A stretch of DNA of 64,000 nucleotides from an uncultured SAR86 cluster bacterium (GTDB lineage: Bacteria > Pseudomonadota > Gammaproteobacteria > Magnimaribacterales > AG-339-G14): NCBI GenBank assembly GCA_902570035.1, contig CACFWO010000001.1:1-64000 (forward strand), in the 5' to 3' direction. Made by a program: the position numbers and the translations under genes. Positions 1 through 64,000 of this stretch are shown in pieces (position 1 is the first letter of the stretch; every line of letters starts with the position of its first letter). The notes under the pieces were generated by a model. It was not told where the DNA came from. It ran no database searches and was given only the letters and a program-made list of their open reading frames with translations.

Positions 1-340
1 TTCTTTTAATGGCGGAAAATCTTGCACTAAAATCTTTATCAACTTTTTTTATCCAAATTGCTTTAACTTGAGTCCCCATTAAGGAATTAAGCCCCTTGAG
101 GAAAGATTCATCAGTTCTACTTTTGCTTGTCTCAAAATGAATAGCTTGATTCAATGCATGAACTCCAGAATCAGTTCTTCCCGAACAAATTGTTGCTATT
201 TTCTGATCAAGAAATTTTGATAATGATTTTTCAACTATATCTTGTACGGTTGTTAGACCCTTTTTTTGTCTTTGCCAGCCTTTTAAATTTGTACCTATGT
301 ACTCTAACCCAAGCGCGTACTTCTTAACTTCCTTGGTCAT
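1..340 (-). CDS. truA: tRNA pseudouridine synthase A, 3' part cut by window edge
   Basis: TruA converts U38-40 in the tRNA anticodon arm to pseudouridine. The gene reads leftwards from an ATG at 338-340 and runs off the window after about 113 codons. The visible N-terminus has the family pattern: a YIGTNLKGWQRQ-like segment near residues 14-25 and the catalytic motif GRTDSGVHA, with the nucleophilic Asp at about residue 57. The start overlaps the asd stop by 17 bp, so translation is probably coupled to asd. In pseudomonads truA likewise follows asd and fimV. Identification is firm; only the C-terminal half is missing. Confidence 0.95.
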   Translation of the reverse strand, partial: MTKEVKKYALGLEYIGTNLKGWQRQKKGLTTVQDIVEKSLSKFLDQKIATICSGRTDSGVHALNQAIHFETSKSRTDESFLKGLNSLMGTQVKAIWIKKVDKDFSARFSAIKR

Positions 341-1535
341 TTATCTTTTGAAGAAGGGTGTCGGCTTTGTTTTTTTGCTCAAAATTAGGACTTAAATCAA
401 AAACCTCATAAATGATAGCTTTTGCTTCGTATGCTTTTCCCATTTCGATATAACTAACAGCTAAATTTAATCTTGCATCAATAGGATCACCAACTTCTGC
501 ATACTCATCATTGAGCAATTCATGCGACTTATTTTTAATAAGTGAAGAAAGGATTTGGTAACTATTCCAAGCTGCTCCTTTTCTTAAATTATCAGATACA
601 ATCCAGAAATTAGCTCTATTATCTTTCCATAAATCTTTTCTTAATCTGCCTATAAAAACTTCATTGGATTTCTCAGCATGAGTAACTGGCGTTGGGAAAA
701 AATCTTCATCAGAATCACATAGTATGAGTCCATTTTGAGTATTAATTGAATCTTTAACTTCTTCTAAATTAATTTCTTTTTCTGTTTCCAAGTGTATGAC
801 CTCTCCATGGCCTCTTTGAACAGGAACTCTAACGCATGTTGCTGATACCTCGATGTCATCTGCAAATATCTTCTTTGTCTCAGTCGTAAGTTTCATCTCT
901 TCTTCTGAATAATTATTTTTTAAGATATTGCCAGCAAGAGGTAATAAATTGAAAGCTATTTGCACTGGGTAAACATTATTAGAATGTTCTTCACCATCGA
1001 GAATTTTTCTAGATTGTTCTTTAAGTTCTTCAGAGGCTGATTGTCCTGTTCCTGATACTGATTGATAAGTAGCTACGTCTACTCTTTTTATCTTAAACAG
1101 ATCATGAAAAGGCTTTAGAGCAACTACCATTTGGGCAGTGGAACAATTTGGATTAGCAATTATTGCAGGCAAATTAAGATCCTCTAATCTAGATTCATTT
1201 ACTTCAGGAACAATAAGCTCTAGATCATCTCTGTTTCTAAAAAAAGATGAATTATCTATGACAGTGCAACCTTTCTCGATAGCTTGGGATGCGTGAGATT
1301 CAGCAACTGACGATCCAGCTGAAAAAAATGCAACGCTAGCTTTACTAAAATCGAAATGTTGAAGATCTTCAATTTCTATAATTTTTTCAAAATATTTAAT
1401 TGCTTTACCTGCAGATTTAGATGAAGCAACCAAAAAAAGATTTTCAGCGGGAAACTGCTGTTCTGCAAGAATTCTCAAAAATTCTCTTCCAACCGCACCT
1501 GTGGCACCTACTATTGCTAACTTAATACTAGACAT
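324..1535 (-). CDS. asd: Aspartate-semialdehyde dehydrogenase with FimV-like C-terminal tail
   Basis: Asd reduces aspartyl phosphate to aspartate semialdehyde, the branch point to Lys/DAP, Met, Thr and Ile. Visible features: NADP-binding GATGAVG at residues 10-16, catalytic Cys131 in NPNCSTAQ, the YQSVSGTGQ segment at 157-165, and RGHGEVIH at 241-248. The family normally ends near the NLRKGAAWN motif (about 317-324) plus a helix, for roughly 335-340 residues. This protein has 403. The extra 60 or so residues (about 343-403) contain a helical repeat with ARLNLAVSYIEMGKAYEAK, which resembles the conserved C-terminal domain of FimV. fimV usually sits between asd and truA, so this looks like a fusion of Asd to the FimV remnant. 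It overlaps leuB by 8 bp. Confidence 0.93.
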   Translation of the reverse strand: MSSIKLAIVGATGAVGREFLRILAEQQFPAENLFLVASSKSAGKAIKYFEKIIEIEDLQHFDFSKASVAFFSAGSSVAESHASQAIEKGCTVIDNSSFFRNRDDLELIVPEVNESRLEDLNLPAIIANPNCSTAQMVVALKPFHDLFKIKRVDVATYQSVSGTGQSASEELKEQSRKILDGEEHSNNVYPVQIAFNLLPLAGNILKNNYSEEEMKLTTETKKIFADDIEVSATCVRVPVQRGHGEVIHLETEKEINLEEVKDSINTQNGLILCDSDEDFFPTPVTHAEKSNEVFIGRLRKDLWKDNRANFWIVSDNLRKGAAWNSYQILSSLIKNKSHELLNDEYAEVGDPIDARLNLAVSYIEMGKAYEAKAIIYEVFDLSPNFEQKNKADTLLQKINDQGS

Positions 1536-2589
1536 GATCGATAATTATTTTTGTTAATTCTTTAGTTGAACAAATTTTACTATTCTTATCAGCAATATCT
1601 TCAGTAGCGTATCCATCATTTAGAGTATTTGAGACTGCGCTTTTTATCTTTTCTGATATCTCTAATTGATCAAGTGAATACCTAAACATCATCCCAACTG
1701 AAAGAATCATCGCGATCGGGTTTACTGTTCCTTGTCCTGCAATATCAGGAGCACTGCCATGAACTGGTTCATACAATCCTTTATTTCTGTTATTCAAGGA
1801 AGCAGAAGGAAGCATTCCAATAGATCCAGTAAGCATTGCCGAAATATCAGAGAGGATATCTCCAAATAAGTTGCTTGAAAGAATGACATCAAATTGTTTG
1901 GGATTTTTTACAAGTTGCATGGCAGCGTTGTCAACAAGCATATGACTTAATTCTATATCTGGATAATCTTTTGATACATCTATTACAACTTCCCTCCAAA
2001 ATTCAGACACTTCAAGAACGTTTGATTTATCAACTGAACAAACTTTTTTGTTTCTTAAAGATGCAGAATCGAAAGCAACTCTGGCAATTCTTTCAACTTC
2101 ATGCCTTTCATAAATCATTGTATTAAAAGCAGAAGATGATTTTTTTCCTCTAGGTTCACCAAAATATATACCACCAGTGAGCTCTCTTACGATAAGCGTA
2201 TCAAGATCTTTTATGATATCGGGCTTTAAGGATGATGCTTCTAAGGAACTATCAAATAAAATTGCGGGCCTTAGATTTGCAAACAGGCCTAATGAAGATC
2301 TTAGTTCTAACAACCCTTTTTCAGGTTTTTCATTAGGAGGAAGAGAATCCCATTTAGGACCTCCCACTGCACCAAATAAGATTGAGTCTACTTGAGATGC
2401 TTGATTCAAAGTTTCATCTGATATTGGTAGTCCATGGGCATCAATTGAAGCTCCACCGATAAGACCTTCGATCAAATTGAAGTTAATCTTGAAACTTGAT
2501 TGGATTTTTTCAAGCAAAGAAACTGCACTTTCCATGATCTCTGGACCCACGCCATCACCGCTTAAAAGAAGTAAATCAGTGTCTTTCAT
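1528..2589 (-). CDS. leuB: 3-isopropylmalate dehydrogenase
   Basis: LeuB oxidatively decarboxylates 3-isopropylmalate to 2-ketoisocaproate, using NAD, in leucine synthesis. The 353-aa length is typical. The N-terminus has the LLLSGDGVGPEIM motif. A central substrate-binding arginine region (RELTGGIYFGEPRG) and the C-terminal VHGSAPDIAGQG cofactor motif mark the isocitrate/isopropylmalate dehydrogenase family and favour LeuB over Icd. The start overlaps the leuD stop by 4 bp and the end overlaps asd by 8 bp, so the gene sits mid-operon with coupled translation. Confidence 0.96.
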   Translation of the reverse strand: MKDTDLLLLSGDGVGPEIMESAVSLLEKIQSSFKINFNLIEGLIGGASIDAHGLPISDETLNQASQVDSILFGAVGGPKWDSLPPNEKPEKGLLELRSSLGLFANLRPAILFDSSLEASSLKPDIIKDLDTLIVRELTGGIYFGEPRGKKSSSAFNTMIYERHEVERIARVAFDSASLRNKKVCSVDKSNVLEVSEFWREVVIDVSKDYPDIELSHMLVDNAAMQLVKNPKQFDVILSSNLFGDILSDISAMLTGSIGMLPSASLNNRNKGLYEPVHGSAPDIAGQGTVNPIAMILSVGMMFRYSLDQLEISEKIKSAVSNTLNDGYATEDIADKNSKICSTKELTKIIIDHV

Positions 2590-3227
2590 TTAAACAACCA
2601 AGGTACAGTTTTTTTATAATTTTTCTCAAAATCCTCTATTTCATTCTGATGTTGGAGTGTAAAACCTACTTCATCAATTCCATCTAAAAGAAACTTTTTC
2701 TTAAAGTCATCCAATTCAAACTGGATTTGCTTTTCCTCTAAATATATAAATTGATTATGAACATCTACTTCAATGTTAATTGTTTTTTTCTCTGTTATTT
2801 GTTTAAAAATTTCTTCAATTTTTTCTTTATCTATTTCAATGAGTAATAGACCATTTTTATAGGAATTATTTTTGAAAATATCAGCAAAAGATGGAGCAAT
2901 GATAGTTGTAAAGCCGTAATCAGTTAAAGCCCAAACAGCATGTTCCCGACTTGATCCGCAACCAAAATTTTCTCTGGTTATTAAAATATTGCAAGATTTG
3001 TAAAGATCATGATTGAGAATGAAATCAGGATTTAATTTTCTTTTTGAGTTATCTGAATTCAAATCACCTTTATCAAGATATCTCCATGCATCGAATAAAT
3101 TTGGACCAAAGCCAGTTCGCTTTATAGATTTTAAAAATTGCTTAGGGATTATTTGATCTGTATCAACATTGGCTTTGTCCAAGAACACTGCCTCTCCAGA
3201 AAAAATATTCGAAATAGATTTATTCAT
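2586..3227 (-). CDS. leuD: 3-isopropylmalate dehydratase small subunit
   Basis: LeuD is the swivelling small subunit of isopropylmalate isomerase and works with LeuC to interconvert 2- and 3-isopropylmalate. The protein is 213 aa, normal for the proteobacterial form. Diagnostic parts are the early [12 protein letters not shown] segment and the [13 protein letters not shown] substrate-loop motif near residues 90-102. It overlaps leuC upstream by 4 bp and leuB downstream by 4 bp, giving stoichiometric coupled expression of the two subunits. Confidence 0.96.
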
Positions 3228-4642
3228 GACGAGATATCAATAAAATTTCCAGCTAAAGCTGCAGCTGCTGCCATAGCTGGGCTAACAAGATGGGTTCTAC
3301 CTAAATGACCCTGCCTGCCCTCAAAATTTCTATTAGAAGTAGAAGCACATCTTTCTTTTTCTCCTAATTGATCTGGATTCATTCCTAAACACATAGAACA
3401 TCCAGGCTCCCGCCATTCAAATCCACTAGAGATAAAAGTTTCATGCAGACCTTCTTCTTCGGCCTGTTTTTTAACTAATCCTGAGCCTGGAACAATCATA
3501 GCTCTTTTTATTTTCTTAGAAATCACATTGCCATCTAAAATTTCTGCTGCTTTCCTTAAATCCTCAATTCTTGAATTAGTACATGAGCCTATGAAAATTT
3601 GATCGAGAGAGTAATTCTCTAGAGAGTCTCCAGCACTTAAACCCATGTAATCTAAAGCTGCCTCAAAGTTATTTCTTTCAGTTTGTGAGGTGTAATCCTC
3701 CTCAGATGGTATTCGATCTTTTACTCCTATCACCATTTCAGGTGAAGTTCCCCAAGTAACTTGCGGTTCAATTTCTTTAGCAAAAAAGTTATGAACAGTA
3801 TCAAAATTGGAGTTTTCATCAGAATGAAATGTTTTCCAGTAACTAAGAGCTGTCTCATAATCATCGCCTTTCGGGGAATGAGGCTTACTTTTGAGATAAT
3901 CAAATGTTTTTTCATCTGGAGCGATCATCCCAGCTCTTGCACCTGCTTCTATAGCCATATTACAAACAGTCATGCGTCCTTCCATAGAGAGACTCTCTAT
4001 TGTAGATCCATCATATTCAATGACGTGACCTGTGCCTCCTGCTGTACCAATCTTTCCAATTAAAAACATTGTTAAATCTTTAGCAAAAACATTTTTTTTC
4101 AAAAGCCCATTGATAGAGATTCTCATGTTTTTTTGTTTGTTCATGACTAAGCATTGTGTTGCAAGAACATGCTCAACTTCGCTTGTTCCGATTCCCATTG
4201 CAAGACATCCAAATGCACCATGAGTTGAAGTATGTGAATCACCACAAACTATTGTCATTCCTGGTTGAGTAAAACCTTGCTCTGGACCAACCACATGAAC
4301 AATTCCTTGGTTCAAATCGTTTAGGTCGATCAAATCTATACCAAAATCATGACAATTGATCTGCAGTGCCTGAATTTGATCTCTACTAATGGTATCTTTT
4401 ATTCCTCTTAATCCTTTAGATCTGTCTGTTGTAGGTATATTGTGATCAACTGTCGCAACAATAGAATCTACTCTTCTTGGACCAATACCTTTAATCTTTA
4501 ATCCTTCAAACGCTTGCGGTGAAGTAACTTCATGAACCATGTGAAGATCAATGTAGAGCAAATTACCGTTATCAGATCTACTACCAACAAAATGAGAATC
4601 CCATAACTTATCGTATAGGGTTTTAGGATTAGAATTATTCAC
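3224..4642 (-). CDS. leuC: 3-isopropylmalate dehydratase large subunit
   Basis: LeuC carries the catalytic 4Fe-4S cluster of isopropylmalate isomerase. The 472-aa length is standard. Cluster ligands are visible as Cys354 in IGSCTNSR and Cys415/Cys418 in GCSMCLG. The [13 protein letters not shown] motif typical of the aconitase superfamily is also present. The gene overlaps aroC by 8 bp and leuD by 4 bp. leuA (isopropylmalate synthase) is not in the window. Confidence 0.97.
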
Positions 4643-5732
4643 TTGAAGGAATCGTATAAGATGAGTTTTCTATATCATTATTTTGAGCACGATTTCTCAG
4701 ATAATGATCCAATAAAATTATTGCGACCATGGACTCAGCTATTGGGACTGCTCTCAGGCCAACACATGGGTCGTGGCGACCAATTGATTGAACAGTTGTT
4801 TCTTTTCCAGATTTATCGATAGTTTTACCTTCTGTGCTGATACTCGATGTAGGTTTTAAAGCAATTGCAATATCTATTGGTTGGCCCGAAGAAATGCCGC
4901 CTAAAATTCCGCCTGCGTTGTTAGAAGCAAATCCATCTCGATCTATCTCATCTCTATGTTCGCTTCCTTTTTTTGAAACGACATCAAATCCTAGACCTAA
5001 TTCAACTCCTTTAACTGCATTAATACTCATTAACCCGTGAGCTAAATCAGCATCCAACTTATCAAATACTGGCTCTCCCAAGCCTGCTGGAACGTTATTC
5101 ACATTAATTTTTATTTTTGCACCAACAGAATCTCCTGCATCTCTCAAAGAGGTAATAAGATCTTCTATAGATTTCAATTTTGTTTCATCAGGAAAAAAGA
5201 AAGCATTGTTATTGATCTCTTTAAGATCAATATGATCTGCAATTATTTCACCTACTTGTTCAACATAACCAGTTATTTCAACTGCTAGATGATCTTTCAA
5301 ATATTTTTTAGCAATTGCTCCTGCAGCAACTCTCATCACGGTTTCTCTTGCAGAAGCTCTACCGCTTCCTCTGTGATCCCTCAATCCATATTTCTTTAAG
5401 TAAGTATAGTCAGCATGAGATGGACGAAAAACATCTTTCAAATTATCGTAGTCTTCACTTTTTTGATCCTCATTGAAAATAATCATTCCAATCGGAGTAC
5501 CTGTAGTTTTCCCTTCAAAAATACCTGAGAGTATTTGAACCTTATCTTTTTCACTTCTTTGCGTCGTAAATGCATTCGAGCCTGGCCTTCTTTTATCTAA
5601 TTCAACTTGAATATCTTGTTCAGAAATAGCAATCCCTGGAGGGCATCCATCTATGATACACCCCAGTGCTTTTCCATGACTTTCACCAAAAGTAGTTACG
5701 GTGAAAGATTTACCTATACTATTTCCACTCAT
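4635..5732 (-). CDS. aroC: Chorismate synthase
   Basis: AroC eliminates phosphate from EPSP to make chorismate, needing reduced FMN. The 365-aa protein shows all three family signatures: [18 protein letters not shown] near the N-terminus, the [20 protein letters not shown] region, and the C-terminal [17 protein letters not shown]. It is the first gene of the aroC-leuCDB-asd-truA operon. A -10-like TATAAT (minus strand, 5753-5758) lies 20 nt before the ATG, with a poor -35. No Shine-Dalgarno is evident. Confidence 0.96.
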
Positions 5733-5782
5733 TGCTTAAAATAAACTGCACGATTATACGCTCATACCCTTTAAAAACTGAA

Positions 5783-6442
5783 ATGATAGACAAAAAATTT
5801 AAGGCTGTATTCTGGGATTTTGGTGGAGTAATAACTTCAAGTCCTTTTCAAGCTTTTTCTAGCTTTGAGAATGAAAATAATTTGCCAAAAGATTTTATCA
5901 GGAGGGTCAATTCAACTAATCCTTACGAAAATGCATGGGCAAAACTAGAGTCCTCAAAAATATCTTTGGAAGAATTTGATAAATTATTCGCCTTAGAAAG
6001 CGAGAATCTAGGCTTTAAAATTGAGGGATCTAAAATTCTTGAACTTTTGCAAGGTAGTGTTATTCCTGAAATGGTGAAGATGCTTGAAGTACTTAAGGAG
6101 GAGTCGTTTTTGTTGGCTTGTTTAACAAATAATTTTAATGCAAACGAAGATAAGTCAGCCCTAGATAACAACAATCAAGATAGGCAAAAAATTCTTGGAC
6201 TATTTGATTACCTCATTGAATCAAGAGAAGTTGGAGTTAGAAAACCAGAGGATAAATTTTATGAAATTGCTCTTAAGACAACAGGATGTAACCCTGCAGA
6301 GGTAATTTTTCTTGACGACCTGGGAATTAATCTCAAACCAGCAAAAGCTTTAGGGATAACCACTATAAAGGTTGTTGATCATATTGAATCGATTAAAGAA
6401 CTTTGCGAATATTTAAAGATTAGTACCGAAAGAATTATTTAG
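5783..6442 (+). CDS. HAD-superfamily hydrolase (sEH-N/ACAD10-like phosphatase)
   Basis: A 219-aa phosphatase-type HAD protein. Motif I is FWDFGGVITS (nucleophile Asp in DFGG), motif II is the ACLTNNF segment, motif III is the Lys in VGVRKPEDKFY, and motif IV is VIFLDDLGINL. The DFGGV form of motif I is seen in the group containing the N-terminal domain of soluble epoxide hydrolase and the HAD part of ACAD10. I chose the ATG at 5783; an in-frame TTG at 5732 would add 17 residues without similarity and overlap aroC. The 3' end overlaps the convergent prpD by 8 bp. The substrate is unknown. Confidence 0.8.
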   Translation: MIDKKFKAVFWDFGGVITSSPFQAFSSFENENNLPKDFIRRVNSTNPYENAWAKLESSKISLEEFDKLFALESENLGFKIEGSKILELLQGSVIPEMVKMLEVLKEESFLLACLTNNFNANEDKSALDNNNQDRQKILGLFDYLIESREVGVRKPEDKFYEIALKTTGCNPAEVIFLDDLGINLKPAKALGITTIKVVDHIESIKELCEYLKISTERII

Positions 6443-7880
6443 CCAACATCTTCATGAATTCGTCTACAGGAGTATCCAGAAGCTTGTCTTTATCCTGACA
6501 TAACTCAAATATCTGGTTTGATTTTTCTTCATCAAACTGAGTTAGTAGATTTCTTTTGAATTTTTCTAAGAGAATTGGAATACCCTCTTCTCGCCTAAAT
6601 TTATGACCAATTGGATATTCAACCTCAATCTTTTCTGTTGAACTTCCGTCTTTGAAAATGATTTGCAATGCATTAGAAATAGATCTTTTATCGGGTTCAT
6701 GATACTCAGCTGAGTATCTTTCATCCTCTTCAATCAGCATTTTCTGTCTCAACTCATCAATTCTAGGATCGCTAGCAACATCATCTTCATAATCCTCAGC
6801 AACTAGATCACCCTTCAACAATCCAATAGCAGTCATATATTGGAGACAATGATCTCTATCAGCTGGATTATTCAATTCACCTTCTTTACTGATAATTCGA
6901 ATTGCTGACTCATGAGTCGTGATTTTGATTTGTTCAATTTCTTCTAATTTATCAATGATTTCTGGATGAAGTTTTACTGCTGCTTCAACTGAGGTCTGAG
7001 CATGAAATTCAGCTGGAAATGATATTTTAAACAAAACGTTTTCCATTACATAAGAATTAAAGTCTTGTTCAACAATCAAATCTTTACCTTCAAATAAGAC
7101 ATCTTGGAAACCCCATGTTTTCGAGGTAATAGCACTTGGATAACCGATTTGGCCTCTCATAGTAAATAAAACTAATTGCATTGCTCTGCTAGTAGCATCC
7201 CCAGCAGCCCAAGATTTTCTTGGACCGGCATTGGGTGCGTGACGGTAAGTTCTTAAACTTTGACCATCAACAAAAACTTGTGAAATTGCATCTAAAGATT
7301 GTTCTTTAGTGAGTCCAAATAATTTTGCTATCACAGATGTGGAGGCGAGTTTAACTAGAAGAACGTGATCGAGACCCACTCGATTAAAGCTATTTTTTAT
7401 TGCTAACACTCCTTGAATTTCATGGGCTTTAATCATACTTTCTAAAACAGCCTTCATCTTAAGAGGTTCCTTATTATTTTCTCTATTTTGCTGAGAGATA
7501 TAGTCAGCTGCAGCCAAAATTCCACCTAAATTATCTGATGGATGGCCCCATTCAGCAGCTAGCCATGTATCGTTGAAATCTAACCACCTTATAATCGCTC
7601 CGATATCCCAAGCACCTTTCACGGGATCAAGAATAAAGCTTGTTCCAGGAACTCTCACACCGTTTTTAACTTTTACATCATCTGCAAAGGGACCAAGCAT
7701 TTTTTTACAGTCATCAAAAGTAAGCGCAAGAAGACCGCAACCCAATGTGTCCATCAAGCAATGTCTTGCTGTTTCCATGGCAAGGTCATTAAATTCAGTA
7801 TCGCTTTGTGAGTAGTCAGAAATCTTTTGAATTAATTCATCAAAATCTGGACGTACATTTTGATCTACGTTTGAAGACAT
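6435..7880 (-). CDS. prpD: 2-methylcitrate dehydratase, MmgE/PrpD family
   Basis: PrpD dehydrates 2-methylcitrate to 2-methylaconitate in the propionyl-CoA-degrading methylcitrate cycle. The 481-aa protein shows family landmarks: DTLGCGLLAL near residue 50, the RWLDFNDTWLAAEWGHPSDNLG segment, and the AGDATSRAMQL region. It is the last gene of the prpB-prpC-prpD run, 7 bp after prpC. No acnD/prpF pair is present, so the cofactor-independent PrpD route is implied, with rehydration by a general aconitase elsewhere. Confidence 0.92.
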   Translation of the reverse strand: MSSNVDQNVRPDFDELIQKISDYSQSDTEFNDLAMETARHCLMDTLGCGLLALTFDDCKKMLGPFADDVKVKNGVRVPGTSFILDPVKGAWDIGAIIRWLDFNDTWLAAEWGHPSDNLGGILAAADYISQQNRENNKEPLKMKAVLESMIKAHEIQGVLAIKNSFNRVGLDHVLLVKLASTSVIAKLFGLTKEQSLDAISQVFVDGQSLRTYRHAPNAGPRKSWAAGDATSRAMQLVLFTMRGQIGYPSAITSKTWGFQDVLFEGKDLIVEQDFNSYVMENVLFKISFPAEFHAQTSVEAAVKLHPEIIDKLEEIEQIKITTHESAIRIISKEGELNNPADRDHCLQYMTAIGLLKGDLVAEDYEDDVASDPRIDELRQKMLIEEDERYSAEYHEPDKRSISNALQIIFKDGSSTEKIEVEYPIGHKFRREEGIPILLEKFKRNLLTQFDEEKSNQIFELCQDKDKLLDTPVDEFMKMLAK

Positions 7881-7887
7881 AAGAAGT

Positions 7888-9012
7888 TTATCTATTTTCT
7901 ATATCGACCCAATCGGATTTTTCAGGGCCAATGTATTCTTCGCTTGGTCGGATAATTCTATTATCAGTTCTTTGCTCTATGACGTTTGCAGACCAACCAG
8001 AGGTTCTGCCTATGACAAATAAGGGAGTAAAAATTTTTGTAGGAATGCCTAAATACGAGTAGGCAGAAGCCATGTAAAAATCAGTATTTGGAAAAAGATT
8101 TTTTTCTTCATCCATGACCTTATCAATCTCTTCGGAAACTTGATAAAGAATATCATCGCCATTCTGCTCGCTTAATTTTTTTGCCCATGACTTGATAATA
8201 TCGCTTCTTGGATCTTCAGTTGAATATACCGCGTGACCGAATCCCATTATTTTCTCTTTAGCCTCTAACATTTTTTTTACGCCAGCATTAGCCTCTTCTC
8301 TAGAAGAAAATTTCTCAATCATTTCCATTGCAGCTTCGTTAGCTCCTCCATGCAAAGGTCCTCTTAGAGTACCAATAGCGCCAGTAATGCATGAATGAAG
8401 ATCAGATAAAGTTGAGGCACAAGTTCTTGCAGTAAAAGTCGAAGCATTGAAACCATGTTCAGCGTAGAGAATTAAAGAAACATCTAAGCATCTTGCATCA
8501 TCTTTACTTGGTTCTTTTCCCGTAAGCATTGAGAGAAAATGGCCTCCTATAGAGTCGTGATCTGTGGCGGTTTCAATGGATTCACCATCATGCGAATACC
8601 GATACCAATAACAAACAACTGATGGAAATATAGATATCAATCTATCAGCAATATCTGCTTGATTAGAGAAATCTCCTTCTGGTTCTATGTTTCCCAGAAA
8701 AGAACAGCCTGTTCTAAGGACATCCATCGGATGCGCGGAAGCAGGAATCAGTTCAAGTACTTTTTTTAATTCTGACGGAAGTTCTCTGTATTTTTTTAAT
8801 TTTTCCTTATACTTGCTCAGCTCTGATTGGTTAGGTAAATTCCCATACAAAAGCATATAGGCAACTTCTTCAAATGAAGCTTTCTCAGAAAGTTCCTCAA
8901 TTGCATATCCTCTATAAGTAAGTCCTTTTCCTTCTTTTCCTACGGTTGAGAGAGCTGTTTGTCCAGCTACCTGTCCGCGAAGGCCAGCACCCTCTAGTTT
9001 CTTTTCAGCCAT
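7888..9012 (-). CDS. prpC: 2-methylcitrate synthase
   Basis: PrpC condenses propionyl-CoA with oxaloacetate. The protein (374 aa) is the short citrate-synthase type without the N-terminal domain of GltA. Catalytic motifs are visible: the His in LYAEHGFNAST, the His in GPLHGGANEAAM, and the GFGHAVYSTEDPRS segment containing His and Asp. Its place between prpB and prpD makes 2-methylcitrate synthase far more likely than a housekeeping citrate synthase. It lies 6 bp downstream of prpB. Confidence 0.94.
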   Translation of the reverse strand: MAEKKLEGAGLRGQVAGQTALSTVGKEGKGLTYRGYAIEELSEKASFEEVAYMLLYGNLPNQSELSKYKEKLKKYRELPSELKKVLELIPASAHPMDVLRTGCSFLGNIEPEGDFSNQADIADRLISIFPSVVCYWYRYSHDGESIETATDHDSIGGHFLSMLTGKEPSKDDARCLDVSLILYAEHGFNASTFTARTCASTLSDLHSCITGAIGTLRGPLHGGANEAAMEMIEKFSSREEANAGVKKMLEAKEKIMGFGHAVYSTEDPRSDIIKSWAKKLSEQNGDDILYQVSEEIDKVMDEEKNLFPNTDFYMASAYSYLGIPTKIFTPLFVIGRTSGWSANVIEQRTDNRIIRPSEEYIGPEKSDWVDIENR

Positions 9013-9018
9013 TATTAA

Positions 9019-9876
9019 TTAGTTTTTTTCGAAAAGTTTATCAATTTTCTCTTCGTACATATGATAGTCCAGGACATCATACAATTCATCTCTAGTTTGC
9101 ATTTTATCTAGCAAACCTTCGTGGTCCCCGCCAGAAGCTAGAGTAGCATATACTTTTTCTGCAGCTTTGGACATAGCTCTGAAAGCAGATAAAGGATGAA
9201 GAACAATCTTTACGCCTGCCTCAGCAAGTTCGTTGTGAGAAAAAAGAGGAGTCATGCCAAACTCAGTAATATTAGCCAGTAAGGGCTTTGATACATTTTT
9301 TGCTATTTCTTCATAATCTTTTAAAGTTGAAATTGCCTCTGGAAATATAGCCCCTGCTCCTGCCTCTATAAAAGCATTTGATCTATCAATAACTTCCTGT
9401 AATCCGCCTTTTGCAAATGCATCTGTTCTTGCCATGAGCAGAAAATTATCATCAGTCTGAGCATCTTTTGCTGCTTTGATTCTATCAACCATTTCTTCTA
9501 GACTAACTATTTCTTTATTGGGTCTATGACCGCACCTTTTTTCGCTTACTTGATCTTCAATGTGAACACCCGATGCCCCTGCAGATATCATTTCTTTTAT
9601 AGATCTTGAAATGGCTAGTGCCGATCCCCAGCCTGTATCGATATCCACTAATAAGGGAAGTTCTGAGGCCGACCTTATTCTCCTGACATCTTCTAAAACA
9701 TCTTCTCTAGAAGTCATAGCTAAGTCAGGGAGTCCGTAACTAGCATTGGCTACTCCACCTCCAGAAAGATAAATAGCTTTAATGCCTGCTCTTTCAGCTA
9801 AAAGAGCGGAATAAGCATTTATTGTGCCTGTAACGACTAGAGGTTTGTTCTCATTTATTAATTTTTCCCAGCTCAT
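9019..9876 (-). CDS. prpB: Methylisocitrate lyase
   Basis: PrpB cleaves 2-methylisocitrate to pyruvate and succinate, completing the methylcitrate cycle. The 285-aa protein has the isocitrate-lyase superfamily active-site motif EKRCGHRPNKE and the metal-binding LLVDIDTGWGSAL segment. The short length and lack of glyoxylate-cycle inserts favour methylisocitrate lyase. The start overlaps the thrH stop by 4 bp, linking the prp genes to the upstream cysB-thrH pair. Confidence 0.95.
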   Translation of the reverse strand: MSWEKLINENKPLVVTGTINAYSALLAERAGIKAIYLSGGGVANASYGLPDLAMTSREDVLEDVRRIRSASELPLLVDIDTGWGSALAISRSIKEMISAGASGVHIEDQVSEKRCGHRPNKEIVSLEEMVDRIKAAKDAQTDDNFLLMARTDAFAKGGLQEVIDRSNAFIEAGAGAIFPEAISTLKDYEEIAKNVSKPLLANITEFGMTPLFSHNELAEAGVKIVLHPLSAFRAMSKAAEKVYATLASGGDHEGLLDKMQTRDELYDVLDYHMYEEKIDKLFEKN

Positions 9877-10472
9877 AAATAGTTCTCTAACTTACACTTA
9901 AGTTCATTATGGTCTTGAATAGTTTCTAAATGTGGATATTTTTCTTTTATATGGGACGGAGCTTGAAAAAAGAACCCTTGATCTGCTGTATTCAACATGT
10001 TGATGTCATTGTATGAGTCTCCAGCGGCAAAAACTTTAAATTTCATGGTTCCTTTAATAGCCTCAATAACTTTTTGTTTATTGTTATCTTGTTTTAGTTT
10101 ATAACCAGTTATTTCAGAACCATTGAGCACTAAATGATGACAAATCACATGCGGATAGTTTAATTTTCTAACTAAGGGCCAACATAACTCATAGAAGGTA
10201 TCTGAAACAATGGAAACTTGAAAATTATCTCTTGCCCAAGATAAAAAATCAGCAGCGCCATCCATGGGTTCCATCTTTTCTACAATCCCCATGATGTCAT
10301 GAATTGTAATGTTGTTATCGGAAACTAGTTTAAGACGAATGTCCATTAGTTCTTCATAGCTTTCAAGATCTTGCGTTGTTAGCATCAGACCTTCAATCCC
10401 AGTTGCCTTAGAGACTTCTTGCCATATTTCGGGTATTAAAACTCCTTCAAAATCTAGACATAAATAATCCAA
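9873..10472 (-). CDS. thrH: ThrH-type phosphoserine phosphatase / homoserine phosphotransferase
   Basis: A HAD-family enzyme matching ThrH, which in Pseudomonas dephosphorylates phosphoserine and can transfer the phosphate to homoserine. Motifs are LCLDFEGVLIPEIW (nucleophile Asp), SDTFYE, and the AAGDSYNDINML aspartates. I place the start at TTG 10472, one base after the cysB stop. It is preceded by AGGAG five bases upstream and gives an N-terminus aligned with known ThrH (199 aa). A further-upstream TTG at 10502 would add 10 residues and lacks a ribosome site. The end overlaps prpB by 4 bp. Confidence 0.88.
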   Translation of the reverse strand: MDYLCLDFEGVLIPEIWQEVSKATGIEGLMLTTQDLESYEELMDIRLKLVSDNNITIHDIMGIVEKMEPMDGAADFLSWARDNFQVSIVSDTFYELCWPLVRKLNYPHVICHHLVLNGSEITGYKLKQDNNKQKVIEAIKGTMKFKVFAAGDSYNDINMLNTADQGFFFQAPSHIKEKYPHLETIQDHNELKCKLENYL

Positions 10473-10473
10473 A

Positions 10474-11448
10474 TTATCTCCTGATGAGTTTGACGGATTC
10501 AAATATTTTATCTAATTCTTTTTTTGATTTGGTTGCGCAAGCTTTTGCTATTAATTCTGTTTTTAAATGTGGAGCAAACATCTGAATAAACTCATACAAA
10601 TGACTTCTTAGATATGTCCCTCTTCTGAAACCAATATATGTGGTCCCTGAATCAAAAAGGTGATTAGCATTAATAGCAACAAGGTCTTTGTCTTCTTGCT
10701 CATTAAAAGCCATAGAAGCAATAATTCCAACTCCAATTCCTTGTTTGACGTATGTCTTGATCACGTCTGCATCGGTAGCTGTAAAAACTACATTTGCTTT
10801 CAAGCCCCTTTCAAAAAAAGCTCTATCCAGATCATTGCTGCCTGTAAATCCAAAAACATATGTAACAATTGGAAATTCAGCTAGATGTTTAAGTTTTGGT
10901 TTAGTTACATTTGCAAGAGGGTGCCCTTTAGGGACTATTAAACTCCTGGACCACTTGTAAGCAGGGAGTTTAATTAATGTTTCACCTTTTTCAGATGTTT
11001 CTGTCCAAATCGCTAAATCTACTTCACCTTTGGCTGCCATCTCTACTGATTCATCTGGAGTGCATTGATTCATTTGAAATGAGACATTTGGATATTTTTT
11101 AACAAATTTATCCACCACTAGTGGCAAGGTAAATTTAGCCTGAGTATGTGTTGTAGCAATAGCCAATGAACCATAGTCCTCATTAGAAAACTCTGTAGCA
11201 GCATGTTTAATGCCATCAACAAGAGCAAGGATTTCTTCAATCTGTTCCAGTATTCTTTTGCCTATGGGGGTTATGGCTACCAGATGCTTTCCGGATCTCT
11301 CAAACAACTCAATTCCTAATTCTTCCTCAAGGAGTTTTATTTGCTTGCTTATTCCAGGTTGAGAGGTATAGAGATTTTTTGAAGCCTGAGAGACATTCAA
11401 ATTACTTCTAGCTACCTCACGCACATATAGTAATTGTTGAAATTTCAT
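10474..11448 (-). CDS. cysB: CysB-like LysR-family transcriptional regulator
   Basis: The 324-aa protein starting at ATG 11448 has exactly the length of CysB. It has the same N-terminal winged helix (NLNVSQASKNLYTSQPGISK, about residues 15-34) and the following LFERSGKHL and IATTHTQA segments. In enterobacteria CysB responds to N-acetylserine and sulfate/thiosulfate. A longer reading frame to 11574 exists but its extra residues are promoter DNA. A TATAAT at 11455-11460 sits 6 nt from the ATG with no Shine-Dalgarno, suggesting a leaderless transcript. The downstream genes thrH-prpBCD are close enough to share the transcript. Confidence 0.9.
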   Translation of the reverse strand: MKFQQLLYVREVARSNLNVSQASKNLYTSQPGISKQIKLLEEELGIELFERSGKHLVAITPIGKRILEQIEEILALVDGIKHAATEFSNEDYGSLAIATTHTQAKFTLPLVVDKFVKKYPNVSFQMNQCTPDESVEMAAKGEVDLAIWTETSEKGETLIKLPAYKWSRSLIVPKGHPLANVTKPKLKHLAEFPIVTYVFGFTGSNDLDRAFFERGLKANVVFTATDADVIKTYVKQGIGVGIIASMAFNEQEDKDLVAINANHLFDSGTTYIGFRRGTYLRSHLYEFIQMFAPHLKTELIAKACATKSKKELDKIFESVKLIRR

Positions 11449-11454
11449 AAATTT

Positions 11455-11460
11455 ATTATA
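11455..11460 (-). promoter_or_regulatory. cysB -10 box, 6 nt from start codon
   Basis: Exact TATAAT on the minus strand, followed by a 6-nt spacer (AAATTT) and the cysB ATG. A start site about 7 nt downstream of the -10 would fall on the ATG, giving a leaderless mRNA. No convincing -35 was found. Confidence 0.5.
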
Positions 11461-11514
11461 TAACCTAAAATTATAAAAAAAAGTATAATTTGGTAAAAAA
11501 TTATATATAGTTTT

Positions 11515-11543
11515 TTGATTTTTCCATTTTTTACTGTATAAAT
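11515..11543 (+). promoter_or_regulatory. lexA promoter (-35 and -10)
   Basis: TTGATT at 11515-11520 and TATAAA at 11538-11543, spaced by 17 bp. The -10 lies inside the SOS box and only 7 nt from the lexA ATG. Transcription would therefore begin at or next to the start codon. Confidence 0.6.
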
Positions 11544-11551
11544 AAACAGTA
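11532..11551 (+). promoter_or_regulatory. SOS box (LexA operator)
   Basis: TACTGTATAAATAAACAGTA, with perfect TACTGT/ACAGTA half-sites around an 8-bp AT spacer, as in the gammaproteobacterial LexA consensus CTG-N10-CAG. The last base is the A of the lexA start codon. It overlaps the -10 element, so LexA should block polymerase directly and autoregulate. Confidence 0.9.
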
Positions 11552-12153
11552 TGAAAAACCTGACTGTCAGACAATCTGAAATTTTGACCTTCATTTCAGA
11601 TGTAATTTCAAATGAAGGCATGCCTCCTACAAGAAAGGAAATAGCTTTAAAATTTGGCTTCAAATCAGCAAATTCTGCTGAAGAGCATCTGAAAGCTCTT
11701 GATAAAAAGGGATATATTGATCTTCACGGTGGAACTTCCCGCGGGATATCTTTAAATAAACCTTTTTTAGGAATTCCCATAGTTGGTTCTGTTGCGGCAG
11801 GTTCTCCTCTTTTAGCAGTTGAAAACGTTGAGGAAAGAATTGAATTTAATGGTAATATCTTTTCTGATTCTGTTGACTATTTTTTGAGAGTTAAAGGCGA
11901 TAGCATGAATGAAGTTGGCATTGTTGAGGGAGATCTTATTGCAATAAATAAAAGAAAAGACGTCAAACCTGGCGATATTGTCGTCGCTAGAATAAATGAT
12001 GATGTAACAGTTAAGACTCTCTTTCACTTGGATAAAAGAAAAGTTATTTTGAGGCCTGAAAATAAAAACTACAAAGATATTGAAATCAATCCTGCTGTTG
12101 AAAACTTTGACATTGAAGGAAAATGTCTTGGGGTTCTAAGAAATTATAATTAG
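11551..12153 (+). CDS. lexA: LexA repressor
   Basis: LexA represses SOS genes and self-cleaves when RecA filaments form. The 200-aa protein has the N-terminal winged helix (TRKEIALKFGFKSANSAEEHL, 27-47 approx.), the Ala83-Gly84 cleavage site in VAAGSPLL, catalytic Ser118 in VKGDSMNE, and Lys155 in VTVKTLF. An SOS box overlaps its promoter and start codon. No Shine-Dalgarno precedes the ATG. The 3' end is 2 bp from the convergent topA stop. Confidence 0.96.
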   Translation: MKNLTVRQSEILTFISDVISNEGMPPTRKEIALKFGFKSANSAEEHLKALDKKGYIDLHGGTSRGISLNKPFLGIPIVGSVAAGSPLLAVENVEERIEFNGNIFSDSVDYFLRVKGDSMNEVGIVEGDLIAINKRKDVKPGDIVVARINDDVTVKTLFHLDKRKVILRPENKNYKDIEINPAVENFDIEGKCLGVLRNYN

Positions 12154-12155
12154 TT

Positions 12156-14642
12156 TTATTTTAGAAAAAATATTTTCTTTGGCTTAATAGCCTCTATTAC
12201 CAATTCTCTTTGCTCATCTTCATCAAGCTTATAAAAGTTATCTGGACACTCAAATTCATCTTCTCCAAATTTGATGACTTTTTTGAACTTAAATGCTTTT
12301 CCTAATTTTTTAATTTTTATTCCAATTGGTATCTTAGATTCCTCTTCAAAACCTAAGATTTTCAGAGATTTCAAAACCTTGATCCGATCACCTTCATCCT
12401 GATAATTGAAAGCATCAGGGTCGTAAGTAACTCTTCCCTTGAGTTTGGTAGCCTTATTAAATCCATTAAATTCAGTGTACTCTCCAAATCTTCCATTTTT
12501 CAAAGTTACTGGAATGCCACTATTAGGTTCAATAAATAAAATATTTTCTTTATTTGATCTCTCAATCAGCTCAAGTGCTCTGTTAAGTCCGATATCCAGA
12601 ATATCTTCATCCTCGTCAGGAGTACCAAAAATCTTATTATCTTCATTTAAAGTCCATATACAAGGGCCATTTATGCTGATATCGGCATAAACGGGCTCAC
12701 CTGTGTCGGGATGGGCACCAAGATCTTTTGGAAGCTGCGCATATGTCTCAAATTTGATTGATTTCTCAAAAACTGGCTTTGTCCATTGACATTCTCCACA
12801 TCCAACAAAAAATCCCCATCTACCATGTTTTATACTAATTTCATTAGCACATTTAGGACAATCAACTATAACCTCACCTTTGATATTTTTTGGAAAAGCT
12901 CTGTGCCCAATTTGCTCGTTGAGCATATCTAAGACTTCTCTAGTCCTAAATTCTTCAATTTTTGAAATATGTTCTAGTAATTTGGCATAAAAATCATCTA
13001 AGACCTTTGTCCATAGCATTGAACCTGAGGATACCTGATCCAAGCTTTTCTCCAATTCTGCAGTAAAGTCTATTTCTATAAAGAAAGACTTATATGCTTT
13101 TGATAGATAGGAAACCAAAATTCTGCCTAAGTCAGAAGGATTAATGCTTTTAGCTCCAAAAGTATATTTCCTGTCTCTAAGATTTTTAACAGTATTGGCA
13201 TAAGTCGAAGGTCTCCCAATACCTTCATCTTCCATATTTTTAATTATAGATGCCTCAGAAAATCTTCTTGGCGGAGAAGTAAATTTTTGTTCAGTAATAA
13301 CATCATTTATATCAAGCAGAGAATCATCATAGATACCTTTCAATTTTTGGGATTCCTCCGTATCCGTCTCGTCTTTCAGCACTTTTTCAAAACCATCAAA
13401 TATGATTTCTCTTCCGCTTGTCCTAAGTTGAAACTTTTTATCTTGATCTTCAATCAAGATTGTCTTTCTGAGATACCTTGAGTTTTGTAATTGGCTAGCT
13501 ACTGTTCTTTGCCAAATTAAATTGTATAAATTTTGTTGATCTTGATTTAATCCACTATTATCTTCAGGTTTCTTTCTGATATCGGTTGGTCTAATTGGTT
13601 CATGAGCTTCTTGAGCATTTGCAGCCTTTGATTTGTATACTTTTGGGCTATCCGGAAGATAATTCTCTCCAAATTCAGAAGATATTAAACTTCTGATTTC
13701 ATTTAGAACCTCGGAACTAATACCTATACCATCTGTCCTCATATAAGTTATCAAGCCAGACTCATATAATGATTGAGCAACTTGCATTGTCCTGTCTGGA
13801 TTAAAAGATAATTTACTTGATGCTGCTTGTTGAAGCGTCGATGTTCTAAAAGGTGCCTTGGGAGAATATGTAACTTCCTTATCTTTAATCTCTTTAATGA
13901 AAAATTTTGAACTCTCTATGTCTTTTTTTAGGTTTAAAGCTTCAATCTCAGAAATAATGGGTACTTTTTTTAAATCCGCTCCATTTTGACTTATTAAATC
14001 TGAGCTAAAAGTGCACTCTTTGGTCTTGAAGTTAACGTTTAGCGGCCAAAACTCCTTAGGACAAAAGGCATCAATTTCATCTTCTCGAGCACAAATCATC
14101 CTTAAGGTAGGGGACTGGACTCTTCCTGCTGATTTTGCTCTAGGTACGTGCCGCCATAAAAGAGGGCTTACTTTGAATCCAATTAAATGATCTAAGACTC
14201 TTCTGGCTAAATAAGCCTCAACAAGAAATTGATCTAAGTCTCTAGGATTTTCTACTGCGTATTTTATTGCTGAAGGAGTAATTTCATTGAATGAAATACG
14301 ATGAATTTGCCTTCCCTCAATTAGCTTTTTGTCTTTCAGGTGATCTAAAATATGCCATGCTATAGCCTCCCCCTCCCTGTCTGGATCAGAAGCAAGATAT
14401 ATACCTGTAGAGTCTTTTGAAAGTTCTCTGATTTCCTTTAATGTCTTTTTTCCTTTTGCTGTAGATTCCCACTTCAAATTATTCCAATCTGTAGGGTCAA
14501 CAGCAGACTCATCGTCTTTAAGATCTCTGACGTGGCCTAAACAAGCATGAACCTTCCATGAATGCGACGGGAATTCTTTTTCTAAAAAACCCTGTATTTT
14601 TTTTGCTTTCGCCTGAGATTCAACTATCACTAAATTTTTCAT
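12156..14642 (-). CDS. topA: DNA topoisomerase I
   Basis: TopA relaxes negative supercoils by single-strand passage. The 828-aa protein has the Toprim start (LVIVESQAKAKKIQ), the acidic SDPDREGEAIAWH motif (85-97), and the catalytic Tyr300 in GLITYMRTDG. The C-terminal region has one four-cysteine zinc motif (CPKC...CGEC, near residue 610), followed by Toprim-associated repeats with GRFGEY-like segments, rather than the three zinc fingers of the E. coli enzyme. A TTGACA/TAAAAC promoter-like pair precedes the start. Confidence 0.95.
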   Translation of the reverse strand: MKNLVIVESQAKAKKIQGFLEKEFPSHSWKVHACLGHVRDLKDDESAVDPTDWNNLKWESTAKGKKTLKEIRELSKDSTGIYLASDPDREGEAIAWHILDHLKDKKLIEGRQIHRISFNEITPSAIKYAVENPRDLDQFLVEAYLARRVLDHLIGFKVSPLLWRHVPRAKSAGRVQSPTLRMICAREDEIDAFCPKEFWPLNVNFKTKECTFSSDLISQNGADLKKVPIISEIEALNLKKDIESSKFFIKEIKDKEVTYSPKAPFRTSTLQQAASSKLSFNPDRTMQVAQSLYESGLITYMRTDGIGISSEVLNEIRSLISSEFGENYLPDSPKVYKSKAANAQEAHEPIRPTDIRKKPEDNSGLNQDQQNLYNLIWQRTVASQLQNSRYLRKTILIEDQDKKFQLRTSGREIIFDGFEKVLKDETDTEESQKLKGIYDDSLLDINDVITEQKFTSPPRRFSEASIIKNMEDEGIGRPSTYANTVKNLRDRKYTFGAKSINPSDLGRILVSYLSKAYKSFFIEIDFTAELEKSLDQVSSGSMLWTKVLDDFYAKLLEHISKIEEFRTREVLDMLNEQIGHRAFPKNIKGEVIVDCPKCANEISIKHGRWGFFVGCGECQWTKPVFEKSIKFETYAQLPKDLGAHPDTGEPVYADISINGPCIWTLNEDNKIFGTPDEDEDILDIGLNRALELIERSNKENILFIEPNSGIPVTLKNGRFGEYTEFNGFNKATKLKGRVTYDPDAFNYQDEGDRIKVLKSLKILGFEEESKIPIGIKIKKLGKAFKFKKVIKFGEDEFECPDNFYKLDEDEQRELVIEAIKPKKIFFLK

Positions 14643-14651
14643 TCTTTTTTA

Positions 14652-14680
14652 GTTTTATTGAAAAAAAAATTTTTTGTCAA
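14652..14680 (-). promoter_or_regulatory. Possible topA promoter
   Basis: On the minus strand a consensus TTGACA (14675-14680) is followed after 17 bp by TAAAAC (14652-14657), 9 nt before the topA ATG. The -10 match is 4/6 and the A/T-tract context makes chance similarity possible. Confidence 0.4.
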
Positions 14681-14681
14681 T

Positions 14682-15686
14682 CTAATTTAGTAATTTATCT
14701 ACTACAGGAGGTCCCTCGAAGACAAAACTTGTATAGATCTGAATTAGCTTTGCTCCGTTGTCCATTCTTTCTTCGATATCCTCTTTTGATGATATTCCTC
14801 CTGAGGATATTAATAATGATTCTTTGTCTAGATAAGAGTTAACCTTTTTTAACATAGTCAATGATTTTTCTTTGAGTAGCTTTCCACTCAAGCCTCCTTG
14901 CATGCCCATATACTCGCCCTTAGTTGTGTTAGACACTATGAATCCTGAAAAGTTACTTTCAAGACTTTTTTCCACGAGATATTTAGTATTTTCATCATCT
15001 TCGTCTGGTGAAAGCTTCAAAATTAATGGGACTTTGACTTTGCTTTTAGAAGAAAGAATCTCATATTCCTTTTTGATTTCATCCATCAAATCTGAGAAAT
15101 ATGTTTCTTTGGTTAAATCTCTAAGCCCTATTGTATTGGGCGAGGAAATATTCACTGCAATGTAATCAGAAACTTCATAACAAGCCTTAAGGCAATATAA
15201 ATAATCTTCAAATGCCCTATCGAGAGACGTAGTTTTATTTTTGCCGATGCTGACACCAAGCACACCGCTAAAGTTTCTTTTATTTTTTTTTATGTTTTCA
15301 ACTCCGCTAATAATCCCAGGATTATTAAAGCCGAGTCTATTGATCAAAGATTTTTCTTGGATATTCCTTTTTATTCTTGGATATTCATTTCCTTTTTGTT
15401 TCTTAGGAGTAAATGTTCCAACCTCCACAAAAGAAAAACCTAAAGAAGCTAAGGCGGGGAAGTAATTACCCTCTTTATCTAGCCCTGCAGCCACACCCAA
15501 TGGGTTATTAAAATTTAAATGCTTGAATTTTACATTCTGAGTTCCAGAATATCTGAAAGAATTAGAATCTTGTCTATTCAAAACTTTAAAATAAGCTTTC
15601 AAAAAAAACAGGCTGATTTTGCTAGCAATTTCTGGGGGAAGAATTCTTAAAGTAGCTAGAAGAATGTTATAAAAGTAATTTTTCAA
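14682..15686 (-). CDS. pyrD: Dihydroorotate dehydrogenase (quinone), class 2
   Basis: PyrD oxidises dihydroorotate to orotate and passes electrons to quinone at the inner membrane. The 334-aa protein has the class 2 features: an N-terminal amphipathic helix (about 1-35), the NPLGVAAGLDKEG segment, the NISSPNT motif with the catalytic Ser, and the GGISS phosphate-binding loop near the C-terminus. The frame opens with TTG at 15686 and an in-frame TGA lies just upstream, so TTG (or the preceding ATT) must be the start. No good ribosome site is visible. Confidence 0.93.
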   Translation of the reverse strand: MKNYFYNILLATLRILPPEIASKISLFFLKAYFKVLNRQDSNSFRYSGTQNVKFKHLNFNNPLGVAAGLDKEGNYFPALASLGFSFVEVGTFTPKKQKGNEYPRIKRNIQEKSLINRLGFNNPGIISGVENIKKNKRNFSGVLGVSIGKNKTTSLDRAFEDYLYCLKACYEVSDYIAVNISSPNTIGLRDLTKETYFSDLMDEIKKEYEILSSKSKVKVPLILKLSPDEDDENTKYLVEKSLESNFSGFIVSNTTKGEYMGMQGGLSGKLLKEKSLTMLKKVNSYLDKESLLISSGGISSKEDIEERMDNGAKLIQIYTSFVFEGPPVVDKLLN

Positions 15687-15720
15687 AATTTGTCTTTGGA
15701 ATCAATAAAATGCAGTAAAA

Positions 15721-15740
15721 TTTTGATAAATTTATCAAAA
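15721..15740. repeat. 20-bp perfect palindrome upstream of pyrD
   Basis: TTTTGATAAATTTATCAAAA reads the same on both strands. It lies in the 147-bp divergent region between pyrD and the yjbE-like gene and could be an operator for either. AT-richness raises the chance of coincidence. Confidence 0.5.
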
Positions 15741-15808
15741 AAAGCTTCGAAAGGCTTTGCATATAATTAAATTCATATATATTATTGCTATATTATTGCA
15801 TTTATTTA

Positions 15809-15822
15809 GAACAAAAATGTTC
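15809..15822. promoter_or_regulatory. Inverted repeat GAACA-N4-TGTTC before yjbE-like gene
   Basis: GAACAAAAATGTTC lies immediately before the GAGAGG ribosome site of the yjbE-like gene. It could be an operator or a short 5'-UTR hairpin that modulates translation. Confidence 0.4.
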
Positions 15823-15833
15823 GAGAGGTTAAA

Positions 15834-16223
15834 ATGAAGTCATTTAAAATTTTATTAATCACAGTTGCTCTTTCATTAAGTCCACTGTCTTTTGCACAAA
15901 GCGCAGGTGGATCAAGTGCAGCTGGTTCTGCTGGCACTCTTTCTAGTGGCGTTATCGCCGCTATTGCGGCTGCCGTTCTAGCAGTTGCAGCTATTGTAGA
16001 TGCACAAGATGGAGAGGATGCTATAACTCCTGCACCTATTGCTCCAGCGGCTACAGATGATTCCACTGATGATTCCACTGATGATTCTACAGACACACCA
16101 GCTTCAACAGACACAAGCACCAGCGCAAGCACAAGCACAAGCACAAGCACAAGCACAAGCACAAGCACAAGCACAAGCACTAGCACAAGCACTAGCACTA
16201 GCACTGCTACCTCTACTTCATAA
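15834..16223 (+). CDS. YjbE/GfcA-like secreted Ser/Thr-rich protein
   Basis: A 129-aa protein with a clear signal peptide (MKSFKILLITVALSLSPLSFA, cleavage probably after AQS or SFA). It continues with an Ala/Gly-rich hydrophobic stretch (about 28-57), DDSTDDST repeats (about 75-88) and a (Ser-Thr)n tail. The same architecture (signal peptide, Ala/Gly/Val hydrophobic core, Thr/Ser tail) is seen in E. coli YjbE and GfcA, encoded with yjbF/gfcB and yjbH/gfcD. Homologues of those two lie next door, so I assign it to that role by architecture and context. It has a good ribosome site (GAGAGG) and ends before a strong terminator. The mature function is unknown. Confidence 0.75.
   Translation: MKSFKILLITVALSLSPLSFAQSAGGSSAAGSAGTLSSGVIAAIAAAVLAVAAIVDAQDGEDAITPAPIAPAATDDSTDDSTDDSTDTPASTDTSTSASTSTSTSTSTSTSTSTSTSTSTSTSTATSTS
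16131..16178 (+). repeat. Hexanucleotide tandem repeat, 8 x ACAAGC
   Basis: Eight uninterrupted copies of ACAAGC, followed by degenerate ACTAGC units up to about 16206. They encode the Thr-Ser tail of the yjbE-like protein. Copy-number changes keep the frame and only alter tail length. Confidence 0.9.
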
Positions 16224-16240
16224 ATTTTTTTTAATACCAC

Positions 16241-16264
16241 AAAAGCCTGATCACTCAGGCTTTT
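16241..16264. terminator. Intrinsic terminator between yjbE-like gene and yjbF
   Basis: AAAAGCCTGA, loop TCAC, then TCAGGCTTTT: a perfect 10-bp stem followed by more T residues. It lies 17 bp after the yjbE-like stop and overlaps the yjbF stop codon, so it may serve both convergent genes. It is the only classical terminator I could identify in the window. Confidence 0.85.
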
Positions 16265-16910
16265 TGTATTGTTTAGTAATGGTGAAAGATATTTTTGGAT
16301 TTTTAGGAGTAAAATTTTGTTCAGCTTTAATGATCTGATCATTTTCATCAACCCAATAAATATTTTTAAATTTCCAAGAAATTAAATTCTCTAAAGACTC
16401 TTCTTCAAAAACTTTTACATTGTATAAATTGTCTAAAATTTCAATATTTTCTGTCTTCAAAAAACTCAGCTTTGTCTTAACAGGCAATCTATAAAGTCTT
16501 GGATTATTAAAAGTATAAAAAGAAGTAAATGTTTTACCTTTTAAATCTGGATAAAAAGCACCTAATTCTATTGGATGATTTTTATCAAGCTCTATTAAAT
16601 CAAGTTCGTTATCAAGACCTTTTAATCTGATAATGAATCCATTTTTTGTATAAATTTTTATTAAGTTTGATGAGGTCCACTTTAAAATATCATCTATTTC
16701 TTCTTCAAGAATAATTAAAGTATTTTGATTTCTCCCAAGTCTAACTTGCATAGAAGCATAAGGAATCGAATTTACTAACTCAGCTGAAATATCATCAGGG
16801 GTAGAGAAGATTTTTTTAAGATTCTCCACCATCTCCGAATAAATATCTCCGTTAGCACAAGATACAAGTACTATTGGAAAAATAAATAAATATTGTCTTA
16901 ATTTACTCAT
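16251..16910 (-). CDS. YjbF/GfcB-type exopolysaccharide lipoprotein
   Basis: A 219-aa outer-membrane lipoprotein candidate. The N-terminus carries a lipobox (IVLVSCANG, Cys near residue 18), and the SIPYASMQVRLGRNQ segment matches the YjbF/GfcB family, which functions with YjbH/GfcD in polysaccharide secretion. I start it at ATG 16910, which has AAGGA five bases upstream; an ATG at 16922 has none. The start overlaps the yjbH stop by 8 bp. No yjbG/gfcC gene was found between them. Confidence 0.85.
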   Translation of the reverse strand: MSKLRQYLFIFPIVLVSCANGDIYSEMVENLKKIFSTPDDISAELVNSIPYASMQVRLGRNQNTLIILEEEIDDILKWTSSNLIKIYTKNGFIIRLKGLDNELDLIELDKNHPIELGAFYPDLKGKTFTSFYTFNNPRLYRLPVKTKLSFLKTENIEILDNLYNVKVFEEESLENLISWKFKNIYWVDENDQIIKAEQNFTPKNPKISFTITKQYKKPE

Positions 16911-19020
16911 AAAATCCTTCATTGAGGTATTCTAAAAAGTGAGATGAAGAATTTTCAATAAACCCGCCTAAATCTAATGATCCAGATAACATTGCGCCGC
17001 CATCTCTTGTTAAATTCTTCCATACAAACTTCGCGTTATTCTTCCTGTACTTACTAGATACAACGTCTAAAGGAATTGAGAAATAAAGACCTTTATCAAA
17101 GCTTCCTTCTCCAAACTCAAAAGCTGAGATATCTGTTTTTGTGGCAAAAAACCCAACAGTAAAGCCTGTTTTAAAAGTTTTTGAAAGATTTAAAGTAATG
17201 CCTGAGTCCTTAGCCAAATACCTTCCTCCTGATAAAATCATCTTTACGCCATCTAGAGGGGTTTCCCATATAAAGTTTAAATGACCTGTAAAGGTCTCAT
17301 AATTCCTAAAACTAAATCTTTGATTAAATTCTCTTTGCTTGACCCAATAATAATTAGCAGTCAGATACCATGGTTTTTTAATATCTCTAAATAGAACCTC
17401 TCCTCCGACACCTCCAAACATCTCCTCAAATAGTCCTATTTTAAGTCCTCCAAAAAAAAGATAATCTTTTGAGTAAATTGGATTAAACATATGAGAGAAA
17501 GTAAGTTTTTTTAGGACATATCTTTCTTTTAAGTACTCTCTTACATCAGATCTTACTTTTGGAAGTCTCGAATAAGCTTTTAGTCTCAATTGGTCAAGGT
17601 TCTGAAAGATTCCCAGTCCAACAGTTGAATCAAAAAAAGTATTTTTATTTAAAATTATACCTCCGGAAGTCAGAAGTCCAATTTGACCAGAATAGAATGC
17701 TTCAGGAGCCCCTACATGATTTTTTAAATCGGGTTTTATCCCCCAGGTATATAAAGGAAAATTAATGTTTCCCTTAAAAATTCTGTTTTCGTCATTATCT
17801 AAATAAAAGTTCTCGTAAGAAATATATTTTTTTACTTCTGCGAAGGAGATGGAATTATTCATAAATTGTCTGAATTTATCTAATGGAAATTTAATTGATC
17901 CAGTCTTAACGTTTCCGGTCTGAAAAATAATTGATACATTCTTTATGTTTCTGGTTAAAAGAACTTTATCGATAATTTGGATAACTCTTTTAGCGGCTAT
18001 GTTTAAGTTCCTATACTTTGATTGATCCACTGATATCATGAGATCGCTATTTCTTATATAGATTTCTTGAGTATATATTTGGTATCTGGATAACAGGAGA
18101 TTAATTGTTCCTGAGAAAACTGCATCACTGGATGATAAAAGATCTGTGTCTTCTTTTGAGAAATTAATAGGATTGATGACTTCATTTTTTGGTATTAGCT
18201 GTCTGGAATAATTTGCCTTGTAAGAAAGTCCAAAACCTATATCAACTCCACGGTGCTTGAATAAATTTATGTCAAAATATTTTGATGCAGGTATTGCCAA
18301 ACCAAAGCTATAATCTGATTCTTTTTTCAGATTGAATGGATTGGATTTATCGTAATCCATTTTAAATCTTATTCCCGAATATTTATTTAAGTAAGAGAAG
18401 CCGTAAAAGGCAGACGCTTTAGGGCCTCTAAAGAATTTTTTGAATTCTAAATCTCCCCCTAATCCATAACCAGTTGGTCTTGTTGAGTATGACTCATCAA
18501 TATCAATGAAAGGATTTTTAATACCTTTACTTTCTGAAAGAGAGCCCCATCCTAATCCCGCTGTAAGATCAAAATCACCAATCTTTTTTGAAGTTACAAC
18601 ATATTCTCCTCCAAATTTTCCTGTACCGATAAAATCTCTAAATCCAATACTTAACTCAGGAAATCTTTCTGTCTCTTCAATCAATTTAATTTTTAAATTA
18701 AAACTTTTATCTTTATAAGTCTGGTCACCGGAAAAAGATTTATATGGACTGTATTTACTTGTATTAATATCAGCGTATCTCAAAGAAACTTCCATCCAGT
18801 CAAAAGGATTAGCGGTGATGAATAAGGAGTTTATGGGATCTGAATTTACAAGGTGAAGTTTTAAATTTCCCTCCTTGAGAATTCTTGAAGAGGGTATATT
18901 TATTAGACCAATTTCTCCATGTAGATTAGAAGTAAGTCCAACATCTGAATAAATATAGTCTTCTATTGAGCCATGGATGCTTACAGAAAAAATTAAAAAA
19001 AAAAGTAACCTTTTTTTAAT
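16903..19020 (-). CDS. YjbH/GfcD-type outer-membrane exopolysaccharide protein, ATT start
   Basis: A 705-aa YjbH family protein, predicted beta-rich and outer-membrane. Conventional start codons only allow a start at ATG 18795 (630 aa), which would remove the signal peptide and the family's N-terminal GLINIPSSRILKEG-like motif. The frame stays open back to a TAG at 19032-19030. It has no ATG, GTG or TTG before 18795, but an ATT at 19018-19020 has AGGA seven bases upstream and is followed by a textbook signal peptide (KKRLLFFFLIFSVSIHG). Length then matches E. coli YjbH (about 700 aa). The ATT overlaps the stop of the SLBB exporter gene. An indel error in the nearby A/T homopolymers is the alternative. 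Confidence 0.82.
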   Translation of the reverse strand: MKKRLLFFLIFSVSIHGSIEDYIYSDVGLTSNLHGEIGLINIPSSRILKEGNLKLHLVNSDPINSLFITANPFDWMEVSLRYADINTSKYSPYKSFSGDQTYKDKSFNLKIKLIEETERFPELSIGFRDFIGTGKFGGEYVVTSKKIGDFDLTAGLGWGSLSESKGIKNPFIDIDESYSTRPTGYGLGGDLEFKKFFRGPKASAFYGFSYLNKYSGIRFKMDYDKSNPFNLKKESDYSFGLAIPASKYFDINLFKHRGVDIGFGLSYKANYSRQLIPKNEVINPINFSKEDTDLLSSSDAVFSGTINLLLSRYQIYTQEIYIRNSDLMISVDQSKYRNLNIAAKRVIQIIDKVLLTRNIKNVSIIFQTGNVKTGSIKFPLDKFRQFMNNSISFAEVKKYISYENFYLDNDENRIFKGNINFPLYTWGIKPDLKNHVGAPEAFYSGQIGLLTSGGIILNKNTFFDSTVGLGIFQNLDQLRLKAYSRLPKVRSDVREYLKERYVLKKLTFSHMFNPIYSKDYLFFGGLKIGLFEEMFGGVGGEVLFRDIKKPWYLTANYYWVKQREFNQRFSFRNYETFTGHLNFIWETPLDGVKMILSGGRYLAKDSGITLNLSKTFKTGFTVGFFATKTDISAFEFGEGSFDKGLYFSIPLDVVSSKYRKNNAKFVWKNLTRDGGAMLSGSLDLGGFIENSSSHFLEYLNEGFYE

Positions 19021-21607
19021 TGTTATTTCCTAAGGCTGCAATAGCGGCAGCGCTAGTTGCGAAATTTGAAATTATTGGAAACAGAACTTGAGAAAATACC
19101 AACCAATCAAATGGGTTAGGATCTCTTGGGACAATCAACGAGGTACCAGGCGCTAAGTCTGGAGAGTTTGGCCAATTTCTGACTCTTGATGCCATACCAT
19201 TTGGATAAATGACCAAGGTACGATTTTTATCTGCTTCTTCAGAATACCCTCCGGCTTGATTAATGTAATCCTTTACTTTGAATGAAGGGTTAAAAGTAAA
19301 GCTGGTTGGAGATAAAACTTGACCAGAAACTGTTACAGTTGAAGGCCTATCTGGGATAAAAATTCTGTCTCCTGGCTCGAGAAGAATGTCTCTTTCTGGA
19401 AATTTTTCTAAAGTATCTAAATCCAACTCAGTCACAACTCTCCCAATAGGATCAATATTTTCTAAATCAGTAATGAGTCTTGATATAGATGTTAATGCCA
19501 ATGTTGGATCTCCTCCAACCGAAGAAATTCTTCCGCTCGAAATTGCCGTTGCAATGGATTGTTCTAATTGATCTGCAGATTTTAAAAATGCAATTTTTTC
19601 TTTTTCTGCTACAGATTTTCTGGCTAAAATCCCACCATATGGAAAGGCGTTAGATTTATATCCACCCGCTCTTCTTATAATTTCAGATAATCTATCTCCT
19701 TGTTTTGCTCCGTAGATGCCTGGATTCTTAAAAGCTCCTTCCAGTGAAATTGAAAAGATATCATTTTGAACTTTTGATGATAAATTTGCATAAAAACCAG
19801 AATTAACTCCTAATTCAATTAAATCTTTATTTGAAGCATCATTTAATTTTAAGGAAATACCATCATCAGTATAGAGATCAATAATTCCTGAAAATTTATC
19901 TGATGCGCCGCCAGCATAAGAAAGCAAATCTGAGATTGAAGCAATATTAAAAGATGGATATATTCCTGGATTTCTTATCTCTCCCGAAAGAACAGAAGAG
20001 TTTTCTAAAGCAAATATAACTAAATAAGGCTTAGCTTCAAAAATTCTTGGGCATGCATCAACAAATTCGAGTTGATCAATGGGATCTATATCTGGATTTG
20101 GAAGGTATTTAGACTTAACAAATTTTATAGATGAAGATAATGACTGTTTAGCCAACATTTGAAGTGATTTACACTGAAATCTATCTAAATTACTTCGCTT
20201 AAAATAATCAGAAAGTACTTCGGACTCCTTATTTTTTAATATACCTAAAGCATCTGCAACCAAAATAGAGTTCAAAAAAGCTATATCTTTTTTAGATAAA
20301 ACATAAATTATGTCATTTGGCTGAAGTTTGGTACTGCTACCATCGTTGTCATATAAATTTGTCTTTAAAAGACTTTTGGAACCGTAATTATTTTCTCTTT
20401 CAATTATTGCAAATGGAGCATACGTTGACTCATAAAAATCTTCAGGTTTGATTAATTCTTCAAGGGTAAGGTTAGGTTCAAATGCAACAGAACCGGAAGC
20501 AGAAATTTCTCCAACAATTTTAACAACGTTTCTGGGGGTATTTGGAAGGCTGTGGATAAATATTTCATCGCCGTCCTTCAATGGAACATTTATTATTTCT
20601 CTGAGAGAGTAGTTCTTGAATATTCTTTCGCCGTTTTCAGCATATGAACTCAAAGTAATATTATTTTGATCTGCTTTATTTGTAAAACCGGATGAAAAAG
20701 AAATCAAATCAGAAAAGTTTTCATCTTTGATTAATTCAAATTGCGCTTGATTTTTAACCTGCCCAGATATAGTGACAGCCTTGCCTATTGGGTTGATGAC
20801 TATGGCATCGTTAGATTGAAGTTTTATGTCATTTTTTATATTTCCTTTTATTAGGAATTCATAAAAATCTAGAACTGCAATTTCCTGACCGTCTCTTTTT
20901 ACAGATATATTTCTCAGAGAGCCATTTTGTGAGGGTCCTCCAGAAAAAAATAGAACATTAGATATATTAGACAAAGAGCTGACCGTATAAGCGCCAGGAC
21001 TATATGCGTTTCCTAAAACAAAAATTTGGATAGACCTAATTTTCGCTAGAGAAATATCAGAACTTACCCCAATTAAGGAGGCTTTAATGACTGAATTTAT
21101 TTTATTTTTAGCTTCCTGAAAATTTAAACCTGAAACCTCTATAGAGCCTGTTTCAGGAATAGTGATATTTCCCTCTCTATTAACTGGCACAAGCCTGTTA
21201 ACTGTTATAGATCCAAAAAGTTGGATTTTTAGTTCATCTCCAGGACCTAGAGTATAGTCCATTGGAGCTGGAGCTAGATCAATAGGAGCAAATGTTGATG
21301 GAGATTCTTTGAATAAATCTAAACCGAAAACTTTATTTGAATACAAAGAATCAAAATTTATTTCATTGGCTAAATCATTATTGAGAATTTTTGGTTTTGA
21401 GCTTTGAAAAGAAGGATTATCAAAGTCATCCATCTTAATTTCTTCTCTAATGGGCTTACCAGTTTGGATTCCTAGTTTAGCTGTGATGCTCTCAGCTTGA
21501 GAAGCTGGCAGCATATTGAGCAATTCTAAGTCTTCTTGTGATTGAGTAAAACCGAAAGAAGATGCAAAAGTTGCTATAAAAATTAAAAACTTAGAAAAAA
21601 ATGACAT
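19016..21607 (-). CDS. Polysaccharide export protein with PES and multiple SLBB domains (Wza/GfcE-like)
   Basis: An 863-aa envelope protein with a signal peptide (1-21 approx.), a polysaccharide-export domain starting at YTLGPGDELKIQLFG (about 117-131), and at least four SLBB-type segments carrying G-x-V-x-N/S-P-G patterns (ISGQVKNQAQF, LSGEIRNPGIYPS, LEGAFKNPGIYG, VSGQVLSPTSF). It is about twice the length of Wza. It is the likely export channel or periplasmic conduit working with the downstream YjbH and YjbF proteins. It starts inside the nadK stop codon (TAATG) and its stop overlaps the yjbH ATT. Confidence 0.88.
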   Translation of the reverse strand: MSFFSKFLIFIATFASSFGFTQSQEDLELLNMLPASQAESITAKLGIQTGKPIREEIKMDDFDNPSFQSSKPKILNNDLANEINFDSLYSNKVFGLDLFKESPSTFAPIDLAPAPMDYTLGPGDELKIQLFGSITVNRLVPVNREGNITIPETGSIEVSGLNFQEAKNKINSVIKASLIGVSSDISLAKIRSIQIFVLGNAYSPGAYTVSSLSNISNVLFFSGGPSQNGSLRNISVKRDGQEIAVLDFYEFLIKGNIKNDIKLQSNDAIVINPIGKAVTISGQVKNQAQFELIKDENFSDLISFSSGFTNKADQNNITLSSYAENGERIFKNYSLREIINVPLKDGDEIFIHSLPNTPRNVVKIVGEISASGSVAFEPNLTLEELIKPEDFYESTYAPFAIIERENNYGSKSLLKTNLYDNDGSSTKLQPNDIIYVLSKKDIAFLNSILVADALGILKNKESEVLSDYFKRSNLDRFQCKSLQMLAKQSLSSSIKFVKSKYLPNPDIDPIDQLEFVDACPRIFEAKPYLVIFALENSSVLSGEIRNPGIYPSFNIASISDLLSYAGGASDKFSGIIDLYTDDGISLKLNDASNKDLIELGVNSGFYANLSSKVQNDIFSISLEGAFKNPGIYGAKQGDRLSEIIRRAGGYKSNAFPYGGILARKSVAEKEKIAFLKSADQLEQSIATAISSGRISSVGGDPTLALTSISRLITDLENIDPIGRVVTELDLDTLEKFPERDILLEPGDRIFIPDRPSTVTVSGQVLSPTSFTFNPSFKVKDYINQAGGYSEEADKNRTLVIYPNGMASRVRNWPNSPDLAPGTSLIVPRDPNPFDWLVFSQVLFPIISNFATSAAAIAALGNNN

Positions 21608-22461
21608 TATTGAATTTTTTTAAGGTTTTCTATGGATACTGCCCAGCCCAATTTAGTTCTGCATGCTTCAAAGTAATTATAGTCTTTTGGATGATAAAGT
21701 TTAAAAGTTTTTTTTGTATTAAGAACTTTAAGACCGTTTCTTTTGTATTTTAAATTTTTCTTTCCATCAACAAAAACTTGGATGCTGCTAAGGTCTTTAT
21801 TTTTAATCTTTATTTTTACCTCTTCTTTACCCGATAGAAGCAAACTATGAGATGAGGAGCTATGAGAAAACATAGGTAACAAGGAGAGAGCGTCCAATTT
21901 AGGTGAAATGATTGGGCCTCCGCCAGAATAGGAATAAGCTGTTGAACCGGTACTTGAAGAAACAATCAAACCATCAGCACGTAAATTATAAATAACTTGA
22001 TTTTGAATACTTAATTCTAGTTCCAACATCTTAGTTACAGAACCAGAATGAATAACTACTTCGTTCACAAATATTTCTTTTTTACCTTCCACGGAGAAGG
22101 TTTCATAAATAGGACGCTTTTCTTGTAAATATTTGCCCTTGATAATATCCGAAAGATTAGAAATCTTGCTTAACTGTAAATCTGTTAAAAAACCTACATT
22201 TCCAAGATTAATTCCTAAAAAAGGTATATTCAAATCATTGAGACTTCTTATGGATCCTATCATTGTTCCGTCACCACCTAGAACAAGTATCAAATCAGAT
22301 TCTGATATCTTTTTTATGCTCGTACCGCTTATAGAATTAATATTCGTTGATGAAACAAGGGACGCTCCAGAATTTTCTATAGTTTTTTCAACAGACGAAA
22401 GAATCTCATCCGTTTTCCTTGAGCCAGATAAAATCACTGAAATTTTGTTAATTTTTTTCAT
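21607..22461 (-). CDS. nadK: NAD kinase
   Basis: NadK phosphorylates NAD to NADP. The 284-aa protein has the GGDGTMIGSIR motif near residues 61-71, the LGNVGFLTDL segment, the NE dipeptide in FVNEVVIH, and the GSTAYSYSGGGPI motif. It overlaps yhhQ upstream by 14 bp and shares one base with the SLBB gene downstream, so this housekeeping gene is embedded in the exopolysaccharide operon. Confidence 0.95.
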   Translation of the reverse strand: MKKINKISVILSGSRKTDEILSSVEKTIENSGASLVSSTNINSISGTSIKKISESDLILVLGGDGTMIGSIRSLNDLNIPFLGINLGNVGFLTDLQLSKISNLSDIIKGKYLQEKRPIYETFSVEGKKEIFVNEVVIHSGSVTKMLELELSIQNQVIYNLRADGLIVSSSTGSTAYSYSGGGPIISPKLDALSLLPMFSHSSSSHSLLLSGKEEVKIKIKNKDLSSIQVFVDGKKNLKYKRNGLKVLNTKKTFKLYHPKDYNYFEACRTKLGWAVSIENLKKIQ

Positions 22462-23182
22462 AATAAGGAGTCCAATTTCTCACAATGTAGATAAATATGG
22501 TATCCAATATCGCAATTATAATTTTAAAAATATATTTAGTTAATGCTATTGAAAGTGCAACTATGAATGTTAGCTCTCCAGCAATAACCCAGACAAAAGT
22601 GTAAATAAATGTATCCAGTGCCTGAGAGGAAAGAGTTGAAATATTGTTTCTAAGCCATAAGTATTTGCCTTTAGTCAGGTCTTTAATTTTATTAAAAAGC
22701 CATACATCAAAAGTTTGACTGATTAAGTATGCACTAATTGATCCAATTACGAATATAGGCGAATAGAATGCAAGAGTTTGAATTGCTGAATGTACTGATT
22801 GCGAGGATGCAGCAATTTCTGAAGGTAGATAGTATGTACTTAGAACTAAGGTAAACATAATTACTATGTTTGATATTGCGCCAAGTATTACTGCTATATT
22901 TGCTTCTCTTCTGCTGTATCTTTCGCTTATCAAATCAGTAGCAAAATATATTCCAGAGTACATTATAGCTCCCATACTAACTGTAAAGGTCTGACCGAAA
23001 AGATTTAGGTCGCTTACTTTGCCGCCTTGAAGATTTGCCAACATTATTCCGAGTGTGACGGCAATGTAAAGACCTCTAAGACCAAATAATTTAAATAAAA
23101 TAACAGTAATTGATAAGTCATAAAAAACTGTAAAAACCCATAATAATTCAGGGTTTTCTGATAGAAATGAAAAAAAATTCAT
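22448..23182 (-). CDS. yhhQ: Queuosine precursor transporter, YhhQ/VUT family
   Basis: A 244-aa multi-span inner-membrane protein of the VUT_1 family, which imports queuine precursors (preQ0/preQ1) for tRNA queuosine synthesis. Six or so hydrophobic segments are visible. The characteristic ATDLISERYSRREA loop near residues 84-97 and the SQTFDVWLFNKIK and DTFIYTFVWVIAG segments match the family. First gene of the minus-strand yhhQ-nadK-export cluster, divergent from the acyl-CoA dehydrogenase genes. Confidence 0.9.
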   Translation of the reverse strand: MNFFSFLSENPELLWVFTVFYDLSITVILFKLFGLRGLYIAVTLGIMLANLQGGKVSDLNLFGQTFTVSMGAIMYSGIYFATDLISERYSRREANIAVILGAISNIVIMFTLVLSTYYLPSEIAASSQSVHSAIQTLAFYSPIFVIGSISAYLISQTFDVWLFNKIKDLTKGKYLWLRNNISTLSSQALDTFIYTFVWVIAGELTFIVALSIALTKYIFKIIIAILDTIFIYIVRNWTPYYEKN

Positions 23183-23251
23183 AAACTTATTATTGTTAGC
23201 TTGCGTAGCATAGATTATTCTAGGTGTTTGTACATAATAAATGAGGTACTT

Positions 23252-24472
23252 ATGTCAGATTTAAACTCTTTCAGAAATGAAACAAGGGATTGGTTAGAAG
23301 CAAATTGTCCAGAATCAATGAGAACTCCAATGTCTCAAGGAGATGTTGTTTGGGGTGGAAGAAAAGTTGAATTTAAGGATCCTGATCAAAAAGTTTGGAT
23401 GGATAGAATGGGTGAAAGAGGTTGGACCTGTCCTACATGGCCTAAAGAATATGGTGGCGGCGGACTCAATTTTGAAGAAAATAAAGTCCTGCAAGAAGAA
23501 TTAATGAGAATTAAAGCCAGACCTGCACTCAATAGCTTTGGTATTTGGATGTTAGGCCCAGCACTTCTTGAATATGGAACAGAAGAACAAAAATTGAAAC
23601 ATATTCCAAAAATAGTGAAAGGAGAAATTAGATGGTGTCAAGGTTACAGTGAGCCTGGAAGCGGTTCTGATCTTGCTAGTCTCAAGACTAAGGCTGAAGA
23701 TCAAGGCGAGCAATACTTAATTAATGGTCAAAAAGTTTGGACTTCATACGCAGATGAGTGCGATATGATTTTTACTCTTGTTAGAACAGGTCCTTTAGAA
23801 CCAAAACATGAAGGGATAAGTTTTCTTCTTATAGATATGGATCAAGAAGGTGTAACTACAAAGCCAATCAAACTAATATCTGGGAAATCACCTTTTTGTG
23901 AAACTTTCTTTGATAATGCTACTGCTCCTAAAGAAAATCTTGTTGGAGGTTTAAACAAAGGATGGTCTGTGGCTAAAAGATTACTTCAGTTTGAAAGAAA
24001 TATGATTGCAGGGATGGGTTTTGGTTCAGCATCTTCTGGATCCTCTAAAAAATCAGATGCAAAACCAACTTCCGGCTTGGCGACAATGGCTAAGAGATAC
24101 GTTGGTGAAAAGGAAGATAAACTCGATGATTCTGGTCTTAGAAATAAAATCATCGATCACGATATGAATTCTCAAGCGTTTGCGCTTACTTTGAGGAGAG
24201 CAGCTGAAGAATCAAAAAAATCCAATCAGGGTCCTAGCGCAGCTTCATCGATCTTTAAATATTATGGAACAGAAAACAACAAGCTTAGATATGAAATTAT
24301 GCTTGAAGCTATGGGTACTAAAGCTTTAGGTTGGGATGGTGCTGAATTTGGTCCTGAAGAACTTGCAATCACTAGAGAATGGCTAAGAACTAAGGCTAAC
24401 TCTATAGAAGGCGGAACCTCAGAAGTACAATTAAACGTTATTTCTAAGAGAGTTTTAGAACTTCCGCAATAA
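23252..24472 (+). CDS. Acyl-CoA dehydrogenase
   Basis: A 406-aa FAD-dependent acyl-CoA dehydrogenase. The WCQGYSEPGSGSDLASL motif (FAD/substrate site), the GQKVWTSYADECD segment and the C-terminal EGGTSEVQLNVISKR motif are typical. The start is ATG 23252 with GAGG upstream; an earlier in-frame TTG at 23201 adds unrelated residues. It lies 20 bp before a second, shorter acyl-CoA dehydrogenase, suggesting a two-subunit enzyme like the heteromeric ACADs used for sterols or branched acyl chains. The substrate is not deducible. Confidence 0.9.
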   Translation: MSDLNSFRNETRDWLEANCPESMRTPMSQGDVVWGGRKVEFKDPDQKVWMDRMGERGWTCPTWPKEYGGGGLNFEENKVLQEELMRIKARPALNSFGIWMLGPALLEYGTEEQKLKHIPKIVKGEIRWCQGYSEPGSGSDLASLKTKAEDQGEQYLINGQKVWTSYADECDMIFTLVRTGPLEPKHEGISFLLIDMDQEGVTTKPIKLISGKSPFCETFFDNATAPKENLVGGLNKGWSVAKRLLQFERNMIAGMGFGSASSGSSKKSDAKPTSGLATMAKRYVGEKEDKLDDSGLRNKIIDHDMNSQAFALTLRRAAEESKKSNQGPSAASSIFKYYGTENNKLRYEIMLEAMGTKALGWDGAEFGPEELAITREWLRTKANSIEGGTSEVQLNVISKRVLELPQ

Positions 24473-24492
24473 GATACTGTTTAGGGGGAAAA

Positions 24493-25614
24493 ATGTCACT
24501 TGTATTAAATGAGGAACAATCTTATCTAAAAGACACCGCTAGAGATTTTGCAAAAAACAAAACTCCGGTTAGTCACTTTAGAGGTGTCAGAGACTCAGAA
24601 AATCCTGAGTGTTTTGATCGTGAAATTTGGAAGGAAATGGCCAACCTAGGTTGGTCGGGAATACTTATTCCAGAAGAATATGGCGGTTCAGATTTTGGAG
24701 TTGCTGGAATAGGAGTTATTTTTGAAGAGCTCGGTAGAACTCTAACTCCCTCTCCGATGTTCTCTACTGCTGTCGTTTGTGCAAGCTTAATCAAGGAAGC
24801 TGGGAATGAAGATCAAAAAAAAGAGTATCTAACTAAAATAGCATCTGGAGATGTAACGCTTGCTTTTGCTCTTGAAGAATCAAGCAGACACTCTCCTACT
24901 AATCTTGAAACAGTTGCTAAAAAGGATGGAGATTCATACATTGTAAATGGAGAAAAAACATTTGTTCTTGATGGTGGTTTTGCTGACTTTTTAATAATTG
25001 CTGCTGATAGTGGTAAAGGAACATCTCTTTTCATTGCTAATAAAGATACTAAGGGCATTGATATTAAAGCAACGCCAATGGTGGACTCAAGAAATTCTGC
25101 CAATATTACATTCAATGACTTAAAGCTCTCTTCATCTGATCTGATTGGCGAAGAAAATGGCTCAGATCAAATTATCGAAGAAGTATTAGATATCTCAAGA
25201 TCGGTGATTTCCGCTGAGATGTTTGGAGGTATCCAAGAGGCTTTTGACGTGACATTGAATTACTTAAAAGAAAGAGATCAATTTGGTTCAAAGATAGGAT
25301 CCTTTCAAGCATTACAGCACAGAGCTGCGATAATGTTCAGTGAAATTGAGCTATGTAAATCATGCGTATTGGAATCCCTAACATCGTTTGATGAAGGTTC
25401 AAACGACATACCTAGATTAGCTAGTCTAGCTAAGGCAAAAATAGGGGAAGTATTTCATTTAGTATCTAACGAAGCCGTACAAATGCATGGTGGTATAGGT
25501 GTAACAGATGAATACGATATCGGTTTTTATCTTAAGAGAGCCAGAGTAGCAGAACAGATATTTGGCAACGTTCAATTTCATAAAGATAGATACGCAGAAT
25601 TGACAGGTTATTGA
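24493..25614 (+). CDS. Acyl-CoA dehydrogenase, second subunit
   Basis: A 373-aa ACAD family protein with the N-terminal helical domain, a LGWSGILIPEEYGG segment, and the C-terminal QALQHRAAIM and EAVQMHGGIGVTDEYDI motifs. The FAD-contact region is divergent (FALEESSRHSPTN instead of a TEP-GSD motif), as is common in the partner subunit of heteromeric ACADs. It is preceded by a strong AGGGGGA ribosome site and followed by mazG with a one-base overlap. Confidence 0.88.
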   Translation: MSLVLNEEQSYLKDTARDFAKNKTPVSHFRGVRDSENPECFDREIWKEMANLGWSGILIPEEYGGSDFGVAGIGVIFEELGRTLTPSPMFSTAVVCASLIKEAGNEDQKKEYLTKIASGDVTLAFALEESSRHSPTNLETVAKKDGDSYIVNGEKTFVLDGGFADFLIIAADSGKGTSLFIANKDTKGIDIKATPMVDSRNSANITFNDLKLSSSDLIGEENGSDQIIEEVLDISRSVISAEMFGGIQEAFDVTLNYLKERDQFGSKIGSFQALQHRAAIMFSEIELCKSCVLESLTSFDEGSNDIPRLASLAKAKIGEVFHLVSNEAVQMHGGIGVTDEYDIGFYLKRARVAEQIFGNVQFHKDRYAELTGY

Positions 25615-26000
25615 TGGCAAACATAGAAGATGTAAGTCATCTCTTGGAAGTCATGAAACAACTTAGAGATCCTGTTAAGGGATGCTCTTGGGATCTTGAA
25701 CAAGATCATGACTCCCTTATCCCATATCTTGAAGAAGAATCACAGGAATTAATAGAAGCTATTGAGTCCAAAAACTCAGATAATATCAAGGAAGAACTTG
25801 GCGATGTCCTTCTTCAGGTGATTTTTCACTCTCAGATATCACAAGAAAATAAGGAATTTGACTTTTTTGATGTGGTTGAGAATTTAAAACAAAAGTTAAT
25901 CAGAAGGCATCCTTACGTATTCGACAAAAGTAAAAAACATACCAAAGAGGAACAAACAGCTATGTGGAAAAAAATTAAGAGGGCAGAAAAAGGAGGATAA
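25614..26000 (+). CDS. mazG: MazG-family nucleoside triphosphate pyrophosphohydrolase, single domain
   Basis: MazG hydrolyses NTPs/dNTPs to monophosphates and pyrophosphate. Only one MazG domain (128 aa) is present, against about 260 aa with two domains in E. coli. The metal-binding pattern EEESQELIEAIE followed by KEELGDVLLQ (ExxE...ExxD) is intact, and the conserved RDPVKGCSWDLEQ start is present. The ATG at 25614 overlaps the previous stop (TGATG). The gene's last codons contain the AGGAGG that precedes the following acyltransferase gene. Confidence 0.9.
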   Translation: MANIEDVSHLLEVMKQLRDPVKGCSWDLEQDHDSLIPYLEEESQELIEAIESKNSDNIKEELGDVLLQVIFHSQISQENKEFDFFDVVENLKQKLIRRHPYVFDKSKKHTKEEQTAMWKKIKRAEKGG

Positions 26001-26001
26001 G

Positions 26002-26874
26002 ATTTCACATATTAAAGCCGCATTTTGTTTTCTTCTTTTATGCATCAACACAGCTACTCTCTCGATTTTCTTAATCGTTGCAGGCATCATTAAGATTGTT
26101 CTCCCAATTCAATCTTTGAAACATCTTCTAACGCGCTTCATAATCAAAGTTGGTGAATTATGGATAGATATAAATAACCTTTGGATTCAGTTTATTCTAA
26201 AACCTAGATGGACCGTTGAAGGCTTCGAGGAAATGGATAAAAGATCCTGGTATCTTTCGTTATCTAATCATCAATCTTGGGCTGATATATTTATTGTCCA
26301 AATGATTACAAATAGAAAAGTTCCTATGCTTAAATTTTTTATGAAATTTGTCCTTATTTACGTTCCTGTTATCGGAATATGTTGGTGGGCATTGGATATG
26401 CCATTTCTAAAAAGATATACAAAAGATCAACTAGAAAGAAATCCTTCTCTTAGAGGCAAAGACTTTGCGTCTATGAAGAGATCTTTTAAAAAGTATAGTC
26501 TTTATCCGATCTCTGTTTTTAGTTTTACCGAAGGTACAAGATTCACAGAACAAAAGCATAAAAATCAGAATAGTCCCTTCAATCATCTGCTTAAACCTAA
26601 AGAAGGAGGATTGGCTGCAGCAATATCAACAATGCCAAGACTCGATAAGATTATTGACTTCACAATTATTTACGAATCAAAAAAGAGGAGCTTCTGGGAT
26701 TTCTTGAGGGGAAATATGAACAATGCACGAATATTTGTGCAGTCATTGGATATTCCTGATAAATTCAAAAATGATCAACTTCATGAAAATGATGGACTAA
26801 GAAAAGAATTTAAAGATTGGCTCAATGAAATATGGTACAAAAAAGATAAACTAATCAACGAAAATAAATTTTAA
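26002..26874 (+). CDS. YihG-like lysophospholipid acyltransferase, probable ATT start
   Basis: A 1-acylglycerol-3-phosphate acyltransferase family protein of the YihG type. Motifs are NHQSWADI (HX4D), FTEGTRFTEQKH and a CWWALDMPFLKRY segment very like YihG. The first NTG codon is TTG 26116, but that would cut away a hydrophobic N-terminal helix that is open in frame and similar to YihG's (VAGIIKIVLP). An ATT at 26002 sits five bases after a perfect AGGAGG and gives 290 aa, close to the family size. The ATT is directly after the mazG stop. Substrate specificity is unknown. Confidence 0.8.
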   Translation: MSHIKAAFCFLLLCINTATLSIFLIVAGIIKIVLPIQSLKHLLTRFIIKVGELWIDINNLWIQFILKPRWTVEGFEEMDKRSWYLSLSNHQSWADIFIVQMITNRKVPMLKFFMKFVLIYVPVIGICWWALDMPFLKRYTKDQLERNPSLRGKDFASMKRSFKKYSLYPISVFSFTEGTRFTEQKHKNQNSPFNHLLKPKEGGLAAAISTMPRLDKIIDFTIIYESKKRSFWDFLRGNMNNARIFVQSLDIPDKFKNDQLHENDGLRKEFKDWLNEIWYKKDKLINENKF

Positions 26875-26876
26875 AT

Positions 26877-28925
26877 ATGGTTCTTGAGCGATTATTAATC
26901 TTTACTGCTTTTTTCCTTACTGCAATATTGCCAGTATCTGCACAGGAAAAATCTTCCCTTTACATAGATACTTTAAATGAAGTTGACAAGATTCTTGGCG
27001 AACATCATTTTTTTAAAAATACCGCTTTTGAAAACTCTGATGCCATAGAGGAATTAATTTCAAATATAGATCAACAAAATTTAATTTTTACTGATGAGGA
27101 GGTAGATAACTACATTTCCTTGTCTAAAAACAATTTTGATCTAGGTAACAAAGAATTATTAGAGGTTGGTTTTGATATTCTCAATGATTACAAAAAACGA
27201 TACAAAACTCTTCTTGCCCATCAAATTCAACATATCAATGAACTTAATGAAATTGACTTATTTAGCTCGGAAAGAATTCACAGAAATAGGAAGGATCAAG
27301 AAAGATTTAATTCTTTATCGATGATAAAAAATTATTATGAATCTTTGGCTAAGAGTGAATTAATCTCAATAATGATCAAGGAAGAAGAATTTGAAAAATC
27401 AGTCAATAAACTTAAAAAAAGATTAAATAGAAGATTAAAAAATCTAGAGCAGCTTACTGAAGATGATTTATTTTCTTGGATAATGAATTCAAAAACCTCC
27501 TTATATGATCCTCATTCAAATTATATGTCTCCTAGAGTGACAGAGGATTTTGAGATTAACATGAGTTTATCTCTAGAAGGAATTGGTGCGATGCTTACCT
27601 CAGATGATGGAATTACCAAAATCACAAAACTTATAAAAGGAGGTCCTGCAATCAAGTCAGGATTAATAAAGAATAATGATCAAATTGTGGGAGTTGGCAC
27701 AAGAGAAGATAGTCAAATAGTTGATGTACGAGATTGGAGAGTAGATGAAGTAGTAAAACTTATAAGAGGGCCTAAAGGAACAATAGTAAAATTAGAAATT
27801 CTTCCGTCATCTTCTCCTCCTGAAGCGGATGGGAAAGTTATTGAAATAAAAAGAGATCTTGTGAAATTAGAAGATCAAGCCGCTAAAAAACAAATTATCG
27901 AAGTCAGTGATATTGAAAAATCCTATAAGTTTGGGGTTATCGACTTGCCCGCATTTTATATGGACTTTGAGGGATATCAGAAAAATAGGTTTAATTATCG
28001 TAGCGCAACAAGAGATGTTAAAAAACTTATTAAGGAAATAGATAATGAAAATTCTGATGGTGTGATACTAGACCTAAGAGGTAATGGAGGAGGATCTTTA
28101 TATGAGGCCTACAGCCTTGCAAAAATTTTTCTAGGAAGAGGCAATGTACTTCAGGTGATGACTTCAAATGGCTCTATATACCCTCTAGGCCACTCTATTG
28201 GTATCCAAAACTACTCAGGGCCGGTGTTAATATTGGTTGATAAAATGTCTGCTTCAGCATCAGAGATATTGGCAGGTGCAATTCAAGATTACGGAAGAGG
28301 TTTGGTTGTTGGAAGTCAAACATTTGGCAAAGGTACTGTGCAAAGATTGAGAGAACTGCCTTATGGACAACTTAAGTATACCGAGCAAAAATTCTATCGA
28401 GTTACTGGGGAGAGTACTCAAAATAAAGGAGTCACTCCTGATATTGAATTGCCCTTTGTTTTTAATAGCCAAGAAGTTGGGGAAAGCTCTTATGATAATT
28501 CTCTTGAAGAAGATTTCATAAAACCTCTTAGGGTGACAGACTTTAGGCAAGTTAAAAATATTAAAAGAACAGATACAAACTCAAAAAATAGGAATAACAC
28601 TAATTTTTTGACTTCTTATGTTGATAAGAAAAACGGTCTTTCTGAGGATAGAGATTCAAGAGAATATATTGATCTTGATCTGGCTAAGAGAATTGATGAG
28701 CAAAATGAATACGAAAGTAATTTATTATCTCTAGAAAATGATTTAAGAAGAAATTTGGACTTACAGCCATTTAAAAATTTTGATGAATATTTAGATGCAG
28801 ATGATGAAGAGAGAAATAAAAAGTTTAATGATCTAGTTCTTAAGGAGGCAGCAAAGATTTTAATAGATCAAATAGAATTTAATGCTGATCAAAGCAATAA
28901 CTTATTAACAGTAAATTCAAACTAA
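26877..28925 (+). CDS. prc: Carboxy-terminal (tail-specific) protease
   Basis: Prc/Tsp is a periplasmic protease degrading tagged or misfolded proteins and trimming peptidoglycan hydrolases. The 682-aa protein has a signal peptide (1-22), an N-terminal helical domain, a PDZ domain (about 235-310, LEGIGAMLTSDDGITKI onward), and the S41 catalytic core with Ser in DKMSASASEILAG and Lys in GSQTFGKGTVQ. It starts 2 bp after the acyltransferase stop. Confidence 0.93.
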   Translation: MVLERLLIFTAFFLTAILPVSAQEKSSLYIDTLNEVDKILGEHHFFKNTAFENSDAIEELISNIDQQNLIFTDEEVDNYISLSKNNFDLGNKELLEVGFDILNDYKKRYKTLLAHQIQHINELNEIDLFSSERIHRNRKDQERFNSLSMIKNYYESLAKSELISIMIKEEEFEKSVNKLKKRLNRRLKNLEQLTEDDLFSWIMNSKTSLYDPHSNYMSPRVTEDFEINMSLSLEGIGAMLTSDDGITKITKLIKGGPAIKSGLIKNNDQIVGVGTREDSQIVDVRDWRVDEVVKLIRGPKGTIVKLEILPSSSPPEADGKVIEIKRDLVKLEDQAAKKQIIEVSDIEKSYKFGVIDLPAFYMDFEGYQKNRFNYRSATRDVKKLIKEIDNENSDGVILDLRGNGGGSLYEAYSLAKIFLGRGNVLQVMTSNGSIYPLGHSIGIQNYSGPVLILVDKMSASASEILAGAIQDYGRGLVVGSQTFGKGTVQRLRELPYGQLKYTEQKFYRVTGESTQNKGVTPDIELPFVFNSQEVGESSYDNSLEEDFIKPLRVTDFRQVKNIKRTDTNSKNRNNTNFLTSYVDKKNGLSEDRDSREYIDLDLAKRIDEQNEYESNLLSLENDLRRNLDLQPFKNFDEYLDADDEERNKKFNDLVLKEAAKILIDQIEFNADQSNNLLTVNSN

Positions 28926-28926
28926 A

Positions 28927-29739
28927 TTGAAAATAGTATCTTTTAACGTCAATGGAATTAGAGCCAGAATTCATCAACTGGAAAAATTAATAGACAAGCA
29001 CTCACCAGATATTATTGGTCTCCAAGAAACCAAAGTTGATAATGAAAATTTTCCTCTCGAGACTATTAAAAATTTAGGCTATGAAGTGATCATTAATGGT
29101 CAAAAAGGTCATTACGGAGTTTGCTTGATGTCCAAAAATAAACCTATAAATCATGGCATTGGAATGCCAACAGATCCTGAGGATGCTCAATGCAGACTTG
29201 TATGGCTAGAATATAAGACAAAAAAAGGTCCCCTGTTTGTATTTAATGGATATTTTCCTCAAGGAGAAAGCAGAGATCATCCGATTAAATTCCCCTACAA
29301 AGAAAAATTTTATAAAGATCTCATAAATTATCTTAAAAAAGATTTTAATCCTGAAAGTCATTTAATTGTGATGGGAGATCTTAATATTTCACCTGAAGAT
29401 ATTGATATTGGAATTGGAGAAAATAATAGAAAGAGATGGCTGCAAACTGGAAAGTGCAGTTTTCTTCCTGAAGAAAGAGAATGGCTAGAAAATTTGAAAG
29501 ATTTTGGCTTATATGACTCCTACAGATGCCTCTATCCTGAGGAAAACAACACTTTTAGTTGGTTTGATTACAGAAGCAGGGGTTTCGATGACAATCCAAA
29601 AAGAGGGCTAAGAATTGATCACTTATGGGTAACTGAAAGCTTAAAAGATTTGATCAGTTCTTCTGAAATCGATTATGAAATTAGAGGAATGGAAAAACCT
29701 TCAGATCACGCACCAGTTTGGACAAAGTTTAATATTTAG
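28927..29739 (+). CDS. xthA: Exodeoxyribonuclease III
   Basis: XthA is the major AP endonuclease and 3'-5' exonuclease of base excision repair. The 270-aa protein shows the endonuclease/exonuclease/phosphatase motifs: SFNVNGIRAR at the N-terminus, LQETKVDNE, GDLNISPEDID, and the terminal SDHAPVW. The start is TTG, one base after the prc stop; the resulting N-terminus aligns with E. coli XthA. No ribosome site is visible, so coupling to prc is likely. The end overlaps convergent tadA by 11 bp. Confidence 0.94.
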   Translation: MKIVSFNVNGIRARIHQLEKLIDKHSPDIIGLQETKVDNENFPLETIKNLGYEVIINGQKGHYGVCLMSKNKPINHGIGMPTDPEDAQCRLVWLEYKTKKGPLFVFNGYFPQGESRDHPIKFPYKEKFYKDLINYLKKDFNPESHLIVMGDLNISPEDIDIGIGENNRKRWLQTGKCSFLPEEREWLENLKDFGLYDSYRCLYPEENNTFSWFDYRSRGFDDNPKRGLRIDHLWVTESLKDLISSSEIDYEIRGMEKPSDHAPVWTKFNI

Positions 29740-30193
29740 ATCTTTTATCTTTAAAAAAGCTTTTAATTAGCTTTGAGCACTCTCTATCAAGTACCCCGGA
29801 ACTGATATCTAACTTATGGTTCAACCATTCATTTTCATCTAAATTATTCCTTGAATTTATGAATCCTGTTTTTTCATCTGAGGTTGCGTACACCAACCTA
29901 CTAATTCTTGCATGGATAATTGCGCCGGCACACATCATGCAAGGCTCAAGAGTCACATACAATATTGTTCCTATAAGTCGGTAATTATTAAGAACCTTTC
30001 CTGCCTCTTTCAAACATAAAATCTCTGCGTGAGCAGAAGGATCGTTTTTTGTGATTGATAAATTATGCGCTGCAGATAAAACTTCATTATTCTTAACCAA
30101 TATAGCCCCAACTGGCACTTCATCTTTTTCATAAGCTAAATTAGCTTGTTCAAGGGCTTTTTGCATAAAAAATGCATCCGAAAAGCCTTGCAT
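29729..30193 (-). CDS. tadA: tRNA-specific adenosine deaminase
   Basis: TadA makes inosine at the wobble position of tRNA-Arg(ACG). The 154-aa protein has the zinc-site motifs HAEI (His and catalytic Glu) and PCMMCAGAI (two Cys). I start it at ATG 30193, which overlaps the preceding TGA. It is the last gene of a minus-strand run beginning with the CoA-transferase at 34489. Confidence 0.94.
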   Translation of the reverse strand: MQGFSDAFFMQKALEQANLAYEKDEVPVGAILVKNNEVLSAAHNLSITKNDPSAHAEILCLKEAGKVLNNYRLIGTILYVTLEPCMMCAGAIIHARISRLVYATSDEKTGFINSRNNLDENEWLNHKLDISSGVLDRECSKLIKSFFKDKRSKY

Positions 30194-30579
30194 CAAGGAA
30201 ATATTTTTTTAAGTTCTTTGAGAGAAATAAGCATCCCTTGATGAATTCCTTCAGCGAAGATCTCGGGTTCAATTTCTGTTGTCCAAGAAAATTCACAATT
30301 ATCATTATCTAAAGGACATATCTGTATGGTCGCTAAATGATGCTCGATTGCAGCAGGAGTTTGAATAGCAGAGTACTGAAAAATTTTATTATCGTGATCA
30401 ATTTTTAATATTTTTTCTTTTAGCTCTCCCATACCCTCCATAGAGAAGGATCTGACGTCCCCGTCTAAAGAAATCTCTTCAACGGTAGGCACCCAACTTG
30501 AATTTGCTGGATCAGAAATAATATCCCATATCGCTTGTGCATTGACTGAAAAAATCTCTTTTTCTTTAATTGTTTTCAT
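30193..30579 (-). CDS. SRPBCC-family small protein
   Basis: A 128-aa protein with the START/Bet v1-like (SRPBCC) pattern: a short strand, an AQAIWDIISDPANSSWVPTVE helix-grip opening, and antiparallel strands ending in a C-terminal helix. Such proteins bind hydrophobic ligands or act as cyclases/dehydratases. No catalytic residue can be assigned. It overlaps the APH-family gene upstream by 14 bp and tadA downstream by one base. A role with the neighbouring lipid/CoA genes is inference. Confidence 0.75.
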   Translation of the reverse strand: MKTIKEKEIFSVNAQAIWDIISDPANSSWVPTVEEISLDGDVRSFSMEGMGELKEKILKIDHDNKIFQYSAIQTPAAIEHHLATIQICPLDNDNCEFSWTTEIEPEIFAEGIHQGMLISLKELKKIFP

Positions 30580-31618
30580 TTAATTCCTTATCTAAAAAAG
30601 CTACAACGTGATTATTTATATGAAAATCAGAATCTAATGGCATTATCTCATTAAATATTAGTCGTTTTGCAACTCTAACCATAATTACTGAAAACTTAAA
30701 TAAAGCTAATATCCGATAGTAAGTAAAAAATTCGGATGATAATCCTGTTTTATTTTCCCAAATTGTCCTACCCTCTTCTTCATCCATAGTTCCTTCTAAT
30801 TTTGAAACATTCAACGCAAGACTATTTGCATCATCTATTGCAAATCCCCATGCTAAATCCATTAAAGGATCACCAAAATTAGCCATTTCCCAATCAAGTA
30901 AGGCTTTTGCTGAAAAATTTTCATAAAGTACATTTCCAGGCCTAGCATCACCCCAGCACAATGTTCGTTTTTGAAGAGGTGGCTTATTTTTAACAAGCCA
31001 AACAAGAGCATTTGAACAAATTTCATGAGGTTTGCCTTCCATGCCCCAATTCAAAAAACTTTGATAATAATCTAAATGCATTCCCAAAGGATCTTTATCT
31101 GTATTTATTTTGCAATCCCTCAATTCATCACTCGAAAATTCTAAATTATGGAAATGCGATAAATGATCAAGCCATTCCACCCACACCTTGTGTCTCTCAA
31201 TTGGAGTAGCCCTTCCCATCATTCCTTCCATATCCATATGATAAGGAGGATTATCACTAGGAGCAGAGCCATTGATGCTTTTCATAATATAAAAACCAGA
31301 ACCTAAAATATTTTTGTCATAATTTTCATAAATAACTTCAGGAGTAAGCATATTCTTTCCTCTCAAAACCTTCATTATTGATGCTTGCATGGGCAAATCG
31401 TAATTTGGAAAAACTTGATATTCTGTTGGTTCGAGTCTTAAAACCAGGGTCTCCACTGAATTCTCCTTCTCTAAATCAAAAACAAAAGTTTCATTGGAAA
31501 AACCTGAAGCCAAAGAGGACTCATGAGGAGTTAATTTGAGGGGTCCTTCTTTAGAGGCAAGCCAATTTTCGAGTTTTTCAATCTTAGATTGAAAATCCTT
31601 CTCAGTTGAAACTGGCAT
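30566..31618 (-). CDS. APH-family phosphotransferase (ACAD10/11-like kinase domain)
   Basis: A 350-aa protein kinase-like fold phosphotransferase. Motifs: the SNETFVFDL nucleotide-binding region, the LCWGDARPGNVLYE catalytic loop (catalytic Asp in GDARPGN) and the metal-binding DWEMANFGDPLMDLAW. The group includes the kinase part of ACAD10/11, thought to phosphorylate 4-hydroxyacyl-CoA before dehydrogenase-assisted removal. The window also has HAD and ACAD proteins. Antibiotic resistance is unlikely given this context. Confidence 0.82.
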   Translation of the reverse strand: MPVSTEKDFQSKIEKLENWLASKEGPLKLTPHESSLASGFSNETFVFDLEKENSVETLVLRLEPTEYQVFPNYDLPMQASIMKVLRGKNMLTPEVIYENYDKNILGSGFYIMKSINGSAPSDNPPYHMDMEGMMGRATPIERHKVWVEWLDHLSHFHNLEFSSDELRDCKINTDKDPLGMHLDYYQSFLNWGMEGKPHEICSNALVWLVKNKPPLQKRTLCWGDARPGNVLYENFSAKALLDWEMANFGDPLMDLAWGFAIDDANSLALNVSKLEGTMDEEEGRTIWENKTGLSSEFFTYYRILALFKFSVIMVRVAKRLIFNEIMPLDSDFHINNHVVAFLDKELNENN

Positions 31619-32715
31619 TAGGGTTTATCAAAGAGATCTTTAAAGCCACTCGGTTCGTGGGGACCCAATATGAGTTGCTCTAGAACACCTCGACCTGTCT
31701 TGCTTTTATCTCCTATCTTCATCGTCACATTTGAAACAGATTGCACATGCAGAAAGGGTGGATCTCCAGGGTCATCATTTAAATCATAATCATCGAAATA
31801 AGAGGCTAATTCTCCTTTATCATGTCCGTGACCCCACTCAGGGTGCATATAACCTAAGCCACACATAAAAACCTGCATACCACAATCAATTGAAATTGTT
31901 ATGGGTTTAGCTTGATCATCTGTTCCAGATATCTCCATTTTTTTAACTCTTCTGGTACCAGGATGATAAGAAACAGATTTTTTAATGTCTTGAATTATGA
32001 ATTCATCTTCGTACTCAGGACCTTGTGCAATAGCAATTGTTGAGCTGGCATTACCCTTCTCGTCTTCGACAAAATAAATATGTGCTGCTGAATGATCGAA
32101 GTGAATTGGAGCCCATAACCAATAAAACTGTGGCATTGAAAAAGGAACCATTGGTTGACTGTCGTAAGCTCCAACGGGCCTAACGCCCCAAGATCTATCC
32201 CTTGTTCCTATAAAAGAATCATTAACAAGACTAATCTCTTTTTTATTATGAACAATTTTTCCAGACCAAGATCCTTGCTGCGTCATTCTGCATGTATCCA
32301 TAATCATTCTTGGTCCATTGAAAAGTTGCATTTGGGGTTCTCTCATGGGAGCAAATCTACTTGTAAATTCTATGGAAACGTCGAGGTCGTTTTCAACATC
32401 AGCGAGTGTGACTTTGAGTTTATTAAGTGGCTCTATTACCTCCACGCTTAGAGGACCTACCTTGGTGTCAAGACGTTCTAAGTTCAGATACCTAGATACC
32501 CTTGAATTGTATTGTTTACCTTCATATGCAAGAGTAAATGAGCCATCCATAATATTAAGATTTGGATATACACACAAAACAGCACCGAAGTAAATGTCCT
32601 CATCTTTTGAATATCCATTAAAAAAATATCTATCATAAAAATTTCTTTCGGTTCCTGTTTCAGCAACTGGTTTTGAAATCTGATGGATTGGAAAATCGTC
32701 GGCTTTTGTAATCAT
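31618..32715 (-). CDS. Conserved protein, probable tandem lipocalin-like (DUF7064/7065-type)
   Basis: A 365-aa soluble protein without signal peptide, rich in beta strands. A central GTRDRSWGVRPVG motif (about residues 171-183), preceded by strands and followed by a second beta-rich half, resembles proteins of the AttH/CrtC-like tandem lipocalin type often encoded beside APH kinases and acyl-CoA enzymes. It abuts the APH gene (one-base overlap). Function is unknown; binding or modification of a lipid-like intermediate is inference. Confidence 0.55.
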   Translation of the reverse strand: MITKADDFPIHQISKPVAETGTERNFYDRYFFNGYSKDEDIYFGAVLCVYPNLNIMDGSFTLAYEGKQYNSRVSRYLNLERLDTKVGPLSVEVIEPLNKLKVTLADVENDLDVSIEFTSRFAPMREPQMQLFNGPRMIMDTCRMTQQGSWSGKIVHNKKEISLVNDSFIGTRDRSWGVRPVGAYDSQPMVPFSMPQFYWLWAPIHFDHSAAHIYFVEDEKGNASSTIAIAQGPEYEDEFIIQDIKKSVSYHPGTRRVKKMEISGTDDQAKPITISIDCGMQVFMCGLGYMHPEWGHGHDKGELASYFDDYDLNDDPGDPPFLHVQSVSNVTMKIGDKSKTGRGVLEQLILGPHEPSGFKDLFDKP

Positions 32716-32717
32716 AA

Positions 32718-33242
32718 TTAGAAAATTTTTATTTTTGCTATATCTAGCTCTACCTCGTGATCTCTTCCATAAGCTTCAATCCCAAGAAGTTTTATTTTTT
32801 TTGGATTTATGGATTTATTGAAAGTCCTACTATTGCTGTACCCAACAAAGTCTTCAATATCTAAAACGTATTCTTTCCAATCTTTTCCAACTTTGAACTC
32901 TTTAAGGTGTCTGACCCATGGTAAAACTTGCCCCCTCGACTTTATATGAAAATAGTATTTTTCATCATTTCCTCTAGCCAAAAAACTTATCTGTGAAAAT
33001 TCTTTTAAATCCTTTTCATCTATTTTGGATCTGAACATAAGAAATCCGCCGCCATCCGTATTGACATTTCCTCTGAAAGAAATGTAGTCAAAACCTTCCG
33101 TATTTAGAAATTGTATTGAACCGTTGGATTTACCTCCCATCACACCATCAGGTGTAAATTCCCAGATATTTTTAGAGATTTTAATATCCATTGAATAAAC
33201 TGAGATGCTAATTAAGGGAAGAAAAAAGAGAATAAAACGCAT
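32718..33242 (-). CDS. CIA30-family protein
   Basis: A 174-aa protein with an N-terminal signal peptide (MRFILFFLPLISISVYS) followed by a CIA30 domain. The domain is recognisable by the FTPDGVMGGKSNG motif, a RGNVNTDGGGF strand and a carbohydrate-binding-like beta sandwich. In eukaryotes CIA30 (NDUFAF1) is a complex I assembly factor. Bacterial secreted members are uncharacterised and unlikely to share that role. It sits 2 bp before the tandem-lipocalin gene. Confidence 0.75.
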   Translation of the reverse strand: MRFILFFLPLISISVYSMDIKISKNIWEFTPDGVMGGKSNGSIQFLNTEGFDYISFRGNVNTDGGGFLMFRSKIDEKDLKEFSQISFLARGNDEKYYFHIKSRGQVLPWVRHLKEFKVGKDWKEYVLDIEDFVGYSNSRTFNKSINPKKIKLLGIEAYGRDHEVELDIAKIKIF

Positions 33243-33262
33243 TTTTTTTTAAAATCAGAGAA

Positions 33263-34489
33263 TTAAAAATCAATGATACCATCTTGTTTAAGCTGAGCTA
33301 TCTCTTCTTCGTCTTGACCTAAAGAAGAAAGTATTTCTTTCGTGTGTTCTCCCAACTTTGGAGCTTTCGTAGGAATTTTTTTTGATTCATTATCTAAAAA
33401 AATAGGACTGTTTACTGTCAAGAAATCCTCATCAAAACTACCTTCATCAAATTTTACTAATACTTCACTTTCGATGAATTGTTGATCTTTCGAGTGGTCA
33501 TTTGAATGACTTAGGATGCCAAAAGTAACTTCTGAGAACCTTAATTTTTCAGTAATTTCTTTTAATGAATATTGTATAAATATCTTTTCGAGCTCCTCGT
33601 ATAAAATAGTAAAGTTTTCATTCATTTTTTTGAAGGATGAAAATCTAGGATCTTCGTTTAAATATTCAATATCAAGAGCTTTTAATAATTTAGGCCATTC
33701 TTTATTTGCATCGATAATAGCAAGAATCAAATACCTATTATCTTTTGTTTTGTATCTGCCACCAAAAGGATGAAGCGGAGATGGTTCTTTTCTCTCAGGA
33801 AACTGTGCTCCAAATAGTCCAGCTTGGATAAATGATCCGTTAGACCATGCTCCATTTGCCATCAAAGAAGTATGCACTTCACCTCCTTTCCCAGTCTTTT
33901 CTCTTCGGTAGAGTGCCGTCATTATGCTGGCAAATAGAGCTACGCCAGTGGGTTGATCGCCCATTCCAATGGGAGGATTTGCAGGAGCAGAATTCTCTGA
34001 AGGTCTAACTATATCCATCAAACCGCTTCTTGCCCACCAAGCCATTGTATCAAAAGCAGTCCTGTGTGAATCAGGGCCTTTTTCGCCGTAACCAGTAAGA
34101 GATCCATATATTAATTTTTCATTTAATGGCAATAAATCAGAGGAGTTAATTTTTAATTTTTCTCTGATCCTTTGAGGCATATTAGTCACAAATACATCTG
34201 CTTCTTTAATGAGTTTGTGAAGTATTTTTTGGCCTTTTTCTGAGCCTAAATCTAAGGCTAAACTTTTCTTATTTCTAGAAGTGAGTTGCCAACAATAATC
34301 TTCTTCGGCACTCGGATTTACTCTTTTTGTTCTTTCTATGAGGTGTCTAAGGCTATCTCCTATTTTGGGTGGCTCAATTTTAATTACCTCAGCCCCAAAA
34401 TCAGAAAGAATGGTTGTTGAAACTGGTCCTGCAATAAAGCTTCCAGCATCTATAACTTTCAGACCTTTTAATAATAAGTTATCAGACAT
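33263..34489 (-). CDS. Class III CoA-transferase (CaiB/BaiF family)
   Basis: A 408-aa family III CoA-transferase, moving CoA between carboxylic acids via an aspartyl intermediate. N-terminal KGLKVIDAGSFIAGPVSTTILSD-type opening and the LTGYGEKGPDSHRTAFDTMAWWARSG segment (catalytic Asp in AFDTMA) are visible. A GGRYKTKDNRYLILAI region marks the second lobe. First gene of the minus-strand run to tadA; divergent from the cupin gene with only 48 bp between. Substrate not predictable. Confidence 0.88.
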   Translation of the reverse strand: MSDNLLLKGLKVIDAGSFIAGPVSTTILSDFGAEVIKIEPPKIGDSLRHLIERTKRVNPSAEEDYCWQLTSRNKKSLALDLGSEKGQKILHKLIKEADVFVTNMPQRIREKLKINSSDLLPLNEKLIYGSLTGYGEKGPDSHRTAFDTMAWWARSGLMDIVRPSENSAPANPPIGMGDQPTGVALFASIMTALYRREKTGKGGEVHTSLMANGAWSNGSFIQAGLFGAQFPERKEPSPLHPFGGRYKTKDNRYLILAIIDANKEWPKLLKALDIEYLNEDPRFSSFKKMNENFTILYEELEKIFIQYSLKEITEKLRFSEVTFGILSHSNDHSKDQQFIESEVLVKFDEGSFDEDFLTVNSPIFLDNESKKIPTKAPKLGEHTKEILSSLGQDEEEIAQLKQDGIIDF

Positions 34490-34525
34490 TTCACATTAAG
34501 TTTCTTCTTATATAGGGAAATTTAG

Positions 34526-34531
34526 TATAAT
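34526..34531 (+). promoter_or_regulatory. Cupin gene -10 box, 6 nt from start codon
   Basis: Exact TATAAT, then six bases (TAATAA), then ATG. No Shine-Dalgarno is present. Consistent with a leaderless mRNA; the -35 is poor. Confidence 0.5.
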
Positions 34532-34537
34532 TAATAA

Positions 34538-34870
34538 ATGAATAAAAGTAATTGGTATGTAGTAAAAGAAGATGACAGATATGTCGTTTTGGACAACAAG
34601 GAATTAAACAAACTTGTTCCAAGCATTACTAAACTAAATCCGCATAAAGCAACCAGTGGTCATAGTCATGATGGCCAAGAAGAAGTATATGTTTTCACTT
34701 CTGGGACTGGAATCATGCAAATCAATGACCACAAATTTGAAGTTAACAAAGGGGATGTAATTCCTGTTCCGGATGGAGCGTTCCATAGAGTTTTCAATGA
34801 GTCTGATGAACTTCTAGAATTTGCGGCCGTGTTCAACGGTGAAAGGCATACAGAAGATAAGGTTAAATAA
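34538..34870 (+). CDS. Cupin-domain protein
   Basis: A 110-aa single-domain cupin. Metal-site motif 1 is GHSHDGQEEVYVFTSGTGI (two His, Glu) and motif 2 includes PVPDGAFHRVFNES (His). It could be a dioxygenase, isomerase or sensor; small cupins are functionally diverse. It overlaps the convergent carboxyltransferase gene by 8 bp. Its start lacks a ribosome site and lies just after a TATAAT. Confidence 0.85.
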   Translation: MNKSNWYVVKEDDRYVVLDNKELNKLVPSITKLNPHKATSGHSHDGQEEVYVFTSGTGIMQINDHKFEVNKGDVIPVPDGAFHRVFNESDELLEFAAVFNGERHTEDKVK

Positions 34871-36383
34871 ATTTATTCTTTAAGGCCTTTAATATCACCT
34901 TCCTAGTATCAGCAGGATCTATTACAGCATCAATTTCTAAATGTGCAGCAGCTTCTATAGCCTTTCCTTTCTCGTAAGATCTCTCAACTAATTTATTATA
35001 GAGATCTTCTTTTTTCTTTGGGTCTGTTTCTGCTTCGAGTTCTTTCCTAAATCCTAGCTTTACAGCTCCTTCAAGCCCCATTCCGCCGAATTCTCCTGTA
35101 GGCCAAGAAGCAGTATAAATGGGATCATGAAAACTGCCCCCAACCATTGCCTGAGCTCCTAACCCGTAACCTTTTCTTAAAAAAATTGCTATATGTGGAG
35201 AAGTTATTTTTGCCCCGGACACTAATAATGTTGCCATTCTCCTGACAGAGCCTTCTAGTTCACTATCAGGGCCCACCATAAATCCTGGAGTATCAACCAA
35301 AGATAAAATTGGTAAATTATGTGCGTTACATATTTCAATAAATGCAGCAGCTTTTTCAGCTGCCTCGGAATCTACAGCTCCTCCAAGTTGCTGGCAATCG
35401 CTGGCTACAAGGCCAAATGGTTTTCCCTCAATTCTTATGAACCCAGTGATAACACTTCTTCCATAAACTTTTCTAAGTTCCAAAAAAGAGTCTCTATCTG
35501 AAAGAATTTCTATTACATCTCTAACAGGATATGCCCATCGTCGATCTTCAGGAATTATGTCTCTTAGTTTGGTTTGATCATCAATAGACCAATCGGATAA
35601 ATTACCTTGAAAATAAGAAAGAAGTTTTTTTGCAATAAAAGTTGCTTCTTTTTCATCTTCAGCTAGATAATCAAGCACTCCGTTTTTGTATTGTTCTTCA
35701 GCAGGACCTATTTCTTTGGGATCATAAACTCCTAGCCCTCCTCCTTCAATCATTGCTGGTCCAGCCATGCCAATCCAGGATTGTTTGGTTGCAATCATAA
35801 AGTCCGAACATCCAAAAAGGACTGCGTTTCCTGCAAAGCAATAACCATTATTGACTGCAATTTTTAAACATTTTCCAGTGAGTCTTGCCCAAGTTGAAAA
35901 TGAAGGAATATGAAGCCCTGCTATCTGTGTAGTGACATCTGTATCTCCAGGTCTTCCTCCTCCACCCTCTGTAAAAATTACAACAGGCAAAGAGAATTCT
36001 TCAGCTTTTTCACAAATCCTATCTAGTTTTTGATGATGAAAAAAACCTTGGGAGCCTGCTAAGACAGAATAATCATAAATTATTGCTACTGCATGAGAAT
36101 TATCTTCTCCCACCTCATCCTCATTGATATTACAAAATCCTGTCAGTATGCCATCGGCAGACGTTTCAAGTTGTAACTCTTCATAATCTCTTCTATTTCT
36201 TTGCGCAGCAACTGCAAAAGCTCCAAACTCTAGAAAGCTCCCAGGATCTACTAGATCATCAAGATTCTCTCTGGCAGTTCGAAGGCCTAAATTTTTTCTC
36301 TTCTTTGTAGATTTTTCTCTTACAGAGTCTTTGGTTTTCGATAGCCTATCTACAAATGTTCTATAAGCAGAATGATTGGACAT
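34863..36383 (-). CDS. Acyl-CoA carboxylase carboxyltransferase subunit
   Basis: A 506-aa biotin-dependent carboxyltransferase (propionyl-/methylcrotonyl-CoA type), with N-terminal and C-terminal crotonase-like lobes. Visible: RTARENLDDLVDPGSFLEFG, FTEGGGGRPGDTD, and DTPGFMVGPDSE with the following GYGLGAQAMVGG oxyanion region. No biotin carboxylase or biotin carrier gene is adjacent, so the partner must be elsewhere or absent. It lies 3 bp after the amidase. The presence of prpBCD suggests propionyl-CoA handling, but the substrate is not certain. Confidence 0.88.
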   Translation of the reverse strand: MSNHSAYRTFVDRLSKTKDSVREKSTKKRKNLGLRTARENLDDLVDPGSFLEFGAFAVAAQRNRRDYEELQLETSADGILTGFCNINEDEVGEDNSHAVAIIYDYSVLAGSQGFFHHQKLDRICEKAEEFSLPVVIFTEGGGGRPGDTDVTTQIAGLHIPSFSTWARLTGKCLKIAVNNGYCFAGNAVLFGCSDFMIATKQSWIGMAGPAMIEGGGLGVYDPKEIGPAEEQYKNGVLDYLAEDEKEATFIAKKLLSYFQGNLSDWSIDDQTKLRDIIPEDRRWAYPVRDVIEILSDRDSFLELRKVYGRSVITGFIRIEGKPFGLVASDCQQLGGAVDSEAAEKAAAFIEICNAHNLPILSLVDTPGFMVGPDSELEGSVRRMATLLVSGAKITSPHIAIFLRKGYGLGAQAMVGGSFHDPIYTASWPTGEFGGMGLEGAVKLGFRKELEAETDPKKKEDLYNKLVERSYEKGKAIEAAAHLEIDAVIDPADTRKVILKALKNKFI

Positions 36384-36386
36384 TGT

Positions 36387-37784
36387 TTATGAAGCCTTAA
36401 TATTGAAGTTCATTATATTTTCAAAATTCTTGATGCCCTGAAGAACTCCCAAATCATCTTGCTGAGAACCTATTACTTGCATACCAATGGGTAAGCCTTT
36501 AGTACTCAAACCAATTGGAAAGGTCCCAGCTGGATTTCTAGTCATATTAATTCCGTAAGTAAAAGCAACCCAGGCAGGTGTTTCTTTGCCATTAACAATT
36601 CCTTGTTCGTATATTTTTGGTGTTAACCCACAAGTAGCCGGTGAAAGAATTAGGGGAGCTTTTTGAAATCTTTCCTCAAGTTTAAGGCTCAGATAATGAC
36701 ATTGGTCGAAAGCAGCCGCATAATCTGCTGCGCTGAAATTATCCATGCCCCATTCAATTTGCGGTCTTAGATCTGAATCAATTCTTTCCCAGTCTGGAGT
36801 TCCTCTAAGATGTCCTTGAGCCCTTCCTCTTGCACCAGTCCAAAAAACCAACCAAGAACTGACAGGATCTTCCTTCCATATTTCCTCATCCCGAATGACT
36901 TCACAACCTGCTGATTCTATTTTGGAAATTGCTTCCTCACATTTTTCTTTAATTTCCTTATCAACATCAGCAAATCCAAAAGTAGAAGTCCAAATAATTC
37001 TTTCTGGAAGGTCGGCATTTAAATTTTCATACCAACTTTCTTTAGGTTTAGGTAATGAAAAAATATCAGAAGACTCAGGACCAATACAGTTATCCAATGA
37101 GTAAGCTGCTTCATCTATTTTATTAGTCATCGGACCTTTAACAGTTAAAATGCCCGATCCAGGAGGTGTTGGACCACCATTAGGAACTCTACCTTGCGAA
37201 GTTTTTATTGCGCTCAACCCGCATAACGCAGCTGGAATTCTAATTGACCCACCTCCGTCTGATCCTGTAGTAATCGGTATCATGCCTGCTGCTAAAGCGG
37301 CCGATGATCCACCAGATGATCCTCCAGGGGTATATTCTACATTCCAAGGATTTTTCGAAGCTCCAAAAGGAACATTATCGGTTACTCCTTTGTAACCGAA
37401 CTCAGGAGTATTAGTTTTTCCTACAACAATTGCTCCCGCAGCACGAAGCCTTTTTACAAGAATTGAATCTGTTTTTGCTGGTTGATCATTTGTATGGAAG
37501 TCAGAACCATAAGTAGTAACGTAACCTTCTGCATCCTCCAAATCTTTTACCCCTAAAGCTAAACCTGCAAGTGGCAAGTTCTCACCTTTAGAAATTCTTT
37601 CATCTACTTTTTTTGCTTCCTTAATGGATAGTTCAGGATTTATAGAACAAAAAGCATTAATCTCTTTATCCACATCTTCAATATTTTTAAGGGAAGCTTT
37701 TATAAGTTCCTCTGCACTCAATTCTCTTGAGTTAACTTTTTTTGCAAGTTCAACCGATGAATAGTCTCTGTAATCTAATTCCAT
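36387..37784 (-). CDS. Amidase, amidase-signature family
   Basis: A 465-aa amidase-signature hydrolase with the Ser-Ser-Lys triad: Lys in GVKDLEDAEG, cis-Ser in TTGSDGGGSIRIPA and the glycine/serine-rich TPGGSSGGSSAALAAG. It is probably a catabolic amidase rather than GatA, because gatB/gatC are not nearby and the C-terminus is of the short catabolic type. It lies between a VOC protein gene and the carboxyltransferase gene in one minus-strand run. Substrate unknown. Confidence 0.88.
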   Translation of the reverse strand: MELDYRDYSSVELAKKVNSRELSAEELIKASLKNIEDVDKEINAFCSINPELSIKEAKKVDERISKGENLPLAGLALGVKDLEDAEGYVTTYGSDFHTNDQPAKTDSILVKRLRAAGAIVVGKTNTPEFGYKGVTDNVPFGASKNPWNVEYTPGGSSGGSSAALAAGMIPITTGSDGGGSIRIPAALCGLSAIKTSQGRVPNGGPTPPGSGILTVKGPMTNKIDEAAYSLDNCIGPESSDIFSLPKPKESWYENLNADLPERIIWTSTFGFADVDKEIKEKCEEAISKIESAGCEVIRDEEIWKEDPVSSWLVFWTGARGRAQGHLRGTPDWERIDSDLRPQIEWGMDNFSAADYAAAFDQCHYLSLKLEERFQKAPLILSPATCGLTPKIYEQGIVNGKETPAWVAFTYGINMTRNPAGTFPIGLSTKGLPIGMQVIGSQQDDLGVLQGIKNFENIMNFNIKAS

Positions 37785-37790
37785 CTTTCC

Positions 37791-38540
37791 TCAATCCTTT
37801 AGAATCATTTTTACTCCACCCAACATAATTTCGTCTTTGGTAAGAAGATTCATTTCGTCAGCTCTCTTAAATACTTCATCTTTATTAGAAGTTTTGATAA
37901 CAAAAGCGTTTACTCCTTCTCCTCTACCATCAATACTTTTTAAAAAAGATATTTTAGAACTATCAAGTTCGATGGCTATTTCATTCGATGATTTTGTTTT
38001 GCCGAGTGCTTTTTCCCACTTAGAGCATAGATAGTCCGGATCATCTGATTGAAGGATAACGCCGGTAAGGCAGTCGACTAAGGATGTGCTGATATCTTTC
38101 CTCCAATTTGTTCCGGCCCATAACCATGCATCTTCTGGAATCATTTTATCTAGGGATAAAATGGCGCCACCAGTTTCTTTGGGATGAAGATGAATTGCTC
38201 TAGCATGTATATCTTCTTCTTTTCTATCGGCATTCCAAACAATAGATATATCTTCATCTTCAACTCTTTTCTTTTCAGCCTCGAAATCATCTACATCCAA
38301 GATGACCATATAGCCTCCATCTCCCCCTCTTTTATCAAGAAATCTTTCAGCAGTAGTATTTTCTTGAACTGGGGTTACGATTTCTATAAAAGTGTCATTC
38401 AAAGGTATGAGAACATTTTCTAATCCAAAATGAATAATTCCAGGATCATTGAACGTTTCTTTTAATTCAAATAAATCGCAAATTTGTTGGGCTAGCTCAT
38501 CTCTTTCCCTTGCTACAAAAACTAACTGTCTTATCCTCAT
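37791..38540 (-). CDS. VOC (glyoxalase-like) domain protein
   Basis: A 249-aa protein with a glyoxalase/dioxygenase-type fold, starting MRIRQLVFVARERDEL, with a GGDGGYMVILDVDDFEAEKKRV strand-helix unit and a DKMIPEDAWLWAGTNW segment. It resembles the PF13468-like glyoxalase group. The start is ATG 38540; a longer frame to 38678 runs through the divergent promoter and the start of the opposite gene. The function is unknown; metal ligands are not clear. Confidence 0.7.
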   Translation of the reverse strand: MRIRQLVFVARERDELAQQICDLFELKETFNDPGIIHFGLENVLIPLNDTFIEIVTPVQENTTAERFLDKRGGDGGYMVILDVDDFEAEKKRVEDEDISIVWNADRKEEDIHARAIHLHPKETGGAILSLDKMIPEDAWLWAGTNWRKDISTSLVDCLTGVILQSDDPDYLCSKWEKALGKTKSSNEIAIELDSSKISFLKSIDGRGEGVNAFVIKTSNKDEVFKRADEMNLLTKDEIMLGGVKMILKD

Positions 38541-38581
38541 AATATTTGTAGAATAACAAATAAAAATGGAGTGAGGAATAA

Positions 38582-39403
38582 ATGACAACAATTGATACTG
38601 GAACACAAGATTTATTAGCAAGAAAGGAAAATGGAGTTGGGTATCTTGTGATGAATCGTCCTGAAGCAAGAAATGCAATGTCTCAAGAAATGAACAAAGC
38701 CATGCAAGAAACTATTGCCGCTTTTGAACTCGATAACGAAGTCAGATGTATTGTTTTGACAGGAGCAGGTAAAGGCTTTTGTGCCGGCGGAGATGTTAAA
38801 GGAATGGCTTCCAGAGGTGATGGAACTATCGGTGATAACACTATAGATGCTGCAATCCATAAACAACGAGATCATCAAAGAAGTACATCGGGAAAACTAT
38901 TTAAGATGCCTAAGCCTACTATTGCTTCTTTATCAGGCGCTGCAGCCGGAGCAGGACTATCGTATGCTTTGTCTTGCGACCTAAGAATAATGTCCTCTGA
39001 AGCTTTTATGACAACAGCTTTTGCGAAAGTTGGTTTTTCTGGTGATTACGGGGGAAGCTATTTCATGACTCAACTTATTGGATCAGCAAAAGCAAGGGAA
39101 TTATATTTTCTATCAGACAGAATTTCTGCTGATGAAGCTCTTGAACTAGGCTTAACTAATTGGGTAGTTGATCCAGGTAATCTTGAGCTTAAAACAAAAG
39201 AAATTGCAGAAAAACTTGCCTCTGGGCCTGCTGTTGCATTCAGATACATGAAAGAAAACCTTAATAGAGCTATATACGGTGATATAGATGATTGTCTAGA
39301 TTTAGAGGCAACTCATCATATTCATTGCGGACAAACTCATGATCACAGAAATGCTGTCAAAGCATTCGTGGAAAAGAAAGAACCTGTTTTTGAAGGAAAG
39401 TAA
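38582..39403 (+). CDS. Enoyl-CoA hydratase/isomerase family protein
   Basis: A 273-aa crotonase. The GKGFCAGGDVKGMASRG segment forms the first oxyanion residue and CoA site, and SLSGAAAGAGLSYALSCDLRI the second. The glutamates of a typical hydratase active site are partly replaced (GFSGDYGGSYF), so isomerase or hydrolase activity is possible. A good ribosome site (GTGAGGA) precedes the ATG. It abuts the convergent DUF5665 gene. Confidence 0.88.
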   Translation: MTTIDTGTQDLLARKENGVGYLVMNRPEARNAMSQEMNKAMQETIAAFELDNEVRCIVLTGAGKGFCAGGDVKGMASRGDGTIGDNTIDAAIHKQRDHQRSTSGKLFKMPKPTIASLSGAAAGAGLSYALSCDLRIMSSEAFMTTAFAKVGFSGDYGGSYFMTQLIGSAKARELYFLSDRISADEALELGLTNWVVDPGNLELKTKEIAEKLASGPAVAFRYMKENLNRAIYGDIDDCLDLEATHHIHCGQTHDHRNAVKAFVEKKEPVFEGK

Positions 39404-39676
39404 TTAACCTTTCTTTTCTAGTCTCTCAATTATTTCAATAATCTGGTGAGCATAGTTGCCTAAAATAGGAATAAATTCTATTTGAGCAAGAATTTGTATG
39501 AGAATAGTTACTAATAAAGTTGCTCCTACAACAGATCCTAGCCCGATGGCCAAACCCCTTAGTAAGTTGTAATACAAAAATTTCCAAGCTGATTCATGGA
39601 TTCTCATGAAATTATGTTCTTTTAAATCTTCAAGAGCATCTGCCAGTCTTTTTTGATCGTCGTTTAGTTCACTCAT
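39404..39676 (-). CDS. Small membrane protein, DUF5665-like
   Basis: A 90-aa protein with a charged N-terminal helix, one long or two short membrane segments (about residues 36-75, LLRGLAIGLGSVVGATLLVT and following), and a charged C-terminal helix. The GLGSVVGATLLV and IEFIPILGNY pattern matches the DUF5665 family. No function is established. It is convergent to, and touches, the enoyl-CoA hydratase gene. Confidence 0.7.
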   Translation of the reverse strand: MSELNDDQKRLADALEDLKEHNFMRIHESAWKFLYYNLLRGLAIGLGSVVGATLLVTILIQILAQIEFIPILGNYAHQIIEIIERLEKKG

Positions 39677-39775
39677 TTATATATGCCCTGCTTGCCAGCC
39701 ATCAAATTCAATAACTGATAAGTTTATATATGTAGGTGCATTATAAATGACAAAAATACAAATTTAAGAAATTGT

Positions 39776-41674
39776 TTAATTATCAACTTTCTTGGAGCAT
39801 TTAGGTGGAAGATTAATTGTTGGATTTTCATCAAAAAAACCGAATGGAATCAAATGAAAACCACAGTATTCAACAGGCATCACTGGCCAATCCTCGGGTC
39901 TTGGAACATGTGTTACTCCAAAAGTATACCACGTCACTAAATCACAGTTACTTATGTCTCTATCTCCAGAAGTAATATCTTCCAATCCACCTTCTCCAGA
40001 ATGCATCACTGAGTTTGCTCCTCCGGCGGCGTATTCACCATCGTTAAATGGCGTTCCCCATAGGTTATGTTTTCCAAAAGAGGCTCTTTTAGCCGGCGGA
40101 GAATCATCCCGCGCAAGCAATTTAGGTGTATTTCCCGGCAGTAATTTATATGCTACCGGCAGTCCCATGCCATTTTTTTTCTGCGGATTAACTACTTTCC
40201 ATATTCTACTTGTTGCATGAGAAATATCTCTTTTAGCTTCATTTTCAGTTTTTAAATGAGTAGAAACGGATTGGAATTGCATACCGTGAGGGTTGTTATC
40301 ATCATCAGGCATCAACTCAATTTCGCTCTCAAATAATTGGTTATTGCCTCCATCTAAATTCCAGTCTAATCGCATACAGAAAAGATGCTGATGAACTGGA
40401 GAAACCAATTCCTTTGAAATTCTTAAGTCTTGGTTTGGATTATGTTTCTCTTCGTTGTAAGCGCTGATACCAACAATACCAGTCAATTTAACTTCGGCTT
40501 CAATGGTGCCATCTAAATATAGATACCAAAATAAACCGTAATCATAATTACCTATTGTTGAAATCGAACTGATTACGAGCCTTCTAGACCTTCTCACCTC
40601 ATTAGGTGCTCCCATTCCATCATTGTGCTTCCATTGAATCCCATAATCCTCTTCATGCAGGCAAATCGCATTTTCTATGACTTCGACTGAACCATCAAAA
40701 GATATACCATTAGCATTGAAATAATGAATCTCTCCAAGACAATCACAACCTAACGTAAGTGAATTTGAAAGCCTACCAAAACCGTATTCAGTTCCGTCAT
40801 GGACTGCTTTCCATGAATGCATGGGATCAGCTGACCCATAAGGTACAACCATATCTGACATTGCAGCTCTGAATAAGATAGGCCTATCATTGAGAGAAAG
40901 CTCATGCAGCACTACTCCTTCATCGGGAGTTAAAGAAACTCTCACATCCCAACCTTCCCAAGATATTTTATTTCTATCAACGCTGAAACCAACTCCATCA
41001 GGTTGAGTGATTTTTATTTCTTTTGGTACGTTTCTCAAGATTTTTTGTGATGCTGCATCGTAATTAGCTTTAGCATCTGGAATAGGATCTACTCCATGAT
41101 CTTCAACACAGACAACTTCTCCAAGGGTTAAGTCAACGTGACCGATTACTCCGTTAATGGGTTTTGCATATGGATTATCTCCAGCTTCCTCCTTAAAAAA
41201 GGATATGCCTTTAAGAGCTCTATGCCCTTGTTTGATTTTTTCGTGAACAATACCACCAGCTGGCCAGGGATCGATTTGTAGCTTTTCCATATCGGTAACG
41301 CCTCTTTTTTTCATAGCTGCCTGATAATCTGGATGTTCTTTTAGAAGATTCATTGCTGTAAAAATATCCTGCACGGTATATTGAACTTGTGCTGAATTTG
41401 ACACTCTTTTGACATTAAGAGTTTTATTCGACAGGTTGATGGTTGCTATAAAACCCCCATCAAGAGCTGAGTCTCTTCCAATAAGTTTTACTTCCCTTTC
41501 AAAAGGATCTCCTGATTTAAAATCTTTTAAAAACTCTTTTGAAGGCTCCACTAAAGAGATTTGACTAAAATGAGTTGCTTCATCATAACCCTCTGATATT
41601 TTATATATTTCATATGCCAGAGAAATTTCCTCTGTTGATAACATTTCTAAAGGATGTTCTATTTTTGAAATCAT
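39776..41674 (-). CDS. Copper-containing primary amine oxidase
   Basis: A 632-aa copper amine oxidase that oxidises primary amines to aldehydes with H2O2 and NH3 release. The self-processing TPQ tyrosine is Tyr377 in GNYDYGLF. The probable catalytic base is Asp293 in AVHDGTEYGFG, and copper ligands include the HxH in VHQHLFCMRLD. No signal peptide is seen, so it is probably cytoplasmic like the Arthrobacter enzymes. It overlaps the upstream methyltransferase-like membrane gene by 4 bp. Confidence 0.93.
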   Translation of the reverse strand: MISKIEHPLEMLSTEEISLAYEIYKISEGYDEATHFSQISLVEPSKEFLKDFKSGDPFEREVKLIGRDSALDGGFIATINLSNKTLNVKRVSNSAQVQYTVQDIFTAMNLLKEHPDYQAAMKKRGVTDMEKLQIDPWPAGGIVHEKIKQGHRALKGISFFKEEAGDNPYAKPINGVIGHVDLTLGEVVCVEDHGVDPIPDAKANYDAASQKILRNVPKEIKITQPDGVGFSVDRNKISWEGWDVRVSLTPDEGVVLHELSLNDRPILFRAAMSDMVVPYGSADPMHSWKAVHDGTEYGFGRLSNSLTLGCDCLGEIHYFNANGISFDGSVEVIENAICLHEEDYGIQWKHNDGMGAPNEVRRSRRLVISSISTIGNYDYGLFWYLYLDGTIEAEVKLTGIVGISAYNEEKHNPNQDLRISKELVSPVHQHLFCMRLDWNLDGGNNQLFESEIELMPDDDNNPHGMQFQSVSTHLKTENEAKRDISHATSRIWKVVNPQKKNGMGLPVAYKLLPGNTPKLLARDDSPPAKRASFGKHNLWGTPFNDGEYAAGGANSVMHSGEGGLEDITSGDRDISNCDLVTWYTFGVTHVPRPEDWPVMPVEYCGFHLIPFGFFDENPTINLPPKCSKKVDN

Positions 41675-42354
41675 ATGATGTATGGGATTACTTTGAATTT
41701 GACCTTTTTTAAATAATCTTGATAGCCGTCCAATTCATCTATCAGTGTTTTTTCCTCTATACGAATTCTGAAATGAAGACCTACAGTCAGAGCTATCACA
41801 GAGATACCAAATGAAAGGTAAGTTCCTAACCAAAGATTTGTGCCTAGAATAAAAAAAATAAACCCTGTATACATTGGGTGTCGCACATAAGCATAAACTC
41901 CAGTATCAATTACTTTTTGTCCTCTGTCATCTTGGATATTTACTGTCATTTCTGCAAATTCGTTAGCAAGCATCGAAGCTAATATGAAGATATAACCTAT
42001 TACAAAGATTCCTAAACCTGATATTTTTAATATACCCTCGAAGGAAGGAGTAACTTGAAAATGAAACGCATCTAATGGAGAGAATATTAGTCCTATCGCC
42101 ATAGCAGAAACCATTAAAGAAGTTGCAATTTTATCTTCTCTTGGCTGGCTACTGGGTTGCATATTTAATCTTGCCTCTAAGCTTTCAGGCTTATAAATCA
42201 GCAAATAGATACATGAAAAAAACGTCATGAAGTAAAAAATGCTAAACCAAGTTATCGCATCTTCCCAATACCAAGTCCATGCAGGCAAATAAATAAATGT
42301 TCCAAGCAAAAAAGCTTGAACGGTGATTCCTATTAATGTTTTCAACCAAAGCAT
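41671..42354 (-). CDS. Isoprenylcysteine methyltransferase-like membrane protein
   Basis: A 227-aa protein with five or so hydrophobic segments. The C-terminal YAYVRHPMYTGFIFFILG and RIRIEEKTLIDELDGYQDY motifs are typical of the ICMT/PEMT superfamily (SAM-dependent methyltransferases acting on membrane substrates), common in bacteria with unknown targets. A GGGGGAT ribosome site precedes the ATG. It overlaps the amine oxidase gene by 4 bp, so the two are probably co-transcribed. Confidence 0.8.
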   Translation of the reverse strand: MLWLKTLIGITVQAFLLGTFIYLPAWTWYWEDAITWFSIFYFMTFFSCIYLLIYKPESLEARLNMQPSSQPREDKIATSLMVSAMAIGLIFSPLDAFHFQVTPSFEGILKISGLGIFVIGYIFILASMLANEFAEMTVNIQDDRGQKVIDTGVYAYVRHPMYTGFIFFILGTNLWLGTYLSFGISVIALTVGLHFRIRIEEKTLIDELDGYQDYLKKVKFKVIPYII

Positions 42355-42415
42355 AATTGATCCCCCATCTTTATAGATTGAAATTTAATATAGTATAAAG
42401 AAAAAAAAGGAGTAA

Positions 42416-43195
42416 ATGATGGGGAATACAGTACCAAATTTTTCAATTGATCTAACAGGCCAAGTAGCTCTCGTGACAGGAGCTTCCTCAGGTTTGGGAT
42501 ATAGGTTTGCAAAAGTATTAGCAAAATGTGGAGCCAAAGTAGCGATTTCAGCCAGAAGAGTTGATAAGTTGGATGCTTTAGCTGAAGAAATAAAAAATGA
42601 TGGAGGGGAATGTGCGGTTGTTCCCATTGATATGGTTGACAGAGAAAGCATCAGAGCTGCAGTTCAATCGGTCGAATCTGAGTTGGGAACCATCGATACG
42701 TTGATAAACAATGCTGGGGTTCCTGACGCTCAATGGGCTATAAAACAATCAGATGAACTAATTGATAATGTCATAGGCACTAATTTAACTGGGCCTTATC
42801 TGCTCTCTATAGAAGTAGCAAAAAGATTAATTGAAAAAAATATGCCTGGAAGGATGGTGAATATTGCATCAATAGCTGCCTACAACACAACGCCACAATC
42901 AGCAGCATCTTTATATTCCATAACTAAAAGAGCTATTGTTAGGATGTCAGAGGCTTTGGCAGTTGAATGGTCTGCAAAAAATATCAATGTCAATGCAATT
43001 GCGCCTGGAGCTTTTTCATCCGAGATGATGGATGGCATGATCGAAAGGGTTGGTGATATTAGTCAGGCTTTTCCAAGGAAGAGGATTGGACTTCCAGAGC
43101 AAATGGATTCGACCCTACTTTTCTTGGTATCTCCATCATCAGAATGTGTAACAGGTACATGTATCAAAATAGATGATGGTCAAGGTTCTAGGTAA
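42416..43195 (+). CDS. Short-chain dehydrogenase/reductase
   Basis: A 259-aa classical SDR. The NAD(P)-binding GASSGLGYRFA (about 20-30), the NNAG motif, the catalytic Ser in NIASIAAY, and Tyr-x-x-x-Lys in YSITKRA are all visible. The AISARR stretch after the second strand suggests NADP preference. AAGGAG lies upstream of two adjacent ATG codons (42416, 42419); either could be used. It is divergent from the ICMT/amine oxidase pair and abuts the convergent monooxygenase gene. Confidence 0.9.
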   Translation: MMGNTVPNFSIDLTGQVALVTGASSGLGYRFAKVLAKCGAKVAISARRVDKLDALAEEIKNDGGECAVVPIDMVDRESIRAAVQSVESELGTIDTLINNAGVPDAQWAIKQSDELIDNVIGTNLTGPYLLSIEVAKRLIEKNMPGRMVNIASIAAYNTTPQSAASLYSITKRAIVRMSEALAVEWSAKNINVNAIAPGAFSSEMMDGMIERVGDISQAFPRKRIGLPEQMDSTLLFLVSPSSECVTGTCIKIDDGQGSR

Positions 43196-44344
43196 CTAGA
43201 TAATTTTTTTAAGCTCTGCATCAAGATCATAGCTGTGAATATCTCGAACCATAAAATTTGCTAAAGGCAGATAACTCAAAAGTTTATTTCTTAAAAAAAT
43301 TAATAGTGGATTAGAAATGTGATTAAGCTTGGCTTGTCTGAGAGATCTTTTATAGATATTTCTGCATCTCGATAGCCTCAAATAATCAAATATTTTTTTA
43401 GCTTCATCCGTGAGTTCTTTTTTTTCTAAAATTTCTGCAAGACAATAACTATCCTCTATTGCTAAGCAAGAACCTTGACCCAAAAAAGGAACCATTGCAT
43501 GAGCACTGTCCCCTAAAAGGAATAAATTATTAGTAGAAAAGCTTTCCAATAGAGGCCTTTGAAAAATTCCCCATTTGTAAAGTTCAGAATCTGAAAGATA
43601 AGATAATAAATCATCATTCCAATCTTTAAAGTCAGATTTGAACTCGCCTTTATAACCCTTCAATATCCATGATTCTTCAGTCCAATCACTAGATTTAATG
43701 ATGCAGGTTGCGCTGTAGGTTCGTTCTCCGATTGGATATGTAACAATATGTGAATTTGGACCTAAATAGAAATTTATGTCTTCTCCATTATTTTTTTCAA
43801 ATGGATATGAAGATTCCTTGATGCTTCTCCATGCTGTGAATCCAGAAAATATAGGAGGAATAGATTTGAATTTTTTTGTTCTTAATAAAGAATTAATTCC
43901 GTCGCAACCAAAAATCAACTCTGCGTCGAATGATTTATCTTTAGGTGTAATATCATTATTTTTAAAATCCTCTATATTGTTATTGAAAACAACTTCGCCG
44001 CCAAGCTCTAGATATTTGTCATAAAGCACGCCAACAAGTCTTTTTCGGTTTAGAGTTAGATACTTTTCATCGCCCCTATTCAACTTATAAGAGCTGATTT
44101 TTTTACCTTTGTGATCTCTGAAAACCACTTTTGATGGTTTATGGCTCAGGGAAATTAAATCTTCAAGAACTCCAATTTTTTGTAATAGATTTGTAGCGTT
44201 TGGAGACAAATTTATCCCAGCTGAGACCTCTGATATCGCAGAGTTTCTCTCATAAATAACTGAGGGAATATTTTTTTTTAAAAGACAAATACCCGCAGTT
44301 AGGCCAGAAATACCCGCTCCGACGATTGAGACTTTTGGTGACAA
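43196..44344 (-). CDS. FAD-dependent monooxygenase (salicylate hydroxylase-like)
   Basis: A 382-aa class A flavoprotein hydroxylase. The N-terminal GAGISGLTAGICLLKK Rossmann motif, the FGCDGINSLLRTK DG motif and the LLGDSAHAMVPFLGQGSCLAIED FAD motif are present. Such enzymes hydroxylate aromatic or related substrates with NAD(P)H. It is followed upstream, 5 bp away, by an NTF2-like gene in the same direction. Substrate unknown. Confidence 0.9.
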   Translation of the reverse strand: MSPKVSIVGAGISGLTAGICLLKKNIPSVIYERNSAISEVSAGINLSPNATNLLQKIGVLEDLISLSHKPSKVVFRDHKGKKISSYKLNRGDEKYLTLNRKRLVGVLYDKYLELGGEVVFNNNIEDFKNNDITPKDKSFDAELIFGCDGINSLLRTKKFKSIPPIFSGFTAWRSIKESSYPFEKNNGEDINFYLGPNSHIVTYPIGERTYSATCIIKSSDWTEESWILKGYKGEFKSDFKDWNDDLLSYLSDSELYKWGIFQRPLLESFSTNNLFLLGDSAHAMVPFLGQGSCLAIEDSYCLAEILEKKELTDEAKKIFDYLRLSRCRNIYKRSLRQAKLNHISNPLLIFLRNKLLSYLPLANFMVRDIHSYDLDAELKKII

Positions 44345-44349
44345 ATTAT

Positions 44350-44805
44350 TTATGCAGTTTTCATCTGCTCAAGCATGTTTTGCATTTGCTCATGAAGCTT
44401 ATTTACTGCCTGAAGAGGCCTAACAATTACTTTGAATTCAGTTATTTTACCTTTATCGTTCCACGTCACTAGGTCGATTCCATTTATATAAATTCCATCG
44501 ATTGTGGACTCGAATTCTAAAACTGCTGAATTTTTATCAATTACTTCTTTAATATATTTAAAGGGCTTTGATATGCTCTCTTCGCCTTTAGCTTTAGTAG
44601 GACCTTCTCCAAAAACCCCTCCTGCAGCCATTAAATACATTTTTGTCATCTCTCTGCCTTTAATTGGAGTGAACACAACAGGAGAAAAAAAAGTACAATT
44701 TTCATCTAATAATTCATCAAATTTATCTGGATCATTCGATTTGATTAATTTGTGCCATTTGCCAATTGGATGCATCCATATATTTAAGCAAAAATAATCA
44801 TCCAT
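44350..44805 (-). CDS. NTF2/SnoaL-like protein
   Basis: A 151-aa protein with the cone-shaped NTF2-like pattern: GKWHKLIKSNDPDKFDELLDE opening helices, a CTFFSPVVFTPIKG strand, and a C-terminal VTWNDKGKITEFKVIVRPL hairpin. Members are small isomerases, hydrolases or ligand binders. The start is uncertain: GTG 44811, ATG 44805 and ATG 44775 are in frame and none has a strong ribosome site. It probably forms a unit with the monooxygenase. Confidence 0.75.
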   Translation of the reverse strand: MDDYFCLNIWMHPIGKWHKLIKSNDPDKFDELLDENCTFFSPVVFTPIKGREMTKMYLMAAGGVFGEGPTKAKGEESISKPFKYIKEVIDKNSAVLEFESTIDGIYINGIDLVTWNDKGKITEFKVIVRPLQAVNKLHEQMQNMLEQMKTA

Positions 44806-44820
44806 TAACACTTTTCTTTC

Positions 44821-44826
44821 TATAAT
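44821..44826 (+). promoter_or_regulatory. Methyltransferase gene -10 box, 8 nt from start codon
   Basis: Exact TATAAT, then ATTTATAA, then ATG at 44835, with no ribosome site between. Suggests a leaderless or nearly leaderless transcript. Confidence 0.45.
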
Positions 44827-44834
44827 ATTTATAA

Positions 44835-45500
44835 ATGAAAAATGTTTTAGATTTCTTAGGTATACAATTAGCTTATTCAGATGAGGTTTTTAGACCAACT
44901 TTAATTTCTGAAAATTGTGCGAAACTCACTGATTTCAAAGATAAATGTGTTCTTGATTTAGGTTGTGGGATTGGACCTCTAGCAATTTATTTTGCAAAAA
45001 ATGGAGCAAGACAGGTTTCAGCTTGCGATATCTTTGAGAAACATCTTGAGTTTACAAGGAATAATGCAAAACTGAATGAAGTTGATATAGAAATTTTTTA
45101 TTCAGATTTATTCAGTAACGTTAAAGAAAAATATGATGTGATTTGTTGTGATGTCTCTGGTGTAGACAAAAGAGTTGCTGAAATGACTGGATGGTTTCCA
45201 GGCGACGTGCCTAAAGCAGATGAGACAGGGTCTAATTTAATTTTAAAAGTATTAGATGAAGCTCAAAGTTTTTTAAATGAAGGTGGAAATTTAAATATAG
45301 CTACAACGTCATTTTCAGATATGACAGCTATTGAAGACAAGATATCTGAAAAATTTCTAAATTCTGAAGTTCTGATCAAAATTGAAGTACCTTTTTCAAA
45401 AAGACTTAAAGAAAATTTACAATTTTTGAATAAAGATTCTTATAAAAAAATTGGAGGAGATTTTTTTTGGATTTTTAAACTATTCAAGTGTTCAAATTAA
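44835..45500 (+). CDS. Class I SAM-dependent methyltransferase
   Basis: A 221-aa methyltransferase with motif I VLDLGCGIGPLAIYFAKNGA (about 35-54), the acidic ACDIF motif after strand 2, and a DVICCDVSGVD segment in place of the usual NPP motif, which makes an N-methyltransferase of the RsmC/PrmC type less likely. It resembles PrmA/small-molecule-type enzymes. The substrate is unknown. After it comes 275 bp of gene-free AT-rich DNA. Confidence 0.82.
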   Translation: MKNVLDFLGIQLAYSDEVFRPTLISENCAKLTDFKDKCVLDLGCGIGPLAIYFAKNGARQVSACDIFEKHLEFTRNNAKLNEVDIEIFYSDLFSNVKEKYDVICCDVSGVDKRVAEMTGWFPGDVPKADETGSNLILKVLDEAQSFLNEGGNLNIATTSFSDMTAIEDKISEKFLNSEVLIKIEVPFSKRLKENLQFLNKDSYKKIGGDFFWIFKLFKCSN

Positions 45501-45775
45501 AGGTTAAGATTTTTCATAGTTTTTATCGATGTATAAATTGTCTTTGACTGAAAAAGGAAACGACTAAACCTTATAAAATTACATGATGATAATAGATCTC
45601 CATTAGTTTATCTTAAGTTGAAAAAACCAAATCCGACAGGTATTTTTTTATATCCCAACTCCTTCCTATAAATTTCTTTAAAAGAGGATATTTAAAGTAT
45701 CTAAAGAAAGTTTGTATCTAATTTGTTTGGTTTTTATGTATGATGTTTTAAAAGTAATTCTATTAAAAAAACATT
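45501..45775. other. Gene-free AT-rich stretch, nothing recognised
   Basis: 275 bp between two plus-strand genes, unusually long for this window. No tRNA, convincing hairpin terminator or ORF with a ribosome site was found. Weak half-repeats (ATATCC ... GGATAT) are not persuasive. It may hold the promoter of the following gene or a decayed gene. Confidence 0.4.
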
Positions 45776-46498
45776 GTGATAAAACTAGAGAAAAAAGAAT
45801 CAATCTATTTTTTAAACCTAGCTGCCAATGAAAATCGTTGGAACACTACTTTTGTAAGAGAGATAGCCAAAGCGCTTGATGAAATTGAAAAAGATGAAGG
45901 ACCCGGAGCATTAATCACCTCATCTGATAATCCTAAGTTCTTTTCAAATGGTTTAGATCTTGATTGGATGCAAGATCCTAAAAATAATCCTGATGGAGGC
46001 GATAGAGATGTTTTTGGAAAAGAATTTATGCATCTGATGGGCCGTTTTATAACGTTGCCAATACCTACAGTTTGTGCGATTAACGGTCATGCTTTTGGAG
46101 CCGGATTTATGCTTGCTCTAACTCATGATGTAAGGATTATGAGAGAAGATAGAGGATATTTATGCGCCAACGAAATGCAACTAGGCTTATCTATTCCAAG
46201 ACCTGAGCTATCTTTATTCAAGCATAAAATTCCAGCAAATGCCTTCTATGAAACAGTTCAGTTATCAAAAAGATGGACTGGACCTGATGCGCTTGATGCT
46301 GGGATTGTGCAAGCAACAAGCTCGTTTGAAGAGTTACCTGAATTGGCCGTAAAGAAAGCAGAAGAGTTGGCCCCGCTGGCAACCGATAGAAAAAACTTTG
46401 GCTATCAGAAAGAAATGTTGTTTGGTGAAAATGCAGCCATTAATCTCAATCATGGTCCTGCTCACATGCTCAAAAATTCAGAAGCTTTTAATAGTTAA
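45776..46498 (+). CDS. Enoyl-CoA hydratase/isomerase (ECI-like)
   Basis: A 240-aa crotonase-fold protein. The SSDNPKFFSNGLDLDWM and CAINGHAFGAGFMLALTHDVRIM segments form the CoA/oxyanion site. Sequence style resembles delta3-delta2 enoyl-CoA isomerases (plant/peroxisomal ECI), with a Glu in ANEMQLGLSIP positioned as the general base. The start is GTG without an evident ribosome site. Confidence 0.85.
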   Translation: MIKLEKKESIYFLNLAANENRWNTTFVREIAKALDEIEKDEGPGALITSSDNPKFFSNGLDLDWMQDPKNNPDGGDRDVFGKEFMHLMGRFITLPIPTVCAINGHAFGAGFMLALTHDVRIMREDRGYLCANEMQLGLSIPRPELSLFKHKIPANAFYETVQLSKRWTGPDALDAGIVQATSSFEELPELAVKKAEELAPLATDRKNFGYQKEMLFGENAAINLNHGPAHMLKNSEAFNS

Positions 46499-46508
46499 TT
46501 CAACTTCT

Positions 46509-47585
46509 TTATTCACCCACAAAACCAGTCCAAGCCCCCATATATTCTATAAATTTATCGCTTAGTCCTTCTTTAATTAAGTGAGATCTTGGAGCCGGAA
46601 GCTCTATGGGTTCAAAGTCTGAGTTTTCTATGACTTTTAGAGGAAAATCATGATGGAGAATAGCTGCTCTACCCACAGTTACAAAATCTACTTTATTATT
46701 AAGTACTTCGTGAACGTTTTTACCTGTTCTTATGTTACCCGCTACCGTTAACTGAACATCTTTGAAATCAAGTTCTGTAAAATGCTCCAGCAGGTTCTTA
46801 CCCTTGTGCTCTTCTTCTACCGGTTCCTTAAAAGAATCCCAAAGCGACATATCTAAAAAATCTATTTTGTTGGTATCAATGAGTTTCTTACATACTTCTT
46901 TTGTTTCTCCCAATTTAATCCCAAATCTTTCTGCAGACAATCTAACTCCTAATAGAAACTCAGAGCCGCATTCATTTCTAATACCGTCAACTATCTCAAA
47001 AATGATTCTGGATCTATTTTCTAAAGTTCCTCCGTATTCGTCGTCTCTTTTATTGATATCAGAGCTTAAAAATTGACACAAAATATAGCCATGGGCCCCA
47101 TGAATTTCTGCCCCTTCATACCCTGCCTTTTTTGCTCTTACTCCTGCTTCAATAAAGTTATCTCTCAATCTTTTAACCTCATCAAGCGTCAATGCTCTAG
47201 AGTTTGTCTCCTCATCATCTGAAGGGCAGACAGGTTGTTCTCCAATAGTATCTTCAGGCGATCTCATTCCAGCGTGGTGTAATTGGGCAACGGCTAAACT
47301 TTCATGAGACTTAATTTCATCGGTTAGTCTTTTTAATCCCTCTATGTGTTCATCACCAAAAATTCCTAATTGGCCAGGAAAACCTTTACCAATTGCCTGA
47401 ACATGAGAAGCACAAGACATGGTAAGTCCAAAACCACCTTTGGCTCTCATGGTTAACCAATTAAACTCATCATCAGAAAGAACTCCATCTTCATGGCTCT
47501 GAGTATTTGTTAATGGAGCAAGCATAAATCTATTTTTCATAGATAAGCCACATGGAAATTTAATTTCATCTTTTAAGCTTTTCAT
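46509..47585 (-). CDS. Old-yellow-enzyme-family NADH:flavin oxidoreductase
   Basis: A 358-aa FMN-dependent TIM-barrel oxidoreductase. The opening KNRFMLAPLTNTQSHEDG, the QLHHAGMRS motif, and the GYEGAEIHGAHGYILCQFLS segment with the His pair that holds the substrate are typical. It probably reduces activated C=C bonds (enones or 2,4-dienoyl-CoA-like), but lacks the C-terminal FAD domain of FadH. It begins one base after the TPR lipoprotein stop. Confidence 0.9.
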   Translation of the reverse strand: MKSLKDEIKFPCGLSMKNRFMLAPLTNTQSHEDGVLSDDEFNWLTMRAKGGFGLTMSCASHVQAIGKGFPGQLGIFGDEHIEGLKRLTDEIKSHESLAVAQLHHAGMRSPEDTIGEQPVCPSDDEETNSRALTLDEVKRLRDNFIEAGVRAKKAGYEGAEIHGAHGYILCQFLSSDINKRDDEYGGTLENRSRIIFEIVDGIRNECGSEFLLGVRLSAERFGIKLGETKEVCKKLIDTNKIDFLDMSLWDSFKEPVEEEHKGKNLLEHFTELDFKDVQLTVAGNIRTGKNVHEVLNNKVDFVTVGRAAILHHDFPLKVIENSDFEPIELPAPRSHLIKEGLSDKFIEYMGAWTGFVGE

Positions 47586-47586
47586 A

Positions 47587-49257
47587 TCAATAAACTACAG
47601 AAGACGAAACTTTGATGTCTGATTCTTGCCAAAGTTTTTCAAACATTTTCAAAGATTTTTGGGAATTTGAAGTATCTCCAATTCCTTCATAAGCCTTATG
47701 AAGTCCATAATAAGACCAACCATTGTTTGGATAATCTATTAAATCTTTTTTCAAAGTCTTAATTGCTTCATTAAATTTTTCAGATTTTATCAAAACATGG
47801 CCTAATGTTTGTCTTGTTGGGTAATACCAAAAAGGTGGTTCCGTATATGGCAATTGGTCTTGAATTATGACCGCTTTTTCCAAATGGTTTATTGCAGATG
47901 AATAGTCATTCTGGTACTGGCTTATTGAACCTAAAGCTAATTTATTAGCTATTTCTATGAGTTGTTTAGTTGGGTGTCCTGCTTTCACCATTGCCTCTAC
48001 TTCAATAGTATCTATATGAAGAGTTATTAATTTTTGATGTTGTTTTGCTTTTTCTATATCTCCAGTTGCAGCGTAAGCAATAGCTTTCGCATAGTTGTAG
48101 ATACTTTGGGAATATTTAAAATCTTCAATTGGTTTTTCATAATCGAGAATCTCTTGCCATTTTCCAAACCTTACATAAGAAAGAAGAGGCGGAGTATGAA
48201 AAAATTCTAAAAAGGGAACTGATCTAATTTGATCTTCAGATACATAGCTTGAGACCTTCAAAGCAGACTCAATTGATAAAGCACTTTTACCTTCCATAGT
48301 TGAAGCAGCCCATAAAAAGTGAATATTATGTGGGTAATATAATGCAGGATAAAAACCTTGAGCATTACATTGAGCTATGTAGTCCTCATCAACCTTTGCA
48401 GCTTTTATATTTGCCAGCGATGCGTCTTTGTATCTGCCAACTCTCCAATATATATGCGAGGGCATATGAACTAAATGGCCTGCTCCAGGAACTAATTTAC
48501 CAAGCCTATCCGCAGCAGATTCGGCTCGACCCGGATCACTGGAGGCTTCTACTGCATGAATGTATAAATGAATTGCTAAAGGGTGATTTTCATCTAGCTC
48601 TAAAACTCTTTCTAGGGTAGATATTACTTTCACAGTGTCAGGCTTTGGATTTCCATCTTCTGCCCAATAATTCCAGGGCATGGTAATCATAAGAGCTTCA
48701 GCATATAAAGAAGCTGCATCAGTGTTATTAGGATACTTCTTGTATAAGTACTCCATTGATTGAGCATAATTTAGATCCAAATCAACTCTTGAGGTCTCTG
48801 GATTTCCGTTATATCGTGGCTTCAGAGCTTCTATAAAATCTTTTTCTATTGCTGAAGCACCCTCTTTCAGACTTTCAGCAATCTTCAAAGCTTTAAGGGC
48901 ATCTCTTCTATTTTTTGGAGACATAACTGCTTTTCCGTCACTTGTCACATTAATATTTGGACCTAAAGCTAAAGCTTCGCCCCAAAAACAAATGGCACAA
49001 TTCGGATCTAATCTCTGTGCCGCTTTAAAACTTCTAACTGATTCCGCATGATTAAAAGCAAATGTCATAATTAGACCTTGATCAAAATACTTTTGAGTGC
49101 CTTTAATGTTTGAAGAAATCTTGAACGAGTGATTGCCTAATCCTTCCAGCAAAGGTGCATTAGCCTTTTTCACTATTTCATCTAAATTTGTTTGAGATTG
49201 ATTATCTGAACAGGATAATAAAATAAATATTGTTAAGAAAAATAATATTCGTTTCAT
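47587..49257 (-). CDS. TPR-repeat lipoprotein
   Basis: A 556-aa protein with a lipoprotein signal (KRILFFLTIFILLSCSDN, Cys near residue 16) and several tetratricopeptide-like helix pairs (for example SVRSFKAAQRLDPNCAICFWG near 75-95, and repeats after residue 450). Long TPR lipoproteins of this kind are common in marine bacteria, with no known role. I take ATG 49257 as the start, because AGGAG is seven bases upstream; the ATG at 49263 is too close to it. Its 5' side adjoins the displaced guaA tail. Confidence 0.8.
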   Translation of the reverse strand: MKRILFFLTIFILLSCSDNQSQTNLDEIVKKANAPLLEGLGNHSFKISSNIKGTQKYFDQGLIMTFAFNHAESVRSFKAAQRLDPNCAICFWGEALALGPNINVTSDGKAVMSPKNRRDALKALKIAESLKEGASAIEKDFIEALKPRYNGNPETSRVDLDLNYAQSMEYLYKKYPNNTDAASLYAEALMITMPWNYWAEDGNPKPDTVKVISTLERVLELDENHPLAIHLYIHAVEASSDPGRAESAADRLGKLVPGAGHLVHMPSHIYWRVGRYKDASLANIKAAKVDEDYIAQCNAQGFYPALYYPHNIHFLWAASTMEGKSALSIESALKVSSYVSEDQIRSVPFLEFFHTPPLLSYVRFGKWQEILDYEKPIEDFKYSQSIYNYAKAIAYAATGDIEKAKQHQKLITLHIDTIEVEAMVKAGHPTKQLIEIANKLALGSISQYQNDYSSAINHLEKAVIIQDQLPYTEPPFWYYPTRQTLGHVLIKSEKFNEAIKTLKKDLIDYPNNGWSYYGLHKAYEGIGDTSNSQKSLKMFEKLWQESDIKVSSSVVY

Positions 49258-49328
49258 AAGCATTCTCCTAGGCAGCGATTTTAATATATCAAAAAAAAAT
49301 AAATCTTTTTAGCTTTCGTTGATCTATA

Positions 49329-49442
49329 TTACTCCCACTCAATAGTTGCACAAAACACCACCTCTGAAACCCCTTCTATGACTGTGTTTCCGAGTGCCTT
49401 TTTGTGTTTTTGCCACTTTGTCAAAGTTTTAAACTTACTCAT
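49329..49442 (-). CDS. Possible 37-aa ORF ending in a second copy of the GuaA C-terminus
   Basis: The ATG overlaps the HNH gene stop (ATGA). The frame runs 37 codons through a Lys-rich segment (KFKTLTKWQKHKKALG) and ends in ATIEWE followed by TAA. ATIEWE is exactly the end of GuaA. The last 17 bases form the right direct repeat, so the final residues come from the old guaA tail. It could be a real small protein coupled to the HNH nuclease or just the attachment-site arm read in frame. Confidence 0.4.
   Translation of the reverse strand: MSKFKTLTKWQKHKKALGNTVIEGVSEVVFCATIEWE
49333..49349. repeat. Right direct repeat (displaced guaA 3' end, attR-like)
   Basis: TCCCACTCAATAGTTGC, an exact 17-bp copy of the sequence at 50508-50524 inside the guaA 3' end, same orientation. 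On the minus strand it reads on into GAGTAA, i.e. ...TIEWE-stop, so it looks like the original guaA terminus pushed 1.2 kb away. Confidence 0.8.
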
Positions 49443-50507
49443 TTATTAAATCTATATTCCAATGCTTCGATATGAGGCATTTTTCCAGTTTTTGTAATTA
49501 AATTACTTTCAGAGATATTGATTAGATTATCTTTAACAACAATTGAAAAATCATTGGGGTCTATTTTAAAAAGATTTCTATCAAATGCTGCATGATGATT
49601 CTTGCAAAGTATTAATCCATTTCTTGGATCATCTGTGCCATCCTCATCAACAGGAATTATATGCGCAGCATCAACTAAATATTTATTTTCAATATTACAA
49701 AGTGCGCACTTTGATCCATATCTTTTTAAAACATCAAACCTAAACTTTGTTTGATTATTAGACCTTGTGGCAACTTCCTTTAATTTCTTTTTTCTTTTTG
49801 TCTTGCCAACAAAACCTTGCTCCTCTTTTTCTACAACTGGTTCAGGTTTTGCTTCACCAAATTTAATTAAGAATTGCTCAGAATCATCATCATAATCTAC
49901 AACCCATCCAAGTCGAATACTTCTCTTTTTTGAATTATTGCCTGGCAGAATTACGAATAAAGGAAGTCCCTTAGATGCGCATTCCTTAACAGAGTTTGTC
50001 TCATTTATATCAAATGTTTTTGGTCTCTTTGGTGTATTTGGATAATGATAAAGAATACCCTCATCAAAAATGTCATCTGGATAATGTTTTCCTGTGTTTA
50101 AAACTGATATGCAAATACCCGAATCATCTCTGCATATTCCAGTTGCACCTTTATAGATTTTTAATTCTCTAATATAAGAGGGATCAATTTCACCATCGGG
50201 AATTTTTTTAATTTTCTTCCAAAGATTAAGTCTTCCCTCATGAGAAGATTCATCCAACTCTCTTAAAATCCAATTACCCTCTCCTTTATCTTTATTATGG
50301 AATAAATCATATTTTCCTAACCATCCATCAACATCTGAAGAATTCTCTTCAAGAGTTGCTCTCACTCTTGCTTTCCAATTAGTTCCTAAATTTTCCCCTC
50401 TAATTTCTACTAAAGGATATATGTCTTTTGTTAGATTAGATTCTTTTCCAAGTTCCTTCATGATATCAACCATGAAATTTCTCCAATCATTCATATTATT
50501 TATTCAT
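49350..50507. mobile_element. Mini genomic island at the guaA 3' end
   Basis: About 1.16 kb lying between two identical 17-bp repeats of the guaA tail. It contains the HNH nuclease gene and a 37-aa ORF but no integrase. The guaA 3' end is a known integration site for tyrosine-recombinase islands. Here guaA stays complete on the left side, and the old terminus with its TAA is on the right. The element is either a remnant or a non-autonomous cargo unit mobilised in trans. The boundary assignment is inference from the repeats. Confidence 0.65.
49439..50494 (-). CDS. HNH endonuclease, probable modification-dependent restriction enzyme
   Basis: A 351-aa protein. Residues 1-85 resemble the Mrr-N-type winged helix (KARVRATLEENSSDVDGW, then DLFHNKDKGEGNWILRE). 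Residues about 108-215 form a beta-rich region with a GKHYPDDIFDEGILYHYPNT segment, as in SRA/YDG or EVE-like base-sensing domains. Residues about 250-320 are an HNH nuclease with Cys263/Cys266, AAHIIP (His278), RNGL (Asn292) and CKNHHAAFD (Cys297, His300/301). This architecture fits a stand-alone nuclease for modified foreign DNA; specificity is not shown. It starts 9 bp after the guaA stop, so it may ride on guaBA transcription. Confidence 0.82.
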   Translation of the reverse strand: MNDWRNFMVDIMKELGKESNLTKDIYPLVEIRGENLGTNWKARVRATLEENSSDVDGWLGKYDLFHNKDKGEGNWILRELDESSHEGRLNLWKKIKKIPDGEIDPSYIRELKIYKGATGICRDDSGICISVLNTGKHYPDDIFDEGILYHYPNTPKRPKTFDINETNSVKECASKGLPLFVILPGNNSKKRSIRLGWVVDYDDDSEQFLIKFGEAKPEPVVEKEEQGFVGKTKRKKKLKEVATRSNNQTKFRFDVLKRYGSKCALCNIENKYLVDAAHIIPVDEDGTDDPRNGLILCKNHHAAFDRNLFKIDPNDFSIVVKDNLINISESNLITKTGKMPHIEALEYRFNK

Positions 50508-52060
50508 TCCCACTCAATAGTTGCGGGAGGTTTACTCGAAATATCATAAACAACTCGAGAAACCTTATCTATTTCATTCATTATTCTTGTTGAAACATGA
50601 TTAAGAAATTCTTGTTTGAAAGGAAAAACAGTAGCCGTCATGAAATCTAGTGTTACTACAGCTCTCAGGACAATTACGTATTCATACCTTCTTGCATCAC
50701 CCACCACTCCAACTGATTTAACCGGCAGAAAAGCTGCGTAAGCTTGACTGATTTTGTTGTAGAGCTTTTGCTTGATTAATTCTTCCATGAAAATTGCGTC
50801 TGCTTCTCTCAATATCTCTAATTTATTTTTGTCAATCGCGCCCAACAATCGAACGCCTAACCCTGGACCTGGAAAAGGATGCCTTTCGATTAGATAAGCT
50901 GGCAATCTTAATTTTCTTCCTATCTTTCTAACCTCATCCTTAAAAAGAAATTTAAGTGGTTCAACTAGAGGGAACTTCAATTTTTCTGGTAATCCTCCAA
51001 CGTTGTGATGCGATTTTATGACATGCGCTTTACCACCCTTTTTTCCTGCTGACTCAATGTAATCTGGATAGATAGTTCCTTGGGCTAAATAATCTATGTT
51101 TTTTATTTTTTTTGCCTCTTTTGAAAATACATCTATAAAAGTTCTGCCTATTATTTTTCTTTTTTCTTCAGGATCTGTCTTTCCTTTAAGTTTTTTCAGG
51201 AATATATCTTCGGCATTTACCGTCGTAATCTTCAAGCCAAGACCTTTTTTTAAATCACGATTAACTTGAATGGATTCATCTTTCCTCAAAAGCCCGTTAT
51301 CAACAAAAATACAATGTAACCTTTTACCGATAGCTTTTGAAATGAGAGCGGCTACGACACTGGAATCCACTCCGCCCGAAATTCCCAAGAGAACATGTTT
51401 TTTTCCAACCTGATCTTTAATACTCTGAACCAAATCATCGATAATATTTTTTGAAGTCCAATTTTTCTTACATCCACAAACATCCAAAGCAAAGTTACTT
51501 AGTATTTTTTGTCCTTGATCAGTGTGAGACACTTCGGGATGAAATTGCACACCAAAGCGTTGTCCGTCGTTCGATGCAATCGCTGCAATTTTTGAATTTG
51601 TCGACGAGGCAATTCTTTTGAATTGTTTCGGTAGCTTTACAACTTTATCGCCGTGACTCATCCATACATCAATTTTTGTTTTTTTCCTATTTACTCCTTT
51701 GAAAAGAATATTTTTGTTAAATGCTAATTCTGAATGACCGAATTCTCTTTTCGCCGACAAATCTACTTTTCCTTTATATTGGTTCGCTAATAATTGCATT
51801 CCATAGCAAATCCCTAAAATAGGTTGGTTTATTTCAAGAATCTTAGAATTAAAATTAGGTTTAAAGTTGGAATTAACCGATTCTGGACCGCCAGAAAAAA
51901 TGATGCCTCTTGGGTTTAATTTTAAAAGTTTTTTTGGGGATATTTCACACGAAACTATTTCTGATAAAACTCCAATTTCTCTTATCCTTCTTGCAATCAG
52001 CTGTGTATATTGCGAACCAAAATCAAGGATAACTATCTTATCTTGATCAATTTTCAGCAT
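50504..52060 (-). CDS. guaA: GMP synthase (glutamine-hydrolysing)
   Basis: GuaA aminates XMP to GMP. The 518-aa protein has the class I glutaminase (GICYGMQLLAN with nucleophile Cys, FHPEVSHT with His/Glu), the ATP pyrophosphatase P-loop GISGGVDSSVVAAL, and the C-terminal dimerisation domain ending PPATIEWE. It lies 5 bp after guaB. The last codons coincide with the left direct repeat of the inserted HNH island, and the stop is now TGA, whereas the displaced copy at 49329 ends in TAA. Confidence 0.97.
   Translation of the reverse strand: MLKIDQDKIVILDFGSQYTQLIARRIREIGVLSEIVSCEISPKKLLKLNPRGIIFSGGPESVNSNFKPNFNSKILEINQPILGICYGMQLLANQYKGKVDLSAKREFGHSELAFNKNILFKGVNRKKTKIDVWMSHGDKVVKLPKQFKRIASSTNSKIAAIASNDGQRFGVQFHPEVSHTDQGQKILSNFALDVCGCKKNWTSKNIIDDLVQSIKDQVGKKHVLLGISGGVDSSVVAALISKAIGKRLHCIFVDNGLLRKDESIQVNRDLKKGLGLKITTVNAEDIFLKKLKGKTDPEEKRKIIGRTFIDVFSKEAKKIKNIDYLAQGTIYPDYIESAGKKGGKAHVIKSHHNVGGLPEKLKFPLVEPLKFLFKDEVRKIGRKLRLPAYLIERHPFPGPGLGVRLLGAIDKNKLEILREADAIFMEELIKQKLYNKISQAYAAFLPVKSVGVVGDARRYEYVIVLRAVVTLDFMTATVFPFKQEFLNHVSTRIMNEIDKVSRVVYDISSKPPATIEWE
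50508..50524. repeat. Left direct repeat in guaA 3' end (attL-like)
   Basis: TCCCACTCAATAGTTGC within the last codons of guaA, identical to 49333-49349. Together they bound the HNH island. Flanking bases differ on both sides, so the identity is limited to 17 bp, the size of a recombinase core. Confidence 0.8.
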
Positions 52061-52065
52061 TTATA

Positions 52066-53532
52066 TTATGTAATTCGGTAATTTGGCGCTTCTTTAGTGA
52101 CACTAACGTCATGCACGTGACTCTCACTCATTCCAGAAGTGGTGATTTGAACAAACTTTGGCTTGGTTTTCATCGTATCGATATCTTTGCATCCAGTGTA
52201 ACCCATGCTTTGTCTTAAGCCGCCTAACATTTGATGAATAGTAGTTTCTACCCAACCTTTGTAGGCAACTCTTCCTTCTATACCTTCGGGCACTAATTTG
52301 TCGGTTTGTTGATTATCTTGAAAATATCTATCCCCTGAGGAGGATTCACCTGACATAGCTCCAACAGATCCCATGCCTCTATAGGCTTTATAGCTTCTTC
52401 CTTGAAAGAGTTCTACCTGACCAGGAGCTTCTTCTGTTCCAGCTAAGATGCTACCCAGCATGACACTATCTGCTCCTGCAGCAATTGCTTTGGCAAAATC
52501 ACCAGAGAATCTAATTCCGCCATCTGCAATAACTGGAATTCCCTTTTTCTTCATACTAGATACCACATCTGCAATAGCTGTTATTTGGGGAACACCAACT
52601 CCTGTCACAATTCTCGTAGTGCAGATAGAACCCGGACCGATACCAACTTTCACTCCATCAGCTCCAGCTTTCATCAAGGCGGTAGCAGCATCTGCGGTAG
52701 CAACGTTTCCACCAATGACTTCTATATTTGGATAATCTTTTTTTACTTTTTTTACTCTTTCTAAAATACCTTGCGAATGTCCATGCGCGCTATCTACAAC
52801 AAGAACGTCTACGCCAGCTTGAGCAAGTTTTTCAGTTCTTTCTTCAGTATCATCAGCATTGCCTATGGCTGCTGCCACAAGCAATCGCCCCTCAGAGTCT
52901 TTAGTGGCAGAAGGATAATCTTTTGATTTATTAATATCCTTTAGGGTAATTAAACCTTTCAAACCAAAGTTATCATCGACGAGGAGAATTTTTTCTATTC
53001 TGTTCCTATAAAGTAAAGATTTTATGTTTTCAATGGATTCATTTTCCTTTGCCGTAACCAATTTTTCTTTTGGTGTCATGATTGAACTCACAGTTGCACT
53101 CATATCAGACTCATTACGAAAATCTCTAGAGGTGACAATTCCTACTAACATATCGTCGTCTACTACTGGCATTCCAGAAATATTTAGTTCTTTGGTTAAT
53201 TGAATAAGGTCACCAACTGTACTCCCTGAAGAAATTGTAGATGGATCTCTTACAATCCCGCTTTCAAATTTTTTCACTGCTCTTACCTCAGAAGCTTGAT
53301 CTGAAATACTCAAATTCCTATGAATGACTCCTATTCCGCCAAGCTCTGCCAAAGCAATTGCCATTCTGGATTCAGTGACGGTATCCATAGCAGATGAAAT
53401 TATTGGAATGTTTATGCTTAGGTTTTTTGTTAGACGTGTGGTTAAATCAACGTTATTGGGTAGGACTTCTGAATAGTCAGGGAGCAATAAGACGTCGTCA
53501 AAGGTTAGAGCTGTTTCTTTAAGCCGCAACAT
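52066..53532 (-). CDS. guaB: IMP dehydrogenase
   Basis: GuaB oxidises IMP to XMP, the first step to GMP. The 488-aa protein has the [15 protein letters not shown] start, a CBS pair (about 90-205), the catalytic-Cys loop [15 protein letters not shown] and the flap motif [17 protein letters not shown] six bases before the ATG and no ribosome site suggest a leaderless guaBA(-HNH) transcript. Confidence 0.97.
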
Positions 53533-53538
53533 TTAAAA

Positions 53539-53544
53539 ATTATA
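53539..53544 (-). promoter_or_regulatory. guaB -10 box, 6 nt from start codon
   Basis: Exact TATAAT on the minus strand followed by TTTTAA and the guaB ATG. No Shine-Dalgarno fits between. The start site expected from the -10 coincides with the ATG. Confidence 0.5.
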
Positions 53545-53587
53545 CAGGATTGCTAGAATTTTAATAAATTTCTAAAAAAACAAAAAA

Positions 53588-54823
53588 ATGAAGTTTTTTG
53601 GTTGGAGAATGGTGTTTACGGGTCTTACCGTTGAATTTACTGTTATAGGGTTTCTTTTTTATAGCTTTCCAGTGATTTGGCCTTACCTAATATCAGAATT
53701 AGGTATGACCGAAAGCCAGCTTGGAATGGTTTCCGCTTTTTATTTTATGCCTGTGGCAATTTTGGCAATTATTATCGGTCGAGCTCTCGATAAGTATTCA
53801 GTTAAAAATTTTATGATGATTGGAGCTGTCATTTACGCCATAGGACTTTTCTCTCTAAGTTTCATAAATTCTTATTGGTCGCTTCTGACAATTTATCTTA
53901 CTATTCTTGCTCTAGGTTCAATCATGATGGGAAATTTAGCAGTAGCTAAATTGATCTCAAATTGGTTTGATAAGAATGCTGGCAAAGCTTTAGGAATTGC
54001 TGCAGTTGGTATTTCTTTCTCAGGCGTTGTGCTTCCTTTGGTAGTTGATCCCTTGCTTGACTTAGTAGGCTGGAGAAATGTTTATGTAATCTTTGCCTCT
54101 GTTATCCTTTTTATTGTTTTACCCCTTATCTTTTTTACAGTGATTGATGATCCAAAGAGCGTTGACCAAGTCAAAGATGGAATTAAAAAAGATAATGAAG
54201 AAGAATCCTCACCTCAGGAAATGACGGCAAAAGATCTTTTATCTAAAAAAGTATTTTGGATCATCTCCTTAGCATTTGCTTTTCAATTTCTCTCCATGAT
54301 GGGTGTGCTTTCCTTTTTACCCGTTCATGCAAGCAAGATGGGATTAGATGAAACTTGGAACCTTTTAGGCCTGCCGGTTAAACAATATGTTTTTGCTTAT
54401 GCTCTATCTGCTTTTGGTGGAGTGTTGGGAAAAATTCTATTTGGATATCTTATGGATATGATGAAGGCTGCATATCCTGCAATGATGGCAATGTTTCTTC
54501 AAGCTATTGGAATCTTTGGAATTACTTATTTCAATGAACCGAGCATATTTCTTTTAAGTGCGTTTATCTTTGGCTTAGGTTTTGGTGCTGCAATGCCTCT
54601 GATGACCGCTTGTTATTTAAGAATTTTTGGAGCACATAATCTTGGAAAAGCTAGGGGGATTTCTTCTCCAATTGTTTCCCCACTTCAACCAATAGGAATC
54701 CTCATAACAAGCATATTAATTGGATTTCAAGATACCTACTTCGTGGCCTTTAACATAATGGGAGTGGTTGCGCTGATTTCAGTAGTGTTAGCAAGTCAAA
54801 TTCAGGAGCCAGAAAAAATCTGA
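53588..54823 (+). CDS. MFS transporter, monocarboxylate-porter-like
   Basis: A 411-aa major facilitator with about 12 hydrophobic segments and a central cytoplasmic loop (DDPKSVDQVKDGIKKDNEEE, about 193-212). The GRALDKYSVKNFMM loop 2-3 motif and the N-terminal FGWRMVFTGLTVEF opening resemble MCT/OFA-type carboxylate porters. The substrate is unknown. Its 3' end overlaps the convergent phhB by 22 bp, the longest convergent overlap here. Confidence 0.88.
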   Translation: MKFFGWRMVFTGLTVEFTVIGFLFYSFPVIWPYLISELGMTESQLGMVSAFYFMPVAILAIIIGRALDKYSVKNFMMIGAVIYAIGLFSLSFINSYWSLLTIYLTILALGSIMMGNLAVAKLISNWFDKNAGKALGIAAVGISFSGVVLPLVVDPLLDLVGWRNVYVIFASVILFIVLPLIFFTVIDDPKSVDQVKDGIKKDNEEESSPQEMTAKDLLSKKVFWIISLAFAFQFLSMMGVLSFLPVHASKMGLDETWNLLGLPVKQYVFAYALSAFGGVLGKILFGYLMDMMKAAYPAMMAMFLQAIGIFGITYFNEPSIFLLSAFIFGLGFGAAMPLMTACYLRIFGAHNLGKARGISSPIVSPLQPIGILITSILIGFQDTYFVAFNIMGVVALISVVLASQIQEPEKI

Positions 54824-55152
54824 TCTGTCTTTGCGGCAGCTATAAAATCATTTTTGTGAAGACCTTTGATTTTATGTGACCACCAAGTCACAGTTACCTT
54901 TCCCCACTCAATTAGAATTTCTGGATGGTGATCTTCCTGTTCAGCCAAATCTGCAATTTTATTTGCAAAACTTACACCTTCTTTGTAGCTAGAAAACGCA
55001 AAGGAGCAAATGAGCTTCCTCAGTTGATTGTTTTCAATAATTTCCCAAGAGGGAACTAAAGGCTTGAGTTCTTTAATTTCCTCTTCTGTAACTTTGGGAG
55101 CATCAACCCTGCATGCTTCGCAAGTAGAATCTAGAAGGTTATTGATCTTCAC
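54802..55152 (-). CDS. phhB: Pterin-4a-carbinolamine dehydratase
   Basis: A 116-aa PhhB/DCoH protein, which recycles tetrahydrobiopterin-type cofactor. The active-site motif EDHHPEILIEWGKVTVTWWSH holds the conserved His pair and Trp. No phenylalanine hydroxylase gene is adjacent, so it may serve pterin recycling generally or a hydroxylase elsewhere. It overlaps the upstream fumarase/aspartase gene by 4 bp. Confidence 0.93.
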   Translation of the reverse strand: MKINNLLDSTCEACRVDAPKVTEEEIKELKPLVPSWEIIENNQLRKLICSFAFSSYKEGVSFANKIADLAEQEDHHPEILIEWGKVTVTWWSHKIKGLHKNDFIAAAKTDQIFSGS

Positions 55153-56552
55153 TGGATTCCACCTTTTGCTAATTTAGCTGGATCTAATAACTTCTTTAAT
55201 CTTGTCACGGAAAGATTTGTCTCTTCAGCGGCAACATCAACGATCGGTCGATTCTCCTTGTAAGCTTTTTTAGCAATTTCGGCAGCTTTTTTGTACCCAA
55301 TAATTGGATTGAGGGCTGTCACAAGTATTGGATTTTTTGCCAAGGACGATTCCAAATTCTTCTTATTCACCTTGAAGGTTTTAATTGCTTTGTTTGCGAG
55401 AACATCACAAGCGCCTGAGAGGAGATTAATACTTTTAAGTAAGTTATAAGCTATGACGGGAAGCATCACATTTAACTGATAATTACCTCCTTGAGCTGCA
55501 ACGGTAATACTTACATCATTCCCTATGACGTCTGCAGAGACCATGGTTACAGCTTCTGGAATTACTGGATTTACCTTGCCTGGCATAATACTACTTCCTG
55601 GTTGCAAAGCCTGGAGTTCTATCTCAGATAATCCAGCTAAAGGTCCGCTGTTCATCCATCGTAAATCATTTGAAATCTTCATCAAGGCAACAGCTAAGTT
55701 TTTTAGTTCCCCAGATAATTGTACGGCTGTATCTTGAGAACTTAACTCATGAAAAAAGTTATCACTTGCAACAATTTTATATTTGTTCCCAGATAATTTG
55801 GTAATTTCCTGAGCAAAAACTTTGGCAAATCTTTTGTGAGCATTAATTCCTGTTCCAACGGCCGTTCCGCCTTGAGGAAGCTCCAAAAGCCTTCCCTCTA
55901 AAAATTTTAGAGCTTTTAAAGAAGTCTTTAATTGACTAGACCACGCAGATAATTCATCAGCTAAATCTACAGGCATTGCATCCATGAGATGAGTTCTTCC
56001 TGTTTTTATTATCCCTCTAACAGAAACTGCTTTTTTATCGATTGCATTGATAAGGTTTTCTAAGTTTGGGTATAACTTTTTAGTTAAATCCATATGTGCA
56101 CTGATTTTTATTGCCGTTGGTATCACATCATTGCTGCTTTGAGACATGTTAACGTCATCGTTCGGGCTAACCTCTTCACCAGAAAATACTGATGCTAAAT
56201 TAGCTATAACCTCGTTTGCATTCATGTTCGAACTAGTACCAGAACCTGTTTGAAATACATCGATAGGGAATTCATTATGATGTTTTTCTTGCCACACCTC
56301 TTTAGAAGCCTTAGATATTGCTCTGGCCTTCTTATTAGATAGAAGCTTCAATTTATTATTAGCTCTAGCTGCAGCATCTTTAATTATTCCTAAGGAACTA
56401 ACAAAGGATTTGGTAAAAGGAAAATCCATTTTGATACCACTGATAGGAAAATTGTCTATGGCTCTTTGCGTTTGTGCACCGTATAGAGCTTTTCGAGGAA
56501 CGTAAACAATTCCAATGCTATCTGATTCTTCTCTGTAACCTTTTTTTGCCAT
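55149..56552 (-). CDS. fumC: Class II fumarate hydratase (aspartase/fumarase superfamily)
   Basis: A 467-aa enzyme of the superfamily, with signature GSSIMPGKVNP, a GSGTSSNMNANEVIA segment and GRTHLMDAMPVDLADE. The first and third segments resemble FumC (fumarate to malate). The VIPEAV continuation after GKVNP is more aspartase-like, so the assignment as fumarase is probable but not certain. It starts without a ribosome site; TATACA lies eight bases upstream. A 12-bp palindrome is in the divergent promoter region. Confidence 0.8.
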   Translation of the reverse strand: MAKKGYREESDSIGIVYVPRKALYGAQTQRAIDNFPISGIKMDFPFTKSFVSSLGIIKDAAARANNKLKLLSNKKARAISKASKEVWQEKHHNEFPIDVFQTGSGTSSNMNANEVIANLASVFSGEEVSPNDDVNMSQSSNDVIPTAIKISAHMDLTKKLYPNLENLINAIDKKAVSVRGIIKTGRTHLMDAMPVDLADELSAWSSQLKTSLKALKFLEGRLLELPQGGTAVGTGINAHKRFAKVFAQEITKLSGNKYKIVASDNFFHELSSQDTAVQLSGELKNLAVALMKISNDLRWMNSGPLAGLSEIELQALQPGSSIMPGKVNPVIPEAVTMVSADVIGNDVSITVAAQGGNYQLNVMLPVIAYNLLKSINLLSGACDVLANKAIKTFKVNKKNLESSLAKNPILVTALNPIIGYKKAAEIAKKAYKENRPIVDVAAEETNLSVTRLKKLLDPAKLAKGGIQ

Positions 56553-56576
56553 GGGACTTATGTATATTTTATTGAT

Positions 56577-56588
56577 TAGTTTAAACTA
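56577..56588. repeat. 12-bp palindrome TAGTTTAAACTA
   Basis: A perfect palindrome in the 77-bp divergent region between the fumarase-like gene and the aldolase gene. Possibly an operator; chance is not excluded in AT-rich DNA. Confidence 0.3.
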
Positions 56589-56629
56589 GTAAAATTGTAA
56601 TATGGAAATTAAGTAGGTAGGAGAAATAT

Positions 56630-57436
56630 ATGACAAATAACCTTAATATCGATGTCTCAAAAGGAAAATTGGATCAAAAAGAAAAAGGTTCCTTACTTCC
56701 AATAGAATGTAAATCCATTGAGGAAACAAGGAGATATAACCTAGAAAGATTAGCTTCAGGATTTAGAATGTTTGCTCATTTTGGTTTTGATGAAGGAATA
56801 GCTGGTCACATTACATATAGAGATCCTGAACACGAAGATCATTTTTGGGTAAATCCTTTTGGAATGCATTTCAATCAAATTTGTGTCTCTGATTTAATAC
56901 TAGTAAACAAGGACGGTGAAGTAGTACTAGGAGATAAGCCAGTAAATACGGCTGCATTTGCAATTCATTCATCTCTTCATGATGCAAGACCAGATGTAAA
57001 TGCTGCAGCTCACTCTCATTCTATGTATGGCAAAACTTTTTCAACTTTCGGCAGACTTCTTGAGCCGATAACTCAAGATTCCTGTGCTTTTTTTGATAAT
57101 CATGTTCTCTTTGATGATTACACAGGTGTGGTTCTAGAAGGAGATGAAGGTATAAGAATTGCTGCCGCATTAGGTGATAAAAAGGCTGCTATTCTTAAAA
57201 ATCATGGTCTCTTAACTACAGGCGGGACCGTGGATGAAGCGCTTTGGGCTTTCTTATCAATGGATAGATGCTGTCAATCTCAAATTTTGGCAGAATCCGT
57301 TGGGCAAATGGAAAGAATTCCTGATGATGTAGCTCAATTGACAAAATCACAAGTTGGTTCGGATATGGCTATGTGGGCAAGTTATCAGCCTCTGTACGAC
57401 TTAATGCTTGAGAAAGATCCAAGCTTCTTAAATTAG
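56630..57436 (+). CDS. Class II aldolase/adducin-domain protein
   Basis: A 268-aa zinc-dependent aldolase-family protein. The metal-binding HSHSMYGKTF and later KNHGLLTTGG His residues, and the GIAGHITYRDPEHEDHFW segment, match the group that includes L-fuculose-phosphate aldolase. Many bacterial members lack aldolase activity or act on other hydroxy-acids. TAGGAG lies upstream of the ATG. The glycosyltransferase gene follows after 3 bp. Confidence 0.88.
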   Translation: MTNNLNIDVSKGKLDQKEKGSLLPIECKSIEETRRYNLERLASGFRMFAHFGFDEGIAGHITYRDPEHEDHFWVNPFGMHFNQICVSDLILVNKDGEVVLGDKPVNTAAFAIHSSLHDARPDVNAAAHSHSMYGKTFSTFGRLLEPITQDSCAFFDNHVLFDDYTGVVLEGDEGIRIAAALGDKKAAILKNHGLLTTGGTVDEALWAFLSMDRCCQSQILAESVGQMERIPDDVAQLTKSQVGSDMAMWASYQPLYDLMLEKDPSFLN

Positions 57437-57439
57437 GCC

Positions 57440-58825
57440 ATGTTTCTTGTTTACTTGCTTGGGGTAGTGCTGTTTTTTTCCTTTCTGGCAAATTTTGCAT
57501 TTAGGAAAATCTTCAAATCTTTAAGCTGGGTAGATAAGCCCGACGGAGTAAAGAAACTTCACAAGAATGATATACCTCTTTCTGGAGGCATATCTTTCAT
57601 AGCATCATTAATGTTTGCAGTTCTAATCTTTGATTTCTTTGCAGGGGTAAATTTCAATTTATCCTGGAATGGCTTTTTTGTTGGTGACTCTATTAAAGAA
57701 GATAGTTCATTAAATCAAAATCTTAGTAAAAAAATTGATCTTATTGGTAATGATTCTTTTGAAATTAAAGTTGTAGGTATAAATGAAAATTCTCAAGCTG
57801 TCGAAGTCATAAACAAGAAAACTTTTGAAACGGAGTTGATGGAAGTATACAAAGATGAAACTGGTTTTTTCCAAATTAAAGGTGATGGTTTCGAGGCTAA
57901 TTCAAATTACGTTCAAGAAACACTGTTACCTCCAAAAGTTACTGTGAATATCAATGGCGATGAGTCAATTTACTATCAAAAAATTAATGTTAATGTTCCG
58001 CCCTTTTTTATATGGATGTTAATTACAGGAATCATTCTTGCTTTTGTAACTTTAATTGACGATTTATGGGGTTTAAGTGTCCCAACGAGATTTTTATTTC
58101 AAGCTATATCTTGTTTAATTCTTATTACTCAGTCTGGTTTGTATATAGATAATTTAGGAAATTTATTTGGTTTAGGCTCTATTAAACTCAATCCAGCTTT
58201 AGGAGTTTTATTCACAATTTTTTGTGTAATAGGTGTTCTGAATGCTTTTAATTGGATTGATGGCTTTAATGGTGGTTTAACCAGCCAATTTCTGGTCGGT
58301 ATCACCGCTCCTTTAATACTTTTATCTGCGAACAATTCCATTTTCATTGAGCAAATTTATTTATTTCTTGTAATTTGTTTTCTTCCTTATGCACTTATGA
58401 ATCTTAAAGTCTTAGGTAAAAGATTTGTCATCTTTATGGGAGATCATGGCTCAATGTTTTGTGGATACATTGTGGCATGGTGCTTAATTTATTTTGCAAT
58501 GGAAAGGGCTGATTATATGAATCCTATAACAGCAGTTTGGATCGTTGGATTTGTTTTATTTAACGCGATATCTACAATAATTATTAGACTTTCGAATAAA
58601 AGATCTCCGCTAACATCTGATAGAAGTCATGTTCATCATGTGCTAGATGGACTTGGCCTAAAGGGTCTAAGAGTTTCTTTCGTTATTTTAGTCATATCTT
58701 CCCTACTTGCCCTAACAGGAGTAACTCTTGAATTAATTGGCGTATCAGAGTTAGTTTCTATGCTTCTTTTAGTTTTTGTAAGCTTGGTATTTCTGAGATA
58801 TAGATTTAATTTAGAGAATTCCTAA
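57440..58825 (+). CDS. WecA/WbpL-type glycosyl-phosphate transferase with inserted extracytoplasmic domain
   Basis: A 461-aa polyprenyl-phosphate sugar-1-phosphate transferase that starts lipid-linked glycan synthesis. Conserved parts: DKPDGVKKLHKNDIPLSGG (32-50), the Mg-binding DD at 207-208, NAFNWIDGFNGG (Asp274), FMGDHGS (Asp335) and SDRSHVHHVL (His397/399/400). The GDHG form replaces the usual GDAG. Residues about 71-187 form a hydrophilic beta-rich insert between membrane helices 2 and 3, predicted on the periplasmic side, where the family has only a short loop. The gene overlaps a convergent PAP2 phosphatase gene by 20 bp. Confidence 0.88.
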   Translation: MFLVYLLGVVLFFSFLANFAFRKIFKSLSWVDKPDGVKKLHKNDIPLSGGISFIASLMFAVLIFDFFAGVNFNLSWNGFFVGDSIKEDSSLNQNLSKKIDLIGNDSFEIKVVGINENSQAVEVINKKTFETELMEVYKDETGFFQIKGDGFEANSNYVQETLLPPKVTVNINGDESIYYQKINVNVPPFFIWMLITGIILAFVTLIDDLWGLSVPTRFLFQAISCLILITQSGLYIDNLGNLFGLGSIKLNPALGVLFTIFCVIGVLNAFNWIDGFNGGLTSQFLVGITAPLILLSANNSIFIEQIYLFLVICFLPYALMNLKVLGKRFVIFMGDHGSMFCGYIVAWCLIYFAMERADYMNPITAVWIVGFVLFNAISTIIIRLSNKRSPLTSDRSHVHHVLDGLGLKGLRVSFVILVISSLLALTGVTLELIGVSELVSMLLLVFVSLVFLRYRFNLENS

Positions 58826-59360
58826 AATTTTTTAAATACACGTATCCTCCTATAGCGCCAAGAATAGCACCGTAGAACGAACCAGCAAAAACTTGATAAG
58901 GAAAGTGTTTTCCTAGATAAATTCTAGATATAGCTACAGAGCAAGAAATTAAGAGAAAAATTAAAGAATATCTATTTACTTTAAAAATAGTTAATAAAAA
59001 TAATGAACCTGCAAAAAAATTAGCTGAATGATTTGAGGGCATTCCTGTCAGAGTTGCAGAACATTGATTCAAAAGTTGGCCCTTGTCATCTAAAAGATAT
59101 GAATAATCAGAAAAACACGGTCTAAAGTCTAAAAAGTAGCTTTTTAAAAGATTTGCACTAAAGTCGGTTATTCCAATGGTTAAAAGCCAAGCTATGAATA
59201 CCCAAAGCAACTTCTCTTGAGATTTATAAAAAAAATAAGGAATAACACAAAAAGCCAAAAATAATCCAAACAAATTATTGCTTAAGATTTGCATTAAACC
59301 CTCTAAAAGATTGCTTTGACCTCTCAGAGAGTTAAACAATTCCAGTAGATCAAAATCCAC
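58806..59360 (-). CDS. PAP2-family membrane phosphatase
   Basis: A 184-aa phosphatidic acid phosphatase/undecaprenyl-pyrophosphatase-type protein with about five membrane helices. The three-part active site is visible: KSYFLDFRP (KxxxxxxRP), GMPSNHSANFF (PSxH), and SRIYLGKHFPYQV (SRxxxxxHxxxD-like, with Gln in place of the usual Asp). Likely substrates are polyprenyl or lipid pyrophosphates, which fits the neighbouring WecA-type gene. Confidence 0.88.
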   Translation of the reverse strand: MDFDLLELFNSLRGQSNLLEGLMQILSNNLFGLFLAFCVIPYFFYKSQEKLLWVFIAWLLTIGITDFSANLLKSYFLDFRPCFSDYSYLLDDKGQLLNQCSATLTGMPSNHSANFFAGSLFLLTIFKVNRYSLIFLLISCSVAISRIYLGKHFPYQVFAGSFYGAILGAIGGYVYLKNFRNSLN

Positions 59361-59365
59361 AAAAT

Positions 59366-59965
59366 TTACTTTAAGATTTCTTCCTCGACCTGTCCTAACC
59401 TGTCTTTTCCAAAAAACATTTCATTGCCAACAAAGAAAGTTGGAATCCCGAATACTCCTCTTTCCACTGCTTCAGAAGTTTTATCCATCAAAGAGGATTT
59501 AATATCAGGATCATTCATACCATCCATCAGCAGGGAAGAATCAAAACCCCAATGATCGTATTCGGCCTTGATAACCTCAGGATCATCCATTTTCTTTTCT
59601 CTTTCCCACATGGATCTTGTAATTTTTTGGACGTAGTCCATAAGAAAACCTTCTTTCTCGGCAACCACAGCTGCCCTCATAATCTGAAGAGTAATCACTG
59701 GAAAATTTGGATTCATTTTAAAATCTGAAAGATTATGCTTATTGATGAATCTCTGCATTTCTACACCGTCATAATCAAGTTTATTTTTGATCCCTGCAAA
59801 AGCCACCATGGGAGGTTGATTATTAGTCAATTTAAAAATGCCTCCTAGTAAAGCCAATTTAATATTGAATTTAAAACCTAACTTATCCTCTAGCTCCTTA
59901 CCAGCCATTAACGAAAGATAAGCATTTGGGCTTGCAAAATCAAAGTAAAAATCTACTTCCTTCAT
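59366..59965 (-). CDS. DsbA-fold 2-hydroxychromene-2-carboxylate isomerase-like protein
   Basis: A 199-aa thioredoxin-fold protein of the HCCA isomerase/kappa GST group. It starts with VDFYFDFASPNAYLSL, where the Ser of SPNAY replaces the CxxC of DsbA. It ends with GVFGIPTFFVGNEMFFGKDR, the cis-Pro segment. These use glutathione to isomerise aromatic or other substrates. AAAGGAG precedes the ATG. Confidence 0.88.
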   Translation of the reverse strand: MKEVDFYFDFASPNAYLSLMAGKELEDKLGFKFNIKLALLGGIFKLTNNQPPMVAFAGIKNKLDYDGVEMQRFINKHNLSDFKMNPNFPVITLQIMRAAVVAEKEGFLMDYVQKITRSMWEREKKMDDPEVIKAEYDHWGFDSSLLMDGMNDPDIKSSLMDKTSEAVERGVFGIPTFFVGNEMFFGKDRLGQVEEEILK

Positions 59966-60045
59966 AAAAACTCCTTTTTCTTATTATTCTTTCAATTCTT
60001 GCAGCTTGCAAGGGCAATGATAGAATCTTTGTGAGGAGACAAATT

Positions 60046-61263
60046 ATGGATATAAAACCAATACCTACGCTTTCAGAAGAAGTAAATGACATAAGAACTA
60101 GAACAGCAAATATTGTTGCGGAACATATTATTCCCAATGAAAAAGACATTTATTCAGGTGGAGATAAATCCAAATCTCTTCGAGAACATATTAGACAAGA
60201 AGTTAAAAAAGAAAAGCTATGGGCTCCTCATCTACCAGAAGAGTATGGAGGAATGGGAATAGGCTTCATAGCTCATGCCTATATGAATGAAATTTTGGCC
60301 TGGTCTCCTTTATCCAACAGACTTTTTGGAGTGATAGCTCCTAATTCGGGCAACCAAAAAGTGCTTCTTAAATACGGTTCAGAAGAACAAAAGAAAAAAT
60401 GGCTACTCCCGTTGATAGAAGGAGAAATGGAGTCATGCTTTTCCATGACTGAGCCTGATAATGCCGGTTCTGATCCCAGATCAATTAAAACAACCGCAAA
60501 AAAAGATGGTGACCACTGGGTCATAAACGGTCACAAAGTCATGACGTCCAATGGAATTAGAGCTGATTTCGCTATTGTTATGTGCAGAACAGAAGAAGAA
60601 GATGGATCTGGAGGCGTGAATTCAAGAATGTCTCAAATTATTGTCCCAACAGACTCAGAGGGTTTCAATATTGTTCGATCAGTTCCTATATGGGGACATA
60701 CCGGGGGAGATCATGTAGAAATTAAATATGAGAATGTCAGAGTTCCTATAGAAAATACACTAGGTGCGAGAGGATCAGGTCACCAGGCTGCTCAAGATAG
60801 ATTAGGTGCAGGAAGGGTTTTTCATTGCATGAATTCTATAGGACAAATGTGGCGAGCTTTTGATCTGATGCTTAAGAGAACTATAGAAAGAGAAGTTCAT
60901 GGTGGAAAATTAGAAACCAAACAACTTATACAAGGTTTCATTGCCGACTCTTATATAGATATTCAAACAGCCAGACTAATGACTATCCATTGTGCTGAGG
61001 TTATGGAAGCTGAAGGCAACCCAAGAGTTGATATCTCTGCACTAAAAGTTTACGTACCAAATGCAATGCACAAAGTCGTGGACAGAGCAATTCAAGTATA
61101 CGGTTGGAAAGGTGTTTCATCAGATTTACCTCTCGCGGGCATGTATCAGGGAGCAAGGACATTAAGACTAGCTGATGGACCTGATGAAGTTCACAGAGTA
61201 TTAATAGCTAAGGAAATCTTAAAAAAATATCACGAAGGTCTTTCTTGGGACTTTGGTTTTTAA
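60046..61263 (+). CDS. Acyl-CoA dehydrogenase
   Basis: A 405-aa ACAD. The ESCFSMTEPDNAGSDP motif, the WVINGHKVMTSNGIRAD segment, and the C-terminal RAIQVYGWKGVSSDLPL and DGPDEVHRVLIAKE regions are typical of long/medium or substituted-chain members. I start at ATG 60046, with GAGGAG seven bases upstream; a GTG at 60031 is also in frame. It abuts the convergent thioesterase by 1 bp. Confidence 0.9.
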   Translation: MDIKPIPTLSEEVNDIRTRTANIVAEHIIPNEKDIYSGGDKSKSLREHIRQEVKKEKLWAPHLPEEYGGMGIGFIAHAYMNEILAWSPLSNRLFGVIAPNSGNQKVLLKYGSEEQKKKWLLPLIEGEMESCFSMTEPDNAGSDPRSIKTTAKKDGDHWVINGHKVMTSNGIRADFAIVMCRTEEEDGSGGVNSRMSQIIVPTDSEGFNIVRSVPIWGHTGGDHVEIKYENVRVPIENTLGARGSGHQAAQDRLGAGRVFHCMNSIGQMWRAFDLMLKRTIEREVHGGKLETKQLIQGFIADSYIDIQTARLMTIHCAEVMEAEGNPRVDISALKVYVPNAMHKVVDRAIQVYGWKGVSSDLPLAGMYQGARTLRLADGPDEVHRVLIAKEILKKYHEGLSWDFGF

Positions 61264-61264
61264 A

Positions 61265-61714
61265 TTATTTTCTAACAGTATCTTTCATCTGCTTCAGGTA
61301 TTTTTTATTAATGTCTGCCATTTTAGCTGTGCAAGTAGCTGAGGCAATCAGTTTGTCGTCTTGAAATAATTCTGAGGAGAGAAATCCAATTGATTTTCCA
61401 ATCTTTGTAACTTTTGCTCTAGCTAAATATTTGCCAGGAGCTCCAGAGGATAAATAATTGATATTCATATCAATCGTCATTGGAGATTTTTCATAATCCG
61501 TTAGCTCAAATGCAAGAAAAGCCATTGAACAATCAAGCATAGTGGCAACGAAACCGCCTTGAAGGATCCTTCCACCTGTATGACAAAAGTCTGAGGAAGC
61601 CTCGAAGCTCATTAATAAAGTTTCGTCAGTTTTATCTATTTCCTCAACTTTGGCATTGAATATGTCTAGATAGACAGGTCTATTATCTGAGTTATTTGAT
61701 TGATTTGAATGCAT
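61265..61714 (-). CDS. PaaI-type hotdog thioesterase
   Basis: A 149-aa hotdog-fold protein. The GRILQGGFVATMLDCSMAFLA segment is the classic PaaI/4HBT helix, and the second half has the DMNINYLSSGAPGK strand. It probably hydrolyses acyl- or aryl-CoA thioesters. The start lies inside the photolyase 3' end (23-bp overlap). Its neighbour across the strand is an acyl-CoA dehydrogenase. Confidence 0.87.
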   Translation of the reverse strand: MHSNQSNNSDNRPVYLDIFNAKVEEIDKTDETLLMSFEASSDFCHTGGRILQGGFVATMLDCSMAFLAFELTDYEKSPMTIDMNINYLSSGAPGKYLARAKVTKIGKSIGFLSSELFQDDKLIASATCTAKMADINKKYLKQMKDTVRK

Positions 61715-63092
61715 CTATTGCTCTAAGTCTTGATGATTTCAAGTCTACAATCATTTCTGGATAGTTTAAAGATGATCTAATTTCTTTTGAAGGATTATGT
61801 ATTTCATTGGATGGACATTCAACTAACTCAGGTACAAAATTTTTAATAAATTTACCGTCAGGATCAAATTTTTCGGACTGTGTAATTGGATTAAAAATTC
61901 TAAAATATGGTGATGCATCAACTCCAGTAGATGCGCTCCATTGCCAGCCACCATTATTCGAACAAAAATCACCATCTATTAAGTTTTCCATGAAGTACCT
62001 TTCACCTTTTCTCCAGTCGACTAATAAGTTTTTACTAAGAAACATGGCAGTTATCATCCTTAAACGATTGTGCATCCATTTTCTCTCGTTTAATTGCCTC
62101 ATGGCTGCATCAATAATTGGTATTCCAGTTTTTCCTTCACACCAATTTATGAAAGACTCCTCATCTTCTCTCCACAAAATATGATCATATTTTGGATTAA
62201 AACATTTCCCCTTTGACACATGTGAGAAGTGATAAGTAATGTACTTATAGAACTCTCTCCATATTATTTCAGTTATCCAAGTAAATTGACCGGTCCCATT
62301 TTCATCAGGAAGACTTCCGAGTACATGATTAATAGCTTGTTTTGAGGAAATCAAACCTATCGCAAATGAAGAGGATAAGTTACTTGTTGCAGATAAACTT
62401 GGAATGTCCCTCAATTCTTTGTAATTTTGAATTGAGGAATCTATGAAATCATCTAGCTTTTGAATTGCAGAACTTTCTGTTAAGGGGAAATCATCAAACG
62501 AAAAGTTAAGCTCCTGATCATAAGCATCTTGGAATTGAGGAATCTCATCTTGATAAAGTATTCTATTTTTTTGCTTTATAGGAGCAGGAGTCTCGCTGAG
62601 GATATCTGGTGTTATCAAAGATCTCATTTTTTTTGAATAAGGAGTAAAAACTTTGAAAGGTAGCCCTGAATTATTTTTTATGTTGTCAGGGTCAATTAAT
62701 TGAGAATTAAATTCTCTGTAAGATATATGATGTTGAAGACAGATTTCTTCTAAATTTTTATTTCTTTGTTTTTCATTGAATGGATATTCAGAATTTAAAA
62801 AAATTTTTTTGATTCCATTCGACCTACAGAAATTTAAAATATCTCTAGGCTCATCTGAAATTTTTTCAGAATACAAAATCTTAAGTGAGATGTTTAAAGA
62901 AATTAGAGAATCCTTGATTTTTTCAAGACCTAAAAGTTTTAGTTTCAATTTAGCTAGGCTATCTCCATGATCTTTATTTTTTTCTTTATCAATAATAAAT
63001 AAAGCAACTAAACCATCTTGATCTAACGAAGCTTCATAAAGAGCTTTATTATCTTGAGTCCTTAGATCGTTTGAAAAAATGAAAAGATTCAT
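61692..63092 (-). CDS. phrB: Deoxyribodipyrimidine photolyase (class I CPD type)
   Basis: A 466-aa photolyase. The N-terminal antenna domain (1-130 approx.) starts NLFIFSNDLRTQDNKAL. The FAD domain shows EIIWREFYKYITYHF, TGIPIIDAAMRQLNERKWMHNR and DGDFCSNNGGWQWSASTG, the last typical of CPD photolyases. It repairs UV dimers with light. The gene starts without a ribosome site; sunlight exposure fits surface marine life. Confidence 0.94.
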   Translation of the reverse strand: MNLFIFSNDLRTQDNKALYEASLDQDGLVALFIIDKEKNKDHGDSLAKLKLKLLGLEKIKDSLISLNISLKILYSEKISDEPRDILNFCRSNGIKKIFLNSEYPFNEKQRNKNLEEICLQHHISYREFNSQLIDPDNIKNNSGLPFKVFTPYSKKMRSLITPDILSETPAPIKQKNRILYQDEIPQFQDAYDQELNFSFDDFPLTESSAIQKLDDFIDSSIQNYKELRDIPSLSATSNLSSSFAIGLISSKQAINHVLGSLPDENGTGQFTWITEIIWREFYKYITYHFSHVSKGKCFNPKYDHILWREDEESFINWCEGKTGIPIIDAAMRQLNERKWMHNRLRMITAMFLSKNLLVDWRKGERYFMENLIDGDFCSNNGGWQWSASTGVDASPYFRIFNPITQSEKFDPDGKFIKNFVPELVECPSNEIHNPSKEIRSSLNYPEMIVDLKSSRLRAIDAFKSIK

Positions 63093-63166
63093 AAAAATGG
63101 TGGTAGATCAGCGAGAATATTTCGCCCAACCTATTAAAATTAATACCCGCTAACCTACCATAATTT

Positions 63167-63187
63167 GGCGGGTCTATTAAACCCGCC
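63167..63187. repeat. GC-rich hairpin GGCGGGT-N7-ACCCGCC
   Basis: A perfect 7-bp GC-rich stem in very AT-rich DNA between the photolyase gene and the end of the saccharopine-dehydrogenase-like gene. It is not followed by a T-run on either strand, so it is not a normal intrinsic terminator. It may be a regulatory structure for the small ORF after it. Confidence 0.55.
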
Positions 63188-63192
63188 ATGTT

Positions 63193-63231
63193 CAGGTAAT
63201 AGGAGAGATTATGGGGGAGAAAGATTACCTG
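63193..63231 (+). promoter_or_regulatory. Inverted repeat CAGGTAAT/ATTACCTG enclosing a ribosome site
   Basis: CAGGTAAT (63193-63200) and its exact complement ATTACCTG (63224-63231) flank a 23-nt loop holding AGGAG and an ATG. Pairing would place the translation start of the small ORF in a hairpin loop. Confidence 0.45.
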
Positions 63232-63267
63232 TACGAATGCATTCTATATAAAAAAAAGAAAGGATGA
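63211..63267 (+). CDS. Possible 18-aa small ORF
   Basis: ATG preceded by AGGAG with five-base spacing, one of the best ribosome sites in the window, opens an 18-codon frame (MGEKDYLYECILYKKKKG) ending TGA. The product would be short, with a basic tail. It is not a known leader peptide to me. It lies between two hairpins and points towards the convergent 3' end of the saccharopine-dehydrogenase-like gene. Confidence 0.35.
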   Translation: MGEKDYLYECILYKKKKG

Positions 63268-63286
63268 AGTTATAAAGTGCTAATCT

Positions 63287-64000
63287 TTAGTTATAAATGA
63301 CTTCTTCAAATTTTATACCAGATTTGATTAATCTATCTAAAAGTGGATTGCCAAGCCCATAAGCTGAAGTTAAAACTCCTCCTACAACGAGTTCATCAGA
63401 AATTGCTAGTGTTATAGCAGACTCACAAACCATTTGGGCAGTCGCTTTATAACCTGGATCTCCATCTCCATAGATTTGGAAATATTTTATTTCACCATCT
63501 TCTGCTTCTACTTTAAATAATCCTTTGAACCAACCATTTTCTCTAGTTTCCTTATCCGGACCCTCGCCAGGCTTGGGTAAGAATCTCCTAACAATGTACC
63601 TTAAGGGTGTTGAGATTACTAAAAAAGCAAATATCAGTCCGAAACTAGCAAATCTTGCTGATCTTTTTGAAGGATAACTTCCAAGCTCTTTGAAGATGAA
63701 ATCAGAACCATAACTTCTTTGATCAGCATCATATAAAGCTGAACTTCGTCTTACGACTCTCGTATTAGCAAAAGACATTAACCCAATTCCTGAATATGAA
63801 TCTGTATTTTCTATTTGTTTAATTTCAAAACCATCTTTACTTAATTTCCTTTGTTTTTCAGAAACGCTATTTTCTGGGTTTAAAAGAAAAGGATCTCTTT
63901 TTTCTTTTGGAAGAGGTCCAATAGTAAACATTGTTTCGGTTGTACCGCCACTTACTCCTCCTTGACCTGAATGATAAACAGTGACCTTTTTAATGGGCTT
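63287..64000 (-). CDS. Saccharopine dehydrogenase-like oxidoreductase, 5' end beyond window
   Basis: The frame is open to the window edge (237 codons visible, including the stop). The part before the ATG at 63931 encodes YHSGQGGVSGGTTETM, which matches the mid-region of saccharopine-dehydrogenase-like/trans-acting enoyl reductase proteins, so the ATG is internal and the N-terminal Rossmann half lies outside. A hydrophobic segment near FASFGLIFAFLVISTPLRYI and the C-terminal DGDPGYKATAQMVCESAITLA are also typical. The family includes lipid-modifying reductases. Confidence 0.85.
   Translation of the reverse strand, partial: KPIKKVTVYHSGQGGVSGGTTETMFTIGPLPKEKRDPFLLNPENSVSEKQRKLSKDGFEIKQIENTDSYSGIGLMSFANTRVVRRSSALYDADQRSYGSDFIFKELGSYPSKRSARFASFGLIFAFLVISTPLRYIVRRFLPKPGEGPDKETRENGWFKGLFKVEAEDGEIKYFQIYGDGDPGYKATAQMVCESAITLAISDELVVGGVLTSAYGLGNPLLDRLIKSGIKFEEVIYN

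Follow-up and report, generated by a model that had tools for sequence, protein, structure and literature searches.

The WecA-type gene, its neighbours and the export cluster

The window, the whole stretch of 64,000 nucleotides of SAR86 DNA that was analysed, carries a gene for a putative WecA-type transferase, flanked by an aldolase and a phosphatase gene, and a set of candidate polysaccharide export genes (Table 1). The product of the transferase ORF matched PF00953 with an E value of 4.5e-24 (85.7 bits against a cut-off of 27), and scored 209.7 bits with TIGR02380, the ECA WecA model, which is under its cut-off of 326.05. An AlphaFold2 model, obtained from an alignment of 46 homologues and mostly confident in its core, was compared with solved structures and matched 18 entries of bacterial MraY and human DPAGT1 with Z scores of 21.3-27.3 (MraY, 21.3-27.3; DPAGT1, 25.8-26.9). 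Motifs, helix layout and fold are those of the polytopic phosphoglycosyltransferases of the WecA (TIGR02380) and PF00953 families. The transferase shares the core fold of the solved structures and has, in addition, a domain between helices 2 and 3. To our knowledge, neither DPAGT1 nor MraY carries a domain at this site, and their short chain lengths fit this. One further PF00953 gene was found in the same genome, and is presumably mraY. The genome belongs to SAR86, as seven named relatives at 85-91% identity all carry the label SAR86 cluster bacterium.

Table 1. Features of the window, with coordinates and the observations on which each assignment is based
Feature	Position	Strand	Basis
Ser/Thr-rich protein with signal-like start, GfcA-like by composition and place	15834..16223	+	no Pfam match
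YjbF/GfcB-type lipoprotein	16251..16922	-	PF11102, E 9.7e-25
YjbH/GfcD-type double-barrel outer-membrane protein	16903..18795	-	PF06082, E 1.5e-143
Polysaccharide export protein (Wza/GfcE-like, Poly_export + SLBB)	19016..21607	-	PF02563, PF10531
Class II aldolase family gene, just upstream of WecA	56630..57436	+	PF00596
WecA-type polyprenyl-phosphate sugar-1-phosphate transferase, 461 aa	57440..58825	+	PF00953, TIGR02380, structure matches
Predicted inserted periplasmic beta-rich domain, residues 69-188, between helices 2 and 3	57644..58003	+	model, charge, conservation, selection
Asp207-Asp208, cytoplasmic end of helix 3	58058..58063	+	both in 46/46 rows
D274-G-F-N277 loop motif, Asn replacing second Asp	58259..58270	+	D274 in 46/46 rows
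G334-D-H-G337 motif	58439..58450	+	D335 in 46/46 rows
HxHH motif, residues 397-400	58628..58639	+	H397 and H399 in 46/46 rows, H400 in 45/46
PAP2-family phosphatase gene, convergent, overlapping the WecA stop	58806..59360	-	PF01569

Motifs were counted in 46 aligned rows of SAR86 homologues. The residues typical of the PF00953 superfamily (the Asp-Asp pair, the loop Asp, the Asp of GDxG and HxHH) are all present, and the sequence-only reading, according to which the catalytic motifs were retained, stood for Asp207-Asp208, Asp274, Asp335 and His397, 399 and 400. It did not stand for the second Asp of the DGxDG motif (D159 of E. coli WecA), which is replaced by Asn277; Asn occupied this position in 38 of the 46 rows and Asp in the other 8. 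Judged from the motif, position 277 would be the counterpart of MraY D196, which lines the uracil pocket (PMC6606608), and of DPAGT1 Asn191, which hydrogen-bonds uracil (PMC6218659). Asn277 therefore looks compatible with activity, since DPAGT1 has a uracil-binding Asn at what would be the matched position, although D156 and D159 of E. coli WecA, cited as belonging to the active site (PMC5843353), weaken this reading. The GDHG motif, regarded earlier as unusual, turned out not to be so, as position 336 was His in 16 rows, including all 14 from the family of the window (f1), Asn in 16, Ser in 13 and Thr in one. Taken by its fold and most of its motifs, from which activity and substrate are deduced, the ORF encodes an active-looking WecA-type transferase, which differs from the ECA enzyme in its score under the cut-off, in the domain between helices 2 and 3 and in Asn277.

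The stop codon of the aldolase gene lies three bases from the WecA ORF, and in the 14 f1 loci compared, which come from genera g1-g4 (g1 being the genus of the window), an aldolase gene likewise stood in this position. The PAP2 gene adjoined WecA in 8/8 g1 loci and in 0/6 loci of g2-g4, its place being thus specific to g1. All eight g1 copies of this phosphatase have Gln in the third motif (SR...H...Q), where Asp is expected, and all nine g1 genomes gave a further match to PAP2 elsewhere, in a frame some 555 aa long. PAP2 was discarded as a general partner of the insert, as none of the eight genomes of family f3 that were searched, insert-bearing or not, gave a match; Wzy_C/WaaL, matched in 13 of 61 genomes (4/9 in g1, 9/52 in the others), was too patchy for a judgement on its role as a partner.

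The genes at 15834-21607 have the composition expected of a group 4 capsule-type export cluster, as the YjbF/GfcB, YjbH/GfcD and Poly_export/SLBB components by which such clusters were recognised are all encoded there. The Ser/Thr-rich GfcA-like ORF is likewise shared with the gfcABCDE and yjbEFGH systems; GfcA of E. coli has 101 aa, 30% of them Thr (PMC8592465, PMC11494523). No match to a stand-alone GfcC was obtained among the subset of window ORFs scanned. As the open frame of yjbH comprises 708 aa, its true start is probably further upstream. The gene lies about 39 kb from WecA, and the export machinery about 36 kb away. The functions of gfcABCD are called unknown in one account (PMC8592465), and a role for GfcD is backed by simulation in another (PMC11494523); as for a coupling of WecA to the group 4 capsule, the word WecA is absent from the main texts of both. 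Two other ORFs were recorded in the window: a low-complexity frame of 181 aa antisense to the GfcA-like ORF (15806-16351, minus strand), which is probably spurious, and a copper amine oxidase gene (39779-41674, minus strand), here in a small SAR86 genome.

The domain between helices 2 and 3

The stretch of about 117 hydrophilic residues that had been proposed to separate helices 2 and 3 was recovered by the AlphaFold2 model, in which these helices span residues 49-68 and 188-210; residues 71-187 correspond exactly to positions 57650-58000. This segment has a GRAVY of -0.44, no cysteine and a net charge of -8, compared to +4 for the loop between helices 1 and 2, and these charges, following the positive-inside rule, place the insert in the periplasm. 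The position of Asp207-Asp208 at the cytoplasmic end of helix 3 leads to the same side for the helix 2-3 loop, which we take to be the established topology of the family. Charge and helix layout thus agree with the periplasmic location suggested from the sequence, rather than with a cytoplasmic one. An assembly error is ruled out by the presence of the insert, in frame, in 8/9 genomes of genus g1.

The predicted structure of the insert also conformed to the beta-rich domain anticipated, with seven strands and one short helix, at a low pLDDT (33-47 for residues 71-180). Beyond MraY and DPAGT1, the best matches of the window model, with this low-confidence insert, were barrels of the meander kind, for the most part lipocalins, with Z scores of 5.0-6.3. 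Prediction of the f3 insert by itself, from 26 sequences, gave eight strands in a meander with a mean pLDDT of 62.5; the best Foldseek match of this model was NlpE (E 0.042; Z 5.9), and structure comparison (VIA) gave Z scores of at most 6.2. As the structure tool regards Z under 8 as noise, and all fold matches of both inserts fall there, the insert is described here just as a beta meander, perhaps calycin-like, and the assignment of both the g1 and the f3 inserts to this class is made with low confidence. By sequence, the best PDB matches of the insert profiles were a designed trefoil for f3 (E 0.042) and a match with E 1 for g1; a Pfam search with seven inserts gave E values of 0.017 or worse, every match being under cut-off, and no second copy of the insert was found in the genome of the window.

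Rough NG86 dN/dS ratios, with dS near saturation and some pairs unusable, were calculated for the insert and the core, and were 0.077 and 0.048 in g1 (25 of 28 insert pairs usable), 0.149 and 0.064 in g17, 0.231 and 0.112 in g6, and 0.300 and 0.079 in g11, which clearly indicates purifying selection on the insert in all four genera tested. Residues 69-188 would constitute an extra, separately folding periplasmic beta-domain, with a fold deduced from prediction and a place, conservation and selection seen directly. The insertion in this WecA-type enzyme is thus real and conserved.

Distribution of the insert and its match with YjbH type

The insert was present in 8/9 genomes of g1; in genome G001, neither WecA nor its aldolase neighbour was matched, so that loss of the locus is indistinguishable from an assembly gap. 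In genera g2-g4, a WecA match was obtained in 25 of 31 genomes and in none of them did it span an insert. Among the f3 genomes with a WecA match, g6 and g10 contained both insert-bearing and insert-less forms, g9, g14 and g17 had the full insert, g18 lacked it, and in g11 it was mostly reduced, to 83-94 aa in eight loci, with a full-size segment of 123 aa in genome G069; over 28 f3 loci, the segment ranged from 83 to 135 aa.

A tree of the WecA core with 54 rows required at least two changes of insert state, and none of 500 shuffles gave a number as low; g1 grouped with the insert-less f1 genes. Alignment of the g1 and f3 insert profiles by hhalign gave a probability of 11.6% and a P of 0.0026 for 33 columns, the Neff of the g1 profile being 1.3, and is reliable neither way: the two inserts occupy the same site and appear to have no reliable sequence relation. 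This points either to two origins or to one ancient origin followed by losses and extreme divergence.

When the g1 insert profile was run against 369 genomes of the class, the genome of the window was the sole match. TIGR02380 was matched in 228 of 274 genomes of the class, and among the matches listed, as read by eye, this genome alone combined a profile start at 55-75 with a frame longer than 420 aa; listed class members with frames near 550 aa gave contiguous matches, which places their extra length outside the helix 2-3 loop. The insert is common inside SAR86, and elsewhere none was found among the class rows listed; the possibility raised at the outset, that it would prove common in the family, thus came true inside SAR86 but not among the listed rows from outside it. 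A literature search for a described periplasmic insert in WecA, or for SAR86 surface glycans, returned nothing that was recognised as such.

In g6, g9 and g10, WecA is followed by genes for TerB and a carboxylesterase, by tRNA-Pro (present in 7/10 f3 loci scanned) and then by export genes. The sister genomes G151, with a long WecA, and G149, with a short one, were 90% identical until about 190 bases before WecA, beyond which WecA could not be aligned save for 80 bases and TerB and the esterase shared 68% identity, before 97% identity over 87 bases was reached at tRNA-Pro; this drop and return indicates that blocks have been swapped between genomes. The swapped stretch covers 7200-11123 of locus L058 and 6600-10223 of L083, both in WecA-forward orientation. 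Trees of photolyase, ALDH, TerB and esterase mixed long and short forms (4, 5, 5 and 5 changes, respectively, with at least three changes of WecA state for photolyase), whereas the WecA tree separated them, so that one locus holds either of two WecA alleles, which are shared by several genera and look like long-lived alternating variants.

YjbH was detected in 107 of 203 genomes of the order. In f1 it was present in 9/9 g1 genomes and in 0/31 genomes of g2-g4, and insert and YjbH are thus associated there too, as joint presence or absence. A YjbH tree of 49 rows was divided into sides A and B by one branch (100/100) that cut across g6 and g10. Side A held all 17 long-insert f3 genomes, three of g1, two of f2 and two of f4, and side B all 20 insert-less f3 genomes and five of g11. 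In g6 and g10 together, long WecA went with type A in 7/7 genomes and short WecA with type B in 19/19, that is, in all 26 with both forms known and in the tree; the Fisher p of 1.5e-6 for this match ignores kinship, as the counts are of kin genomes and not of independent events. Genome G122 was a blind case: its YjbH was of the long type (A), the test was noted down, and its broken-off WecA fragment, at a contig start, proved to carry the tail of an insert.

In g6 and g10, WecA and YjbH lie some 3-6 kb apart when on one contig. Linkage was controlled for in 12 genomes, six of each genus (11 for FTHFS and ALDH), with the between-type minus within-type distance as the statistic. Within a genus, the distance for the WecA core was 0.337 between genomes alike in type and 0.565 between those of different type; the corresponding values were 0.462 and 0.691 for YjbH, but 0.328 and 0.355 for TerB, and 0.362 and 0.370 for the esterase. 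The statistic was 0.202 for the WecA core, 0.239 for YjbH and 0.012 for TerB, each with 2/400 within-genus permutations as high, which is the permutation floor and was reached by TerB with a far smaller effect; it was 0.002 for the esterase (58/400), -0.004 for photolyase (78/400), -0.001 for IMPase (78/400), -0.001 for FTHFS (21/200) and -0.011 for ALDH (122/200). TerB and the esterase, between WecA and YjbH, sort chiefly by genus, with little trace of type.

The match was broken in other parts of the order. In g11, inserts occurred with type B YjbH in all five genomes in the tree, G069 included, and f2 and f4 genomes without insert had an A-side YjbH (two of each in the tree, and G049 alike); in f4 genome G197 the two genes are about 4 kb apart. 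Of six longer stretches by which the A and B proteins differ in length, five fell at about residues 310-445 of type A, and one was C-terminal; residues 310-445 were taken as the periplasmic middle domain because the published GfcD model has such a domain between its two barrels (PMC11494523, PMC8592465). Among 16 long f3 genomes, insert distances followed those of the WecA core (r 0.95), and their uncorrected correlation with the YjbH middle region (0.467, likewise 0.534 for the WecA core) vanished once the core was allowed for (partial r -0.152, with 1920/2000 permutations as high). A direct contact of the insert with this region, or a partnership at the level of residues, is therefore not supported. 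The match of WecA and YjbH is thus one of types and holds for part of the order, and to that extent the notion that the insert could dock exporters has indirect support, with the breaks in g11, f2 and f4 and the missing fine covariation on the other side.

Further observations were made on the YjbH loci. In genome G156 (L060, C2:272634-274615), stops interrupt YjbH, which is split into several fragments, and the long WecA is open. At the sole type B locus scanned, the neighbour of YjbH carries a bacterial surface Ig-like domain, PF16403 (L084, 3097-4209, plus strand); its place is taken, in the two type A loci that were scanned, by a small protein that matches nothing in Pfam.

Possible roles of the insert

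The reading that we tentatively prefer is that the insert is an adaptor that matches the initiating enzyme to group 4 capsule-type export, a role deduced from the match of WecA and YjbH types in part of the order. Most likely, WecA transfers a sugar-1-phosphate from a UDP-sugar to undecaprenyl phosphate at the cytoplasmic side, thus starting a lipid-linked glycan that would leave through the YjbF/YjbH/SLBB machinery; on the outer face, the insert would match the enzyme to the periplasmic side of this machinery, by touching a periplasmic part of the exporter or by holding a flippase or polymerase near. The insert is probably accessory to a yjb/gfc-type glycan pathway, and its match with the exporter in part of SAR86 suggests that glycan start and export are linked. 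A stronger form, in which the adaptor, perhaps gained twice independently, physically engages the YjbH/GfcD assembly and mismatched alleles are selected against, is unlikely; if it were true, initiation inside and export in the periplasm would be coupled in one envelope-spanning machine.

The same match could arise without coupling if WecA and the yjb/gfc genes were swapped as linked blocks and the insert were a passenger of an ancient WecA lineage, which is a possible, if somewhat doubtful, explanation. Block swaps are seen in the G151/G149 alignment, the short distance in g6 and g10 would allow hitchhiking, and both the exceptions in g11, f2 and f4 and the lack of fine-scale covariation speak for it. 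However, the intervening TerB and esterase genes hardly follow the type, the two genes of the window are far apart, and f1 repeats the association with an insert whose sequence shows no reliable relation to the f3 insert. It is quite improbable that the insert is just a loop that grew longer on the periplasmic face and is tolerated there as neutral or as of structural value only. At the protein level it does change about twice as quickly as the core (g1 dN 0.099 and 0.049), and its length varies among the f3 loci, but its dN/dS is well below 1 in the four genera tested, 66 of 125 positions are invariant across eight g1 rows, the insert state changed at least twice at the same site, and SAR86 genomes are small (1.14 Mb here). 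There is a similarly slight chance that the insert, as a small calycin-like barrel, binds a lipid or a glycan in undecaprenyl phosphate recycling or in sensing, and perhaps, in g1, acts together with the PAP2 phosphatase encoded beside it. The lipocalin-like and NlpE matches and the constant PAP2 neighbour in g1 are in its favour, against which stand the low pLDDT of the insert, scores that all lie within noise and the failure to match PAP2 in the f3 genomes sampled.

A transferase domain that tracks exporter type in part of a bacterial order would offer a concrete, testable tie between the first and the last step of group 4 capsule-type pathways. SAR86 bacteria are among the commonest of the ocean surface, and because of this abundance their surface glycans matter for encounters with phages and grazers; WecA alleles that alternate in several genera may themselves signal selection on the cell surface.
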